A stretch of DNA of 59,257 nucleotides from Beijerinckiaceae bacterium. Its GTDB lineage: Bacteria > Pseudomonadota > Alphaproteobacteria > Rhizobiales > Beijerinckiaceae. The notes beneath the pieces are model-generated. The model ran no database searches and had not been told where the DNA came from. It saw only the letters and a program-made list of their open reading frames with translations. Every line of letters begins with the position of its first letter. The first letter of the stretch is position 1. Below, one piece after another: positions 1-59,257 of this stretch. The stretch spans positions 1 to 59,257 of the forward strand of contig CANGFE010000008.1 in the NCBI GenBank assembly GCA_947453155.1, in the 5' to 3' direction. Position numbers and translations under genes: made by a program.

Positions 1-13
1 GCTAAAGTGCCTT

Positions 14-25
14 GATTCGGGAATC
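14..25. promoter_or_regulatory. Pair of GANTC (CcrM-type) sites upstream of divL
   Basis: GATTC at 14-18 and GAATC at 21-25 form two GANTC motifs seven bases apart, about 85 bases before the divL start. GANTC is the target of the cell-cycle methyltransferase CcrM in alphaproteobacteria, and promoters with such sites can be controlled by CcrM and GcrA. The motifs are seen directly. That they regulate divL is inference, because the promoter itself is not resolved and the window begins here. Confidence 0.3.
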
Positions 26-108
26 AGTCAGTCTTGCGTTCTGCTGCGCATCTTCCATGCGCCGCCTCAAAGCGATTCCTCACGACACGCGAAGGACAGG
101 CTGCAAGC

Positions 109-2568
109 ATGGAGAAAGGGACACGTGTCTGGCGTCAGGCCCTGTGCGCCGCAAGTGCGCTATGGCCGATCCCAGCCCTTCTATCCATACCGGCCCATGC
201 CGCTCCGGCAGGCCTGATCGATCAACCAGAAATCCTCGGCGCTGCGGGCGTTCTGGCCCTGGGCCTTGCTGCCACGGCCGGCACTTTGATCCATATGGCG
301 GGAAAACGCCGCGCCGCCCAACGCGAAACTGGCCTGCGGCTTGAGCTCGAGCGCCTGCGCCAAAGGCTCGACCGTGCGGAAGCTTTTGCGGGTTCTGAAA
401 GCCAGATCATCATTCGGTGGAGCGGTCCCTCAGACGAGCCCACCATTGAAGGCGATGCGGAAGCCATCACCGGCCTTGAAGCGCAGCGCGCTTTGGCTTT
501 TGGCGCTTGGCTGACGCCGCAAACCGCTCAACCTTTGGAACGCGCGCTGGAACGCTTGCGCCAACGCGGCGAAGCCTTTCGTCTTGCGCTCCTCACTCTG
601 TCAGGCCGTCATCTCGAAGCCGAAGGCCGTCCCGTGGCCGGACGCGCCATGCTGCGCATTCGCGATGTGGCAGGCGACCGTCTCGAACTCACCAAGCTGA
701 AAGAGGCCTCGGCGCATATCGCGTCAGAGCGCGATGGCTTGCGCACCATGCTCGATGCAGCACCCGGCCCCGCTTGGCTGCGCGATACGCAAGGCAAATT
801 GACATGGGTGAACCGCGCCTATGTGCATGCGGTTGAAGCTGCGCGGCGCGAAGATGTGCTTGCCCAAGGCATCGAGCTCTTGGACCAGCCAGTGCGCGAG
901 ACACTCGCGCAAGCGCGTGCGCGCATTGAAAATTGGCGTGGGCGCGTGCCCGCCATTGTTGCCGGCGAACGCCGCATGCTCGATGTCACCGATGTGCCGA
1001 CGGAGTTTGGTTCCGGTGGTCTGGCAAGCGACGTATCCGATCTCGAACATATGCGCGCTGATCTTGGCCGCCAGATGGATGCGCATCGGCGCACGTTGGA
1101 TCAACTCACCACCGGTGTTGCCATTTTTGATTCTGCGCGCCGCCTCGTCTTTCACAACACGGCCTATGGACAATTGTGGAATCTGGATCCGGCCTTTCTC
1201 GATTCTGCGCCGACCGATCCCGAAATTCTCGACCGTTTGCGCGCCGAAGGCCGCTTGCCCGAACAGGCCGATTTCCGCAGCTGGAAATCATCTCTCATGG
1301 GCGCTTACCAATCTGTCGAGACGCTCGAGCAGGTTTGGTATCTGCCCGGCGCACGCACCTTGCGTGTGGTCATCAATCCCAATCCGCAAGGCGGCGTGAC
1401 CTATCTCTTCGATGATGTCACCGAACGCTTCTCGCTCGAGTCTTCTTACAATGCGCTGATGCGCGTGCAGGGCGAAACGCTCGATTCACTTAAAGAAGGT
1501 GTCGCTGTGTTTGGCACAGACGGCCGCTTGAAATTGTTCAATCCGGCTTTCATCGACCTATGGCATTGCGATGCTGCCTTCCTAGCGGAAAAGCCGCATT
1601 TCGATCATGTCATGCGCGCCTGCATGTCATTGCATGACCGCACGCAGGACTGGGATGATCTGCGCAGCCTGATCGCTGGCCTGCAAGACGCGCGCACCGG
1701 CTTTGAGCGCCGCATGACGCGCACAGACGGTTCCATCATTGATTGCATGACAGCCCCGCTGCCAGACGGTGCGACGCTGGTGACTTTCATTGATATGACG
1801 GCCACCGTCTCCGTCGAGCGCGCTTTGACCGAGCGTAATCAAGCGCTGCTGGAGGCGGAAAAGCTGCGCAATGATTTCGTGCACCATGTGTCTTACGAAT
1901 TGCGCTCGCCGCTGACCAACATCATCGGCTTCATTCAATTGCTCGGCGAAGGCGCAGTCGGCCCGCTCAATGCCAAGCAGCGTGAATATACGGGCTATGT
2001 GCTGAAAAGCTCGGCGGCGCTGCTGGCTATTATCAATGACATTCTTGATCTGGCGTCCATTGATACGGATGCGATGGAATTGTCGTTGGAACATGTCGAT
2101 ATTCGCGAAACCATCGCCGCAGCCGCTGAAGGTTTGCAGGATCGTCTCGCGGAATCAGGCATCAGCCTGCATGTGGTGGCACTCGACGATATTGGCGCCT
2201 TCCGTGCTGATGGAAAACGCATTCGTCAGGTTCTCTTCAATCTGCTTTCCAATGCGATTGGTTTCTCGGAGCCCGGCCAAACTGTTACCATGGCAGCCTT
2301 GCGTCGACCGGGCGAAATCGTCTTCAAAGTCTCCGATCAGGGTCGCGGCATTCCGCTCGAAGTTCTGGATCGTGTCTTTGATCGCTTCCACACGCATACG
2401 GTGGGTTCACGCCATCGCGGTGTCGGCTTAGGTCTCTCCATCGTGCGCTCCTTTGTGGAATTGCATGGTGGCGAAGTGCAAATCCAATCCGCGCCGGGTG
2501 AAGGCACAATTGTGACCTGCATTTTCCCTGATCATGCCGCAGACGTGACACAAGCAGCGTCAGCTTAA
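109..2568 (+). CDS. divL: DivL-like PAS-domain sensor kinase homologue with Tyr phosphoacceptor
   Basis: This 819-residue protein has an N-terminal hydrophobic segment, a second one near residue 45, PAS-like domains around residues 205-305, 325-420 and 449-560, a dimerisation helix near 583-655 and an HATPase_c domain near 700-810 with DQGRGIP and GVGLGLSIV boxes. The H-box reads VSYELRSPL: Tyr596 (codon 1894-1896) stands where sensor kinases carry the phosphorylated histidine. That is the hallmark of DivL, which in Caulobacter binds DivK~P and controls the CckA-ChpT-CtrA phosphorelay. I chose the ATG at 109, about 12 bases after GAAGGA; an in-frame start at 34 would spoil the signal-like N-terminus. 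The next gene starts 12 bases after the stop with its Shine-Dalgarno overlapping the stop codon, so the two are probably cotranscribed. Asymmetric-division control is inferred from the family. Confidence 0.9.
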   Translation: MEKGTRVWRQALCAASALWPIPALLSIPAHAAPAGLIDQPEILGAAGVLALGLAATAGTLIHMAGKRRAAQRETGLRLELERLRQRLDRAEAFAGSESQIIIRWSGPSDEPTIEGDAEAITGLEAQRALAFGAWLTPQTAQPLERALERLRQRGEAFRLALLTLSGRHLEAEGRPVAGRAMLRIRDVAGDRLELTKLKEASAHIASERDGLRTMLDAAPGPAWLRDTQGKLTWVNRAYVHAVEAARREDVLAQGIELLDQPVRETLAQARARIENWRGRVPAIVAGERRMLDVTDVPTEFGSGGLASDVSDLEHMRADLGRQMDAHRRTLDQLTTGVAIFDSARRLVFHNTAYGQLWNLDPAFLDSAPTDPEILDRLRAEGRLPEQADFRSWKSSLMGAYQSVETLEQVWYLPGARTLRVVINPNPQGGVTYLFDDVTERFSLESSYNALMRVQGETLDSLKEGVAVFGTDGRLKLFNPAFIDLWHCDAAFLAEKPHFDHVMRACMSLHDRTQDWDDLRSLIAGLQDARTGFERRMTRTDGSIIDCMTAPLPDGATLVTFIDMTATVSVERALTERNQALLEAEKLRNDFVHHVSYELRSPLTNIIGFIQLLGEGAVGPLNAKQREYTGYVLKSSAALLAIINDILDLASIDTDAMELSLEHVDIRETIAAAAEGLQDRLAESGISLHVVALDDIGAFRADGKRIRQVLFNLLSNAIGFSEPGQTVTMAALRRPGEIVFKVSDQGRGIPLEVLDRVFDRFHTHTVGSRHRGVGLGLSIVRSFVELHGGEVQIQSAPGEGTIVTCIFPDHAADVTQAASA

Positions 2569-2579
2569 GGAGTCTCGTT

Positions 2580-4118
2580 TTGACGCAGCCGCAAACGGCC
2601 CGTTTCGAATTTGATCTTGCCGATGAAGCCGCCACCAATTTGCTGGCGCATCGCATTGCGGGCTTTACCGGCGCGGGCGATCTCGTCACGCTGTCGGGTG
2701 ATCTGGGTGCCGGCAAAACAACATTGGCGCGCGCACTTATCCGCGAGCTGGTTGGCGAACCACAGCTTGAAGTGCCAAGCCCGACCTTCACTTTGATGCA
2801 GGTCTATGACGCCCCGAAATTCCCGATTGTTCATGCCGATCTCTACCGCATCAAATCCCCCGATGAGCTGATTGAATTGGGCTGGGATGAAGCAGCAGAA
2901 GGCGCGCTTCTTCTCGTTGAATGGGCGGAGCGCGCAGGCAATCAATTGCCGCAAGATCGGCTCGATGTCGCGCTTCTGCTCAATCCGCAAAAGGGTGACG
3001 CATTTCGCAAAGTTGTCTTCACCGGCACGGGCACATTTGCGGCACGCCTGTCGCGCGCTATGTCCGTGGATGCTCTGCTCGCACGTTCCGGCTGGTCAGA
3101 AGCCAAGCGGGCGTTCATGTTGGGCGATGCCTCCACGCGTGCCTATGAGCGGCTGAAAAAGCCCGATGGCACCAAAGGTATTTTGATGATTTCGCCCAAG
3201 CGACCCGACGGGCCGCCGGTGCGTTACGGCAAACCCTATTCGCAAATCGCGCATCTGGCCGAAGATGTCATTCCCTTTTTCGCCATCCAGCGCGGGCTAT
3301 TGCTCGAAGGATTTTCGGCGCCCGATCTGTTCGCAAAAGACGCGACCAATGGTCTGGCCATTTTGGAAGACCTCGGGGGCGAGGGCATTGTTGATGCTGA
3401 CGGCCCCATTCCTGAGCGCTATGGAGCGGCCGCTCTTGCGCTGGCGGAATTGCACAAGCTCGATATGCCCAAAACCATCGATATGGTTCCGGCGCCCTAT
3501 ACAATCCCGCCCTATGATATGGATGCACTGCTCATTGAAGTTGAGCTGATCCTTGATTGGTATGCGCCCCATATTGCCAAAGCGTTTCCAGCCTCGGGCG
3601 CACGCGCGATTTTCGGCAATCTCTGGCGCGAGGCTTTGCAGGAAATTGTCGACGGGCCGCAAACATGGGTTTTGCGCGATTATCATTCGCCCAATATTAT
3701 CTGGCTGCCCGAGCGCGCGGGCGTCAAAAAAATCGGCATGATCGATTTCCAAGATTGCGTGATCGGTCATCCTGCTTATGACGTCGCCTCGCTCTTGCAG
3801 GATGCGCGCGTCACCGTTTCCGATGCGCTCGAGATGAAATTGCTCGGCCAATATTTGCGCCAGCGTAAAGCCGATGATGCGAACTTCGACTTTGAAGCTT
3901 TTGCCCGCTCTTACGCCATTATGGGCGCGCAGCGCGCAACCAAAGTGCTCGGCATTTTTGCCCGTCTCGACAAGCGCGATGGCAAGCCGAACTATCTCGC
4001 GCATATTCCGCGCGTAAAACATTATCTGCAAAAAGACCTCGCCCATCCAGCTCTGGCCGCCATCCGCGACTGGTTTGAAACAAACATGCCCTCCGTGCTT
4101 GCCAAGGACGAGGCATGA
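2580..4118 (+). CDS. tsaE: TsaE / AmgK-type sugar kinase fusion protein
   Basis: The protein joins two enzymes. Residues 1-150 are TsaE, the ATPase of the tRNA threonylcarbamoyladenosine (t6A) complex, with Walker A GDLGAGKTT, SPTFTL and HADLYRI motifs. Residues 165-505 are an aminoglycoside-phosphotransferase-like kinase with LRDYHSPNIIW (catalytic loop) and IDFQD (metal binding). The following murU gene identifies this half as AmgK, which phosphorylates MurNAc/GlcNAc at the anomeric carbon during peptidoglycan recycling. The start is a TTG at 2580, seven bases after AAGGAG at 2567-2572, which overlaps the divL stop. The stop overlaps the murU start (ATGA). The fusion is known in alphaproteobacterial genomes; how the two activities relate is not obvious. 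It is not an antibiotic-resistance gene on present evidence. Confidence 0.9.
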   Translation: MTQPQTARFEFDLADEAATNLLAHRIAGFTGAGDLVTLSGDLGAGKTTLARALIRELVGEPQLEVPSPTFTLMQVYDAPKFPIVHADLYRIKSPDELIELGWDEAAEGALLLVEWAERAGNQLPQDRLDVALLLNPQKGDAFRKVVFTGTGTFAARLSRAMSVDALLARSGWSEAKRAFMLGDASTRAYERLKKPDGTKGILMISPKRPDGPPVRYGKPYSQIAHLAEDVIPFFAIQRGLLLEGFSAPDLFAKDATNGLAILEDLGGEGIVDADGPIPERYGAAALALAELHKLDMPKTIDMVPAPYTIPPYDMDALLIEVELILDWYAPHIAKAFPASGARAIFGNLWREALQEIVDGPQTWVLRDYHSPNIIWLPERAGVKKIGMIDFQDCVIGHPAYDVASLLQDARVTVSDALEMKLLGQYLRQRKADDANFDFEAFARSYAIMGAQRATKVLGIFARLDKRDGKPNYLAHIPRVKHYLQKDLAHPALAAIRDWFETNMPSVLAKDEA

Positions 4119-4837
4119 ACGGGCGGCCCGACACGGCCATGGTCTTTGCCGCGGGGCTTGGCACGCGGATGCGGCCGATCTCCGACACAATCCCAAAGCC
4201 TCTGGTGAAAGTGGCAGGCAAGGCCCTCATCGACCATTGCCTTGATCTATTCGAAAAGGCAGGCGTGCGCCGCGCCATCGTCAATGTTCATTATCTGGCC
4301 GACCAGATCGAAGCCCATCTGAAAGATCGCAAGAATCCGGAAATCATCATTTCCGACGAGCGCGAAAAACTTCTCGACCAAGGCGGCGGCATCAAAAAGG
4401 TTGTGACACTTTTTGACACCCAGCCCTGCTATCTTTGCAATACGGATGCATTTTGGCTCGAGGGTCCCATGTCGAATATTGCGCGCCTGACCGATCTCTG
4501 GGACCCGCAGCGGATGGATGCGCTGTTGCTGCTGGCTGATCGGAAAAATTCTGTCGGTGTGGACTGGGATGGTGACTTTCATCTCGCCGACGATGGTCGC
4601 GCAACAAAACGCGCCGAGGGCGAGGTCGCGGATTTCGTCTATTCGGGCGTGGGTATCATCAAGACCGAGCCTTTCGCGCAAGACCCGCGCGATGTGTTCC
4701 GCCTTGCGCCCTTCTTGTTTGAAGCGGCACAAAAGGGGCGCCTCTGCGGCTTGGCTCTTGAAGGCCAATGGCTGCATGTGGGCACGCCTGCCGCCATTGG
4801 TGAGGCGGAAGCTGCCATCGCACGCACAAAGCAATGA
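4115..4837 (+). CDS. murU: MurU-type nucleotidyltransferase (UDP-MurNAc formation)
   Basis: This 240-residue sugar-1-phosphate nucleotidyltransferase begins with the family signature FAAGLGTRMRP and the PKPLVKVAGKALIDH motif that binds nucleotide and sugar phosphate. With AmgK, MurU turns recycled MurNAc-1-phosphate and UTP into UDP-MurNAc, bypassing de novo synthesis from UDP-GlcNAc. This shortcut is described in Pseudomonas putida and Caulobacter and reduces fosfomycin sensitivity there. The ATG overlaps the stop of the kinase gene by four bases, indicating translational coupling. GlmU- or RmlA-like activity is the alternative, but length and the AmgK neighbour favour MurU. Confidence 0.88.
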   Translation: MNGRPDTAMVFAAGLGTRMRPISDTIPKPLVKVAGKALIDHCLDLFEKAGVRRAIVNVHYLADQIEAHLKDRKNPEIIISDEREKLLDQGGGIKKVVTLFDTQPCYLCNTDAFWLEGPMSNIARLTDLWDPQRMDALLLLADRKNSVGVDWDGDFHLADDGRATKRAEGEVADFVYSGVGIIKTEPFAQDPRDVFRLAPFLFEAAQKGRLCGLALEGQWLHVGTPAAIGEAEAAIARTKQ

Positions 4838-4845
4838 GGTGAAAC

Positions 4846-7800
4846 ATGGCACGCGCTCCGCATGTCTTCACCATCCCGCCCGGTGTGAATTTTCTGGCGA
4901 CTTTCGCTGACCAGCTGATTGCTGGCGAGATTGTTTCTGCCATTCGCGCGCCGCTTGATCCGCTCGCACTTTCCTCTGCGACCATCTATGTGCCGACACG
5001 CCGCGCCGCACGCGCATTGCGCGAAGAACTGATTGCGCGTCTGGCTGGCCCCGCGCTCCTTTTGCCGAAAATTGTGCCGCTGGGCTCGCTGGAGGCTATC
5101 GAGACAGGTCTGATCTTCGACATGGAACTCGACATGCCCGTTGAAGGCGTGCCGGATGCCATGACGCCGATTGAGCGGCGCCTGATCCTCATGCAGCTTG
5201 TGCATCGATGGGCGCTGCAATTGGGCACCGCTATTACGCGCTATGAGAATGGAGCCATCCAGACAGATGGACGCGAGCCTTTGCTGGTGGCCCAAGCGCC
5301 GGCACAGGCCTGGCATCTGGCGGGTGATCTGGCGAGCCTCATTGATGAATTGATTGTCGAAGGTGTTGATTGGGAGCGCTTGCAAGATTTGGCGCCTGAA
5401 TCTTTCGATCGCTATTGGAAGATCACCATCGAATTTCTGAAAATCGCCTCGCAAGCCTGGCCGAAAATTCGCGATGAACAAGGCCGTGTCGATGCGGCCA
5501 TGCGCCAGCAGCTTTTGATCAATCACGAGATTGAACGGCTGGCGAAAGCAAATCCCAAAGAGCCTGTGATTGCGGTGGGCTCGACTGGTACGAATAGCGC
5601 GACAGCGCGGCTCTTGGCCGCCATTGCCAAGCTTGAAAATGGCGCAGTTGTTCTGCCGGGGCTTGATAAAAATCTGGATGATACCGCCTGGTCTTTGATT
5701 GGTGGCGATCAGGAGAAAAAATTCGAGCCGTCTGGGGGACATCCGCAAGCAGCTTTGCATCGGCTCTTGCCTGTCTTGCAAGTCGAGCGCAGCGGCATTG
5801 ACGAACTGGGCAAGCCAGATGCTGCGCTTCAAAAACGCATGGATTTGCTGACCCAAGCTTTCTTACCCGCTGATACGACAGAGTCGTGGCAGAACTGGCT
5901 TGCGCAAGACGGCCGCGACCAAGATCTCTCTGCGGCACTCAGCGATCTCACAATGATTGTCGCAGCAGACGAGCGCGAAGAGGCTTTGGCCTTGGCGCTC
6001 GCTATGCGCAAAGCCTTGGCGGACTCACCCGATCAAACCGTTGCTTTAGTCACGCCAGACCGCGCTTTGGCGCGGCGTGTGCGTGCTGAATTGAAACGCT
6101 GGAATATTGATATTGATGATTCCGGCGGCGAGCCGCTGTCGAGCTCGCCCTATGGCGTGCTCGCGCGTTTGGTCCTCACCTGTTTTGGCGAAGCCTGCAA
6201 ACCGGTTGCATGGCTGGCGCTTCTGGCACATCCATTGGTGCGTCTTGGCCTGCCGCGTGCCGAATTGGAGCGTCTCGCGCGCCTGTTAGAAATCGGCGTC
6301 TTGCGTGGTGTCGCCGAGAATCGCGACAATATCGATGCGATGCTCGCACAAGCGCGCGTAGCCGCTGCAGATCGCCATGCGCATCCGGCTGTTCAACGAA
6401 TCAATGATGAAGATTGGAACGCCATCGCCTTGCTCGTGCATCGCTTATGCGAGGCGCTTGAGCCATTGCATGGCATAAAAGGGCATGCGCCGCTCAAAGA
6501 GCATATTGCAGCCCATCGCGCCTGCCTTGCCAAACTCACCCTGCCTGCGGGCACAGAACGCCTGACATTGGACGAAAGCTATGAGAGCTTCGAACAGGTG
6601 TTCAGCGAATTGGCGGAAAAATCGACGGGCGAGCCGACTTTGCGCCCCGAGGATTATGCAGCACTCGCCGATTTCATCATGCGCGAGGCCATTGTGCGGG
6701 GCCCTGCGCGTGCACATCCGCGCCTCAAAATCTTGGGCCTTCTCGAAGCCCGCTTGATCCATGCCGATCTTATGCTTCTGGCAGGACTCGATGAAAGCAT
6801 CTGGCCGCCGCAGGTGGAGACGGGGCCCTTCCTCAATCGCCCGATGCGCGCAGAGCTTCACCTCACACCGCCCGAGCGGCGCATCGGCCAGACTGCGCAT
6901 GATTTCGTGCAAGCTTTGGGCACGCGCCACGCTATTCTTTCGCGCGCATCAAAACGGGGCGGCTCACCAACCGTGCCCTCACGCTTCTTGCAGCGGCTTG
7001 AGGCTTTGGCGGGAGACCATTTCAAACCCGCGCGCAAAAAAGGTGATGCGCTGCTGGCGCTTGTGCGCCAATTGGATCGCCCCGAACATACACAGACAAT
7101 GGGTCGCCCCGAACCACGCCCTGATTTGGATTTACGCCCGACAACGCTTTCGATCACCGAGATCGAAACTTTCCGTCGTGATCCATATTCCATCTATGCG
7201 CGCCATATTTTGAAAATTCTGCCGCTGGAAGAACTGGGTGCCGTGCCGGGAGCACGCGAAGCCGGCACGCAATTGCACGATCTCTTCGCTGAATTTATTG
7301 AGCGCCATCCGAGCGGGCCATTGCCGCCCCATGCACTCGACGATTTGCGCGCGCTCGCGCAAGAGAAATTGGCGAGCCTGCTGGTGGACGCCAATTATCG
7401 CGCCTTCAATTGGCCGCGCATTGAAGCGGGCCTCGAAGGCTGGCTTGCTTGGGAAAATACACGCCGCACGAATCTCGCCGACAGCAAAGTTGAAAGCTAT
7501 GGCGTGCTGCCTATTCCGCTCGCCGATGGGTCCGTCTTTGAATTGCGCGGCAAGGCCGACCGTATTGACCGCATGCAGGATGGCATGGCCGAGCTGATTG
7601 ATTACAAGAGCGGCTCGATCAGCACGAAGAAAATGATCAAGGCCGGCTTTGCACCGCAATTGCCGCTTGAAGTGAAAATGGTCGAGGCAGGCGCGTTTCA
7701 AGATGTCGGCCCTCTCGATGTGCGCAATGCGATGCATGTGAAAGTGGGCGGCAAAGATCCGGTCAAATCGGATCCGATTGCCGATGGCGGCGACTTCCGC

Positions 7801-7980
7801 GATGTGGTGGAAAGCAATTTTGATGGCTTGATTGAACTGCTCAACCAGTTCCGTGATCCCACCACGCCTTATCCGCCGCGCCCCTATCCGCAATATACGA
7901 GCCGGTTTGGTCTCTATGATCATCTGGCGCGCGTGAAAGAATGGTCGGCAGGTTCTGGCGAGGATGGAGGCGAGGCATGA
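4846..7980 (+). CDS. addB: Double-strand break repair protein AddB
   Basis: The 1044-residue protein is the AddB subunit of the alphaproteobacterial AddAB helicase-nuclease, which resects double-strand breaks and loads RecA. The N-terminus has the IYVPTRRAARAL segment typical of alphaproteobacterial AddB. The C-terminus carries a RecB-like PD-(D/E)XK nuclease core, GKADRID followed by ELIDYKSG, near residues 904-925. The ATG follows GAGGTG closely and starts eight bases after the murU stop. The stop overlaps the addA start as ATGA, as expected for subunits of one heterodimer. All catalytic elements look intact. Confidence 0.95.
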   Translation: MARAPHVFTIPPGVNFLATFADQLIAGEIVSAIRAPLDPLALSSATIYVPTRRAARALREELIARLAGPALLLPKIVPLGSLEAIETGLIFDMELDMPVEGVPDAMTPIERRLILMQLVHRWALQLGTAITRYENGAIQTDGREPLLVAQAPAQAWHLAGDLASLIDELIVEGVDWERLQDLAPESFDRYWKITIEFLKIASQAWPKIRDEQGRVDAAMRQQLLINHEIERLAKANPKEPVIAVGSTGTNSATARLLAAIAKLENGAVVLPGLDKNLDDTAWSLIGGDQEKKFEPSGGHPQAALHRLLPVLQVERSGIDELGKPDAALQKRMDLLTQAFLPADTTESWQNWLAQDGRDQDLSAALSDLTMIVAADEREEALALALAMRKALADSPDQTVALVTPDRALARRVRAELKRWNIDIDDSGGEPLSSSPYGVLARLVLTCFGEACKPVAWLALLAHPLVRLGLPRAELERLARLLEIGVLRGVAENRDNIDAMLAQARVAAADRHAHPAVQRINDEDWNAIALLVHRLCEALEPLHGIKGHAPLKEHIAAHRACLAKLTLPAGTERLTLDESYESFEQVFSELAEKSTGEPTLRPEDYAALADFIMREAIVRGPARAHPRLKILGLLEARLIHADLMLLAGLDESIWPPQVETGPFLNRPMRAELHLTPPERRIGQTAHDFVQALGTRHAILSRASKRGGSPTVPSRFLQRLEALAGDHFKPARKKGDALLALVRQLDRPEHTQTMGRPEPRPDLDLRPTTLSITEIETFRRDPYSIYARHILKILPLEELGAVPGAREAGTQLHDLFAEFIERHPSGPLPPHALDDLRALAQEKLASLLVDANYRAFNWPRIEAGLEGWLAWENTRRTNLADSKVESYGVLPIPLADGSVFELRGKADRIDRMQDGMAELIDYKSGSISTKKMIKAGFAPQLPLEVKMVEAGAFQDVGPLDVRNAMHVKVGGKDPVKSDPIADGGDFRDVVESNFDGLIELLNQFRDPTTPYPPRPYPQYTSRFGLYDHLARVKEWSAGSGEDGGEA

Positions 7981-10900
7981 GCACGCGCATCATCCCCAAA
8001 CAAACACTCGACGCACAAATTCTGGCCTCTGATCCAAAACTTTCAGCTTGGGTGTCAGCCAATGCAGGCTCGGGCAAAACCCATGTGTTGACGCAGCGCG
8101 TCGTGCGCTTGCTGCTCAATGGCGTGCCGCCCGCGCGTATTCTCTGTCTGACTTTCACCAAAGCAGCCGCGGCCAATATGTCGATCCGCGTCTTTGAAAA
8201 GCTCGCCAAATGGACGCGTATTCCAGATGATGAGCTCGCGGCTGAAATTGTCGCAATGGGTGAGCCCGCGCCCGCAGCCTCTGACCTGACTTTCGCGCGT
8301 CGTCTTTTTGCGCGCACCGTTGAAACGCCCGGTGGTTTGAAAATTCAAACCATCCACGCTTTCTGCGAAAAGCTTCTGCATCTCTTTCCTTTTGAAGCCA
8401 ATGTCGCCGCGCGCTTCGAAGTGATCGAAGAAGAGCGCAGCAAAGATTTGCTGGAACAGGCTCGGCGGCAGACACTCGAACAAGCGCTGCATGATGCAAC
8501 AAGCCCGCTCGGGCTTGCCTTGCAAAAACTGGCGCAGGAAACCAGCGATTCAGTCTTTGATGATCTGATCAAGGCAGCCCTTGGCAAGCAGGAAATAGTC
8601 ACTCTTGCTCAAGAGATTGATGAGGGGGAAGGCAAGAATCTTTTCGCTCAACTCCTGTCGCAACAGCTCGGACTTGAAGGCGAAGGCAGTGTCGAGGCCA
8701 TCAATGATGAAATTCTCGAGAACGGCATTGCTTCGTCTGAATGGGAATCTATTGCCCGGACGCTAGAATCATCTGGCAGCAACGATAATGACAAAAGCCT
8801 CGCCGCGGGGTTTCGTCAGGCACTGTCACAGAAAAGCATAAATCTGCGCGCGCTCACCTATGCCAATCTCTTCTTTACGAAGGATGGCAAGCCCAAAGGG
8901 CTCGGCAATACAAAGCTCATTTCGGCAGCTTTGAAAAAAATATATCCGGACCTGCTCGCCCGTTTTGAAAGTGAACGTGAACGCATCACCCCGCTTCTCG
9001 AAAAGCGCCGCATCGCGCATACGGTTGCGCGCACCAAAGTGCTTGTCGCTGTCGTCTATGCCATTATCTCAACCTATCGGCGCGAGAAGGAAGCGCGTGG
9101 ACTTCTTGATTTCGGCGATCTGATTGTTGCCACCCGCAAGCTTTTGAAGCGCACGGAAGCCAGCTGGGTGCTGGAAAAGCTTGATCGCGGCATTGACCAT
9201 ATTCTTGTTGATGAAGCGCAAGATACATCGCCCGAGCAATGGGACATTCTGGAATCCATTGCAGAAGAATTCACAGCCGGTCGTGGACAGCGTGAGGTGG
9301 TGCGCACTTTCTTTGCCGTGGGCGATGAAAAGCAGTCGATCTTTTCGTTCCAAGGCGCGCGCCCTGATCTCTTTGATGCGATGCGGGCGAAGATCGAGCG
9401 CAAAACGGCTGCGGCTGAGCAAAGATTCGAACCGATCAAACTGCGCAGCTCTTTCCGCTCCAGCCCCGCCATTATGGCATTTGTCGATCATATTTTTTCG
9501 GTCACTGCCAATTTCGAGGGGCTATCTGCAGACAATCTGAAAACGCAGCATGAAGCGCTGAAGCTTGATTTGCCGGGCCTTGTCGAAATCTGGCCGGAAG
9601 TTTTACCAGACCCAACCGCCGAACCGCGCGATTGGAAAATGCCGGTTGATCAGCTTGATCTGCGTGATCCCGCTGTTGTGGTGGCGCGTCGCATTGCCAA
9701 GACCATTGCGACATGGATTGCGCCGGGCTCACCGGAAAGCGTCGAGGATAAAGAGAGCGGCGGGCGCCGTCCTATTCGTCCGGGCGATGTGATGATCCTT
9801 GTGCGCAATCGCAATTCTTTCTTTGATGCGATTATTCGCGCCTTGAAAGAAGCGCGTGTGCCTGTAGCGGGTGCTGACCGCTTAAAACTCACACAGCATA
9901 TTGCTGTCATGGATTTGATTGCGGCGGGGCGTGCAGCGCTTTTGCCTGAAGATGATTTGACGCTCGCCTGTGTTCTCAAATCACCGCTGATCGGCCTGAC
10001 AGAAGATGACCTTCTGATGCTGGCGCCTTCGCGCGGCAATCAATCGCTTTATGATGCGCTCGCGGCATCTCAAACGCACGCGCATCAAGCGGCCTTTGCG
10101 CGGATTGAGAATTGGCGCAAGTGGGTCAAACATGACACGCCTTTCTTCTTCTATGCGCGTTTGCTCGGGCCGGGGCGTGGACGCCATGACATGCTGGCGC
10201 GTTTGGGGCCGGAAGCTGGCGATGCTCTGGATGAGTTTTTACGTCTGGCCCTTGATCATGACATGCATGAAGCGCCCTCTCTTGTGGCCTTTCTCGCTCA
10301 GATGGACGGCTCTGACCTGTCGATCAAACGCGACATGGAAGCAGGCACAGATGCTGTGCGCGTGATGACGGTGCATGCGTCGAAAGGGCTTGAGGCAAAG
10401 ATCGTCTTTCTGGGCGACACGTGCAGCATGCCCTCGCACCATCATGATCCGAAATTGCTGGAGCTCGGCCAAGATCAACCTGTTTTCGCTTGGCCGCCTA
10501 AGAGAGCCGATGAGCCGCAAAAGCTCGGTGAAGCGCGCGAGGCCTCACGCCATGCACAAATGCAGGAATATCGCCGCCTGCTTTATGTCGCGATGACGCG
10601 TGCGGAAGAGCGCCTCTATGTGACGGCCTTTGGCAAGCAAGCCGCGCGCGAGGGCTGCTGGTACAAAATGATCGCCGACACATTGGCGCCCGACCTGATG
10701 GATGTGCCCGCCCCCTGGGGTGAAGCGGATGCGCGTGTGCTGCGCCGTGTGACGGGTGATGTCGCGGGCCTTGGCGCGCGTGCCACTATAGCAGTCACCG
10801 AAGACGAGACGGCACTTCCCGCATGGGCGATGACACCTGCCCCGCATGAGGCCCTGCCGGCACGCCCGCTCTCGCCCTCCAATGCACTCAATGCCGCCGA

Positions 10901-11468
10901 CCGACTGGAGCCTGCGCCCCGTGATCCTGCCAGCTTTGCCGAACAGGCTGCCCAGGCGGGGCGGCTTGCCCATGCCCTGCTGCAATATTTGCCACAGGTG
11001 GCACCCGAGGCCCGCGCACAGGCGGCCGAGCGCTTTCTAACCCTGAGGGGGGCGGAACTCGCCCCCGATCGCCGCGCCCGCCTCCAAAGCGAGGTGCTTG
11101 GCGTTTTGGCCCTGCCGGGGTTGGAGGCGCTATTCGGGCCCGATTCTCAGGCCGAAGTGGCTGTTGGGGGGCAGATTGTCCTGCCCAACGGGAAGAAACT
11201 GGCCATTTCAGGCCAGATCGACCGCCTGAGCGTGGGTTTGGGCGAGGTGGTGATTGCCGACTTCAAGACCGGCACACCCCATAGCGGCGGTTCTATGCCC
11301 AGCGCCTATCTGGCGCAGCTGGCCATGTATCGCGCGGCTGTCGCCCCGCTCTACCCCGACAAAGCTGTGCGCTGCATCCTTGTCTGGACCGAGGGGCCGC
11401 TTGCAGAAGACGTTGATAGCGCCGCGCTGGATGCGGCTCTCCTTGACGTGGCTCGGGCGCATTCCTAG
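7977..11468 (+). CDS. addA: Double-strand break repair helicase AddA
   Basis: This 1163-residue UvrD/RecB-like superfamily 1 helicase pairs with AddB. Walker A is [11 protein letters not shown] near residues 30-40, Walker B is [13 protein letters not shown], later helicase motifs include [13 protein letters not shown] and [12 protein letters not shown], and a C-terminal PD-(D/E)XK nuclease has GQIDRLS followed by IADFKTG. The start at 7977 (ATGA overlap with the addB stop) has GGAGG six bases upstream; an ATG at 7941 in the same frame lies inside addB and lacks this. The gene ends 41 bases before trxA and probably belongs to the same long operon from divL onward. Confidence 0.95.
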
Positions 11469-11509
11469 GTTCCGGTCAACTCAAGCGCGATTCACTGAAA
11501 GAGGATTCC

Positions 11510-11827
11510 ATGACCGAGAAAGTCACAGACGCGAATTTCGAAGCCGATGTGCTTCAGTCCACAGTGCCGGTTGTGGTCGATTTCTGGGCCGAATGGTGCG
11601 GCCCTTGCCGTATGATTGCCCCCGCGCTCGAAGAGATCGCGGCCGAAATGGCTGGCAAAGTGAAAATCGTGAAGATGAATGTCGATGAAAATCAGGGCGT
11701 GCCCGGAAAATTCGGCATCCGCTCGATTCCCACACTCATGCTGTTCAAGGACGGTCAGCTGGCTGCGCAAAAAGTCGGCGCTGCGCCCAAGGGCGAGCTG
11801 TCCAAGTGGATCGCAGCCTCGATCTGA
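11510..11827 (+). CDS. trxA: Thioredoxin TrxA
   Basis: This is a 105-residue cytoplasmic thioredoxin of canonical length. The active site [10 protein letters not shown] gives redox cysteines Cys30 and Cys33, and the cis-proline loop RSIPT follows. It reduces protein disulfides and supplies ribonucleotide reductase and other enzymes, itself recharged by thioredoxin reductase (not in this window). A ribosome binding site AAGAGGA lies just before the ATG. The gene is last in the divL-addA run and is followed by a clear intrinsic terminator. Confidence 0.97.
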
Positions 11828-11851
11828 TCCATTCACAAAGATCACGGGAAG

Positions 11852-11875
11852 GGGCCGCTTGATGCGGCCCTTTTT
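11852..11875 (+). terminator. Rho-independent terminator after trxA
   Basis: A perfect 7-bp stem, GGGCCGC / GCGGCCC with a five-base TTGAT loop, is followed at once by TTTTT. It lies 24 bases after the trxA stop and before polA, so it probably ends the divL-trxA transcript. Confidence 0.85.
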
Positions 11876-11943
11876 CGTTGGTGGCAGCGGCTCCGGCCTT
11901 TATTGTCATTCAACATCTGAACAAGCGCGAGCAGACTGACCCG

Positions 11944-14900
11944 ATGACAAAGCCCATTGGCCCCGGCGACCATATTTTTCTTGTCGATGCGTCGAACTTT
12001 GTCTTTCGCGCTTATTTCCAATCGATCCGGCAGGACCCGCGCTACAACCAGCGCTCGGATAAATTGCCGACGGGCGCGGTGCGCCTGTTCTGCACCAAGC
12101 TCTTCCAATTCATTCGAGAGGGTGCGGCGGGAATTAAGCCAACTCATCTCGCGATTATTTTCGACAAGTCGGAAAATTCGTTCCGCAAGGAACTCTACCC
12201 CGAATATAAGGCCAACCGCTCCGAGCCACCGGAAGATCTGGTGCCGCAATTTCCGCTGATGCGCAGCGCCGTGCGCGCCTTCGGCCTCACGCCTATCGAA
12301 CAAGACCGTTATGAAGCCGATGATCTGATCGCTACTTACGCACGCCAAGCGCGCGAACGCGGTGCGGATGTGCTGATCATTTCAGCCGACAAAGACTTGA
12401 TGCAACTCGTTGGCCCGAGTGTGGCCATGTTTGATCCGGCATCGGGTGAAAAAGGCAATGCGGGTGCGCGCGAAGAGCGCCGCATTGGTGAAGCCGAGGT
12501 TGTCGATTATTTCGGCGTGCCACCCAATCGCGTGGTGGATGTGCAGGCCTTGGCCGGCGATTCGACGGATAATGTGCCCGGTGCGCGCGGCATTGGTGTG
12601 AAGACGGCGGCGCAACTCATCACAGAATTTGGTGATCTTGATAGTTTGCTGGCGCGTGCGGGTGAAATCAAACAACCCAAGCGCCGCGAGACTTTGACTG
12701 ATCCAGAGAGCGTCAATCTTATTCGCGTATCGAAACAGCTTGTGCAGCTTGTTGATGATGTCGAGACCGTCACGCCGATTGATGATCTGACCTTGGTTGA
12801 TCCCGATGGGCGCGAACTCATTGCATTTTTAAAAGCAATGGAATTCACCACCATCACCAAACGTGCCGCTGAAATTTATGGCGTCGAAGCGGCAGAGATT
12901 GAAGCAGACCCTGCCCTTTTGGGCGCAGGTGGTTGGCGCGGCCGCAATGGCGAGACCATCACTCCACCCGTCGCCGCAATGACTGCACCGACGGAAGGTG
13001 GTTCACCTGCCACGCCGAGCGTGTCTGGTGGCCCTGCTGAATCAACGCCTGCTGCGCTGGCTGCTGCGCGTCTGGCTGAGGGCGCCACATCACCAATCCT
13101 GCGCGACCGCTATGAATGTGTGCAGGATATGGCGCGACTCGAGGCTTGGATCAAAGATGCTTATGAGACGGGCTTTTTTGCGGTTGATACAGAAACGACC
13201 TCGCTCGATTCCATGCAATGCGATCTCGTTGGCATTTCTTTAGCCACCGCGCCGGGGCGGGCTTGCTATATTCCACTGCAACATCGCGGCGAAGGATCTG
13301 GCGATCTTTTCGGCGGCAATGACCTCCTGGCCGGACAATTGCCGCTGCAAGCCGTGCTGGAAAAAATGCGCCCGTTGCTCGAAGATCAGGGCGTACTGAA
13401 AATCGCGCATAATATGAAATTCGATTGGCAGGTGTTCAAAGCCCATGGCATTGAAGTCGTCGCTTATGATGACACAATGCTCATGTCCTATGTGCTCGAC
13501 AATGGCCTCAACGGCCATGGCATGGATGAGCTGGCCGACAAACATCTGGGTCATGAAACCATTCCCTTCGGCGATGTGGCGGGCACAGGCAAAAACTTTA
13601 TCGGCTTTGCGCGCGTACCGCTCGACAAAGCGACCGAATATGCGGCTGAAGATGCCGATGTGACTTTGCGCCTGTGGCGTATTTTCAAGCCGCGTCTTGT
13701 GGCTGAAAAAATGACAACTGTTTATGAGACACTCGACCGCGCGCTCTCACCCGTGCTGGCGCGTGTCGAAACGCGCGGTGTCTCCATTGATCGCGCCATT
13801 CTCTCGCGTCTGTCAGGTGAATTTGCGCAAAGCATGGCGCGGCTTGAATCTGAAATTCACGAGCTGGCTGGCGAGTCCTTCAATCTCGGCTCGCCCAAAC
13901 AGCTGGGCGATATTCTTTTTGGAAAAATGGGCCTGCCTGGGGCCAAGAAAACCGCCACAGGTGCTTGGTCGACATCAGCTAGCGTGCTGGATGAGCTTGC
14001 CGAACAGGGTCATGAATTGCCCTCGCGCATTCTGGAATGGCGCCAGCTCGCCAAACTGAAATCGACCTATACGGATGCGCTGCCAAGCTTTGTGAATCCG
14101 CGCACCAAGCGTGTGCATACGAGTTTCTCGATGGCGCAAACGACCACCGGTCGCCTGTCATCATCCGAGCCGAACTTGCAAAATATTCCCGTGCGCAATG
14201 AAGAAGGCCGGCGCATTCGCACCGCTTTCATTGCTGATGCGGGCCGCAAGATTCTCTCTGCCGACTATTCGCAGATCGAATTACGCATTCTCGCCCATGT
14301 CGCCGACATTCCGCAATTGCGCCGCGCCTTTGCCGAGGGCCTCGACATTCACGCGATGACGGCCTCTGAAATGTTTGGTGTGCCGATTGAAGGCATGCCC
14401 TCCGATGTGCGTCGTCGCGCCAAGGCGATCAATTTCGGGATCATCTACGGCATTTCGGCTTTTGGTCTGGCCAATCAGCTCGGCATTTCGCGCGAAGAGG
14501 CTGGGGCTTACATCAAGAAATATTTCGAGCGCTTTCCGGGCATTCGCGACTATATGGAAGCCGTGAAGAAACAGGCGCGCGAGACGGGATTGGTGACAAC
14601 CATTTTCGGGCGCAAATGCCACTATCCGCGCATCACTTCGTCCAATCCATCAGAACGCGCGTTTAATGAACGCGCGGCGATCAATGCGCCGATTCAAGGG
14701 TCGGCTGCTGATATCATCCGTCGTGCCATGGTGCGCATGGATGGTGCGCTGGAAGAGGCAGGCCTTGCCGCGCGCATGCTGTTGCAAGTGCACGACGAAT
14801 TGGTCTTTGAAGTGCCCGAATCGGAAATCGACCCGACGATCAAAATCGTGCGTCGTGTGATGGAAGAAGCGCCGCATCCGGCGGTTCAGCTATCCGTGCC

Positions 14901-14949
14901 GCTGCAAGTCGATGCGAAGGCTGCCGCCAATTGGGATGAGGCGCATTGA
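11944..14949 (+). CDS. polA: DNA polymerase I
   Basis: The 1001-residue protein has all three PolA domains. A 5'-3' flap exonuclease occupies about residues 10-300. A 3'-5' proofreading exonuclease holds FFAVDTETTSLD with Asp415 and Glu417, so proofreading looks active. The C-terminal family A polymerase shows SADYSQIELRILAH, RRRAKAINFGIIYG and QVHDELVFE. It fills gaps in repair and removes Okazaki primers. An Ala/Pro/Gly-rich linker near 340-380 separates the first two domains. I start at the ATG at 11944 (MTKPIGPGDHIFLVDASNFV); upstream in-frame codons run into the trxA terminator. The ribosome binding site is weak. Confidence 0.96.
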   Translation: MTKPIGPGDHIFLVDASNFVFRAYFQSIRQDPRYNQRSDKLPTGAVRLFCTKLFQFIREGAAGIKPTHLAIIFDKSENSFRKELYPEYKANRSEPPEDLVPQFPLMRSAVRAFGLTPIEQDRYEADDLIATYARQARERGADVLIISADKDLMQLVGPSVAMFDPASGEKGNAGAREERRIGEAEVVDYFGVPPNRVVDVQALAGDSTDNVPGARGIGVKTAAQLITEFGDLDSLLARAGEIKQPKRRETLTDPESVNLIRVSKQLVQLVDDVETVTPIDDLTLVDPDGRELIAFLKAMEFTTITKRAAEIYGVEAAEIEADPALLGAGGWRGRNGETITPPVAAMTAPTEGGSPATPSVSGGPAESTPAALAAARLAEGATSPILRDRYECVQDMARLEAWIKDAYETGFFAVDTETTSLDSMQCDLVGISLATAPGRACYIPLQHRGEGSGDLFGGNDLLAGQLPLQAVLEKMRPLLEDQGVLKIAHNMKFDWQVFKAHGIEVVAYDDTMLMSYVLDNGLNGHGMDELADKHLGHETIPFGDVAGTGKNFIGFARVPLDKATEYAAEDADVTLRLWRIFKPRLVAEKMTTVYETLDRALSPVLARVETRGVSIDRAILSRLSGEFAQSMARLESEIHELAGESFNLGSPKQLGDILFGKMGLPGAKKTATGAWSTSASVLDELAEQGHELPSRILEWRQLAKLKSTYTDALPSFVNPRTKRVHTSFSMAQTTTGRLSSSEPNLQNIPVRNEEGRRIRTAFIADAGRKILSADYSQIELRILAHVADIPQLRRAFAEGLDIHAMTASEMFGVPIEGMPSDVRRRAKAINFGIIYGISAFGLANQLGISREEAGAYIKKYFERFPGIRDYMEAVKKQARETGLVTTIFGRKCHYPRITSSNPSERAFNERAAINAPIQGSAADIIRRAMVRMDGALEEAGLAARMLLQVHDELVFEVPESEIDPTIKIVRRVMEEAPHPAVQLSVPLQVDAKAAANWDEAH

Positions 14950-14988
14950 GAACCTCTTGATCAGGCGCATCATTCAAGACAAGTTAAC

Positions 14989-15072
14989 CGTCATTGCGAG
15001 CGTCAGCGAAGCAAACCAGAGGCCTCACACGAGGCTCTGGTTTGCTTCGTCGCTTTGCTCCTCGCAATGACG
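14989..15072. repeat. Palindromic repeat, copy 1 (CGTCATTGCGAG family)
   Basis: An 84-base imperfect palindrome begins CGTCATTGCGAG and ends CTCGCAATGACG; inside, GAAGCAAACCAGAG pairs with CTCTGGTTTGCTTC around a short loop. A second copy lies at 16498-16580. Such dispersed extragenic palindromes are common in alphaproteobacterial chromosomes. This copy follows polA and could act as a transcript-end hairpin. Its right arm runs into the leader of the next gene. Confidence 0.88.
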
Positions 15073-15087
15073 GCGGAGGAATTGCGT

Positions 15088-16491
15088 GTGACGAAATTTA
15101 TTTCAGCCCTGTTTGTTGGCTTGTCTTTCGCCTCACCTGCCTTCGCGGCAGAGGCTCTTGATGGCGCGAAACTCTCACTGCTCTGGGCCCTGCCCTTTGC
15201 CGGCATGCTTTTGTCGATTGCGCTGGGGCCGCTGCTTTTCGCAGACGTGTGGCACCACCATTATGGAAAGATTGCTGCCGTCTGGGCCGCGCTCATCATT
15301 GTACCCTTGGCGGCCATCTATGGTTTTGACGCCATGGCGCATGTCGTGTTTCACACGGCAGCGCTGGAATATGTGCCCTTCATTCTGATGCTGACGGCTT
15401 TGTTCATCGCTGCAGGTGGGCTTGTTCTGCGCGGTAATCTGCACGGATCGCCCGCGCTCAACACGGGCCTTCTGACATTTGGCACTCTGATCGCGAGCCT
15501 CATCGGCACGACAGGCGCGTCAATGGTGCTCATCCGTCCGCTTTTGCGCGCCAATGATAATCGTCGTCACAATGTTCATGTGGTCGTCTTTTTTATTTTT
15601 CTCGTCTCGAATATCGGCGGCTCGCTGACACCGATTGGCGACCCGCCCCTGTTCCTTGGCTTTTTGCGCGGCGTCTCTTTTGGCTGGACGCTGACGCATT
15701 TGTGGCCGGAGACTTTGTTCGCCTGCGTGGTGCTGCTGGCTCTGTTCTTCGTGATTGACAGTTGGCTTTATAAAAAAGAAGGCATCATCGCGCCGGATCC
15801 GACGCCCGATTCAAAACTTTCTGTCACTGGCCTCACGAATCTCATTCTAATCGGCTTTGCTGTGGGCGCCGTTGTCTTGAGTGGTACGTGGAAGCCCGGC
15901 ATTTCTTTCGAGATTTATGGCACGAAGCTGGAATTGCAGAATCTCGTACGCGAAGCTGTGATGATTGCTGTCACCTTTGCCTCGATTGCTCTCACCCGAA
16001 AAGCAGATCGCGAGCTCAATGGATTTGAATGGGGGCCGATTGAAGAAGTCGCAAAACTTTTTGCGGCCATTTTCATCACCATCGTGCCGGTCATGGCTAT
16101 GCTGGCGGCTGGCAAGAATGGCGCCTTCGCGCCACTGGTGGCCTTCATCACGGATGCCAATGGGCGTCCGGACAATGTGGCCTTCTTCTGGCTGACGGGA
16201 TTGCTCTCGTCCTTCCTCGACAATGCGCCGACTTATCTTGTCTTCTTTGAATTGGCGGGCGGTGACCCTGCGCGCCTCATGAATGAAATGGCGATGACCT
16301 TGGCTGCCATTTCGCTCGGCGCTGTTTACATGGGCGCCAATACTTACATAGGCAATGCGCCCAACTTCATGGTCTATGCGATTGCGCGGCGGGCGGGCGT
16401 GAATATGCCAAGCTTCTTTGGCTATATGCTCTGGTCTGGCGCGATCCTCGTTCCGCTGTTTGTGGCGGTGACGTTCTTGTTCATCCAATAA
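15088..16491 (+). CDS. NhaD-type sodium:proton antiporter (ion transporter superfamily)
   Basis: This is a polytopic inner-membrane protein of 467 residues with an N-terminal signal-like segment (MTKFISALFVGLSFASPAFA) and about 11-12 hydrophobic helices. Two related half motifs, GGSLTPIGDPPLFLG and MGANTYIGNAPNFMVY, match the inverted-repeat substrate-binding loops of the ion transporter superfamily, and SSFLDNAPTYL is typical of the NhaD-like branch. Sodium/proton exchange is the family assignment; an organic-anion substrate cannot be excluded. I chose the GTG at 15088 because GGAGGA ends seven bases upstream and it gives a clean signal sequence; the ATG at 15067 lies inside the palindromic repeat. 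The gene is monocistronic, bracketed by two repeat copies and a terminator. Confidence 0.8.
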   Translation: MTKFISALFVGLSFASPAFAAEALDGAKLSLLWALPFAGMLLSIALGPLLFADVWHHHYGKIAAVWAALIIVPLAAIYGFDAMAHVVFHTAALEYVPFILMLTALFIAAGGLVLRGNLHGSPALNTGLLTFGTLIASLIGTTGASMVLIRPLLRANDNRRHNVHVVVFFIFLVSNIGGSLTPIGDPPLFLGFLRGVSFGWTLTHLWPETLFACVVLLALFFVIDSWLYKKEGIIAPDPTPDSKLSVTGLTNLILIGFAVGAVVLSGTWKPGISFEIYGTKLELQNLVREAVMIAVTFASIALTRKADRELNGFEWGPIEEVAKLFAAIFITIVPVMAMLAAGKNGAFAPLVAFITDANGRPDNVAFFWLTGLLSSFLDNAPTYLVFFELAGGDPARLMNEMAMTLAAISLGAVYMGANTYIGNAPNFMVYAIARRAGVNMPSFFGYMLWSGAILVPLFVAVTFLFIQ

Positions 16492-16497
16492 AGCGCC

Positions 16498-16580
16498 GTC
16501 ATTGCGAGGCGCGTTGGCGACGAAGCAAATCAGGGGCCGCATGTGGGGCTTCTGGTTTGCTTCGCTTCTCTCGCAATGAC
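16498..16580. repeat. Palindromic repeat, copy 2 (CGTCATTGCGAG family)
   Basis: An 83-base imperfect palindrome has GTCATTGCGAG and CTCGCAATGAC as outer arms and CGAAGCAAATCAG / CTGGTTTGCTTCG inside. It matches copy 1 at 14989-15072 in both arms and in the core, while the loop differs. It starts six bases after the stop of the NhaD-like gene and directly precedes a terminator. Confidence 0.88.
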
Positions 16581-16583
16581 AAA

Positions 16584-16613
16584 AAAAACGCCGCTCTCGC
16601 GAGCGGCGTTTTT
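16584..16613. terminator. Bidirectional intrinsic terminator between NhaD-like gene and pckA
   Basis: A perfect stem AAAAACGCCGCTC / GAGCGGCGTTTTT with loop TCGC has T-runs on both strands. It separates two convergent genes and can stop transcription from either side. Confidence 0.9.
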
Positions 16614-16635
16614 AATTTCGAGAGAGATAGCTTGC

Positions 16636-18249
16636 TTATTCAGCAGCGATCTTCGAGACAGGCGCTGCCTGGCGAACCTTTTCGTCAACGTGCTTTTCGA
16701 AGTTGACGAAGTTCTTCTTGAACATTTCGCGCAGATGCTTGGCGGTCGCTGCAAACTCGCCCTTGTTGGCCCAGGTCTTCACCGGATCAAGGATGTGCGG
16801 CTCAACGCCCGGCACGGAAACGGGGACGGCCAGACCGAAATAGGGGTCGGTGCGGAATTCCACCTTCGACAGCGAACCATCGAGTGCTGCGGTCAAGAGG
16901 CGACGCGTCACGCGGATCGGCATGCGGCGGCCTGTGCCTTCCTTGCCACCGGTCCAGCCGGTGTTGAGGAGCCAGCAATCAGCGTGATGCTTGGCAATGA
17001 GTTCACGCAGCAGATTGCCATATTCAGACGGATGCAGCGGCAGGAAGGGATGGCCGAAGCAGGTCGAGAATGTAGCTTCCGGTTCCGTCACGCCCTTTTC
17101 AGTGCCAGCGACCTTCGCGGTATAGCCCGACAGGAAGTGATACATGGCCTGCGCCGGATCAAGCTTCGAGATCGGAGGCAGAACGCCGAAAGCGTCGCAC
17201 GTCAGCATGATGATGTTCTTCGGATGACCCGAACGACCCGTGGGCGACGCATTCGAAATGAAGTCGAGCGGGTAAGCGATGCGGGTGTTTTCCGTCTTCG
17301 AATCATCATCGAAATCGGGCAGGCGGGTGATCGGATCGAGAACGACGTTCTCCATCACCGTGCCGAAACGTTCCGTTGTTGAATAGATTTCAGGTTCCGC
17401 TTCACGCGAGAGCTTGATCGCCTTGGCGTAGCAGCCGCCCTCAAAATTGAAGACGCCTTCCTTCGACCAGCCATGCTCGTCGTCGCCGATGAGGATGCGG
17501 TTGGGATCAGCCGAGAGTGTTGTCTTGCCGGTGCCCGACAGGCCGAAGAAGATTGCGACTTCGCCTTCCTTTGACACGTTGGCCGAGCAATGCATCGGCA
17601 TGACGTTCTGCTTGGGCAGAATGAAGTTCAAATAGGTGAAGACCGACTTCTTCATTTCGCCAGCATAGCTGGTGCCGCCGATCAGCATGATCTTGCGCGT
17701 GAAGTCGATGGCCACAATCGTTTCCGACTTACCACCGTGGCGCTTGGGATCATTCTTGAAGGTCGGCAGATCAATGATCGTCAGATCTGACGTGTAGTTC
17801 ATCACTTCTTCTTTCGACGGGCGAATGAGAAGATTGCGGATGAACAGCGAGTGCCAAGCGAATTCGCAAATGACGCGCGGCTTGCAACGGAAGGCCGGGT
17901 CAGCGCCACCGAAGAGATCTTGAACGAAGAGATCCTTGCCTTCAGCGTGCTTGATGAAATCAGCGAGGAGATTGTCGAACTGCTCAGGCGTGATGGAATT
18001 GTTGTTTTCCCACCAGATGACGTTCTCGGTGTTGGCGTCACGAACCGTGTGCTTGTCCTTGGGCGAACGACCGGTGTGAATGCCTGTCTCGGCATTGATG
18101 GCGCCGCCGGGCACAATCACCGCTTCATTGCGGCGGATTGATTCCTCATAGAGCATCGGAGCTTCGAGGTTATAGGCGACTGTTCCAAGGTTCTTGAAAC
18201 CGAATTTTTCGATTCCGAACGCCGGGTTGAAAGTGCCGATCTGCTTCAT
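16636..18249 (-). CDS. pckA: Phosphoenolpyruvate carboxykinase (ATP)
   Basis: The 537-residue protein converts oxaloacetate and ATP to phosphoenolpyruvate, the entry step of gluconeogenesis from C4 acids. The kinase loop [16 protein letters not shown], the segment [12 protein letters not shown] and PMHCSANV match ATP-dependent PckA, and the length is normal for rhizobia. I place the start at 18249 ([12 protein letters not shown]) because GGAG lies six bases upstream; an in-frame ATG at 18267 has no such site. In Sinorhizobium and Agrobacterium pckA also lies beside chvI-chvG. Here one HugZ-like gene intervenes. A tandem TCACAAA repeat about 115-130 bases upstream may be a regulator site. Confidence 0.96.
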
Positions 18250-18363
18250 CGCCGTCTCCAGATGCACCGCGCCGGGCCGAAGGGCCGGAAGAGGGTCGCG
18301 GTTTGACTTGAATAGATGAGCGGACCCTTTATTCCCCGGCGGCCGTTAGGGCAAGGGCACAGA

Positions 18364-18381
18364 TCACAAAGGCGTCACAAA
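18364..18381. promoter_or_regulatory. Tandem TCACAAA direct repeat upstream of pckA (candidate operator)
   Basis: TCACAAA occurs at 18364-18370 and again at 18375-18381, so the copies are 11 bases apart, one helical turn. OmpR-family regulators such as ChvI usually bind two tandem half-sites at this spacing, and chvI is the next gene but one. The repeat is seen; binding by ChvI is inference. Confidence 0.35.
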
Positions 18382-18417
18382 GCCTGTTTTGGGTGCAGTG
18401 CACAATGGTGCGCTCCG

Positions 18418-19188
18418 TCAGCCTCTTGCCTGAGCTGCAAGGGCAACCAGCACATTTCGCAGCTCGTCGGGGCCATGAAGAGGGCTGGGGAAAACAAGCC
18501 GCGCCGTCTGGTCGCCCAGCGCGAGGTCCATGCCCTCCGGATCAAGGCCTGAGGCCCGCCAGCGCCCTTTGGGTGCCCCGCAGAGCTTTTCGGCATAAAG
18601 CGCCAGCGCCTCGGCATGGTCGTCATTCATGTGACTGATCGCGCCCGCCTCGGCCCCAGCCAGCGCTGCCGCGCCTGAGACATCAAGCAGGAGCTCAGAG
18701 CCCGTATAGCTCGCCGCCTTGGCAAAGCCGCCGTTGAGGTGGGCTTTGTCGACCTCGAGCCGCCAGAAGGAGAAATCGCCGAAATCCGCATAGAGGGCGG
18801 ATTTGGGATGGCGGGCGAGGAAACGGGTGCGGGCGGCCAAGCGCTCCTCCCCCTCGATCTGGCGGGCCTTGCCGGAGACCGTAAGGCGCGGATGGGCCAG
18901 CGGGTCGCCTTTGCCGGTCTCAGCCAGCAGGATCGAGGCGCGGGGGTCTTTGAGCAGATATTGGGTATGGGCGGAGAGGCCCGACATGAGGAGCAGAGGC
19001 GCCCCGTCAAAGGCGGTCGCCACATTGATCAACGAGGCGAAGGGGGCGCCAAAGGGGTCGAGCGTCGCCAGAGAGCCCGCCCGGATGGAGCGCAGCAGGC
19101 GGCGCGCCTCGGCGAGCCCGTCATAGCCCGGCGGCAGCTCAAATTTGCGCGGCTCTCCGGCTGGGGTCTCGGAAGTATTCTCAGCCAT
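18418..19188 (-). CDS. HugZ-like pyridoxamine-5'-phosphate-oxidase-fold protein (DUF2470)
   Basis: The 256-residue protein has an FMN-binding split-barrel fold at about residues 20-165 (SLATLDPFGAPFASLINVA, PRASILLAETGKGDP, ARTRFLARHP) and a C-terminal DUF2470 module with ISHMNDDHAEALALYA. This architecture matches HugZ/HutZ proteins, some of which bind or degrade heme. Heme activity is not proven for this branch. The ATG at 19188 has GGAG seven bases upstream (GGAGACTGGCATG), which decides against the ATG at 19200. It is divergent from chvI and lies 168 bases upstream of pckA on the same strand. Confidence 0.8.
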   Translation of the reverse strand: MAENTSETPAGEPRKFELPPGYDGLAEARRLLRSIRAGSLATLDPFGAPFASLINVATAFDGAPLLLMSGLSAHTQYLLKDPRASILLAETGKGDPLAHPRLTVSGKARQIEGEERLAARTRFLARHPKSALYADFGDFSFWRLEVDKAHLNGGFAKAASYTGSELLLDVSGAAALAGAEAGAISHMNDDHAEALALYAEKLCGAPKGRWRASGLDPEGMDLALGDQTARLVFPSPLHGPDELRNVLVALAAQARG

Positions 19189-19418
19189 GCCAGTCTCCAT
19201 GAGCCCACGGGGGTGATTTTATAGGCCCGTCCCTATATAAAGGCGGGGAGTGCCGGACCCCAAGGGGTGCCTGTTGAACCTTTCGGCCACGGCCAAGTTT
19301 TACCGCAGTGCCGTCACATTTCGGCCTGCAAATGCACCGATTCTCACCCGAGCGGATGGCGACCACGTGATCATCCGCAGCCAAGGCCCGCTTCCGGGCC
19401 CAGTCAGGTTGAACGACC

Positions 19419-20117
19419 ATGCCGACCATTGCCCTCGTCGATGACGACCGCAACATTCTCACTTCCGTCTCCATCGCCCTCGAGGGCGAGGGCTACCGCG
19501 TGCAAACATATACCGACGGCGCGAGCGCGCTCGATGGATTGAAAACCAATCCACCGGATCTCGCGATTTTCGATATTAAAATGCCGCGCATGGACGGCAT
19601 GGAATTGCTCCGTCGTCTGCGGCAGAAATCTGATCTGCCGGTGATCTTCCTCACCTCCAAGGATGAAGAAATCGACGAACTCTTCGGCTTGAAAATGGGT
19701 GCGGATGATTTCATCCGCAAACCTTTTTCGCAGCGCTTGCTGGTTGAACGCGTGAAAGCCATTTTGCGCCGTGCCAATCCGAAAGAAGCGGCGGCACAAA
19801 AAGAATCTGAAGCAAAGATTCTAGAACGCGGTCTTCTCAAAATGGACCCCGAGCGCCACACCTGCACCTGGAAGGGCGAGCCTGTCACTTTGACTGTGAC
19901 GGAATTCCTGATCCTGCAAGCGCTCGCCACACGCCCCGGCGTGGTGAAAAGCCGCAATGCGCTGATGGATGCCGCTTATGATGATCAGGTCTATGTCGAT
20001 GACCGCACCATCGACAGCCACATCAAACGCCTGCGCAAGAAATTCAAAGTGGTCGATGATGATTTTGAAATGATCGAAACACTTTACGGCGTGGGCTATC
20101 GTTTCAAAGAAGCCTGA
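19419..20117 (+). CDS. chvI: Response regulator ChvI
   Basis: The 232-residue OmpR/PhoB-type regulator has a receiver domain with acidic pocket Asp8-Asp9-Asp10, phosphoacceptor Asp52 in [10 protein letters not shown] and Lys in IRKPF, then a winged-helix DNA-binding domain ending [10 protein letters not shown]. Sequence and neighbours (chvG, hprK, EIIA-Man, HPr) identify ChvI, the regulator of envelope stress, acid response, exopolysaccharide and host-interaction genes in rhizobia, Agrobacterium and Brucella. The 230 bases upstream, shared with the divergent HugZ-like gene, contain one GTCACATTT segment near 19313 but no clear core promoter that I can assign. The sensor gene follows after about 70 bases. 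Confidence 0.93.
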
Positions 20118-20187
20118 TAAAAGCTGAAGACATCCGGACGGGTTCCAGATGGCGGCGCAAGCCGCCATCTGTGCGAAAAGAGAAGTG

Positions 20188-21993
20188 ATGAGCGTCGAGG
20201 CGCATAAGAACGAAGCGACCCCCCTGCCTCTGCGCGACGATGCCGCGCAGAAGCGCCGTCGCGTTCGTCTGCGCCGCTTTCTCGCATCCGTCGGTGCACG
20301 CCTGTCATCATCGCTGACACGCCGCATTGTTGTTTTGAACATAGGCGGCCTTGTCGCGCTGCTCTTGGGCTTTCTCTATCTCAACCAGTTTCGCGCCGGA
20401 CTGATTGAAGCGCGTGTGCAAAGTCTGCAAACGCAGGGCGAAATTATCGCCGCCGCCGTTGCGGCTTCCGCCACGGTGGAAACGGATTCGCTCGCCGTTG
20501 ATCCGGAAAAACTTTTGCAGCTCGCGCCGGGCCAATCTTATGGCTATCGCGATGAAGATGGCGGGCTAGAATTTTCGATCAATCCCGAACGCATCGGGCC
20601 TGTGCTGCGCCGTCTTGTCTCGCCAACCCGCACGCGCGCGCGCATTTATGATGCGCAAGGCTATTTGCTGATCGACTCCCGCTCACTTGCCGCGCGCTCC
20701 AATATTTTGCGTTTTGATCTTCCCGCGGCTGGACAAGAAGAGCGCCCCGCCACTGTAATGGAACGGTGGTGGGCGCAAACCAAACGCTGGTTCTCGTCCA
20801 GCGAATTGCCGCTTTATGAAGATATTGGCGCTGCCAATGGGCGCGCTTATCCCGAAGTCGATCACGCGCTGAATGGAGCGGCCACCGCCATTGTGCGCGT
20901 CAATGCGCGTGGTGAAACCATCGTCTCGGTCGCCGTGCCCGTGCAACGCTTCCGCGTGGTGCGCGGTGCGCTTTTGCTGTCCACGCAAGGCGGTGATATT
21001 GACAAGATCATTGCTTCCGAACGCTGGGCGATTTTCCGGGTCTTTCTAGTCTCGGCCGGCGTGATGCTGCTGCTGTCGATCTTTTTGGCGGGCACGATTG
21101 CGGGCCCCATGCGGCGCTTGGCGGAAGCGGCTGATCGGGTGCGGCGTGGCATTAAATCACGCCAAGAAATTCCTGATTTTACCGATCGTGCCGATGAAAT
21201 CGGCCATTTGTCGGGCGCGCTGCGTGACATGACGAAAGCGCTCTATAACCGCATTGAAGCGATTGAAAGCTTTGCGGCCGATGTCGCGCATGAATTGAAA
21301 AATCCGCTCACCTCTTTGCGCAGCGCAGTTGAAACTCTACCGCGCGCCAAGACAGAGGAATCAAAAGCACGTCTCTTGGATGTGATCCAACATGATGTGA
21401 AAAGGCTTGACCGTCTGATCAGCGATATTTCGGACGCTTCGCGTCTGGATGCGGAATTGGCGCGTGCCGATTACGAGCCTGTTGATCTCGTCAAACTTCT
21501 GTCAGCCATCCAGGATTTTTCCAATCAGGCCAAACGCAATGATGGCGTGACAGTCTCGCTCGATATTGCGCCCCGCGATGCGTCGCGACAGGGCGCTGAT
21601 TATTTTGTGCTGGGGCATGATTCACGTCTGGGACAAATCATCACCAATCTCGTTGAAAATGCGCGCTCCTTTTCGGATGCGGGCGGCAATGTGCGCATTG
21701 CTCTGCGCAATGCGCCAGCGCTTGGCCGCAATGGTCAATGGCGGGATGGTGTCGAAATCATTGTTGATGATGATGGGCCGGGCATTCCAGACCATGCGAT
21801 GGAGCGCATTTTCGAGCGCTTCTACACCGACCGCCCGAACCAAGGTTTTGGGCAAAACAGCGGGCTTGGCCTGTCGATCTCGCGCCAAATTGCCGAAGGC
21901 CATGGCGGCACACTTGAGGCGCAAAATCGCACCGGTCCAATGGGCGAGATTCGCGGCGCCCGCTTTGTCGTCTGGCTGCCTGCCGCCAAATGA
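20188..21993 (+). CDS. chvG: Sensor histidine kinase ChvG
   Basis: The 601-residue membrane kinase has a first membrane helix (VVLNIGGLVALLLGFLYL), a periplasmic sensor region of about 230 residues, a second helix (FLVSAGVMLLLSIFLAG), HAMP, a HisKA H-box FAADVAHELKNPLTSLRS with an intact histidine, and an HATPase_c domain with VDDDGPGIP and GLGLSISRQIAEGHGG. It phosphorylates ChvI. In rhizobia the periplasmic protein ExoR restrains ChvG; exoR is not in this window. I use the ATG at 20188, preceded by GAGAAG; an ATG at 20149 would add 13 residues with a weaker site. The last codon overlaps the hprK start (ATGA). Confidence 0.93.
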   Translation: MSVEAHKNEATPLPLRDDAAQKRRRVRLRRFLASVGARLSSSLTRRIVVLNIGGLVALLLGFLYLNQFRAGLIEARVQSLQTQGEIIAAAVAASATVETDSLAVDPEKLLQLAPGQSYGYRDEDGGLEFSINPERIGPVLRRLVSPTRTRARIYDAQGYLLIDSRSLAARSNILRFDLPAAGQEERPATVMERWWAQTKRWFSSSELPLYEDIGAANGRAYPEVDHALNGAATAIVRVNARGETIVSVAVPVQRFRVVRGALLLSTQGGDIDKIIASERWAIFRVFLVSAGVMLLLSIFLAGTIAGPMRRLAEAADRVRRGIKSRQEIPDFTDRADEIGHLSGALRDMTKALYNRIEAIESFAADVAHELKNPLTSLRSAVETLPRAKTEESKARLLDVIQHDVKRLDRLISDISDASRLDAELARADYEPVDLVKLLSAIQDFSNQAKRNDGVTVSLDIAPRDASRQGADYFVLGHDSRLGQIITNLVENARSFSDAGGNVRIALRNAPALGRNGQWRDGVEIIVDDDGPGIPDHAMERIFERFYTDRPNQGFGQNSGLGLSISRQIAEGHGGTLEAQNRTGPMGEIRGARFVVWLPAAK

Positions 21994-22424
21994 GGCCGGC
22001 TTTTCCCACCATCCATGCCTGCGCGCTCATTGTGGGGGATGCGGGGATTTTGATCCGCGGTCCGTCGCGAAGCGGCAAATCGAGCCTGACGCTTGCTCTT
22101 TTAGCCGCAGCTGAAGCTGAGGGCCGCTTTGCGCGTTTGGTCGCTGATGATCGGGTGGGCTTGAGCATTGAAGGGGGCCGGCTGTTTGGCGCACCCCACC
22201 CTTTGATTGCCGGGCAGGTCGAACAGCGCGGAACGGGCATTTTGACCCTGCCCTATGAGGGCAAGGCGCGGCTCACCCATGTGATTGATCTCGTCGGCGG
22301 GCCTGAAAGCCTGATCGGGCCGGGCCGCCAAACCAAGGTCGAGGGGGTCGAGCTGAACCAGTTCGAGATCCCCGCCAGCCTGCCCAAGGAGGTGGCAGCG
22401 CTTGAGCTCCTCGCGAAAATTTAA
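21990..22424 (+). CDS. hprK: HPr kinase/phosphorylase, short alphaproteobacterial form
   Basis: At 144 residues this is only the C-terminal catalytic half of HprK (about 310 residues in Firmicutes), the usual state in alphaproteobacteria. Walker A is GPSRSGKSS at residues 24-32 and LVADDRVGL follows. Family knowledge: it phosphorylates and dephosphorylates HPr on serine, here probably Ser65 of the HPr encoded two genes on. Its start overlaps the chvG stop, so envelope sensing and this phosphotransferase branch are translationally linked. A 123-base gap with a weak GCGCA/TGCGC hairpin separates it from the EIIA gene. Confidence 0.92.
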   Translation: MRPAFPTIHACALIVGDAGILIRGPSRSGKSSLTLALLAAAEAEGRFARLVADDRVGLSIEGGRLFGAPHPLIAGQVEQRGTGILTLPYEGKARLTHVIDLVGGPESLIGPGRQTKVEGVELNQFEIPASLPKEVAALELLAKI

Positions 22425-22547
22425 TGCTGAGCGCAAGTTAGCCTGCGCATTTTGCTTGCCAATTCGCTCGCAACGCACAAAATGGCGTCCCTCGGCCAAG
22501 GCTTGGCCTTAAGTCTTGGCTAAAACGTTGCAGGAAGTGTGAACCTG

Positions 22548-22949
22548 ATGATCGGCATGGTCCTAGTGACCCACGGCCATCTCGCGACTGAGTTTCGCGC
22601 GGCTTTGGAACATGTCGTCGGTCCGCAAAAGCAGATCGAGACAATAACCATAGGTCCGGAAGACGATATGGAGCAGCGCCGCAAAGATATTATGGCGGCG
22701 GTGACTCATGTCGATACGGGAGGCGGTGTCGTGGTGTTGACCGATATGTTCGGCGGCACGCCCTCCAACCTCGCCATTTCCGTTATGGAAGGTCCGAAAG
22801 TGGATGTGGTCGCTGGCATTAATTTGCCTATGCTGATCAAACTCGCCTCGGTGCGTGAAGAGGCCAGCCTAGAGCAAGCCGTCATTCAAGCGCAGGATGC
22901 GGGTCGCAAATATATTTCTGTCGCGAGCCGGATTCTGAACGGGAAATGA
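22548..22949 (+). CDS. PTS EIIA component of the mannose family (regulatory)
   Basis: The 133-residue cytoplasmic protein has the EIIA-Man fold. The start MIGMVLVTHGHLATEF puts the phosphorylatable histidine at His9, and DMFGGTPSNLA is the family motif. No membrane EIIC or EIID is encoded nearby, so a regulatory rather than transport role is likely, as for the homologues in other Hyphomicrobiales. I take the ATG at 22548, ten bases after AGGAAG, rather than the GTG at 22539, which abuts that site. The stop overlaps the HPr start. Confidence 0.9.
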   Translation: MIGMVLVTHGHLATEFRAALEHVVGPQKQIETITIGPEDDMEQRRKDIMAAVTHVDTGGGVVVLTDMFGGTPSNLAISVMEGPKVDVVAGINLPMLIKLASVREEASLEQAVIQAQDAGRKYISVASRILNGK

Positions 22950-23272
22950 TGGATACGACCGAAGACGGGCAGCCCTGCCCTCCCGCACCCGCTTGCATCG
23001 ACGGCATTGGCCGCGAAATGCCCATCATCAATCGCAAAGGGCTACATGCGCGGGCCACGGCGAAATTTGTTCAATGTGTTGAACAATTCGAAGCGGAAGT
23101 GACGGTTACGCGTTGCGGTGAAACCGTCGGCGGCCTGTCGATCATGGGCATTCTGACTTTGGGCGCTGGCATTGGCACGACAATCACCGTCTGCGCACGC
23201 GGCCCCCAAGCGCAAGACTGCATTGATGCACTCGACGCCCTTGTCGCCGATCGTTTCGGCGAAGACGAATAA
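22946..23272 (+). CDS. ptsH: Phosphocarrier protein HPr
   Basis: The 108-residue HPr has the phosphoacceptor histidine at His34 in INRKGLHARATAKFVQ and the HprK target serine at Ser65 in VGGLSIMGILTL. The roughly 20-residue N-terminal extension relative to an 88-residue HPr is common in alphaproteobacteria. It receives phosphate from Enzyme I (probably PtsP, not in this window) and passes it to EIIA proteins. The start overlaps the preceding stop (ATGA). The gene ends four bases before the end of the convergent pgi, leaving no room for a separate terminator. Confidence 0.94.
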   Translation: MMDTTEDGQPCPPAPACIDGIGREMPIINRKGLHARATAKFVQCVEQFEAEVTVTRCGETVGGLSIMGILTLGAGIGTTITVCARGPQAQDCIDALDALVADRFGEDE

Positions 23273-23276
23273 GATT

Positions 23277-24923
23277 TTACTCTGCGATCAGTGAACGCCG
23301 ATAGGCGATGAGACCGGCTGTGCTTGCATCAAGCGCAGACGTCTCCGCTTTGTCATCCATCACAATGGGTGCCAGACGATTACACAATTCCTTGCCGAGC
23401 TCCACGCCCCATTGATCAAAGGCGTTGATGTCCCACACCGCTGATTGCACAAAAACCTTGTGCTCATAAAGCGCCACAAGACGCCCCAGCATGCGCGGAT
23501 CAAGCCGGTGATAGAGAAACAGGCTCGACGGGCGATTGCCGGAGAAAACTTTATGCGGCGCAAGTGCCGCAATGTCTGTAGCTGGCAGACCTTGTTTGCG
23601 CAGCAGGCCTTCCACTTCTTGCTGAGAACGGCCCTTCATCAAAGCTTCCGATTGCGCGAGGCAATTGGCAAAAAGCAAGCGGTGATGCTGCCCATCAGCC
23701 TCAATCGGCTCGGCAGCGACGAGAAAATCAACCGGAATAATATCTGTGCCCTGATGCAGCATCTGGAAGAATGCATGCTGACCATTGGTGCCGGGCTCAC
23801 CCCAAATGACAGAGGCTGTCGCCAAAGCCACAGGCTTTCCATGGCGCGTCACAGACTTGCCGTTTGATTCCATATCAAGCTGCTGCAGATAGGCCGGGAA
23901 ACGCGCGAGGCGCTGGTCGTAGGGAATAACGGCCTGCGATGAAAAACCCCAAACATTGCGATACCAAATGCCGATCAGACCCATCAGAACGGGGATGTTT
24001 TCCTGCAAAGGTGCATTGACGAAATGGTCATCCACCTCATGCCCGCCGCGCAAGAAATCATCGAAATGTTCGGGACCAATGGCAATGGCCAATGCGAGAC
24101 CAATCGACGACCAGAGCGAATAACGCCCACCGACCCAATCCCAGAAACCAAAAACACGATCCGACTGAATGCCAAATTTTTCGACGAGATCGAGTTTGGT
24201 GGAGACGGCCGCAAAATGATCGCCGACCGCTTTCTCACCCAAGCTTGCAGCCACACGCGCACGCGCACTTTGCGCATTGGCCATGGTTTCTTGCGTGGTG
24301 AAAGTTTTGGACGAGATGATGAAGAGTGTCGTTGCGAGATCAAGCTTAGCCAGCGTGTCGGCGAGATCAGCGCCATCGACATTGGAGACGAAATGCGTTG
24401 TCAGACCTTTTTTGCCAAAAGGCGATAAGGCGCGTGCAGCCATAGCAGGACCAAGATCCGAACCGCCAATGCCGATATTGACAATATCCGTAAACGGCTT
24501 GCCGGTTGACCCGCGCACAGAGCCATCGCGCACGCCGCGCGCAAAAGCGTAAAGCTTTTCGCGCATGGCGAAAATGTCGGGCATGACATCACGCCCATCG
24601 ACCATCACCGCTTTGCCGGAGAAATTGCGCAGAGCCATATGCAGCGCGGGGCGGTGCTCGGTGTTGTTGATTTTCTCGCCAGCAAAAAACGCGGCGCGCT
24701 TGTCTTCCAGATGCGCGGCGCGCGCCAACGTGATCAGATGAGCGAGCGTCGCATCATTCAGCCGGTGCTTTGAATAATCGAAAAGCAGATCGTGCAACCG
24801 CAAGCTCAGGCGGGCAAAGCGGGTCGGATCGGCGGCAAAGAGGCCAGCTATTGTCTGGTGGCCAATCTCGACGCGATGGGCCTCAAGCGCGGCCAGCGCC
24901 GCCATCACCTGGTCTTTAGCCAT
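23277..24923 (-). CDS. pgi: Glucose-6-phosphate isomerase
   Basis: The 548-residue enzyme interconverts glucose-6-phosphate and fructose-6-phosphate. Signatures include [38 protein letters not shown] and the C-terminal [10 protein letters not shown]. Length is normal and the sugar-isomerase domains look complete. AAGGA precedes the ATG at a somewhat long distance. It is convergent with HPr and divergent from the ABC-F gene, with 151 bases between the two start codons. Confidence 0.96.
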
Positions 24924-25074
24924 TCCAAACTGTCCTTCCGGCGAATCGCGCCCGTGGTGGCAATCTTGCGCAATCTCATGAGCCCCGCGTTAACGCGGAG
25001 GCGGTGGCATCAGGCGGCCTGGTCCTGTATGGAGAAGCCGCGCGCTCTGCGACCCTCCCCGGAACCTGATTTTC

Positions 25075-26883
25075 ATGGCCCCTCCTCCGATTCTCCTGCT
25101 TCAGGACATCACGCTGACCATTGGCGGCAAGCCGCTATTGGAGGGGGCGGAGCTTTCGGTGGGCCCCGGCGAGCGCACTTGCCTTGTGGGGCGTAATGGC
25201 TCGGGCAAGTCGACCTTGCTCAAAATAGCCGCCGGTCTCATCGAAAAGGATGGCGGCACACGCTTTTTCCAGCCCGATGCCACGGTGCGCTACCTGCCGC
25301 AGGAGCCGGACCTATCGGGCTTTGCCACCGTCTTGGAATATGTCGAGGCGGGCCTTGGACCCAGCGACGAATCCTATCGCTGCCAATATTTGCTGCATGA
25401 GCTTGGCATGACCGGCCAGGAAGACCCCGCTCATTTGTCGGGCGGCGAGGCGCGCCGCGCCGCGCTCGCCCGCGTGCTGGCGCCCGAGCCGGACCTCATT
25501 TTCCTCGATGAGCCAACCAACCATCTCGATCTGCCCGCCATCGAATGGCTGGAAACCGAGCTCGCCTCGCTGCGCTCTGCAATGGTTCTGATCAGCCATG
25601 ACCGTCGCTTCCTGCAAAATCTGTCGCGCACCACTGTCTGGCTCGACCGCGGACGCACCAGAAAACTGGACCGCGGCTTTGGCGAATTTGAGGCGTGGCG
25701 CGACAAGCTCTTGGAAGAAGAAGAAATCCAGCGCCACAAGCTCGACCGTCTCATCGTCAATGAAGAACATTGGGTGCGCCACGGTGTGAGCGCGCGACGC
25801 AAGCGCAATATGGGCCGCATGGCGCGCCTGTCAGATTTGCGCAGCGAGCGCCGCGAAGCGCGCAATTCTGTTGGGGACGTGAAAATCTCCGTCAGTGAAG
25901 GACGCACTTCCGGCAAGCTCGTGCTGGAAGCGGAAGGCGTTTCCAAAAGCTATGGTGATCGCGCCATCGTCAAAGATTTTTCGCTGCGTCTTTTACGCGG
26001 CGATCGCCTCGGCATTGTCGGACAGAATGGGGCTGGCAAAACCACCTTGCTCAATCTCATGACAGGCGTGCTAGCGCCTGATAGCGGCACGGTGCGATTG
26101 GGCTCTAACCTCGAAATGGCGACGCTGGATCAGAGCCGCAAAACATTGAAGCCGGAATGGTCTTTGAAAGATGCGCTGACCAATAGCGGCGGCGATTATG
26201 TCGAGATCAATGGCGAGAAGAAGCATGTAATCGGCTATATGAAGGACTTTCTCTTCACACCCGAACAAGCACGCACCCCAATCTCACGCCTGTCTGGTGG
26301 GGAGCGCGGCCGCCTGATGCTCGCGCGCGCTATGTCGTTGCCCTCGAATTTTCTGGTGCTTGACGAGCCGACCAATGATCTCGATCTGGAAACACTCGAC
26401 CTCTTGCAGGAAATGATCACCGATTACAAAGGCACGGTGATTGTTGTCAGTCATGATCGTGATTTTCTCGATCGTGTCGCAACATCAGTGATTGTCGCAG
26501 AAGGCGACGGCAAGTGGATTGAATATGCCGGTGGCTATTCCGACATGGTCAATCAGCGCGGCCAAGGCGTCAGTGCGGTTGGCAGCCTGCCGCAAAAGGC
26601 CAAGAGCCCCGCTAAGACGGAGCGCACCAACACTGCGCCGAAGAAAGAGAAGCTCTCCTTCAAGCATAAACATGCGCTGGAAACTTTGCCCGGCCGCATT
26701 GCAGAAATGCAGCAAAAGCGTGATTTGTTGATGGCAAAATTGGCAGAGCCCGGCCTCTATGAACGCGACCGCGTGGGCTTTGATAAAAACTCTGCCCTGT
26801 TGGCCGAAGCCGAAAAGAAGATTGCGGCTTGGGAAGAAGAATGGCTTGAACTCGAAGTGATGCGCGAAGAGCTTGAAGGCTAG
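25075..26883 (+). CDS. uup: ABC-F family ATPase, Uup-like
   Basis: This 602-residue soluble protein has two ABC ATPase domains and no membrane segment. Domain 1 shows GRNGSGKST, LSGGEARRAALAR and FLDEPTNHLD; domain 2 shows GQNGAGKTT, LSGGERGRLMLAR and VLDEPTNDLD. A linker rich in charged residues joins them, and the last 80 residues form a coiled coil typical of Uup. ABC-F proteins act on ribosomes; Uup also affects precise excision of transposons in E. coli. The tail and lack of known resistance context argue against an antibiotic-resistance type. It is monocistronic, with 70 bases before the next gene. Confidence 0.87.
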   Translation: MAPPPILLLQDITLTIGGKPLLEGAELSVGPGERTCLVGRNGSGKSTLLKIAAGLIEKDGGTRFFQPDATVRYLPQEPDLSGFATVLEYVEAGLGPSDESYRCQYLLHELGMTGQEDPAHLSGGEARRAALARVLAPEPDLIFLDEPTNHLDLPAIEWLETELASLRSAMVLISHDRRFLQNLSRTTVWLDRGRTRKLDRGFGEFEAWRDKLLEEEEIQRHKLDRLIVNEEHWVRHGVSARRKRNMGRMARLSDLRSERREARNSVGDVKISVSEGRTSGKLVLEAEGVSKSYGDRAIVKDFSLRLLRGDRLGIVGQNGAGKTTLLNLMTGVLAPDSGTVRLGSNLEMATLDQSRKTLKPEWSLKDALTNSGGDYVEINGEKKHVIGYMKDFLFTPEQARTPISRLSGGERGRLMLARAMSLPSNFLVLDEPTNDLDLETLDLLQEMITDYKGTVIVVSHDRDFLDRVATSVIVAEGDGKWIEYAGGYSDMVNQRGQGVSAVGSLPQKAKSPAKTERTNTAPKKEKLSFKHKHALETLPGRIAEMQQKRDLLMAKLAEPGLYERDRVGFDKNSALLAEAEKKIAAWEEEWLELEVMREELEG

Positions 26884-26953
26884 CGTCTCTGCGGTCATGA
26901 TCAGCCCCGACAGCGAAGGGGGCCGGACATGAGCACCCCGCCGGGAGGTTAAT

Positions 26954-27943
26954 ATGTCGAACTGGTTCCGCGCGCCCATGGCCGCGACTCTTGCTTGCAC
27001 CGCGCTCCTCGCCAGTGCACCCGTGATGGCGCAAGGCAGCACGGATTGGCCGAGCCGCACCATCACAATCGTTGCTCCGCAGCCCCCCGGTGGCGGCTTT
27101 GACACCGTGGCCCGTGTGCTGGCTGACCGCATGCGCCCGATCCTGGGCCAATCGGTCATTGTTGAAAATCGTACGGGTGCGGGCACGCGCGTGGGCACGC
27201 AATCGGCGGCCAAAGCGCCGGCCGATGGCTATACGCTGATGATTGGCGCTCTTTCTAATATGGCGCTCAATCCGGGCCTCTATGACAATCTGCCCTATGA
27301 TCCGATCAAGGATTTCAAACTCGCCGGCATGGCCGTGACCTGGTCTTACACATTGGTCGCGCGCAAAGACCTGCCGATGAAAGATCTGAAAGAAGTCATC
27401 GCCTACGCCAAGGCCAATCCTGAAAAAATGACCTATGCCTCAGCGGGCCTTGGATCAGGCCAGCATATTGCCAGTGCTGTCATGCTGAAACTGGCGGATG
27501 CAAAGCTCACCCACGTACCCTATCGCGGATCGCAAGATGCCTATCAGGATATTCTGGGCGGTCGCGTTGATCTGTTCTTCGACATTTCGTCGGCTGCTAA
27601 ATCGCAAGTGGATGCGGGCACGGTGAAGGCACTTGCTGTGTCCTCAAAGGGACGCCAGCCTTCCCATCCCAATGTGCCGAGCGTTTTTGAAACGGATGTG
27701 GCGCCGCTCGATATGGAAAGCTGGTTTGGTCTGTTCGCACCCGCTGGCACGCCGGAACCGGTGCTTGCGAAATTGCGCGCTGCCATGGCGCAAGTCATGG
27801 CCATGCCTGATGTGCAGGAGCTTTTCGCCAAGAGCGGTGGACAGGTTCCTAAAAACAGCGCCGCAGAACAAGAAGCCAAAGTGCGCAGCGATATTGAACG
27901 CTGGACAAAGCTCATCCGCGAAGCGGGTATCAAGGGCGACTAA
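26954..27943 (+). CDS. Tripartite tricarboxylate transporter (Bug/TctC) binding protein 1
   Basis: The 329-residue periplasmic solute-binding protein starts with a signal peptide ending near ASAPVMAQG. Bug-family motifs are seen: PGGGFDTVARVLADRM, VENRTGAGTRVGT and VPYRGSQDAYQDILGGRVD. Classic Bug proteins bind carboxylates or aromatic acids and feed a TctA-TctB permease, but no such permease gene is in this window. The ribosome binding site CGGGAGG precedes the ATG. A second binding-protein gene of a different subfamily follows 27 bases later, suggesting joint transcription. Confidence 0.9.
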   Translation: MSNWFRAPMAATLACTALLASAPVMAQGSTDWPSRTITIVAPQPPGGGFDTVARVLADRMRPILGQSVIVENRTGAGTRVGTQSAAKAPADGYTLMIGALSNMALNPGLYDNLPYDPIKDFKLAGMAVTWSYTLVARKDLPMKDLKEVIAYAKANPEKMTYASAGLGSGQHIASAVMLKLADAKLTHVPYRGSQDAYQDILGGRVDLFFDISSAAKSQVDAGTVKALAVSSKGRQPSHPNVPSVFETDVAPLDMESWFGLFAPAGTPEPVLAKLRAAMAQVMAMPDVQELFAKSGGQVPKNSAAEQEAKVRSDIERWTKLIREAGIKGD

Positions 27944-27970
27944 AAGAAAAGATCGGGGAGGAGTTCAGCC

Positions 27971-29011
27971 ATGGGTACGTTCAAGAAACCCGCTATTTAC
28001 ACCACGATCTTGCTGTCAGGCCTGACGGTGACGAGTGCGGTTCGCGCAGATGCGATTGCTGATTTTTATCACGGCAAGACGATGCAGATGATCATCGCCA
28101 CATCACCGGGCGGCGATTACGACACGCGCGGACGCTTGCTCGCGCGACACATGAATCGCCTCATTCCCGGCGAGCCCACCATTGTTCCGCAAAACATGCC
28201 AGGCGGTGTCGGCATTGCTGCTGCCAATCATATGGCGGCAGCTGCGCCACGCGATGGGACGGTGCTGCATATGCTGATGCAGAATATGCCAGCCCATCAA
28301 GCGATCGGCGGACAGGGCGTAAAATTCGACACGCGCAAATTGATCTTCATCGGCAACACGACCGACACGCCCAATGTCATCAATTCCTGGCACACAACAG
28401 GCATCACCAAAATCGAGCAGGTAAAAACGCAAGAGCTGATCGTCGGCGCAGCTGGCACAGCAACACCTGCGGCTTATTATCCGGCAGCGCTCAATGCGAT
28501 GGCGGGCACGAAATTCAAAATCGTCGCGGGTTATCCGGGCGGCAATGATGTCAATCTCGCCATGGAAAAAGGCGAAGTCGGCGGGCGCGGCTCGAACAGC
28601 TGGGCCTCCTGGAAGAGCCTCAATCCGAAATGGATTGCCGAAGGCAAGGTTCATATTCTCGTGCAGATCGGCCTGCAGCGCGCCAAAGACCTGCCCGATG
28701 TGCCGCTGCTCTTCGAATTGGCCACCAATGAGGTCGACCGCGAAGTGCTGCGCTTCATCTCGGCCGATACGGCCATTTCGCGCTCCGCTGTCACCACGCC
28801 CGAAGTCCCGCCGGAGCGCGTGAAGGCTTTGCGCAAGGCCTTTATGGATACGATGAAGGACCCCCAATTCCTTGGCGAAGCCAATAAAATGGGCCTCGAT
28901 ATTTCACCCCTGTCGGGCGAAGAGTCACAGGCGGTGGCCGACAAGATCGTCGCAGCCCGGCCAGAAGTCATTGAACGGGCTAAGCTTATCCTTGAGGGGA
29001 CGGGAAAATAG
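27971..29011 (+). CDS. TctC-like periplasmic binding protein 2, atypical subfamily
   Basis: The 346-residue secreted protein has a signal peptide ending near TSAVRADA. It is a distant TctC relative. The first loop reads SPGGDYDTRGRLLARHMNR followed by IPGEPTIVPQNMPGG, a pattern shared with two other binding proteins here (46823-47860 and 49291-50301) but not with the first. The ligand is unknown. GGGGAGGA gives a strong ribosome binding site. It is the second gene of a two-gene unit, and the next gene (an exporter) starts 73 bases on without a similar leader. Confidence 0.85.
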   Translation: MGTFKKPAIYTTILLSGLTVTSAVRADAIADFYHGKTMQMIIATSPGGDYDTRGRLLARHMNRLIPGEPTIVPQNMPGGVGIAAANHMAAAAPRDGTVLHMLMQNMPAHQAIGGQGVKFDTRKLIFIGNTTDTPNVINSWHTTGITKIEQVKTQELIVGAAGTATPAAYYPAALNAMAGTKFKIVAGYPGGNDVNLAMEKGEVGGRGSNSWASWKSLNPKWIAEGKVHILVQIGLQRAKDLPDVPLLFELATNEVDREVLRFISADTAISRSAVTTPEVPPERVKALRKAFMDTMKDPQFLGEANKMGLDISPLSGEESQAVADKIVAARPEVIERAKLILEGTGK

Positions 29012-29084
29012 GCCCTCCCTCAGGGTTAACCGCGTGAGGGGAAACTCCTTGCCCTGACAGGCGGGGGCCTTTAGCACGTGGGGC

Positions 29085-30890
29085 ATGTCAGAAACGTCCG
29101 CCGACCGCGATCAATATAGCTCCCTCGCCCTGCTCAAAAGGCTGGTGCGGGAGCATGGTCGCCAGCATGTTCGCTCCTATCTGCTTGCCGCACTTTTGAT
29201 GAGCATTGGCGCAGGCGCGACCGCGCTTTCAGCTTGGATGCTGAAGCCCGTGCTCAACCACATGGTCGACGGCGAGGGTTTCAAGACACTGCAATTTCTC
29301 GCTGGCGGCGTGACTGTTTTGTTCTTTGTGCGCGGTCTCGCCACTTGGGGCTATCAAGTTGTGCTGGCCCGCACGGGCAACCGCATTGTGGCGGGCGTGC
29401 AGCGTCGGCTTTACGAACACCTGCTTCAGCAGGATATGCGCTTCTTTCATTCGCGCCATTCGACCGAATTGATGACGCATCTGGGCGGCGCAGCGAGCGG
29501 CGTGCGCGATGCTTTGCAAGTCGTCATCACGGGTGCCGGCCGCGATGTGTTGACGCTGGTCGGCCTGATCATTGTGATGATTGTGCAAGATCCGGTGATG
29601 GCGCTGATTGCTTTGTCGATCATGCCGGTAGGCGGCTATGCGCTCAATCGATTGATCCGCCGTGTGCGCCAATCGGCGCGCCGTTCTTTCGCGGGCTCGG
29701 CTGTTATTCTGGAAACGATTCAGGAAACAGTGCAGGGCATTCGCATCGTCAAAAGCTTCAATCTCGAAAATACCATGCGCAGGCGCATGAATGATGCAGT
29801 GCGCGAAGTTGAACGCTCAGTCAATCGCATGGCGATGGGCCAAGCCATTTCAAGCCCGATCTCCGATGCGGTGGCCGGCATTGCGATTGGCGCGGTGATT
29901 TTTTACGGGTCCTGGCGTGTGTCGATTGCAGGCGCTGATCCGGGCTCGTTCTTTTCTTTCGTCGGCGCTTTGCTGATGGCCTATGAGCCCGGCAAAAAGC
30001 TCGCGCGTCTGCATCTCGATATTCAGAACGGCCTGACCGGCGCGCGCATGATTTACGAAGTGCTCGATACGCCCGCCCAGGAAGTGCCGCAGGAGGGCCT
30101 GCCGGAGCTTCGTGTCTCAGCGGGGCGCATTGCTTTCGAAAATGTTCGCTTCAGCTATCGCGAAGGCGAAAGCGTGCTGGATGGCATCAATCTCGTCGCT
30201 GAACCCAATGCGACAACCGCTTTGGTTGGCCCGTCAGGTGGTGGCAAATCCACCATCATTGCTTTGATTCAGCGCTTCTTCCGGCCGGAAGATGGACGCG
30301 TCACCATTGATGGCCAGAATATGATGGATGTTGATTTGGCGTCGCTGCGCGACAAAATCGCTTTCGTTTCGCAAGATATTTTCCTCTTCCGCGGCACCAT
30401 TCGCGACAATATTGCCATGGGCAAAGTGGGCGCGAGCGACGAGGAAATTATCAATGCCGCCCGGATGGCCAATGCGCATGATTTCATCATCGGCTTTGCC
30501 ACCGGCTATGACACGAATGTCGGCGAACAGGGCGCGCAACTCTCGGGCGGCCAGCGCCAGCGCATCGCCATTGCGCGCGCCTTTCTGAAAAATGCGCCGA
30601 TCATTCTGCTGGATGAACCAACCGCTGCGCTCGATTCCGAATCCGAACGCGAAGTGCAAAAGGCGCTTGATTCCCTGCGCCATGGCCGCACGACCATTGT
30701 CGTGGCGCACCGTCTGCAAACCATTGTCAATTCAGACCGGATCTGTGTGATTGAAAACGGCCGCGCCGTTGAAAATGGCACGCATGAGGAATTGATTGCC
30801 GCGAAGGGCACCTATCACACATTCTTCGCGACGCAATTTGGCGAAAGCGCAACGCCCGTTAAATTTGGGGCCGCAACGCGTTCGCACTAA
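29085..30890 (+). CDS. MsbA-like ABC exporter (fused membrane and ATPase domains)
   Basis: The 601-residue half-transporter has six predicted membrane helices in residues 25-310 and an ATPase domain with GPSGGGKST, the signature LSGGQRQRIAIARAF, Walker B IILLDEPTAALD and the H-loop VAHRLQT. It most resembles MsbA-type lipid flippases; the adjacent convergent O-antigen-ligase-like gene supports a lipopolysaccharide or glycolipid role. Drug or peptide export is possible. The last 32 bases overlap the 3' end of that opposite-strand gene. Confidence 0.87.
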   Translation: MSETSADRDQYSSLALLKRLVREHGRQHVRSYLLAALLMSIGAGATALSAWMLKPVLNHMVDGEGFKTLQFLAGGVTVLFFVRGLATWGYQVVLARTGNRIVAGVQRRLYEHLLQQDMRFFHSRHSTELMTHLGGAASGVRDALQVVITGAGRDVLTLVGLIIVMIVQDPVMALIALSIMPVGGYALNRLIRRVRQSARRSFAGSAVILETIQETVQGIRIVKSFNLENTMRRRMNDAVREVERSVNRMAMGQAISSPISDAVAGIAIGAVIFYGSWRVSIAGADPGSFFSFVGALLMAYEPGKKLARLHLDIQNGLTGARMIYEVLDTPAQEVPQEGLPELRVSAGRIAFENVRFSYREGESVLDGINLVAEPNATTALVGPSGGGKSTIIALIQRFFRPEDGRVTIDGQNMMDVDLASLRDKIAFVSQDIFLFRGTIRDNIAMGKVGASDEEIINAARMANAHDFIIGFATGYDTNVGEQGAQLSGGQRQRIAIARAFLKNAPIILLDEPTAALDSESEREVQKALDSLRHGRTTIVVAHRLQTIVNSDRICVIENGRAVENGTHEELIAAKGTYHTFFATQFGESATPVKFGAATRSH

Positions 30891-32088
30891 TGCTCTTCGC
30901 ACTCGGGCGCTCAGTGCGATACTGACCCTTCGCCACCAGCGCGAAGAGAATACCGACCACAGACAGAATGGTGATCCACCAGATCTGCGCGGTCACAAGG
31001 CCAGAGATTGCAATCACACCACCACAGACCAGCGCGCCCTGCAGAAAGCCTGTCAGGGGCTTTGGTAATTTGGCTGTTGCGTGGAAGGCGAGAAAAACAA
31101 GAGCTGCAAGCGCCGCAGCGCCAATGATGCCAAGCTCGTACCAAACTTCGAAAATGACGCTGCGCGGCATGGCGGTAGGCAAAAAGCCCATTTGGAAGCC
31201 GCGCGCCACCGTATCATAGCCATGACCTGCGAGCAGTCGCAGACCTTCCGACGTAAAGAAAGCCTCTGCTGTCTGCATCGAAACTGCGAAAGCATGTGTG
31301 CTCGAGCGCAGAATGGGTGCCAATGCAAAAGGCATGGCGGGTGCCAACAAGATCAGAATGGCAAAGGCAATGCCAATGCCGCGCCCGATTTTCATCTGCG
31401 ATGAATTGGACAGCGAAAAGACAATTGCGCCCGCCGCCAAAGCGCCAAGGGCGGCCGGCATCCACACAGCAATAATCGCCGCAGAAACGGCAACAGCCAG
31501 AAGTCCCGCCGACATCCAGCGATCACGCACAGCCAAAGCCGCCAGAGCTGGCCAGAGCATCATGCACATGGTGAGCGAGACACGATCCAGCGTGGAGGTT
31601 TCAATGTCTTGTGCGACAGCGGGCGGGGCCATGATGGAAATGATGAGCGTCGCTATAGCGCCAAGGCCTAGACCCAGCGGCAGCAAATAAAGATTGGATG
31701 TTTTGCTATGCGCCGGCAAAGCAGCGGCCGTTGCCATGGCGAAGAGCAATGTGCCTGCCGTCTTGAAATAGCGCTCGCCAGCAATAGCCGTGAAGGGCGT
31801 CCAGAGCAGGCTCAGCAAGCCCCAACCCAAGAGAAACAAGGTCATCAGGCAAAGCGGCGAAGCAATCGCGCTCGTCAGCCGCTCCATATGCGCGCGCTTG
31901 GGGTCCAATAGGACGCCGAAGAGGATCAGCGCCGCGCCCACCGGCATGAGCGTGAAGATCAGACGGCGCGACATAAGCGAGCCTGCAGGCACGCCAATGG
32001 CCAGAACCGCCACGCCCAAGCGAATGAGCAAAGCAGCCGCCTGGCGGGCGGGATCATCGAAAGAGCGGGATGGGTGCGGATCAGCCAT
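30859..32088 (-). CDS. O-antigen ligase / polymerase-like membrane protein
   Basis: The 409-residue protein is almost wholly hydrophobic, with about 10-12 membrane helices. A larger loop holds the Wzy_C-like segment GHGYDTVARGFQMGF, then VWYELGIIGAAALAAL, resembling the conserved region of WaaL/Wzy glycan ligases and polymerases. Those proteins join O-antigen or capsule units in the periplasmic leaflet. The assignment rests on topology and this segment, not on strong identity. It overlaps the MsbA-like gene tail to tail by 32 bases. No glycosyltransferases are close, so the glycan is unknown. Confidence 0.68.
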   Translation of the reverse strand: MADPHPSRSFDDPARQAAALLIRLGVAVLAIGVPAGSLMSRRLIFTLMPVGAALILFGVLLDPKRAHMERLTSAIASPLCLMTLFLLGWGLLSLLWTPFTAIAGERYFKTAGTLLFAMATAAALPAHSKTSNLYLLPLGLGLGAIATLIISIMAPPAVAQDIETSTLDRVSLTMCMMLWPALAALAVRDRWMSAGLLAVAVSAAIIAVWMPAALGALAAGAIVFSLSNSSQMKIGRGIGIAFAILILLAPAMPFALAPILRSSTHAFAVSMQTAEAFFTSEGLRLLAGHGYDTVARGFQMGFLPTAMPRSVIFEVWYELGIIGAAALAALVFLAFHATAKLPKPLTGFLQGALVCGGVIAISGLVTAQIWWITILSVVGILFALVAKGQYRTERPSAKSISANALRPQI

Positions 32089-32203
32089 GGGTTCGGTCAG
32101 AAATGAGGGTCACGAATGTTAGACCTGCGCCGGTTAGGATGATGTTACCGAAACTTGGGGTCGAATTCTGTGCACCCCATACCACAGCCCGCTCAAAAGC
32201 GCG

Positions 32204-32626
32204 TCAGCTGTCGGCCTTGGGCTTGCGGCGCATCGCCTTCACCTCACCCCGGGCAGCCTTGCCCTCGCGGCGGCGGATTTTTGAGGCGAAAGTGGGCTTT
32301 GTCGGGCGGCGGATGATCACGGGCTTTGCAGCTTCTTCAATCAGCGCGATCAGTCGCTCCAGAGCATCCTGACGATTGCGCTCTTGCGTCCGAAAGCGCT
32401 GGGCGATGATGACAATCACCCCTTCACGGGTGGCACGCCGCCCGGCCAAGCGAATCAGGCGCTCGCGCACTGGGTCAGAGAGATTGGGCGAAGCTGCCGC
32501 ATCAAAGCGCAATTGCACGGCGCTCGAGACTTTATTGACATTCTGCCCGCCCGGGCCTGAGGCCCGGACGAAGCTTTCTTCAATCTCGCTCTCATCAAGC
32601 GATATGCGATTGGTGACGCGGATCAT
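32204..32626 (-). CDS. arfB: Peptidyl-tRNA hydrolase ArfB (ribosome rescue)
   Basis: The 140-residue protein has the release-factor GGQ motif in RASGPGGQNVNK at residues 26-28 and a basic C-terminal tail rich in Arg and Lys, which in ArfB/YaeJ enters the empty mRNA channel of stalled ribosomes. It rescues ribosomes on non-stop mRNA without tmRNA. The start is the ATG at 32626; a TTG two codons upstream (32632) is possible, and neither has a strong ribosome binding site. It lies 36 bases after the TPP-enzyme gene on the same strand and could be read from that promoter. Confidence 0.92.
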   Translation of the reverse strand: MIRVTNRISLDESEIEESFVRASGPGGQNVNKVSSAVQLRFDAAASPNLSDPVRERLIRLAGRRATREGVIVIIAQRFRTQERNRQDALERLIALIEEAAKPVIIRRPTKPTFASKIRRREGKAARGEVKAMRRKPKADS

Positions 32627-32662
32627 CGGCAAAAGCTAAGCGCTTTGCCCGATGATGTCACT

Positions 32663-34498
32663 TCACTCGCGCCGACCCGCTGTATGGCCGCGATTGCCCT
32701 CGCCCGGAGCGCCGACATCGATCAAAGCTTCGATGACATAGGGCTTGCCTTCGCGCACGGCTTTTTCACCACGCAACAAAGCGGCCGCAAGTTCGGCTGC
32801 CGTTGCAAATGGACCTTCACCCGCCACACCTTGCGCACGCGCCAGACCCACGAGATCAACCGGCGGATCACTCATCTCCTGACCGACGAATTTATTCTCG
32901 ACCGGGCGACCGCGCTTCTTGGCCATCAATTCCTGATGCGCGACGTCATTGTAATAAACGCGGTTGTTGGCAATCACGAGAAGCAGCGGAATGCCCATAT
33001 GAGCTGCGGTCCAAAGTGCGCTTCCACCCATGCAGAAATCGCCATCACCCACGACACCCACACAGAGGCGGCCAGAATCTTTTAGCGCGAGCGCTGTGCC
33101 GATGGCATTGGCCGGGCCCGACCCCACACCGCCACCGCCATCAAAGCCGACATAATCCAAAGGTCCTTTGAAATCGACGGTTTCTGACGGCCAGCCGAGC
33201 GAGAAGCCAGCCATGGTGACGTCACGCGTCTCGGTAAATTCGCGCATGACGAGGGCGAGATCTTTCAAACCCATCATGCCTTCGCTGCGCGGCTTTGGCA
33301 GTGGTGCCGCGTTGCGTGCAGGCCATTTGGCTGGCGACTTTTCTTTTGTGCCACGCAAACGATGAACCGCGTCGATCAATGGGCGAATGAGCTCATTGGG
33401 CGACGCGAGAATTTTGAGATCGCAAGCCGGTAGGCCGAAATAATCCATGTTCCAGCCGTTGTGGAGATATTCATCGAGCGAGCAATGAATGATTTTGGCA
33501 TCAACGGGCACATTCTTGCCGAGCGTTTGCGAGAAATGACCTTTGAGATCCATCCAATCGAGCGAGAGGATAACGTCGGCTTCTTTTGTCGCTTGTGTTG
33601 TCGCGGGCGAGGGACGGAAACGCGGCTCGAAAGCATGCAGAGGATGCGCGGTCGGGAATGAAGCGGCTGTTTTCATATCGGTCAAAACCAGCGCGCCCAA
33701 AGCTTCAGCCAAAGCAACGCGTGCATCCCAATCTTCTTGCGAGCGCGAAACGCGGCCCATCAAAATCATCGGCTTTTTGGCGTTGACCAAGAGACGCGCG
33801 GCTTCTTCGACAGCTTCAACGGAAGGCGCAGGTGCGCAACCGGGCTGATGGCGCGCGGGATCGGGGAAATGGACCGGACCCTCAAGCTTTGATTCCTGCA
33901 AAGCGACATCGAGGCAGACATAGGTCGGTCCGCGCGGCTCTGTGGCAGCAATCTGATGCGCGCGCATCATGGCTTCGAGCGTGGCGCCAACCGAGCGGGG
34001 CTCGTCATCCCATTTTGTGTAATGGCGAATCAAAGCGCCCTGATCTTTGGCGGTGTGAATCCAGTCAATCCATGGGCGGCGCTCTTCCGCATCGCCCGGA
34101 CCTGTCGCACCCAGCATGAAGACGGGCGCGCGACCGCACCAAGCATTGAAGATCGCCATGGTCGCATGCATCAGGCCGACATTGGAATGAAGTGCCACGC
34201 CCATCGGCTTTTCGGTGACTTTGGCATAGCCCTGCGCAATGGCGACCGCATGTTCTTCATGCAGGCAGACCAGCATTTGCGGATCGCGATTGCCCAGATA
34301 ATTGACCATGGAATCATGCAGGCCGCGATAGCTCGCACCCGGCGTCAGCGCGATATAGCGCAAGTCGAGACGGCGCAGCATTTCGGCCATGGCGTCCGAA
34401 GCCCAGCCCATTTCGGCATTGCTGGCTTTTTGCAGCTGATCCTTGTCCGGGAAAGTGGCGGTGGCGAGTTTAATGTCTTGCTTCTTGGCGTCCGTCAT
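32663..34498 (-). CDS. Thiamine-diphosphate-dependent enzyme, acetolactate-synthase-like
   Basis: The 611-residue protein has three typical domains: an N-terminal pyrimidine-binding domain with the catalytic glutamate in LHEEHAVAIAQGYA, a central domain (KKPMILMGRVS), and a C-terminal diphosphate-binding domain with GDGDFCMGG and, after the usual spacing, ANNRVYYND (GDG-NN motif). Relatives include acetolactate synthase, benzoylformate decarboxylase and oxalyl-CoA decarboxylase. None of these can be assigned from sequence alone. The start at 34498 is set by CGGGAGGA six bases upstream. It is divergent from a secreted isochorismatase-like gene with 155 bases between them. A 2-keto-acid decarboxylase or ligase acting on an imported acid is my inference. 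Confidence 0.85.
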   Translation of the reverse strand: MTDAKKQDIKLATATFPDKDQLQKASNAEMGWASDAMAEMLRRLDLRYIALTPGASYRGLHDSMVNYLGNRDPQMLVCLHEEHAVAIAQGYAKVTEKPMGVALHSNVGLMHATMAIFNAWCGRAPVFMLGATGPGDAEERRPWIDWIHTAKDQGALIRHYTKWDDEPRSVGATLEAMMRAHQIAATEPRGPTYVCLDVALQESKLEGPVHFPDPARHQPGCAPAPSVEAVEEAARLLVNAKKPMILMGRVSRSQEDWDARVALAEALGALVLTDMKTAASFPTAHPLHAFEPRFRPSPATTQATKEADVILSLDWMDLKGHFSQTLGKNVPVDAKIIHCSLDEYLHNGWNMDYFGLPACDLKILASPNELIRPLIDAVHRLRGTKEKSPAKWPARNAAPLPKPRSEGMMGLKDLALVMREFTETRDVTMAGFSLGWPSETVDFKGPLDYVGFDGGGGVGSGPANAIGTALALKDSGRLCVGVVGDGDFCMGGSALWTAAHMGIPLLLVIANNRVYYNDVAHQELMAKKRGRPVENKFVGQEMSDPPVDLVGLARAQGVAGEGPFATAAELAAALLRGEKAVREGKPYVIEALIDVGAPGEGNRGHTAGRRE

Positions 34499-34653
34499 TT
34501 TGTCCTCCCGGGGCTCTTGGCAATGCGGCCCTTTGAATGGACGCGATCTTAGAGGAAAGCGCTCCCCCAGAGCAAGCAATGCGGGCTTTCACTCTGCAAG
34601 AAGCGCGGCTAGCATGAGGCCAAGGCCGATCAAGAGCCGAAAGGGAGGATGCC

Positions 34654-35286
34654 ATGGATATGAGAAAGCTTTTGGCTTGCGCTTTTATTGCCGGTGCAGG
34701 CTTTGTGGGAACCGCGCGCGCGGATGCCATTTCTGATTGGAAAGATCTCGCTTTCCCGCCAGCACCAGAGTTGAAGCCGGCGAAAGTCGATCCCGCAACA
34801 ACCGCGCTGCTGCTGCTCGATTTCACCAATCAAACCTGCACGCCGGAACGCCGTCCGCGCTGCGCCGCGCAAGTGCCGGGTCTTGCCAAATTGCTTGGCG
34901 AAGCACGCGCCAAAAACATGATGGTGATCTACAGCGTGGCGACCGCAGGCTCGGACCGCAAAGATATTCTGGCTCCACTCGCCGCGCGTGATGGCGATCC
35001 GGTTCTGCCTCCGCTCGGGCCTGACAAATTCATCGCCAGCGATTTCGAAAAAATGCTGAAAGACCGCAAGATCGAAACATTAATCGTTACCGGCACGGCC
35101 GCACATACATCTGTTCTACACACAGGTGGCGAAGCGGTTTTGCGCGGCTTCAAAGTTGTCGTGCCGGTGGATGGCATGTCCTCGAATGAAGCCTTCAGCG
35201 AAGCCTATACGGCTTGGCACATGGTCAATGCTGCACGCATCATGAATGGCGTGACGCTGACGCGCGTGAATATGATCTCGTTTTAA
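34654..35286 (+). CDS. Secreted isochorismatase-fold protein A, cysteine nucleophile absent
   Basis: The 210-residue protein has a signal peptide (cleavage near ARADA) and an isochorismatase/cysteine-hydrolase domain. Asp56 in LLLDF and Lys125 in DKF match the general catalytic Asp and Lys, but the usual nucleophilic cysteine position is Ser153 in GTAAHTSVL. EntB and PhzD, which cleave a vinyl ether, also lack this cysteine, so hydrolysis without it is possible. Cys62 and Cys70 flank an RPR motif and could form a disulfide. It resembles the protein at 35346-35975 (about 40 % by eye), including the same C-terminal MISF. AAGGGAGGA gives a strong ribosome binding site. Substrate unknown. Confidence 0.8.
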   Translation: MDMRKLLACAFIAGAGFVGTARADAISDWKDLAFPPAPELKPAKVDPATTALLLLDFTNQTCTPERRPRCAAQVPGLAKLLGEARAKNMMVIYSVATAGSDRKDILAPLAARDGDPVLPPLGPDKFIASDFEKMLKDRKIETLIVTGTAAHTSVLHTGGEAVLRGFKVVVPVDGMSSNEAFSEAYTAWHMVNAARIMNGVTLTRVNMISF

Positions 35287-35293
35287 AAACAAA

Positions 35294-35325
35294 AAGCGCC
35301 GCCGTGCTGGAGCAGGGCGGCGCTT
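35294..35325. terminator. Hairpin between convergent isochorismatase-like genes
   Basis: A 10-bp stem AAGCGCCGCC / GGCGGCGCTT with a 12-base loop sits eight bases after the first gene's stop. An A-run to its left becomes a T-run on the minus strand, so it can terminate the minus-strand gene; on the plus strand the T-run is short. Confidence 0.65.
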
Positions 35326-35345
35326 CATGTCTGGCGCAAGATTTC

Positions 35346-35975
35346 TTAGAAAGAAATCATATCCGTCTTGGTGAGCTTGACGCGATCGGCAAGACCGGGG
35401 CCATTGACCAGCTGCCAGGCGACAATCTGTTCTGACCAGGCATTATTGCCGGACATGCCATCAATCGGCAGCAGCACATCATAATTGCGGAAGGCCGCGC
35501 CAGTTGCCGTGTAAAGCACCGCGCCGTTCGATGCCGTACCGACCGGAATTACAGTCTTGATGCCCTTGTCTTTGAGGATCTTGTCGAGATCGGTTCCCAA
35601 AAACTTGTCTGCTCGCGCAGCAACAATCGGTTCGCCTGCTTGTGCGGCCAATTCCGGCAAGAAATTGGTCATGACAGGATCATTGCCAGTCACGGCATAA
35701 ACAACCGTCACGCCCTTTGCGCGCGCATCCGCGAGAAGCTTTTTGACCGGCGCAATGGTCGCCACACAACGCGGGCGTGCTTGCTCGGTGCAAGACGTTT
35801 TCATGAAATCCATGACGATCAAAGCCGTGGTCTTCACATCGGGCGTTGCTTTCTGCAAAGCAGGCATGTCAGGGGCTTTGATGCTGCCCCATTCAGCAGA
35901 CAGATCGGCTGCCTGAACAGAAGCACCAAATGCGGCCAAGAGAGCTGCTGCGAGGATAGTCTTTATTTTCTTCAT
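35346..35975 (-). CDS. Secreted isochorismatase-fold protein B, cysteine nucleophile absent
   Basis: The 209-residue protein has a signal peptide ending near SVQAAD and the same fold as its neighbour. Asp56 (VMDF) and Lys124 (DKF) are kept, while the nucleophile position is Ala152 in GTASNGAVL. Cys62 and Cys70 fall at exactly the same residue numbers as in protein A, bracketing a shared RPR, and both end in MISF. It is therefore a diverged duplicate, now in convergent orientation. It may be an EntB/PhzD-like hydrolase or a non-catalytic binding protein. AAGGAG precedes the ATG. The Vgb/heme gene lies upstream on the same strand, 20 bases away, so the two are probably cotranscribed. Confidence 0.8.
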   Translation of the reverse strand: MKKIKTILAAALLAAFGASVQAADLSAEWGSIKAPDMPALQKATPDVKTTALIVMDFMKTSCTEQARPRCVATIAPVKKLLADARAKGVTVVYAVTGNDPVMTNFLPELAAQAGEPIVAARADKFLGTDLDKILKDKGIKTVIPVGTASNGAVLYTATGAAFRNYDVLLPIDGMSGNNAWSEQIVAWQLVNGPGLADRVKLTKTDMISF

Positions 35976-35995
35976 CTTGTTTCTCCTTCAAGCTG

Positions 35996-37843
35996 TCAGC
36001 GCGCTACGCGAGCCGCGAGTGCTTTCATGTCATCTTCACTGCGCACTGTCATGACAGCGACGCGGCGTGTGCGCGAATAGGGCAGAACAACTTGGATTTT
36101 TCCATCCTTTTCGAGCAATGAAATGTGACGTGTTTCCGTGCCGCGTGAGGGCAAGTCAAACAAGGTCCATTGCGAATTGGCCGGATCATATTTGGCAATC
36201 GCATCCGTGCTCCACAAATTGGTCCAGACCTGATGGCGCTTATCAATCGCAATCTGGTAGGGCTGTTGTGTTGCTGGATTGGGTAGCGGGATCAAATCAA
36301 CTTTGTTGGATTTGATATTGATCCGCGCCAGATTGCCACCGAAGGAATTGCCGACATAGACAAATTCACCATCGGGATTCTTGTCGCCGCCCATGCGCCG
36401 CGCACCCTGCGCCCATGGATAAGGCGTGTTGAAATCCGGCACGACATATTTCGCATAAAGCGCTTTTTCATCTGCCGTCAGACGATCCATTTCTGCCTGC
36501 ACAGGCGGTAGTTGAATCTCGCCCGTCTGGCCATTGACGGGATCACCGCGCATGACTCTGTCGAATTTCATGTCCAGCCACCAGCCATTGCCAGCCGAAT
36601 CCGCGGCTGTGCCATAGACGGTGCCAACACCTTTTTCAGTCTTGTAGGTGAGTGACTTGAATTCCAGAAAAGCTTCTTTCTCGGGATCAAAACGCAACAC
36701 ACCATCGGGCGTTGTCACCCAAATGAAACCTTTGGGGTCCACATCCAGCGTGCCGGCCGTGCCCGACATCGGCTTGGGCGGCGTATAGACTTTCACTTGC
36801 TCCGTTTTCGGATCAAGCTTGGCAAGGCCTGTGGGATTGCCGCCGGGTGACGAGCCGGGGCGCGTGTTGAACCAGATGAAACCTTTCTGGTCACGCACAA
36901 TGCCATGCGTCTGCGAAGCAAAGCCGTTTGGCTCATCGACTTTGATCGCCTTGAACGCACCCGTTTTCGCATCAATGCGACCAACGGTGATGGTACGGCT
37001 CGGCCATGAATGGGTGAACCAGATATTGCCGTCGAGATCGGCTTCGGCATCATGCACGCCATAGCCGCCGAACATGCCGGACGGTGTGCCCTTGGTCCAA
37101 TCACTGCCGTCATTGGTGAAGTAAGTGCCGGGCAATTTCAGATCGGGATCAAGCGGCACATCATATTCTTTGAACACAGCGCGCGCGGCCTCGCCTGTCG
37201 GGCGTGTGCGCAGATTGTAATTCATGGAGGAATCGCCCGGACCCCGCGCACGCGCGAGATAACGCGACAATTCTTCCTGATGGCCTGCAATGCTAGCATT
37301 AGGCGGCTCATGATCGCCACGATGCACGCCCAACACATTGAAGCGCTTCATCGCTTCGAGAATGGAATTCCAGCCAGCTTCGTCAAACTTATGCTGCAAG
37401 GGATATGCGGCCGTGTGGCAGCCTGTGCAGGTTTTGCGGATGAATGTTTTCATGCGCGCATCATCAGCTGTCGCTTCTGGTAATGCGGCCAAGAATTCAT
37501 CGCCCGGCAATTGCTTCACGAAATCGGCGAAAGATTGCAGCGTGAAATCCTGCGACTTAGCGCCATTCAACGCGACATCGCTTTTGCCTGTGTCATAGGC
37601 AATGGCCTGCGCCCAGACGCGATATTTGCCGTCCGTCATATCGGGGAAATAATAGCGGCCGGTCTGATCGGTGAAGACGGTCGTCGTGATCGGTGAGCCG
37701 TCCATTTTGGCCGAGACAGTGACGCCCGCCATGGCTGCGCCGTCTTTATTTTTGACCGTGCCGGAGAGCAGAGAATCCGCCTGAGCCGGCAGAGCGAAAG
37801 AAGCGAAAAGCGCAACGGCGCTGACAGTGGATAGATATTTCAT
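35996..37843 (-). CDS. Periplasmic fusion: carboxypeptidase-regulatory-like domain, heme-c site, Vgb-like propeller
   Basis: The 615-residue secreted protein (signal MKYLSTVSAVALFASFALPAQ) has a beta-sandwich CarboxypepD_reg-like domain at about 25-100, a c-type heme site CTGCH at residues 139-143, and a long beta-propeller at about 230-600 with repeated blades such as DLDGNIWFTHS, DQKGFIWFNTR, DPKGFIWVTTP and DKRHQVWTNLW, as in virginiamycin B lyase-like (Vgb) proteins. Antibiotic lyase activity is unlikely: Vgb-like propellers are widespread and the heme points to electron transfer. The start at 37843 is set by GAGGGAGG six bases upstream. It begins 12 bases after the cytochrome c gene, which supports a shared redox role. 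Substrate unknown. Confidence 0.82.
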   Translation of the reverse strand: MKYLSTVSAVALFASFALPAQADSLLSGTVKNKDGAAMAGVTVSAKMDGSPITTTVFTDQTGRYYFPDMTDGKYRVWAQAIAYDTGKSDVALNGAKSQDFTLQSFADFVKQLPGDEFLAALPEATADDARMKTFIRKTCTGCHTAAYPLQHKFDEAGWNSILEAMKRFNVLGVHRGDHEPPNASIAGHQEELSRYLARARGPGDSSMNYNLRTRPTGEAARAVFKEYDVPLDPDLKLPGTYFTNDGSDWTKGTPSGMFGGYGVHDAEADLDGNIWFTHSWPSRTITVGRIDAKTGAFKAIKVDEPNGFASQTHGIVRDQKGFIWFNTRPGSSPGGNPTGLAKLDPKTEQVKVYTPPKPMSGTAGTLDVDPKGFIWVTTPDGVLRFDPEKEAFLEFKSLTYKTEKGVGTVYGTAADSAGNGWWLDMKFDRVMRGDPVNGQTGEIQLPPVQAEMDRLTADEKALYAKYVVPDFNTPYPWAQGARRMGGDKNPDGEFVYVGNSFGGNLARINIKSNKVDLIPLPNPATQQPYQIAIDKRHQVWTNLWSTDAIAKYDPANSQWTLFDLPSRGTETRHISLLEKDGKIQVVLPYSRTRRVAVMTVRSEDDMKALAARVAR

Positions 37844-37854
37844 GGCAGCCTCCC

Positions 37855-38241
37855 TCAATTATCGTCGCGGCGTTCGCCGGTGGTGCGCGCAGTCGGCTTG
37901 GCATCGGGAGGTGGGGGATCGAGCGTTTGCACATAAGCGACAATCGCGCGGATCTGCGTGGCATTATATTGGTGCTTGAAACCGGGCATCCGCTGCGGGA
38001 TGCCATTGGAAATGACTTCCGCCATCACGTCAGCCTGACCGCCGAGATTTTCCTTCGACAGGGCGGGGCCAAAACGCCCCGAGGTGATGAGCGGCTTGGT
38101 GTGACAGACACCGCAGGATTGCTCGTAAAGCTGGCGGCCCGCCGCCAGATCAGGCTTGGCCGCAGGGCCACCCGCATTTTGCGCAAAGGCTGGCAGAGCC
38201 AAAAGGCTCGCAAATAGGAAAACGCCCGTCGTTCGGGTCAT
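37855..38241 (-). CDS. Periplasmic class I cytochrome c
   Basis: The 128-residue protein has a signal peptide (cleavage near LPAFAQ), one heme site CGVCH and a probable axial methionine in QRMPGF. The last 20 residues are Pro- and Arg-rich. It is a small soluble electron carrier. It is first in a unit with the heme-propeller gene (12 bases) and isochorismatase-like protein B, and divergent from the Tat-exported molybdopterin enzyme, for which it is a plausible electron acceptor (inference). GGGGAGGA precedes the ATG. Confidence 0.9.
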   Translation of the reverse strand: MTRTTGVFLFASLLALPAFAQNAGGPAAKPDLAAGRQLYEQSCGVCHTKPLITSGRFGPALSKENLGGQADVMAEVISNGIPQRMPGFKHQYNATQIRAIVAYVQTLDPPPPDAKPTARTTGERRDDN

Positions 38242-38403
38242 CGGCTCCTCCCCAGAGTTATCTTTTTATCGGAGCTAGCCTATGCCCAAGCGGGCGGGGC
38301 TGAAAAGGGGCGAAAGGCCCGAAATCGCCTCTCTCATACAAATTGCGCAGACGCGCGATTCATGGCTCACTGGCTCCCAAGAAAATAACACCGGGAGGAC
38401 ATG

Positions 38404-40659
38404 ATGAACCGAGCCCCTAGCCGTCGCGCTTTCCTGGCAGGATCAGGCGCACTGACCATTGCCATTGCGCTGCCTGGCATTTCGGCCAAAGCCGCCCCCA
38501 TGGCCTCTCGCCTGCCGATGAAGGCCGACAATCTCGCCACCTATATCAGCATTGATAAAGACGGCCGCGCCACAGGATGGATCGGCAAAATCGATATGGG
38601 CCAAGGCACGGATGTGGGCTGGGCGCAGATGATCGCCGAAGAGCTCGATCTGCCACTGGAGCGCGTCGCCATTGTGCAAGGCGATACGCATGTCACCATC
38701 AATATGGGCGGCGCCTCCGGCTCGACCGGTATTTGGAAAGGCGGTGTCGCCATGCGTGCGGCCGCCGCTGAAGCCCGCCTTGTGCTGATGGAAATGGCAT
38801 CGGCCAAACTCGGCCTGCCGCTGGATCAATTGCGCACAGAGAACGGTCGCGTCATTGCGATGAACGATCCCGCCAAAAGCATGGGCTATGGCGAGCTGAT
38901 CGGCGGCCAGCATTTTGGCGAAACGCTTGAATGGAACAAAATCATTGGCAGCGATCTGTCAGTGAAAGGCCGCGCCAAGCCGAAATCGCCTAAGGATTAT
39001 CGCATTGTCGGCAAGAGCGGTATTCGCCGACGCGATGTGGACGGCAAAATTCTCGGCACAATGGATTATCTGGTCGATATGAAAGTCGACGGCATGGTGC
39101 ATGGCCGCGTCATACGTCCGCCTGTGGCAGGTGCCATCCCCGTCGCAGTCGATGAATCTTCTGTCAAAGATATTCCGGGCGTCCAGATCGTGCGTGACAA
39201 AGGCTTCATTGGACTTGTTGCGCCGCGTGAATGGGATGCGGTGAAAGCTGCGCGCCAGTTGAAGGTGACGTGGTCTGATGCACTCGCGCCCTTCCCGACG
39301 CATGAAAAACTGTATGAGCATATTCGCAAAGCCAATGTCATCAAGCGTGACGTGGATAAAGAAAAAGGCGATGTCGCAGCCGCTTTCACAAAGGCTGCGC
39401 GCGTCATTGAGGCCGAATATGAATGGCCGTTTCAATCTCATGCACCCATGGGACCGGCGTGCGGCCTTGTCGATGTGAAGCCCGATGGCGTGCGCATGTG
39501 GACGGGTTCGCAAAAGCCCCATTATGCGCGCGACGGTGTGGCCATGTTGCTTGGGCTCGACCCGGAAAAAGTCATTTGCTATTCCATGGTGGGTCCGGGC
39601 TCTTATGGGCGCAATGATTCCGGCGACGTCGTAATGGATGCAGCCGTTCTCTCCAAAGCTGTTGGCAAACCTGTACGCGTGCAGAGCATGCGCCATGAAG
39701 GCCATGGCTGGGATCCGAAAGCACCAGCCAGCGTGCACAAGTCGCGCGTGGCGCTGGATGTAGACAATCGCATCATCGGCTGGCAGTTCGATTCGAAAAC
39801 ATTTTCGAAACGCGACTTCCTCAACAATGAAGGCGACCCGTCACATACATTGGCAGGCCAATTGCTCGGACTGCCACTCAAGCCCGTGCTGATCTTCGGG
39901 CCGCCGGAAGAAAATTATGATTTCGAGGCTTTCCAGAAAGTCTCGAACATCATCCCGCCTCTGCTCGACCGTGCCTCGCCCTTGCGCACAGCGCATTTGC
40001 GCGATCCCGGCGGGCCACAGGTTCATTTTGCGGTCGAATCCTTCATGGATGAAGTCGCCTATTCGTTGGGCCAAGACCCGGTCGAATTCCGTCTGCGCTA
40101 TATTAAAGACGCACGCGATGTGGCGGTGATTAAAGCTGCAACAGAAAAAGCGGGCTGGCAGAAACGCACCGCCGCGCGCAAGCAGACACAAGGCGATGTG
40201 ATGATCGGGCAGGGCATTGCTTATGCGGTGCGAGCAGGCACGCGCGTGGCGACTGTTGCCGAAGTCGAAGTGCACAAAACAACGGGTCGCGTGAAAGTGC
40301 GCAAGATCACGGTGGCGCATGATTGCGGACAGATCGTCAATCCGGATCTCATCCGCAGTGCAGTTGAAGGCAATATTGTCCAATCCACCAGCCGCGCTCT
40401 GTTTGAAGAAGTCACCTTCGACACTAAAAATGTCACAAGCGTGGATTGGAACGGCTATCGCATTGCCGATATCACCGATCGTCCGCTCGAGATCGATGTC
40501 ATCTTGATTGACCGGCCCGATGTGGCGCCAACGGGCGCAGGCGAAGCCTCCTCACGACCGACCGCTGCGGCACTCGCCAATGCCATCTATGATGCCACAG
40601 GTCTGCGTCTGCGCCGTGCACCGCTCACACCAGAACGCATCAAGGCAGGAATGGCTTGA
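38404..40659 (+). CDS. Tat-exported molybdopterin oxidoreductase, IorB-like (xanthine dehydrogenase family)
   Basis: The 751-residue protein opens with a Tat signal (SRRAFLAGSGALTIAIALPG). It is the large, single-chain type of molybdenum hydroxylase subunit related to isoquinoline 1-oxidoreductase beta. The GGASGSTG loop for the pterin and the C-terminal GAGE at 711-714, holding the base glutamate Glu714, are present. Such enzymes hydroxylate N-heteroaromatics or oxidise aldehydes. IorB-type enzymes normally work with a small [2Fe-2S] subunit, and none is encoded in this window. The start at 38404 is five bases after GGAGG; an ATG at 38401 is adjacent. Divergent from cytochrome c; a MEKHLA gene overlaps the stop. 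Confidence 0.87.
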   Translation: MNRAPSRRAFLAGSGALTIAIALPGISAKAAPMASRLPMKADNLATYISIDKDGRATGWIGKIDMGQGTDVGWAQMIAEELDLPLERVAIVQGDTHVTINMGGASGSTGIWKGGVAMRAAAAEARLVLMEMASAKLGLPLDQLRTENGRVIAMNDPAKSMGYGELIGGQHFGETLEWNKIIGSDLSVKGRAKPKSPKDYRIVGKSGIRRRDVDGKILGTMDYLVDMKVDGMVHGRVIRPPVAGAIPVAVDESSVKDIPGVQIVRDKGFIGLVAPREWDAVKAARQLKVTWSDALAPFPTHEKLYEHIRKANVIKRDVDKEKGDVAAAFTKAARVIEAEYEWPFQSHAPMGPACGLVDVKPDGVRMWTGSQKPHYARDGVAMLLGLDPEKVICYSMVGPGSYGRNDSGDVVMDAAVLSKAVGKPVRVQSMRHEGHGWDPKAPASVHKSRVALDVDNRIIGWQFDSKTFSKRDFLNNEGDPSHTLAGQLLGLPLKPVLIFGPPEENYDFEAFQKVSNIIPPLLDRASPLRTAHLRDPGGPQVHFAVESFMDEVAYSLGQDPVEFRLRYIKDARDVAVIKAATEKAGWQKRTAARKQTQGDVMIGQGIAYAVRAGTRVATVAEVEVHKTTGRVKVRKITVAHDCGQIVNPDLIRSAVEGNIVQSTSRALFEEVTFDTKNVTSVDWNGYRIADITDRPLEIDVILIDRPDVAPTGAGEASSRPTAAALANAIYDATGLRLRRAPLTPERIKAGMA

Positions 40660-41129
40660 TGAATGCAGAGGATATTTGGTGCAGGCCGGATGTCATTGCG
40701 CAAAGCGTGCGGCTGATCTCGTCGTTCCGCGCTTGCGTAGGACGAGATTTGATTGCGGCATCCGGTGATGAGGCAGAAAATGCAAAGGCGCTGTTTGCAG
40801 CGCCTTTCGCTTTGCTCTCCCATGGTACGCAAGATGATCCGGTTCTGAATTATGGAAACCAGACGGCGCTGACACTCTGGGAAATGGATTTTACGTGCTT
40901 CACGCAAATGCCCTCGCGCCTGACGGCCGAGCCTATGCTGCGCGAAGAGCGTCAGCGCTTGCTCGAAACGGCAGCGCTCAAAGGCTATATTGACGATTAT
41001 TCAGGTATTCGCATCAGCGCGAGCGGGCAACGTTTTCGCATTTCTAATGTGATTCTTTGGACTGTCGCCGATGCGCAAGGCGCAAAATATGGGCAGGCTG
41101 CTGTCTTCGACACGTGGGACAAAGTCTGA
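40659..41129 (+). CDS. MEKHLA-domain protein
   Basis: The 156-residue soluble protein matches the MEKHLA domain, a PAS-like module first described at the C-terminus of plant HD-ZIP III factors: QTALTLWEMDF, PSRLTAEP, RQRLLETAALKGYIDDYSGIRIS and NVILWTV. Bacterial stand-alone copies have no assigned function that I know. The ATG overlaps the stop of the molybdopterin enzyme (TGATG), so translation is coupled. A role in sensing a ligand or assisting the enzyme is possible, but nothing in the sequence decides this. No membrane segment or signal peptide is seen. Confidence 0.78.
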   Translation: MNAEDIWCRPDVIAQSVRLISSFRACVGRDLIAASGDEAENAKALFAAPFALLSHGTQDDPVLNYGNQTALTLWEMDFTCFTQMPSRLTAEPMLREERQRLLETAALKGYIDDYSGIRISASGQRFRISNVILWTVADAQGAKYGQAAVFDTWDKV

Positions 41130-41271
41130 CGCAAAGTTACTTCGAATTGACGGCATTGCGATAATCACTCGCTCATCATTCTGATCAAAAGAACGTCGCC
41201 TATGAACGCGCGTTAAGACTTTTCAAGACGGCCACGTTTCAGCATGGCGCATTCTTTTCAAGGATTGCGCC

Positions 41272-42507
41272 ATGACTTCGCTTTCAGCTTTGACGACAGC
41301 CTCCCAATCTTTGGCTCTTTTGAAAAATGTGGCCAAGGCCAAAGCCGCACCAAAAACCGATATTTTGCCGACAACCAGCGGCGACAAAAAGCTCGATGCT
41401 TTACTAATGGGCGGCACCAATGTCTGGCATCATGCCACGGGCAGCGTGGCGAACAAGACGGCCAATGTCGTCAAAGCAGGCGTCAAAGAATTACAAAATG
41501 TCGTTGGCCGCGCGATCAAATATGCCTTTATGGATTCAAGCTTTCTGACACGGCTTACGGGAAGCGAAGCCAATGGCGCGGCGGTGATGACCAATACGCA
41601 AAAGCAGGCTGTGCAGGAGGCGTTTGATTATATTTCCGGTGTGATCAACCAGAGCTTTGAACTGGTCACAGACCCCACACAGGCGGATATTGTTTTCGGT
41701 ACAAATAATCAAGGCGGGACGAGTGCGGGCTACGCCTATTTGCCCAATCGCAGCGGCAGCCATGCGCAATATCTGATGCTCGCCAATGATCAGGCGACCA
41801 ATAACACTTTCTCCAACGGCTCCTATGGCCTGCTCACTTTGCTGCATGAGATTGGCCACACATTGGGCCTCAAACATCCCGGCAATTATAATGCAGGCGG
41901 CGGTGGCACGCCGGGGCCTTATCTGTCCAAGGCCGATGACAATCGGCGCAATACGATCATGTCTTATTATGGCGCGAGCGGCATTTCGGCCAATCCGCAA
42001 ACGCTCATGGCTTATGACATTGCAGCGCTGCAATATCTTTACGGCGCCAACCGTAGCCCGACCAATGCCGAGGCGCTGGCCAAGCGCCAGACTACGAGTT
42101 TTACCGATGGTTGGGCGGGGCTGGAAACTCTTTGGACCCCACAAGGCGCGTCACTCGATTTGAGCGCCATGACGAAAAGCAATGTCGTTGATCTGCGCGA
42201 AGGTGCGTTCAGCTCCATCGGCTCAACCAAGAATAATGTGAGCCTTGCCTATGGCAGCAAGGTTTCGAGCGTCACAGGCGGATCGGGCAGCGACCAGGTC
42301 TATTCCGCCGAGAGCGGCACAATGAGCCTGAATGGCGGTGCAGGTGCGGATACGCTCTATCTGGCAGGCTCGGCCAAAGAATGGACGCTGAACGGATCGA
42401 CCTATACGCGCAAAGTGGGCGGCAAGGTCGTGGCGACCATTGCAGCGACGGGCTTTGAGACGGTCGCCTATTATAATCCGGCCAAGACCGCCCTGATGCG
42501 TGCCTGA
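41272..42507 (+). CDS. Serralysin-like (M10B) zinc metalloprotease with short RTX region
   Basis: The 411-residue protein has the full zinc motif HEIGHTLGLKHP at residues 192-203 and a Met-turn at Met230 (TIMSYY), so it should be an active metzincin. The C-terminal part resembles the serralysin beta-roll but has only about two RTX-like nonapeptides (GGSGSDQVY, GGAGADTLY) near residues 340-365, fewer than in secreted serralysins. There is no N-terminal signal peptide, as expected for type I secretion, yet no secretion genes (ABC exporter, membrane fusion protein) are nearby. A loop with GGGGTPGP follows the zinc site. It stands alone between the MEKHLA and transporter genes. Confidence 0.85.
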   Translation: MTSLSALTTASQSLALLKNVAKAKAAPKTDILPTTSGDKKLDALLMGGTNVWHHATGSVANKTANVVKAGVKELQNVVGRAIKYAFMDSSFLTRLTGSEANGAAVMTNTQKQAVQEAFDYISGVINQSFELVTDPTQADIVFGTNNQGGTSAGYAYLPNRSGSHAQYLMLANDQATNNTFSNGSYGLLTLLHEIGHTLGLKHPGNYNAGGGGTPGPYLSKADDNRRNTIMSYYGASGISANPQTLMAYDIAALQYLYGANRSPTNAEALAKRQTTSFTDGWAGLETLWTPQGASLDLSAMTKSNVVDLREGAFSSIGSTKNNVSLAYGSKVSSVTGGSGSDQVYSAESGTMSLNGGAGADTLYLAGSAKEWTLNGSTYTRKVGGKVVATIAATGFETVAYYNPAKTALMRA

Positions 42508-42580
42508 TGACAAAAGCCGCTGTGCCAGCTAGATTTTCATCAGCCTTCGGGTCGATGCGAAACAAGAGAGCTGGCGCAAC

Positions 42581-43861
42581 ATGCTCCATTCATGGATGTC
42601 ACGATTTGCCGATATTCGGCCCGATGAAATTCGTGCGACGCTCTGGTCTTTTCTCTATTTTTTCTGCTTGCTTGCAGCCTATCTCATTTTGCGGCCATTG
42701 CGTGATGAAATGGGCATCGCGGCAGGCCGCGATACGCTGCAATATCTCTTCACTGCGACATTTTTCGTGATGCTGGCTGCCTCCCCGCTTTATGCGGGGC
42801 TGGTTGCGAAAATGCCGCGACAAAAATTCATTCCGCTCATCTATCGTTTTTTCATTCTGAACATCGCGACCTTCTGGGCACTTCTCTATTTCAAGATCGA
42901 AGTGACATGGACGGCACGCGTCTTCTTCGTCTGGGTGAGCGTATTCAATCTTTTTGCCGTCTCGGTCTTCTGGTCCTTCATGGCCGATCTGTTTGCGACC
43001 GAACAAGGCAAACGCCTGTTTGGTTTTATTGCGGCCGGTGGCACGGCTGGTACATTGCTCGGATCATCTTTGACAGTTGGTCTCTCGGGCCTTGTCGGCC
43101 CGGTCAATCTGCTTATTGCAGCAGGCGTATTGCTCGAACTCGCCGTTTTCTGCGCCTTGCGCCTTGAGCGCGCCGCGCCAAAGCGCGAGCCGATGGACGA
43201 GCAACTAGAAACACAGGCTCTGGGTGGCGGCATGCTCTCGGGCTTTCGCCTCATTGCTGGCTCGCCCTATCTGATGGGCATTGCGCTTTGGGTGGCCTTC
43301 CTCTCGCTGGCTGGCACGTTCCTCTATTTCATCCAGCAAGATGTCGTGCGCAGCCTTTCCGAGGATCCAGCTGTGCGCACGCGCATTTTTGCCGGCATGG
43401 ATCTCATCGCCAATCTAATGACGCTCGGCCTGCAATGTGTGGCGACAGGCCAGATCATCAAACGCCTTGGCGCGGGACCGGGGGCGGCCATCTTGCCCGT
43501 TCTTTTCGGATTGGGCTTTGTCGCCTTGATCCTAGCGCCTGGCTTGTGGACGATTGTTGCTTTTCAAGCGCTGCAACGCACGCTCAATTTTGCTTTCTCC
43601 AATCCAGCGCGCGAAATCCTCTTCACTTCTGTCGCGCGAGAGGAGAAATATAAAGCCAAGAATCTCATCGACACGGTGGTGTTTCGCGGCGGCGATGTTG
43701 TCTGGAGTTGGGCCTTTGCCGGTCTAGCCGCGCTCACGGGCTCGGCTCTGGCGGTCGCAGGATGCGCCATTCCGATCATGGCCGGATGGGCTGGTCTTGC
43801 CGTGTGGTTGGGCCGTAAACAGGAAAGTCTGATCAAACAGACACAAGGGAGGCAAGAATGA
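42581..43861 (+). CDS. NTP/NDP exchange transporter-like (MFS-fold) membrane protein
   Basis: The 426-residue protein has about 12 membrane helices. FADIRPDEIRATLWSF, ILRPLRDEMGI and FWSFMADLFATEQGKRLFGF resemble the COG3202/TLC-related family named after the ATP/ADP translocases of intracellular parasites. In free-living bacteria these members have no proven nucleotide transport, so the name should be read loosely. Nothing else in the window suggests an energy parasite. The stop overlaps the start of the aldo/keto reductase gene (ATGATG), implying a functional pair. Confidence 0.75.
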   Translation: MLHSWMSRFADIRPDEIRATLWSFLYFFCLLAAYLILRPLRDEMGIAAGRDTLQYLFTATFFVMLAASPLYAGLVAKMPRQKFIPLIYRFFILNIATFWALLYFKIEVTWTARVFFVWVSVFNLFAVSVFWSFMADLFATEQGKRLFGFIAAGGTAGTLLGSSLTVGLSGLVGPVNLLIAAGVLLELAVFCALRLERAAPKREPMDEQLETQALGGGMLSGFRLIAGSPYLMGIALWVAFLSLAGTFLYFIQQDVVRSLSEDPAVRTRIFAGMDLIANLMTLGLQCVATGQIIKRLGAGPGAAILPVLFGLGFVALILAPGLWTIVAFQALQRTLNFAFSNPAREILFTSVAREEKYKAKNLIDTVVFRGGDVVWSWAFAGLAALTGSALAVAGCAIPIMAGWAGLAVWLGRKQESLIKQTQGRQE

Positions 43862-44781
43862 TGAAGCGTTTTGACGCGCCCAATCGGCGCGAGATCATGT
43901 CTTTGGCTGCCAGCGCGGCGCTCTCTTCAACCGTCCCGGCTTTTGCCCAAGCAAGCCTGCTCGCGCGCAAGATTCCCTCATCAGGCGAGATGCTGCCTTG
44001 CGTCGGCATCGGCACGGCAATTATTTTCGATTTTGAAAATGACGCGCAAAAACTTTCCGAGCGCACCGATGTGGTGAAAACGCTTGTCGCTGGCGGCGCG
44101 AGACTGATTGATACCGCACCCTCTTACGGCAAGGCGGAAGAGCGTGTTGGTGACATTCTGAAAGACTCAGGCCTGCGTGAAAAAATTTTTCTCGCCACCA
44201 AAGTGCGTGTGGCTGACAGAGACGCCAGTATCGCGGAAATGCAGGCGAGTTTGAAAAAGCTGCACGTCAGCAAGCTCGATCTCATGCAATTGCACAATGT
44301 ACGCGACCCCAACCAACCGCTCGATCTGCTGCGCGAATGGAAATCACAAGGCCTGTGCCGCTATATTGGCGTCACCTCCTCTTTCGACCGTGATTATGAT
44401 GCGGTGGAAGCTTGCGTGAAAAAACAAAAGCCGGATTTCTTCCAGATCGATTATTCGCTGGTGGATCGTAACTCAGAAGAGCGGCTCATTCCTACGGCTG
44501 CTGATGCAGGCTGCGCCATTCTCACCAACCTGCCTTTCGGGCGCGGCAAATTCTTTCAGAAGGTCGGTGGCAAGCCGCTGCCAGAGATGGCAAAGGACAT
44601 CGACTGTACGAGCTGGGCGCAATTTGCACTGAAATGGCTTTTAGGGCATCCCGCGATCACCGCCGTGATCCCCGGCACCGATAAAGCCCAATATATGACC
44701 GATAATTTAAAAGCCGGCATGGGACGTCTGCCAGACGCTGCCATGCGTAAAAAGATGGTCGAAATTTTCGAGGCACTTTAA
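43858..44781 (+). CDS. Aldo/keto reductase with Tat-like signal
   Basis: The 307-residue protein has an aldo/keto reductase barrel: IDTAPSYG (catalytic Asp and Tyr), LATKVR (Lys), MQLHNVRDP (His), and VIPGTDK in the cofactor region. Before it comes an N-terminal segment with a twin arginine (NRREIMSLAASAAL) ending near VPAFAQA, so export by the Tat path is likely, with NADPH bound before transport or an unusual cofactor use. The physiological substrate is unknown. It overlaps the transporter gene upstream and sits one base before the MFS gene, forming a three-gene unit. Confidence 0.85.
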   Translation: MMKRFDAPNRREIMSLAASAALSSTVPAFAQASLLARKIPSSGEMLPCVGIGTAIIFDFENDAQKLSERTDVVKTLVAGGARLIDTAPSYGKAEERVGDILKDSGLREKIFLATKVRVADRDASIAEMQASLKKLHVSKLDLMQLHNVRDPNQPLDLLREWKSQGLCRYIGVTSSFDRDYDAVEACVKKQKPDFFQIDYSLVDRNSEERLIPTAADAGCAILTNLPFGRGKFFQKVGGKPLPEMAKDIDCTSWAQFALKWLLGHPAITAVIPGTDKAQYMTDNLKAGMGRLPDAAMRKKMVEIFEAL

Positions 44782-44782
44782 A

Positions 44783-45976
44783 ATGACGATGGCGGCACAG
44801 GCAGACAGCAGACAAGACGTTCAAGTGATCGGGCTCATCAGCTTCGCTCATTTGCTCAGCCATCTTTACATGCTCGCCTTACCGCCGCTGTTTCCGCAGC
44901 TACGCACCGATTTCAATGTCGGCTATGTCGAGCTGGGACTCATGATCACGGCCTATGCTGTGACAACAGGCTTGTTGCAAACGCCTGTTGGTTTTCTCGT
45001 CAACCGGATCGGCGGGCAACGCGTTCTGGCAGGCGGGCTCTTCCTCAACGCACTTTGTATTTCGCTGGCGGGACTTGCCACGGACTATTGGCAATTGGTT
45101 GCCCTCATGCTTCTGGCTGGCGCTGGATCAAGCGTCTTTCATCCGGCTGATTATTCCATCCTCAGCGCGCGCATTTCCACAACGCGTATTGGGCGCGCGC
45201 TTTCGGCTCATTCGCTAGCCGGCAATCTGGGCTTTCTGGCAGCCCCGCCCTTGATGGTTCTGCTTTCAGCTTTTCTGAGCTGGCGCACAGCTGCTATTCT
45301 TGTGGGCCTTGTGGGCATGGTCCTGGCGATCGCTATTTTCTTTTTGACAGCGCTTCTGTCGGGCGAAGGCAAAACGAAATCGAAACAGAAGGATTCATGG
45401 GGGCAGCTGCTCAGCTCACCGAAAATTCTGCTGCTCTTTGCTTTTTATGTGCTCTCGTCAGCCGCCAATTCCGGCATGGTTCATTTCTCCGTCGTCGCCT
45501 TTAAAGAAATTTACGGACTACCCGTGACCGTCACCGCCATGGCGCTGACGGCCTATCAAGGATTGCAAATGGCGGCTGTGCTGCCGGGTGGTTGGCTCGC
45601 GGACAAGATCGAAAACCACGAACTCATTCTCGCGCTTTGTTTTGGCCTGTCAGGCGTACTGGTTCTCACGGCAGGGATCGGCGGGCTGCCCTTCTGGATC
45701 GTGATTGCTCTGCTGGGAACGGCAGGTGCCATGCGCGGCCTCGTCAACGCCTCGCGCGACGTCTCGGTGCGCCATGCTGCCACTGATGGCGTGAGTGTGG
45801 GCACTTTGTTCGGCTTTGTGACGACAGGCTATAGCGGCGGGCAGATTATCGGCCCGGCGCTTTATGGCTGGCTCATGGATTTCGGGCATCCCGAGCTTGT
45901 CTTCTGGGGGTCGGCCGGGTTTTCGACCCTCGCCATCGCCACCATGATGGTCAACCGCGCAACACCGCGCGGCTGA
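44783..45976 (+). CDS. Major facilitator superfamily transporter
   Basis: This is a 397-residue inner-membrane protein with about 12 helices and the MFS loop pattern after helix 2 (NRIGGQRVLAGG). PADYSILSARIS near residue 120 and a central charged loop (GEGKTKSKQKDSWGQ) separate the two halves. The substrate cannot be told; organic-acid or drug/proton antiport are both possible. The start follows the aldo/keto reductase stop by one base, with GAGG in the end of that gene. The stop abuts the stop of the convergent crotonase gene with no intergenic base. Confidence 0.85.
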   Translation: MTMAAQADSRQDVQVIGLISFAHLLSHLYMLALPPLFPQLRTDFNVGYVELGLMITAYAVTTGLLQTPVGFLVNRIGGQRVLAGGLFLNALCISLAGLATDYWQLVALMLLAGAGSSVFHPADYSILSARISTTRIGRALSAHSLAGNLGFLAAPPLMVLLSAFLSWRTAAILVGLVGMVLAIAIFFLTALLSGEGKTKSKQKDSWGQLLSSPKILLLFAFYVLSSAANSGMVHFSVVAFKEIYGLPVTVTAMALTAYQGLQMAAVLPGGWLADKIENHELILALCFGLSGVLVLTAGIGGLPFWIVIALLGTAGAMRGLVNASRDVSVRHAATDGVSVGTLFGFVTTGYSGGQIIGPALYGWLMDFGHPELVFWGSAGFSTLAIATMMVNRATPRG

Positions 45977-46813
45977 TCAGAGCTTTGTCTCGCCACGCCC
46001 CTTGCCAAGTTCTTTGGCCTGCGGCGTTTGCATGTAGAAGTTCAAAAATTCATAGGCCAGCGACGCATCATGCGATTGGTTGAATTGCGCCATCGCCTGC
46101 TTGTTGAGAACGCGCTTGGTCATCGCCAGCGCATAGGCATTGCGCTTTAACAAGCGCTGCGCAATCTCATCCGTCTTGGCATCGAGCTCTGCTGCCGGGA
46201 CGGCGTAATTGACGACACCCATAGTCGCCAATTCCTTGGCGGTAAACGGACGTGCCAGCATCAGATATTCTTTGGCCATGGCGAGCGGCATTTTGAGTGG
46301 TGCGAACACTGTGCCGCCATCGCCTGTCACCATGCAATGGTCTGCTGAGCCGACCATTTGACCATCAATAACGAGGTCGCCTGCGCTCATATGGTGATCG
46401 GCAATGATCGCATCTTCACGCGCAATGATGAAATCGCAGGCCAGAACAAGATTGGCGCCAAAGCCAACCGCATGGCCATTCACTTTGGCGATCACCGGCT
46501 TTTCAATCGTGCACATGGCTTCGACGGCTTTTGTCACGCCGCTCATAATGTCCCAATCATTGCCCGGATTGCCGTGATGGCCATAAGACGAGGGCGGGAT
46601 GGTGAAGACATCTTCCTTGCCCGTGATGACGATCACGCGGATCTCGTCATCATTACGCAATTCTGTCAGAGCGCGGGCCACTTCACTCGCACGCTGCGCG
46701 CCACCGCGCTTTTCAGTGCGCATCAATTCGCGGATATGCTTTTCCATCCGCTTGAGTTCAATGGTTGCAACCTGGCCCTTGCGGACAATGTCGAGCAAAA
46801 CATAATCAGACAT
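45977..46813 (-). CDS. Enoyl-CoA hydratase/isomerase family (crotonase) protein
   Basis: The 278-residue cytoplasmic protein has the crotonase core: KPVIAKVNGHAVGFGANLVLACDFIIA forms part of the oxyanion hole and CoA pocket in several short blocks, and FTAKELATMGVVN follows. The first oxyanion segment is unusual (VFTIPPSSYGHHG instead of an FSAGADL-type loop), so the reaction may differ from simple hydration. It shares a transcription unit with the TctC-like gene nine bases upstream, suggesting it acts on the CoA ester of the imported acid (inference). GAGGA precedes the ATG. Confidence 0.85.
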   Translation of the reverse strand: MSDYVLLDIVRKGQVATIELKRMEKHIRELMRTEKRGGAQRASEVARALTELRNDDEIRVIVITGKEDVFTIPPSSYGHHGNPGNDWDIMSGVTKAVEAMCTIEKPVIAKVNGHAVGFGANLVLACDFIIAREDAIIADHHMSAGDLVIDGQMVGSADHCMVTGDGGTVFAPLKMPLAMAKEYLMLARPFTAKELATMGVVNYAVPAAELDAKTDEIAQRLLKRNAYALAMTKRVLNKQAMAQFNQSHDASLAYEFLNFYMQTPQAKELGKGRGETKL

Positions 46814-46822
46814 TTCTTATCC

Positions 46823-47860
46823 TCACTTGTCGGCAAGCAGCTTGGCAAAACGCTGGCGAATAGGCTCTGGCGTTTTGGCCGCTTTTTCCAAAAGCCCTTG
46901 GACGTAAGCGCCATCGACCGGGCTCGTCATAATGCCGGCTTTCAGCATTTCTGAGCGGAAGGTTTCATCCATCGCCATATCCATGAAAGCCTTACGCAAG
47001 ATCGCTGCACGATCGGCAGGGATTTCTGGTGGCGCCACCACCGGCAACGCCATGAAGAAAGGCAGTTCTGCGAAATCGAGCAAGGCAAAATCATCGCCCT
47101 GTTTCACCAATTCGCGCGCAATCGGCACATTCGGATAATCAGGCAAACGCGTCGTGCGGCCGAAAGCAATCAGGGGTTTCAGCTTTTTTTCCGCCCACAG
47201 CTGCGGACGACCCACCATGATCGCGCTGATGTCGACAATCTGCCCGTCGACTTCGCCGCGTTCCATCGCCAGCCAGATTTCATTGGCGCCCGGAAAACCG
47301 CGCACAACATCGACATTCATGCCGACCATATCTTTGCCAATCAGCGCGAACGTAATGTTGGTCGAGCCGCCTCGTGTGCCGCCCAAAATCGCGGGCTTCG
47401 ACAATTTGGCGAGTTCCGCCATATTGCTCGCGGGAAAATTCTCGTTCACCACCATCAGATAGGCATCGTCCTTGTAGGACGAGAGCGAGCCGAGCCAGGT
47501 CAGTTTCAGCGGATCGAAATTGGCATTGGGGTCATTCAGAAATGCCAATTGCGGCAGAGCGCGGCTCATCACAACGATGGAGAGCCCATCGCGATCAAGC
47601 GTATGGGCCAGCTTATTGGCAATGGCGAGACCGCCAGCGCCGGGCTGGTTCTGCACGACAATGCTGGGGCGCCCCGGAATAAAGCGCGCCAGATGGCGGG
47701 CAATGGTGCGACCCGCCGTGTCGTAATAGCCGCCTGTCGAGGAGCCGACGATAATGTTGAGCGTCTTGCCCGCATAAAACTGGTTTTGCGCTTGCGCCTC
47801 GGCCAGACCCATGGCGGGTGCTGCGGCGAGTGAGGCCAAAGCCTCCCGTCGTGAGAGCAT
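46823..47860 (-). CDS. TctC-like periplasmic binding protein 3, atypical subfamily
   Basis: The 345-residue secreted protein begins MLSRREALASLAAAPAMG, a twin-arginine-like signal. The first loop STGGYYDTAGRTIARHLAR and IPGRPSIVVQNQPGAGG place it in the same subfamily as the proteins at 27971 and 49291. GGGAGGA five bases before the ATG at 47860 fixes the start; an ATG at 47980 would add 40 non-signal residues. It is first in a unit with the crotonase gene and divergent from the amidohydrolase gene. No permease partner is present. Confidence 0.85.
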   Translation of the reverse strand: MLSRREALASLAAAPAMGLAEAQAQNQFYAGKTLNIIVGSSTGGYYDTAGRTIARHLARFIPGRPSIVVQNQPGAGGLAIANKLAHTLDRDGLSIVVMSRALPQLAFLNDPNANFDPLKLTWLGSLSSYKDDAYLMVVNENFPASNMAELAKLSKPAILGGTRGGSTNITFALIGKDMVGMNVDVVRGFPGANEIWLAMERGEVDGQIVDISAIMVGRPQLWAEKKLKPLIAFGRTTRLPDYPNVPIARELVKQGDDFALLDFAELPFFMALPVVAPPEIPADRAAILRKAFMDMAMDETFRSEMLKAGIMTSPVDGAYVQGLLEKAAKTPEPIRQRFAKLLADK

Positions 47861-48026
47861 ATCTTCCTCCCTAGTGGCGAGCGTCTGTCGCGCTCTGTTT
47901 CTGCCGGCAATGATAGCCCGATTGTAGGGGCCTGCAATGCCCTTGCCTCGGTCTCGGGCCGGTTCTAGGCTTACCGTCAAGCGCCGAAGACAGGCGCGGG
48001 GCCAAAAGGCCCCTAGGGAGGACTAG

Positions 48027-49268
48027 ATGGACCTGATCGCTGACCGCGGCCGCCGCGTCACTGTGGACGAACTCAACACAAGCAAATTGCTGGCGCACGC
48101 CGCTGAACAGGCCCGTGATCGAAAATATGATGAGATGATGATCGTCGATTGCGACGCGCATCATTATGAAAACGAGAATTTCGGCGACATCTTCCCCTTC
48201 ATGGAAAATGACGTGCTGAAGCAGCTCACCATGGGTGGGCGCCTCAAGAATGGCGTGCAGGCTTTGTTGCCGACACAGATCGGCTATCAGGACATGGGCG
48301 GGCGCGTCACGCGCTATCCGCTACGTTCAACCGAGAAGACAGAGCCAGGCCGCTTGCGCGACGTGCAGCTGGGCGAGCGCTGGATGGACGCGATGGGCGT
48401 CGATTATTCCTGCCTCTTCCCGACAGGCATGCTGAACGTCGGCCTGCATCCGCAGAAGGAAATGGAAGTCGAACTCTGCTGGGCCTACAATCGTTGGCTC
48501 ACCGAAGTCGTGCTGCCGGAAAATCACGGCCGCTTCTATACGCAGCTCGCTCTGCCGCTGTCAGATCCGGAAGCCTCATTGCGTCAGGTCGAAACGTTCG
48601 GTGGCCGCAAGGGCGTCACTGGATTCATGGTGACCACCGTGCGCACATTGCCGGTGCATGACAATGCGCTGATGAAAGTCTATCGCGCGATTGAAGAGCG
48701 CGGCCTGTCGCTTGCTTTTCATTCCGGTCCCAACTGGGGCGAGCCCGTGTTTCAGGGCCTGAACCGATTCATCAGCGTGCATGCGCTCGGCTTCTCTTTC
48801 TACAACATCCTTCACTGCACCAATTGGGTCATCAATGGGATGGGCGAACGCTTCCCAAAGCTGCCCGTGATCTGGATCGAATCGGGTCTCGCATGGATCC
48901 CATTCCTGATGCAGCGCCTCGACCATGAATATATGATGCGCCCGTCAGAAGCCCCGCTTCTGAAGAAGAAGCCTTCGGACTATATGCGCGACATGTTCTA
49001 TTCGACGCAGCCGATGGAAATACAGGACATGGAAGCGTTGGAAACAACCTTCCGCATGATGAATGCCGAAACGCAGCTCATGTATGCGTCTGACTATCCG
49101 CATTGGGATTTCGACTTGCCGAGCACGATCTATGATCTGCCCTTCCTGTCGGAAAAGGCCAAACACAATATTCTGGGCGGCACAGCGGCACGACTGTTCA
49201 AGCTTCCCCCACGCAATGAGAAGCAAAAAGAAAACCTCATTAAATATGGCAATTACACCGCAGGCTGA
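48027..49268 (+). CDS. Amidohydrolase-2 family metal-dependent hydrolase or decarboxylase
   Basis: The 413-residue soluble protein has the metal-binding start VDCDAHHYE (Asp43, His45), a later LAFHSG, HALGFSF and the C-terminal YASDYPHWDFD with the metal-binding aspartate. The amidohydrolase-2 family includes aromatic-acid decarboxylases (for example ACMSD and gamma-resorcylate decarboxylase) and lactonases. The exact reaction is not evident. AGGGAGGA precedes the ATG. A TctC-like gene follows after 22 bases, so uptake of a substrate and its hydrolysis or decarboxylation are probably linked. Confidence 0.85.
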   Translation: MDLIADRGRRVTVDELNTSKLLAHAAEQARDRKYDEMMIVDCDAHHYENENFGDIFPFMENDVLKQLTMGGRLKNGVQALLPTQIGYQDMGGRVTRYPLRSTEKTEPGRLRDVQLGERWMDAMGVDYSCLFPTGMLNVGLHPQKEMEVELCWAYNRWLTEVVLPENHGRFYTQLALPLSDPEASLRQVETFGGRKGVTGFMVTTVRTLPVHDNALMKVYRAIEERGLSLAFHSGPNWGEPVFQGLNRFISVHALGFSFYNILHCTNWVINGMGERFPKLPVIWIESGLAWIPFLMQRLDHEYMMRPSEAPLLKKKPSDYMRDMFYSTQPMEIQDMEALETTFRMMNAETQLMYASDYPHWDFDLPSTIYDLPFLSEKAKHNILGGTAARLFKLPPRNEKQKENLIKYGNYTAG

Positions 49269-49290
49269 TTGATCTCTGGGGAGAATATTC

Positions 49291-50301
49291 ATGCGCCTTG
49301 CAGCTGTCTGCATCATAGCCGCCGCATCCATATCGGCTGCGCATGCACAAAGCCCCGAGGCTTTCTACAAGGGCAAGACCATCGACATGATGATCGGCTC
49401 GGAAGCGGGCTCGGGCTATGATGCCTATGCGCGCCTTGTTGCCAATCACATGGGAAAACATATTCCTGGGCGGCCCAATATTGTCGTCAAACAAATGGTC
49501 GGTGCAGGCGGCATTGTCGCCACCAATTATCTCGCCAAGATTGCGAATAAAGATGGCAGCGTGATTGGGCAGGTGCAAAACACCGTGCCTTTCCAGCCTT
49601 TGGTCACACCGGGTGGCGAGCAATTTGATGCGACAAAACTTGGCTATATCGGCTCAGCCAATAGTGAAGTCGCGCTGGCTTTCACGTGGCATTCATCAGC
49701 AACGAAGACGCTTTCCGATTTGCAAAAGCGCGAGACAATCATGGCGGGTGTGATCGGCTCCATCAGCGCCAATTATGCTTATGCGATGAGTGATCTGGCG
49801 GGCGCCAAAATCCGCCTCATCACCGGTTATGCGGGTGCTGGACAATCCATGCTGGCTTTAGAGCGTGGCGAGATTGAAGGCTATCCGGCGCTGTTCTGGT
49901 CTACATTCAAAACGACCAAGCCGGATTGGATTGCGCAGAAGAAGGTCAATTTTCTCGTGCAGCTGGCACTCAAAAAACATCCTGAATTGCCAGATGTGCC
50001 TCTGATCTTTGATTATCTGAAAACAGATGATGATCGCGCTGCTGCTGAATTGCTGCTCGCGCCGCAATTGGCCGGACGCCCCTTCATCACCCCGCCAGAT
50101 ATTCCCAAAGAGCGACTGGCTGCTTTGCGCGCCGCCTTTAATACAATGATGGCAGATGCTGATTTCAAAGCCGATGCGGGCAAGCGCAATATGGAAGTGC
50201 AGCTGGTCACAGGCGAAGAAATTGCCGGCGTGGTGGCGCGCGCTTATGCCACCAAGCCGGAGATTGTCGCCAAAGTTCGTCGCATGAGCGAGCCGCGCTG
50301 A
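49291..50301 (+). CDS. TctC-like periplasmic binding protein 4, atypical subfamily
   Basis: The 336-residue protein has a short signal peptide ending near ISAAHAQS. EAGSGYDAYARLVANHMGK and IPGRPNIVVKQMVGAGG repeat the pattern of the two other atypical TctC proteins in this window. The ligand is unknown. TGGGGAGA stands before the ATG. It follows the amidohydrolase gene by 22 bases and ends directly against the convergent glutamate-synthase-like gene (50301/50302). Confidence 0.85.
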   Translation: MRLAAVCIIAAASISAAHAQSPEAFYKGKTIDMMIGSEAGSGYDAYARLVANHMGKHIPGRPNIVVKQMVGAGGIVATNYLAKIANKDGSVIGQVQNTVPFQPLVTPGGEQFDATKLGYIGSANSEVALAFTWHSSATKTLSDLQKRETIMAGVIGSISANYAYAMSDLAGAKIRLITGYAGAGQSMLALERGEIEGYPALFWSTFKTTKPDWIAQKKVNFLVQLALKKHPELPDVPLIFDYLKTDDDRAAAELLLAPQLAGRPFITPPDIPKERLAALRAAFNTMMADADFKADAGKRNMEVQLVTGEEIAGVVARAYATKPEIVAKVRRMSEPR

Positions 50302-51942
50302 TCAAATCGCGCGCGGCGCAAAGCTCTCCTCATCGGCCATGTCCCAAGCATGGGCAAAGCGGGTGTCTTTCGTGCCCGTGAGCAATTCACCCTTGCGCAA
50401 ATTGGGATAGAGATCGGCGAATGTAACCACTTCGCTGGGCGAAATGCGGCGCGAGATGAATTGCGCTTTGAAGCCCCCTGGATGATCAAGGCCGGCAGCC
50501 GCCGTTAATTCCGCCAAAGCCTCCAGCGTTGCATGATGGAAATTGGCGACGCGTTGCGCCTTATCGGGCACGACCAAGGCGCGCTGACGGAAGGGATCTT
50601 GCGTCGCAACACCTGTCGGGCATTTATCCGTATGGCAAGATTGCGATTGAATACAGCCAATCGCAAACATGAAGCCGCGCGCCGAATTGCACCAATCAGC
50701 CCCCAAAGCAAAAGCACGCGCAATATCGAAAGCCGTCGCGATTTTGCCACTGGCGCCAATGCGTATGCGCTCGCGTGCACCAATGCCGATCAAAGCATTG
50801 TGGACGAAAGAAAGCCCTTCGCGCAGAGGCTTGCCCAAATGGTCGAGAAATTCGAGCGGGGCCGCCCCCGTGCCCCCTTCCGCGCCATCCACCACAATGA
50901 AATCAGGATAAATGCCCGTTTTCACCATGGCTTTGCAGACAGCCAAAAACTCCCATTCGTGACCAACACAAAGTTTGAAACCGGTTGGCTTGCCACCGGA
51001 AAGACGGCGCAGCTCACCGATGAATTGCATCATTTCAATGGGTGTCGAGAAGGCCGGATGTTTGGAGGGCGAAATGCAATCCTGTCCCACAGGCACGCCA
51101 CGCGTCTGCGCGATTTCCTGCGTGACTTTGGCGCCCGGCAAAACGCCGCCATGACCGGGTTTGGCGCCTTGCGACAATTTGAGCTCGATCATTTTGATCT
51201 GCTCATTGACGGCTGTTTCAGCAAAACGCTCCGGCGAAAATGTGCCATCAGCATTGCGCGCACCAAAATAACCAGAACCCAATTCCCAAATAATGTCACC
51301 GCCACCCGAGCGATGATAGGGGCTGAAGCCACCCTCGCCCGTATCATGTGCAAAGCCACCCTTGCGGGCGCCTTCATTCAAAGCGCGGATCGCATTGGGG
51401 CTCAAAGCGCCAAAGCTCATGGCTGAAATATTGAAAACCGATGCCGCATAAGGATGCGCGCAATCAGGCCCGCCAACGCGCACGCGAAAATCAGATGGGG
51501 CCAAAGGTTTTGGCGCCAACGAATGGTTCATCCATTCAAAGCCATCGGCATAGACATCATAGGTCGTGCCAAAGGGGCGCTTATCCAATTGCATCTTGGC
51601 GCGCTGGTAAATAATCGCGCGCTTGTCACGGCCAAACGGCATGCCGTGCTTTTCATCCTCGAAAAAATATTGTCGCATCTCGGGGCGGATGGCTTCGAGC
51701 AAAAAGCGCAAATGCGCGGCGATGGGATAATTGCGCAGCACGGCATGGCGCGTCTGAAACAAATCATGCAGGCCAAGGAGTGTAAAACCAGCGCCCAGCA
51801 AAAAAATCGCCAGAGCCCAAATGGTTTGGCTGCCAGAGGCAATCAACCAGAACCCGCCCAGGGCCAGAACCACCGCCAGAGTGAAAGGAATAAAACGGGG
51901 CGCGAGGATCAATCGCCAAGACATGAACTTTTTCTCCGACAT
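50302..51942 (-). CDS. FMN-binding glutamate synthase family protein, membrane-anchored
   Basis: The 546-residue protein has two N-terminal membrane helices (FIPFTLAVVLALGGFWLIA and the next segment) and then the glutamate-synthase FMN/2-oxoglutarate barrel: FNISAMSFGALS, GEGGFSPYHRSGGGD and DGAEGGTGAAP. The iron-sulfur motif CIQSQSCHTDKC has the Cys-x5-Cys-x4-Cys spacing of the [3Fe-4S] cluster. There is no glutaminase domain, so it cannot be a complete glutamate synthase; physiological role unknown. I keep the ATG at 51942, but the ATG at 51924 has GGAG nine bases upstream and may be the true start. Confidence 0.87.
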   Translation of the reverse strand: MSEKKFMSWRLILAPRFIPFTLAVVLALGGFWLIASGSQTIWALAIFLLGAGFTLLGLHDLFQTRHAVLRNYPIAAHLRFLLEAIRPEMRQYFFEDEKHGMPFGRDKRAIIYQRAKMQLDKRPFGTTYDVYADGFEWMNHSLAPKPLAPSDFRVRVGGPDCAHPYAASVFNISAMSFGALSPNAIRALNEGARKGGFAHDTGEGGFSPYHRSGGGDIIWELGSGYFGARNADGTFSPERFAETAVNEQIKMIELKLSQGAKPGHGGVLPGAKVTQEIAQTRGVPVGQDCISPSKHPAFSTPIEMMQFIGELRRLSGGKPTGFKLCVGHEWEFLAVCKAMVKTGIYPDFIVVDGAEGGTGAAPLEFLDHLGKPLREGLSFVHNALIGIGARERIRIGASGKIATAFDIARAFALGADWCNSARGFMFAIGCIQSQSCHTDKCPTGVATQDPFRQRALVVPDKAQRVANFHHATLEALAELTAAAGLDHPGGFKAQFISRRISPSEVVTFADLYPNLRKGELLTGTKDTRFAHAWDMADEESFAPRAI

Positions 51943-51992
51943 GCAGCTGAACGGGTTTCAGCAAGCTAAGCCTCTGGCGGAGCTTACGTCTA

Positions 51993-52235
51993 CTAGACGT
52001 TTTCATCCTTCAGAATGCGCTTGATCAGGCCAACCAGCTTTTTCCGGTCCTGCTCGGCAAAGATCTGATCGGCGCTTTTCTTAGCCCCAACCTGATGTGC
52101 CAAGGTAACAGCCACAGGTGACAAGTGCATAATGGTGGCTGGCGGGGTGACGCGCGGATGGACATGGTTTGTCTGCGCCACGGGCAAGACCGGGGTCACA
52201 ATATGCTCAGTTCCGATCGGCTTCACATCTGACAT
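51993..52235 (-). CDS. Hypothetical protein, 80 residues
   Basis: I do not recognise this protein. MSDVKPIGTEHIVTPVLPV opens a Pro-, Val- and His-rich first half, and the C-terminus (AEQDRKKLVGLIKRILKDE) is a likely charged amphipathic helix. No signal peptide or membrane segment is seen. GGAG stands about 10 bases before the ATG at 52235. It is first in a run of small genes and divergent from the gene at 52409. Confidence 0.5.
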   Translation of the reverse strand: MSDVKPIGTEHIVTPVLPVAQTNHVHPRVTPPATIMHLSPVAVTLAHQVGAKKSADQIFAEQDRKKLVGLIKRILKDENV

Positions 52236-52408
52236 GGCCCACACTCCAGAGAGCTGCCTTTAAAAAACGGCGCCAAAGGCGGTTTTTCAAATCCCCCTGA
52301 TCCTGCCCTGCCGCAGGGTCAAAATGATGCCAGACCAATTGACTAGACATCCATTGGGGCCCCTCGCGCGTATTCCTGTCACGAGTCCTCCTCTGCGCGA
52401 GCCGATCC

Positions 52409-52603
52409 ATGCATAGCCTGATCCAACGCGCCCTCAGCGTCCCTAAGAAACCGCCGGCCAAGGCCGAGTTTTCCGCGAAAGACGCCTATGAGCTCGCCCG
52501 CAGCCATCTCGAGCGTGGAAGACAGGAAGATTATCTCGTCTGGACGATGATTGCTGAATTTCTCGAAGCCGTCGAAAAGCAGGCCTTGCGTCAGCTGAAT
52601 TGA
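52409..52603 (+). CDS. Small protein (64 residues), paralogue of the protein at 52908
   Basis: Function unknown. After a Pro/Lys-rich start, the helical part AYELARSHLERGRQEDY plus LVWTMIAEFLEAVE aligns without gaps to the 52908 gene product: 14 of 31 positions are identical (motif A..LA..H...G..E..LVW...A.FL.A.E). The repeated family in one locus argues that both are real genes. No clear ribosome binding site is seen. It is probably a cytoplasmic helical protein. Confidence 0.62.
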   Translation: MHSLIQRALSVPKKPPAKAEFSAKDAYELARSHLERGRQEDYLVWTMIAEFLEAVEKQALRQLN

Positions 52604-52630
52604 TGCAGGGCTCTCTAAAGGCGTAACGCC

Positions 52631-52753
52631 TCACGGCCTGATCAAATTCCAAAACTCATAAATATTGAGACCGCGCGGGCTACCCTGCCATTCGCTCAAA
52701 ATGATCAGAGCCACCAACAAAGCCGCATAAAGAATGAACTGATTGCGGGTCAT
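52631..52753 (-). CDS. 40-residue single-span membrane microprotein
   Basis: The frame reads MTRNQFILYAALLVALIILS then a short polar tail ending EFWNLIRP. It has one hydrophobic helix of about 16 residues preceded by a positive N-terminus, so N-in membrane insertion is likely. AGGCGAG lies about eight bases before the ATG. It sits between two small paralogue genes. There is no other gene on either strand here, and the aromatic-rich tail looks selected. Real but unproven. Confidence 0.5.
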   Translation of the reverse strand: MTRNQFILYAALLVALIILSEWQGSPRGLNIYEFWNLIRP

Positions 52754-52907
52754 AAATAGTCTCGCCTATTCTTTGCTGCGCCTGCGAGGCAAATGCTGCA
52801 TCTGCGCTCTACTTATATTTCTCAACTATTGCGTGCATCTGGGGAGATCCAAAGCTGAAAACTGACGTAAGCGATGTGGGCGCATCTCTCACTCTGTGAG
52901 GAAGCAT

Positions 52908-53114
52908 ATGCAGCATATCGAGACTTTTTCTGAGCCGGACATGCTGCTTCATCTGCATGATGACATGATTGTCGATCATCGCGCGGCCGCAACCCTCGCA
53001 CTTCAACATCATTGCAATGGCGATCTCGAACGAGCTCTCGTCTGGGAGCGATTGGCGATCTTTTTGCGCGCCAGCGAGGCTTATATTTTCGATGATAATG
53101 CTGGCATAAATTAG
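52908..53114 (+). CDS. Small protein (68 residues), paralogue of the protein at 52409
   Basis: Function unknown. The core AATLALQHHCNGDLERALVW continues ERLAIFLRASE and aligns gap-free with the 52409 product. The His-rich N-terminal part (MQHIETFSEPDMLLHLHDDM) is specific to this copy and might bind metal (inference). GAGGAAG lies about five bases before the ATG at 52908, a better start than the GTG at 52896. Confidence 0.65.
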   Translation: MQHIETFSEPDMLLHLHDDMIVDHRAAATLALQHHCNGDLERALVWERLAIFLRASEAYIFDDNAGIN

Positions 53115-53242
53115 CATCATGAATCTGTAGTTTCGTCACTCAAGATCCTGAAAATGAGGCGGCTTTGGGCGTCATCACGCAAAAAGTGAACGCCTTTGTG
53201 GTCTATTGGCCGTTTCTTAGCCGATCCAATCCCCTAGACTGA

Positions 53243-53281
53243 CCCCAATGGTTGAAGAACAAAAGCCAACCATTTTTGGGG
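53243..53281 (+). promoter_or_regulatory. Leader hairpin covering the ribosome binding site of the 53291 gene
   Basis: CCCCAATGGTTG (53243-53254) pairs with CAACCAT (53267-53273) and, past three unpaired T, with TGGGG (53277-53281). The GGGGAGG ribosome binding site at 53278-53284 is therefore partly inside the stem. The inner stem followed by TTTTT also looks like an intrinsic terminator. Either attenuation or translation control is possible. Confidence 0.45.
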
Positions 53282-53290
53282 AGGTCTAAA

Positions 53291-53605
53291 ATGCCTGCGC
53301 TTGATAATGCAGATATGATGGCAATTCTTGGTGACGATTATCTGGCCAAGAAAGATGAACTTGAGCGCGCGAGCGGCCTGGGTGCGGAAGAACGCGATGC
53401 TAAGGCCCGGCTCGAGAGCCTGAACAACCAGAAAGTACCCGCTCTCTGTGGTGTGTTCCTCGGCGCTCTGCTGGTCTTTGCGACGAAATGGTCCCCCTCG
53501 GCGGTTGCCGCGAGCAATCAAACCATGTTCGGCGGCGGTCTGGCCCTCGTATGCTTGGCCACCTATTTCTGGCTGACCTATGCAGTCAAAAAGGGCCGGG
53601 GCTAA
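53291..53605 (+). CDS. Small membrane protein, 104 residues, two helices
   Basis: I do not recognise this protein. A charged N-terminal part (MPALDNADMMAILGDDYLAK, then ERASGLGAEERDAKARLESL) probably forms a helix or coiled coil. Two membrane helices follow (VPALCGVFLGALLVFATKW and MFGGGLALVCLATYFWLTYA) with a short loop, and the protein ends VKKGRG. GGGAGG lies about six to eight bases before the ATG, but partly in a hairpin. It is flanked by small hypotheticals, without recognisable partners. Confidence 0.7.
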   Translation: MPALDNADMMAILGDDYLAKKDELERASGLGAEERDAKARLESLNNQKVPALCGVFLGALLVFATKWSPSAVAASNQTMFGGGLALVCLATYFWLTYAVKKGRG

Positions 53606-53681
53606 AATCGCGTTCGCAAAGCAATCATAACAGGCAGTCAGTGAGCGATATTTTCACTGACTGCTTTCCCATGGCGGACGC

Positions 53682-53984
53682 TCAAACCGCGACGCAATGT
53701 GCTTTCGCTTTTGAAGCCGCTGGCGATGTCATGCCTGGCGGGCAGGGCACGGGATATTTCATCCCGTGTTCAAGATAAAAGCCTGGCGGCGCCCATTTGC
53801 AAATCATCGAGGCCACATATTGCCCCGCTAAACATTGCGGAAGCGTATTGCCTCGCAAGCCCGGCGGCTCAGATTTTTTAGCCGGAGCAGGGGCAGGAGG
53901 CGGAGGCTCGCTGGCAAAGCTCGCGAGAGGCGCAAGCGCCAGCGGGAGAGCCAAAATGGACAAAACACAAGACTTACGAAACAT
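53682..53984 (-). CDS. Small secreted cysteine-containing protein
   Basis: The 100-residue protein has a signal peptide (MFRKSCVLSILALPLALAPL, cleavage near SFASEP), a Pro/Ala-rich linker and a domain with four cysteines (CLAGQYVASMICKW, YPVPCPPG and a final HCVAV) that could form two disulfides in the periplasm or outside. No family recognised. Confidence 0.62.
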   Translation of the reverse strand: MFRKSCVLSILALPLALAPLASFASEPPPPAPAPAKKSEPPGLRGNTLPQCLAGQYVASMICKWAPPGFYLEHGMKYPVPCPPGMTSPAASKAKAHCVAV

Positions 53985-54111
53985 CCGCGCCCCCTCGCGC
54001 CAACAAGCGCGAGCGAGAGACTAGCCTTAAGAAGACAAGTCTCTGAGCGTCAATGATAGGCAATACTTCTCTTTCTCAAGCAGAAGCGGAAATTGTGTTA
54101 GCAACCAACGG

Positions 54112-54143
54112 GACTTGTCCGCCACCTGAGTGTCGGACAAGTC
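54112..54143. repeat. Inverted repeat downstream of the FkbM gene
   Basis: A perfect 10-bp pair GACTTGTCCG / CGGACAAGTC with a 12-base spacer is followed by TTT on the plus strand. It lies 23 bases beyond the end of the minus-strand FkbM gene. It may be that gene's transcript-end hairpin, though no T-run follows on that strand. Confidence 0.5.
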
Positions 54144-54165
54144 TTTGTGAGCTGATTGCAAAGCT

Positions 54166-54858
54166 TTAATCACACTTTTGGAAAATCGCGGTCGCGAGGC
54201 AGACAGCCACGAGGCGATACCCACTCCTCGTCAACTTCAAATAAACTTCATTCTGAAGGGGAGAATTCAAATCAAAATTATGAATTTCAACGCAAATGAC
54301 TTTGGGCTTCTTCATTGAAAAATCCATGGATGAAATAATTTTCTCATCCATACCTTCAAGATCAATGTTCAGAAGATCAACTTCCCGTTCCGCGGGAACA
54401 TGCAAAGAAAAAATTTGATTGATAGTGATGGATTCAATTTCGTGCGAAACCATTTTGGATTCGTTAGAAAAATGATCCTTCATCCCATCATCAATCGTTC
54501 CATAGGGAGAATGGCCCGTTGTTGGTCGATGAAAAAGCGCTCGACCAGGCTCATTGGAAACTGCAACATTCAAATTAACGTCTTCAGGACGATGTTTTTC
54601 AAATAGCTTAATTGTATCCGGATTGGCATCCACATTGACGCCGCGCCAACCCTGCTCGTGAAAGAGCTGGGTGTTTGAATAATGCGTCGGGTGATAAGCT
54701 CCGAGATCAACATAAAATCCTTTATGCTTTCTGGGAAAAAGCTCGCGCAGAATTCGATCTTCTCCGAGCTGGGAATAGGAAAAGCCAACGTATCGATCTG
54801 CGCAGAGGATTTTGTAAATTGATCTGCCGAACCGGCGGAATTTCAGGCTCAGCGCCAT
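54166..54858 (-). CDS. FkbM-family methyltransferase, A+T-rich
   Basis: The 230-residue protein has the FkbM methyltransferase pattern: SYSQLGEDRILREL, GFYVDLGAYHPTHYSN (SAM-binding loop) and WRGVNVDANPDTIKLFE, then DLLNIDLEGMDEKII. Such enzymes O-methylate sugars or glycolipids. The base composition is unlike its neighbours (18/60, 20/60 and 26/60 G+C in three lines counted), suggesting recent transfer. I start at the ATG at 54858 because GGGAG lies nine bases upstream; a GTG at 54939 is in frame. It is next to the 3' end of tRNA-Ala. Confidence 0.8.
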   Translation of the reverse strand: MALSLKFRRFGRSIYKILCADRYVGFSYSQLGEDRILRELFPRKHKGFYVDLGAYHPTHYSNTQLFHEQGWRGVNVDANPDTIKLFEKHRPEDVNLNVAVSNEPGRALFHRPTTGHSPYGTIDDGMKDHFSNESKMVSHEIESITINQIFSLHVPAEREVDLLNIDLEGMDEKIISSMDFSMKKPKVICVEIHNFDLNSPLQNEVYLKLTRSGYRLVAVCLATAIFQKCD

Positions 54859-54994
54859 TCCAGAATCTCCCGATTTATTTTCAACAATGTGCTGATCTGC
54901 GACTGAGTCCGAAATAGCTGTTCCGTAGTCACTGGACACTGATCAGGGAGGGTCTTGCGTGAGCTTTTGGTCGATGCGTTCAAATCGGGATATT

Positions 54995-55070
<76 letters not shown>

Positions 55071-55180
55071 ACGTTTTTTGCCCTGACCTTTTTCAAGATC
55101 AGCCCGCGTCTTGTCCCTTGGGGAGGCCAAGTGCCGCGGGCGGCAAGAACTTATACGATGCGCATCAGCGCTCGTTCAGT

Positions 55181-55208
55181 GGGCGGCTGTGTAACCCAAT
55201 CGCCGCCC
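55181..55208. repeat. Stem-loop between tRNA-Ala and the TIGR02300 gene
   Basis: A perfect 7-bp G+C stem GGGCGGC / GCCGCCC with a 14-base loop lies 20 bases after the end of the minus-strand TIGR02300 gene. No T-run follows on either strand, so a terminator role is only possible. Confidence 0.35.
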
Positions 55209-55227
55209 CATCACAACCCCTGAAAGA

Positions 55228-55593
55228 TCAGCTTTCTTCGTCGTCCTGAAGATCGCTGTCGATGAGGCCCGCGACATCGTCCGGATCGCCCTCTTCCTCT
55301 TCAAGGAAGGTCTCATCCGCACCATCGTCTTCAATCTCAATATCGTCGTCCGGCACCACGACCTTGTCGTCGACGGCATCGGCTTCCTCGAGCGAGACGA
55401 GTTCGGCGCCCACAACTTCAGGCTGCTCGTCATCATCCACCGGCGAGGCGGCGCGCGCCGGGGCGCGGCTCAGAGCCGCCACCTGGAAGGTTGCGCCGCA
55501 TTTCGGGCAAGAGATCGGATCCTTGTTCAGGTCGAAGAATTTCGCGCCGCAGGACTGGCACTGACGCTTGCTGCCGAGTTCGGGTTTGGCCAC
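55228..55593 (-). CDS. TIGR02300 / FYDLN_acid family protein
   Basis: The 121-residue protein has an N-terminal four-cysteine zinc ribbon, CQSCGAKFFDLNKDPISC then PKCG, and a long acidic tail of Asp and Glu. This is the alphaproteobacterial FYDLN_acid family of unknown function. It sits between tRNA-Ala and the divergent aroA. The acidic tail suggests binding to a basic partner, for example a ribosomal or nucleic-acid-binding protein (inference). Confidence 0.92.
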   Translation of the reverse strand: MAKPELGSKRQCQSCGAKFFDLNKDPISCPKCGATFQVAALSRAPARAASPVDDDEQPEVVGAELVSLEEADAVDDKVVVPDDDIEIEDDGADETFLEEEEGDPDDVAGLIDSDLQDDEES

Positions 55594-55726
55594 GTTCGAT
55601 GAGCCCCTAAAAAGGCCGCCGTGCCTCTGGCTGAGGACTGAATGAGCGGCATATGTTTCGCGCTCCGGTTAGTCGGGCTTCGGGCGGCTGTCAAATGAGA
55701 AGTAGCTCTGGGCGCTCTCTGGGTGA

Positions 55727-57768
<2,042 letters not shown>

Positions 57769-57792
57769 AAAGCCCCATTTCATCGAATCAAC

Positions 57793-57821
57793 TTGCAATC
57801 GGGCGGGTCTGCCTGCTAGAA
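57793..57821 (+). promoter_or_regulatory. Candidate rpsA promoter
   Basis: TTGCAA (57793-57798) and CTAGAA (57816-57821) stand 17 bases apart, like a housekeeping -35/-10 pair, in the 243-base cmk-rpsA gap. This would leave a 5' leader of about 180 bases. S1 controls its own translation in E. coli through such a leader; that applies here only by analogy. Confidence 0.4.
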
Positions 57822-58011
57822 CGCGCGCGATCTCGGGCGAGGGGCTCTTTCTCTTCGCCCGGTTTCATTTTGAACCCGCTTTCTGCTCCGGCTTGCCGGC
57901 ATGCTTTTCAAAAGCAGTTCTGTTCGCAACGTCGTTCAGAACCGGATGCACGAAGGCACACGCAACGCTAACCCTGCCGGCCGCCCGACCTCGGGCATCT
58001 CAGGAGACATT

Positions 58012-59257
58012 ATGGCTATTTCCGCTGATTCGAGCCTCAACCCGACGCGCGATGATTTCGCTGCGCTTCTCGACGCAAGCTACGGTGAAAACGAAGCTTT
58101 CGAGGGTTCCGTTGTTAAGGGAACCGTTGTCGGTATCGAAAAAGATGTTCTCGTCATCGACATTGGTCTGAAGACCGAAGGTCGCGTGGCGATCCGTGAA
58201 TTCACTGGTGTTGGCGGCCGCGATGCTGCCCCGAAGGTCGGCGACGTTGTCGAAGTCTACCTGGAGCGCATTGAAAACGCGCTCGGTGAAGCTGTCATTT
58301 CGCGCGACAAAGCGCGCCGCGAAGAAAGCTGGGTCAAGCTCGAAAAGGCTTTCGAAGCCGGCGAGAAGGTCGACGGCGTGATCTTCAATCAGGTCAAGGG
58401 TGGCTTCACAGTCGATCTCGACGGCGCTGTTGCCTTCTTGCCCCGTTCGCAGGTCGACATTCGTCCGATCCGCGACGTCACCCCGCTCATGGGCGTGCCG
58501 CAGCCGTTCCAGATCCTCAAGATGGATCGTCGTCGTGGCAATATCGTTGTCTCGCGTCGTACGGTTCTTGAAGAGAGCCGCGCTGAACAGCGTCATGAAA
58601 TCGTGGCCAACCTTGAAGAAGGTCAGGTCATTGAAGGTATGGTCAAGAACATCACCGATTACGGTGCGTTCGTGGATCTGGGCGGCATCGACGGCCTGCT
58701 GCATGTCACCGACATTGCATGGCGTCGCGTCAACCATCCGACCGAAGTGCTCAACATTGGCCAGACGGTGCGCGTGAAGATCATCAAGATCAACCACGAC
58801 ACGCATCGCATCTCGCTCGGTATGAAGCAGCTCTTGGATGATCCGTGGCAGGGCATTGAAGCGAAATATCCGCTTGAATCGCGCTTCCATGGTCGCGTCA
58901 CGAACATCACCGACTACGGTGCATTCGTTGAACTCGAGCCCGGCATTGAAGGCCTCATCCACGTGTCAGAAATGTCGTGGACGAAGAAGAACGTGCATCC
59001 CGGCAAGATCGTCTCGACGAGCCAGGAAGTCGATGTGCAGGTTCTCGAAGTGGACTCGGTCAAGCGCCGCATCTCGCTCGGCCTCAAGCAGACTCTCGCC
59101 AATCCGTGGGAAGTCTTCGCTCAGAAGTATCCTGTCGGCACGGAAGTCGAAGGCGAAGTCAAGAACAAGACCGAATTCGGTCTGTTCATCGGCCTCGACG
59201 GCGATGTGGACGGCATGGTCCATCTCTCCGATCTCGACTGGAACCGCGCAGGCGAAC
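58012..59257 (+). CDS. rpsA: 30S ribosomal protein S1 (partial, runs off the window)
   Basis: The first 415 codons of S1 are present, about three quarters of a normal 560-residue protein. Repeated S1 RNA-binding domains begin near residues 31, 115, 200, 285 and 372, with motifs such as NITDYGAFVDLGGIDGLLHV and NITDYGAFVELEPGIEGLIHV. S1 brings mRNA to the 30S subunit. AGGAG lies five bases before the ATG at 58012. No frameshift is seen up to the end of the window. Confidence 0.97.
   Translation, partial: MAISADSSLNPTRDDFAALLDASYGENEAFEGSVVKGTVVGIEKDVLVIDIGLKTEGRVAIREFTGVGGRDAAPKVGDVVEVYLERIENALGEAVISRDKARREESWVKLEKAFEAGEKVDGVIFNQVKGGFTVDLDGAVAFLPRSQVDIRPIRDVTPLMGVPQPFQILKMDRRRGNIVVSRRTVLEESRAEQRHEIVANLEEGQVIEGMVKNITDYGAFVDLGGIDGLLHVTDIAWRRVNHPTEVLNIGQTVRVKIIKINHDTHRISLGMKQLLDDPWQGIEAKYPLESRFHGRVTNITDYGAFVELEPGIEGLIHVSEMSWTKKNVHPGKIVSTSQEVDVQVLEVDSVKRRISLGLKQTLANPWEVFAQKYPVGTEVEGEVKNKTEFGLFIGLDGDVDGMVHLSDLDWNRAGE

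Follow-up and report, generated by a model that had tools for sequence, protein, structure and literature searches.

A convergent gene pair points to a separate, mostly exported and cysteine-less branch of the isochorismatase fold

Proteins of the isochorismatase fold are usually treated as a family of cysteine hydrolases, and the question raised by the locus described here is whether members that lack the nucleophilic cysteine form a group of their own and, if so, what they might do. The locus lies in a 59,257-nucleotide stretch of a Beijerinckiaceae genome (GCA_947453155.1, contig CANGFE010000008.1), referred to below as the window. Two convergent genes, given here with their stop codons, encode the isochorismatase-fold proteins P0001 (34654–35286, plus strand, 210 aa) and P0002 (35346–35975, minus strand, 209 aa), each with a signal-peptide-like start. 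Between the two stop codons lies a perfect 10-bp inverted repeat (35294–35303/35316–35325), read from the sequence, which resembles a terminator stem common to both genes. The coordinates, reading frames, lengths and convergent layout were all as given by the first-pass annotation of this DNA, and its estimate of about 40% identity agreed with the 77 identical residues counted among 188 aligned (41%, E = 1e-51), a similarity that is therefore not due to chance. Asp56, Lys125 (Lys124 in P0002), Cys62, Cys70, an RPR motif, Ser153 (Ala152 in P0002) and a terminal MISF were likewise located at the residue numbers it had reported.

Both proteins matched PF00857 (72.5 bits for P0001 and 77.4 bits for P0002, against a curated cut-off of 27), and no other Pfam family was detected in either at E ≤ 0.001. 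NCBIfam matches were distant only, the highest being to biuret amidohydrolase (36.3 and 37.6 bits, cut-off 370). An AF2 model, made for P0001 and not for P0002 from a 75-row alignment, had a mean pLDDT of 93.2 and a pTM of 0.86. When this model was used as a Foldseek query, known members of the fold were recovered among the 50 matches listed with a probability of 1.00 and TM values of about 0.6–0.7, the E-values being about 1e-13 to triuret and biuret hydrolases and 5e-12 to EntB and VabB. On this model, an isochorismatase fold is predicted for P0001.

The active site was read from gapless HMMER alignments of P0001 against N-carbamoylsarcosine amidase (1nba), a biuret hydrolase (6xjm) and a triuret hydrolase (6xj4), using the accepted triad numbering for 1nba. 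In these alignments Asp56 (34819–34821, plus strand) falls on chain Asp33 of 6xjm and the canonical catalytic lysine falls on Pro120 (35011–35013, plus strand), ruling out Lys125 (35026–35028, plus strand) as that residue; Lys125 instead stands five positions past Pro120, opposite a small residue directly before the conserved Phe (Phe126 in P0001). The triad of the triuret hydrolase TrtA, listed as Asp24-Lys129-Cys162 in PMC7948467, fits the gapless alignment provided that the chain numbering is ahead by three. Residues were then counted over 182 full-length ORFs, reduced to 130 distinct mature sequences, all scoring above 140 bits and covered almost completely; a partial copy and the broken copy L182, which is split by a stop codon and apparently decaying, were excluded. 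Asp56 was kept in all 130 sequences, lysine was found at position 120 in none, and the nucleophile position (Ser153 of P0001, 35110–35112, plus strand; Ala152 of P0002, 35520–35522, minus strand) was occupied by Ala (87), Ser (25), Thr (14), Val (3) or Ile (1) and never by Cys. Position 125 held Lys in 127 sequences and Arg in three, and Thr157 (130/130), Trp29 (126/130), Glu183 (124/130) and Arg69 (123/130) were also fixed or nearly so. The corresponding counts for 38 ordinary relatives from the same searches (E ≤ 1e-6) were 38 for Asp56, 38 for Lys120, 0 for Lys125 and 34 for Cys153. Judged from the two sets of counts, two catalytic residues out of three are missing from the branch, in which a different set of residues is fixed instead. 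Measured against the cysteine hydrolase (IHL) triad, all 130 sequences have the aspartate and none has the catalytic lysine or the nucleophilic cysteine, nor do they show the EntB-type pattern (Asp and canonical Lys without Cys), as the lysine is missing too. The earlier statement that Ser153 and Ala152 replace the nucleophile was thus borne out, whereas its description of Asp56 and Lys124/125 as catalytic-type residues stood for the aspartate and fell for the lysine. It is scarcely credible that these are ordinary cysteine hydrolases (amidases) whose active site has been misread. The Pfam match and the fold assignment would suit that reading, as would the nearest structures among the matches listed, which are biuret and triuret hydrolases; however, the two residues are absent from every branch sequence, the pairwise alignments are gapless at both positions, and a C162S triuret hydrolase is recorded as inactive in PMC7948467.

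Comparison with described systems placed the branch nearest to TrtA (6XIX) and the biuret hydrolase BiuH (6XJM, 6AZN), which were the closest by Foldseek among the matches listed and among the best by phmmer. Fold and aspartate are common to both sides, but in place of such a lysine and cysteine the branch has Lys125, Cys62/Cys70, Arg69 and Trp29, and its members mostly begin with signal-peptide-like sequences. The fold is also shared with EntB, VabB and VibB (2FQ1, 5XO1, 3TG2), and EntB likewise combines the aspartate with the lack of a cysteine nucleophile. Unlike the branch, in which the canonical lysine occurs in 0/130 sequences, EntB retains it, its triad positions being Asp37-Lys123-Gly156 in PMC12553813, and no siderophore genes were recognised among the identified neighbours of branch genes. 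Depleted triads are also described for E. coli YecD (Asp-Lys-Gly) and YcaC (Asp-Ala-Cys) (PMC12553813); YecD is without the cysteine only and YcaC without the lysine only, whereas the branch is without both. PsIsc1 and VdIsc1 of plant pathogens resemble the branch in being isochorismatase-fold proteins found outside the cell, but according to PMC4348438 they carry no signal peptide and need a catalytic triad that is conserved in them.

To what extent the pattern is that of a family was addressed by profile searches. A profile of P0001 and P0002 retrieved 16 proteins, the window's two included, from 10 out of 149 genomes in the window's family, and all 16 shared the pattern. An enlarged profile yielded 80 loci in GTDB genomes; as the scan was seeded by one DNA pattern and these are the best 80 of 140 confirmed candidates, it is no census. 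Their taxon labels covered Alpha- and Betaproteobacteria, 'Deltaproteobacteria', Paenibacillus, a Clostridium-labelled isolate, Planctomycetota and a spirochaete, of which individual labels may err because many loci are MAG contigs. The same best 80 of 140 loci contained 89 branch ORFs at 231.8–320.4 bits (profile A2) and five ordinary isochorismatases at 39–52 bits, and in samples of 385 genomes from the class and 398 from the phylum, branch members scored 263–293 bits and the next match 75.9. Upon whole-ORF rescoring, two ordinary proteins reached 119 and 121 bits, the maximum for ordinary relatives, and the 130 distinct branch sequences fell between 153 and 321 bits. The gap was narrower within the window's genus, which contains a divergent group of four members at 153–164 bits that are without Trp29 and mostly without Arg69, with Arg125 in three of the four. 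Three of these divergent copies (L178, L179 and L181) have Arg125, Ser at the nucleophile position and no Trp29, with Cys62 and Cys70 kept. Matches at E ≤ 1e-20 were present in 41 of 51 genomes of the genus, where a single genome had as many as six and a number of the matches were fragments or contained internal stops. In an order-level sample, 4 of 297 genomes had a match, the window's own included. The branch is densely represented in one genus and patchily outside it.

In an IQ-TREE analysis of 87 rows with six ordinary proteins as the outgroup, the branch formed a single clade (100/100) on a long stem of 4.73 changes per column, with a long-branch warning that concerned mostly outgroup rows. 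No close relative was found in the PDB, where the top profile match scored 62 bits, and the one annotated plasmid record found to carry a branch member uses the generic name 'isochorismatase family protein'. Among the literature matches listed, in which subscription journals are mostly uncovered, no title or abstract opening described the branch. The proposal of a distinct family was upheld by the profile searches (Cys at the nucleophile position in 0/130, Cys62 in 129/130, Cys70 in 128/130), and the generic annotation together with the 62-bit PDB match agreed with the view that it is uncharacterised. Taken from sequence comparison, these results point to a separate, mostly exported, cysteine-less branch of the isochorismatase fold that is uncharacterised as far as the searches show. 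What stands at this level is a variant of a known fold: the branch, its residue pattern, its predicted fold and its broad but patchy distribution.

The N-termini of P0001 and P0002 were judged by eye to be signal-peptide-like with A-x-A-type ends. In P0001 the probable signal peptide spans residues 1 to about 23 (34654–34722, plus strand) and ends in A-R-A; residues 1–20 have a pLDDT of 57–60 in the AF2 model. A hydrophobicity rule for signal peptides was passed by 79 of the 89 branch ORFs in the best 80 of 140 loci, and some of the 10 that failed are start-choice or contig-end cases. L068 and four Bacillota members (L081, L082, L087 and L099), however, look like real exceptions with no signal peptide, so that the label 'secreted' may suit most of the branch but not these five. 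Export thus appears to be usual rather than universal. As a separate observation, L082, L087 and L099 start with a CPIC motif and L081 with CPIY.

The second hallmark is a pair of cysteines, Cys62 (129/130) and Cys70 (128/130), that in P0001 enclose a loop containing R67-P68-R69 (34837–34863, plus strand). In the model of P0001, C62 lies in the loop after strand 50–55, which ends just before Asp56, and C70 at or near the start of helix 68–86. Alignment-anchored spacings, measured for 125 of 128 sequences, were seven residues in 97, five in 22, four in five and six in one. Both cysteines had been described as gained, a word that needs care for Cys62: ordinary Herbaspirillum isochorismatases have a cysteine aligned at 62 in five of five cases and at 70 in none of five, and among 38 other ordinary proteins Cys62 was found in one and Cys70 in another. 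The two residues probably form a disulfide. The joint loss of both in L098, which keeps D56, R69, K125 and E183, was counted for this bond, as was the proportion of ORFs passing the signal-peptide rule. A purely periplasmic disulfide is a poor fit to the Bacillota members, which keep both cysteines, only four residues apart, with no signal peptide, and to L187, which has lost Cys70, Arg69 and Glu183 while keeping Cys62 and may be a decaying copy.

It was also considered that the nucleophile had been relocated, with Cys62 or Cys70, beside Arg69, acting as a catalytic or redox-active cysteine. Both residues are near Asp56 in sequence and almost invariant, Arg69 adjoins Cys70, and the Bacillota members that keep them are presumably in a reducing compartment. 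Such a role is nevertheless distinctly unlikely, given that L098 dispenses with both cysteines while its other hallmark residues are intact, that the loop between them varies from four to seven residues, and that most members look exported to where a free thiol tends to oxidise. Nicotinamidases bind zinc near the active site, and the cysteine pair, with other residues, could similarly bind a metal ion; a C-x(4-7)-C arrangement is conserved after strand 1 and three of the four Bacillota members carry the N-terminal CPIC. The 75-row alignment, however, contains no conserved His or further Cys and L098 does without the pair, making a metal site very unlikely.

The first-pass annotation regarded the two proteins as twins produced by duplication. 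The tree separated P0001, in a subclade of 19 rows (100/99), from P0002, in one of seven rows (96/94), and a recent tandem duplication was therefore ruled out. Furthermore, a single branch gene was present, within the fetched DNA, in 71 of the best 80 of 140 loci; a convergent pair was seen in seven of these 80 (L024–L030), with the genes adjacent in six, and L079 and L095 have two members each in other arrangements. As read from the match list, 8 of the 51 genomes in the window's genus carry two convergent members no more than about 2.5 kb apart. The duplicate description was not sustained, and the pair is made up of old paralogues that have this arrangement in the window lineage.

The best explanation for the conserved residues, to which a probability of roughly 0.45 is given, is that branch members are thiol-free acid-base hydrolases or lyases of the cell envelope with a rebuilt active site. 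Asp56, presumably the residue that serves as acid/base in Cys-less EntB-like members, would be kept in that function; Lys125 (rarely Arg) and Arg69 would bind a negatively charged or carboxylate-bearing small molecule; hydrolysis or lysis would proceed by general acid-base chemistry with no covalent thioester; and, in the oxidising periplasm, the Cys62-Cys70 disulfide would staple a loop over the pocket. The new fixed Lys125, together with Arg69, suggests that an anionic group is bound, and pocket residues that stay so constant across Alphaproteobacteria, Paenibacillus, Planctomycetota and a spirochaete speak for an active function. EntB, which works without a cysteine but keeps the canonical lysine, is no more than a partial precedent, and the divergent 153–164-bit group was counted against this explanation. 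No activity was found for any branch member; catalysis and substrate class are inferred, and the role would most likely be a dispensable step in the breakdown of small organic compounds, for example aromatic acids or sugar acids.

Genes surrounding the branch members were compared by custom ORF calling and clustering in the best 80 of 140 loci, and Pfam was run on 128 proteins encoded directly next to the branch genes at loci outside the window lineage (proteins below 130 aa were skipped and one of 1521 aa was omitted). In the window lineage the pair is flanked on one side by a TPP-dependent enzyme (32663–34498, minus strand; NCBIfam best PRK08327, 219.1 bits, under the cut-off of 456). On the other side are a CarboxypepD_reg plus Vgb/SMP-30-like beta-propeller protein with a CxxCH haem motif (35996–37843, minus strand; Vgb_lyase 41.7 bits, under the cut-off of 50), a small c-type cytochrome (37855–38241, minus strand) and the large subunit of a molybdenum hydroxylase (38401–40659, plus strand), which is probably exported, with a twin-arginine-like start by eye. 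Co-occurrence with the TPP enzyme or the haem propeller had been put forward as a mark of the family. Each of these two clusters was found in at least 9 of the best 80 of 140 loci, figures that are lower bounds because many loci are short, and seven of the nine in each case belong to the window lineage. A general link was rejected, the association being mostly local to that lineage. The haem-propeller cluster also occurs by clustering at the single-gene loci L041 and L042, and the TPP-enzyme cluster occurs with a di-haem oxidoreductase (Pfam on the L040 copy) at the single-gene loci L038 and L040.

Elsewhere the neighbours were heterogeneous. The branch gene of L068 is surrounded by two TPP enzymes of another cluster, TctC receptors and UbiD. 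In L198 (Caballeronia grimmiae plasmid p3, 282489–303097) a branch member follows a sugar ABC transporter in a sugar/sugar-acid island of SMP-30, enolase-superfamily, ALDH and GMC genes. Dienelactone hydrolases, a PEP-mutase-type lyase, Mo hydroxylases, MFS transporters and an aromatic-ring hydroxylase were seen at other loci. Among the 128 immediate neighbours the commonest family was MFS_1 (8), with four TctC receptors and four chemotaxis-receptor signalling domains, and no dominant partner family was present (maximum 8). The catabolism of small organic acids or sugars seems to be the common flavour, which with such varied neighbours and a top family of 8/128 is an impression; UbiD, the TPP enzymes, the dienelactone hydrolases, the Mo hydroxylases, the aromatic-ring hydroxylase and the Caballeronia sugar island were nonetheless counted for a catabolic role.

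The main rival to such an enzyme is a pseudoenzyme, a non-catalytic binding or scaffold protein whose pocket holds a ligand for a transporter, a sensor or a periplasmic redox complex. The loss of two of three triad residues would be expected of such a protein, the TctC, chemotaxis-receptor and MFS neighbours could be its partners, and the pair in the window lineage adjoins cytochrome c, haem-propeller and Mo-hydroxylase genes. Asp56, Thr157 and Lys/Arg125, however, are each kept in 130/130 sequences, whereas a pure binder need not keep a catalytic Asp56, and the neighbours include no single dominant partner family; a pseudoenzyme is therefore considered rather improbable. The thiol-free hydrolase or lyase remains the preferred reading, and its boldest form, which is possible but doubtful, is a new class of periplasmic enzyme in which a displaced Lys125 replaces the Lys-Cys machinery beneath a disulfide-stapled lid and the pocket accepts anionic substrates. 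Such a class may comprise a lyase or a lactone/ester hydrolase of periplasmic sugar-acid or aromatic-acid breakdown.

With two catalytic residues missing and a different set fixed across phyla, this looks like an unstudied branch with a different chemistry. A multi-phylum branch in which the lysine and the cysteine are both missing and a new basic residue is fixed would stand for a second chemistry on the isochorismatase fold, and would make the names 'isochorismatase family' and 'cysteine hydrolase' misleading for its genes. Pending the discovery of an activity, the finding is of moderate interest; the pattern of D56, no K120, K or R125 and C62-C70 already offers a simple sorting test for members.

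Two further features of the window were recorded. Four genes for TctC-like solute receptors lie at 26954–27943, 27971–29011, 46823–47980 and 49291–50301; the Pfam scores were 33 bits for the second and 26.5 bits for the third (cut-off 27), and the other two were recognised by eye. The ORF at 41272–42507 carries the zinc-protease motif HEIGHTLGLKHP and Gly/Asp-rich repeats, and resembles a serralysin-type secreted metalloprotease.
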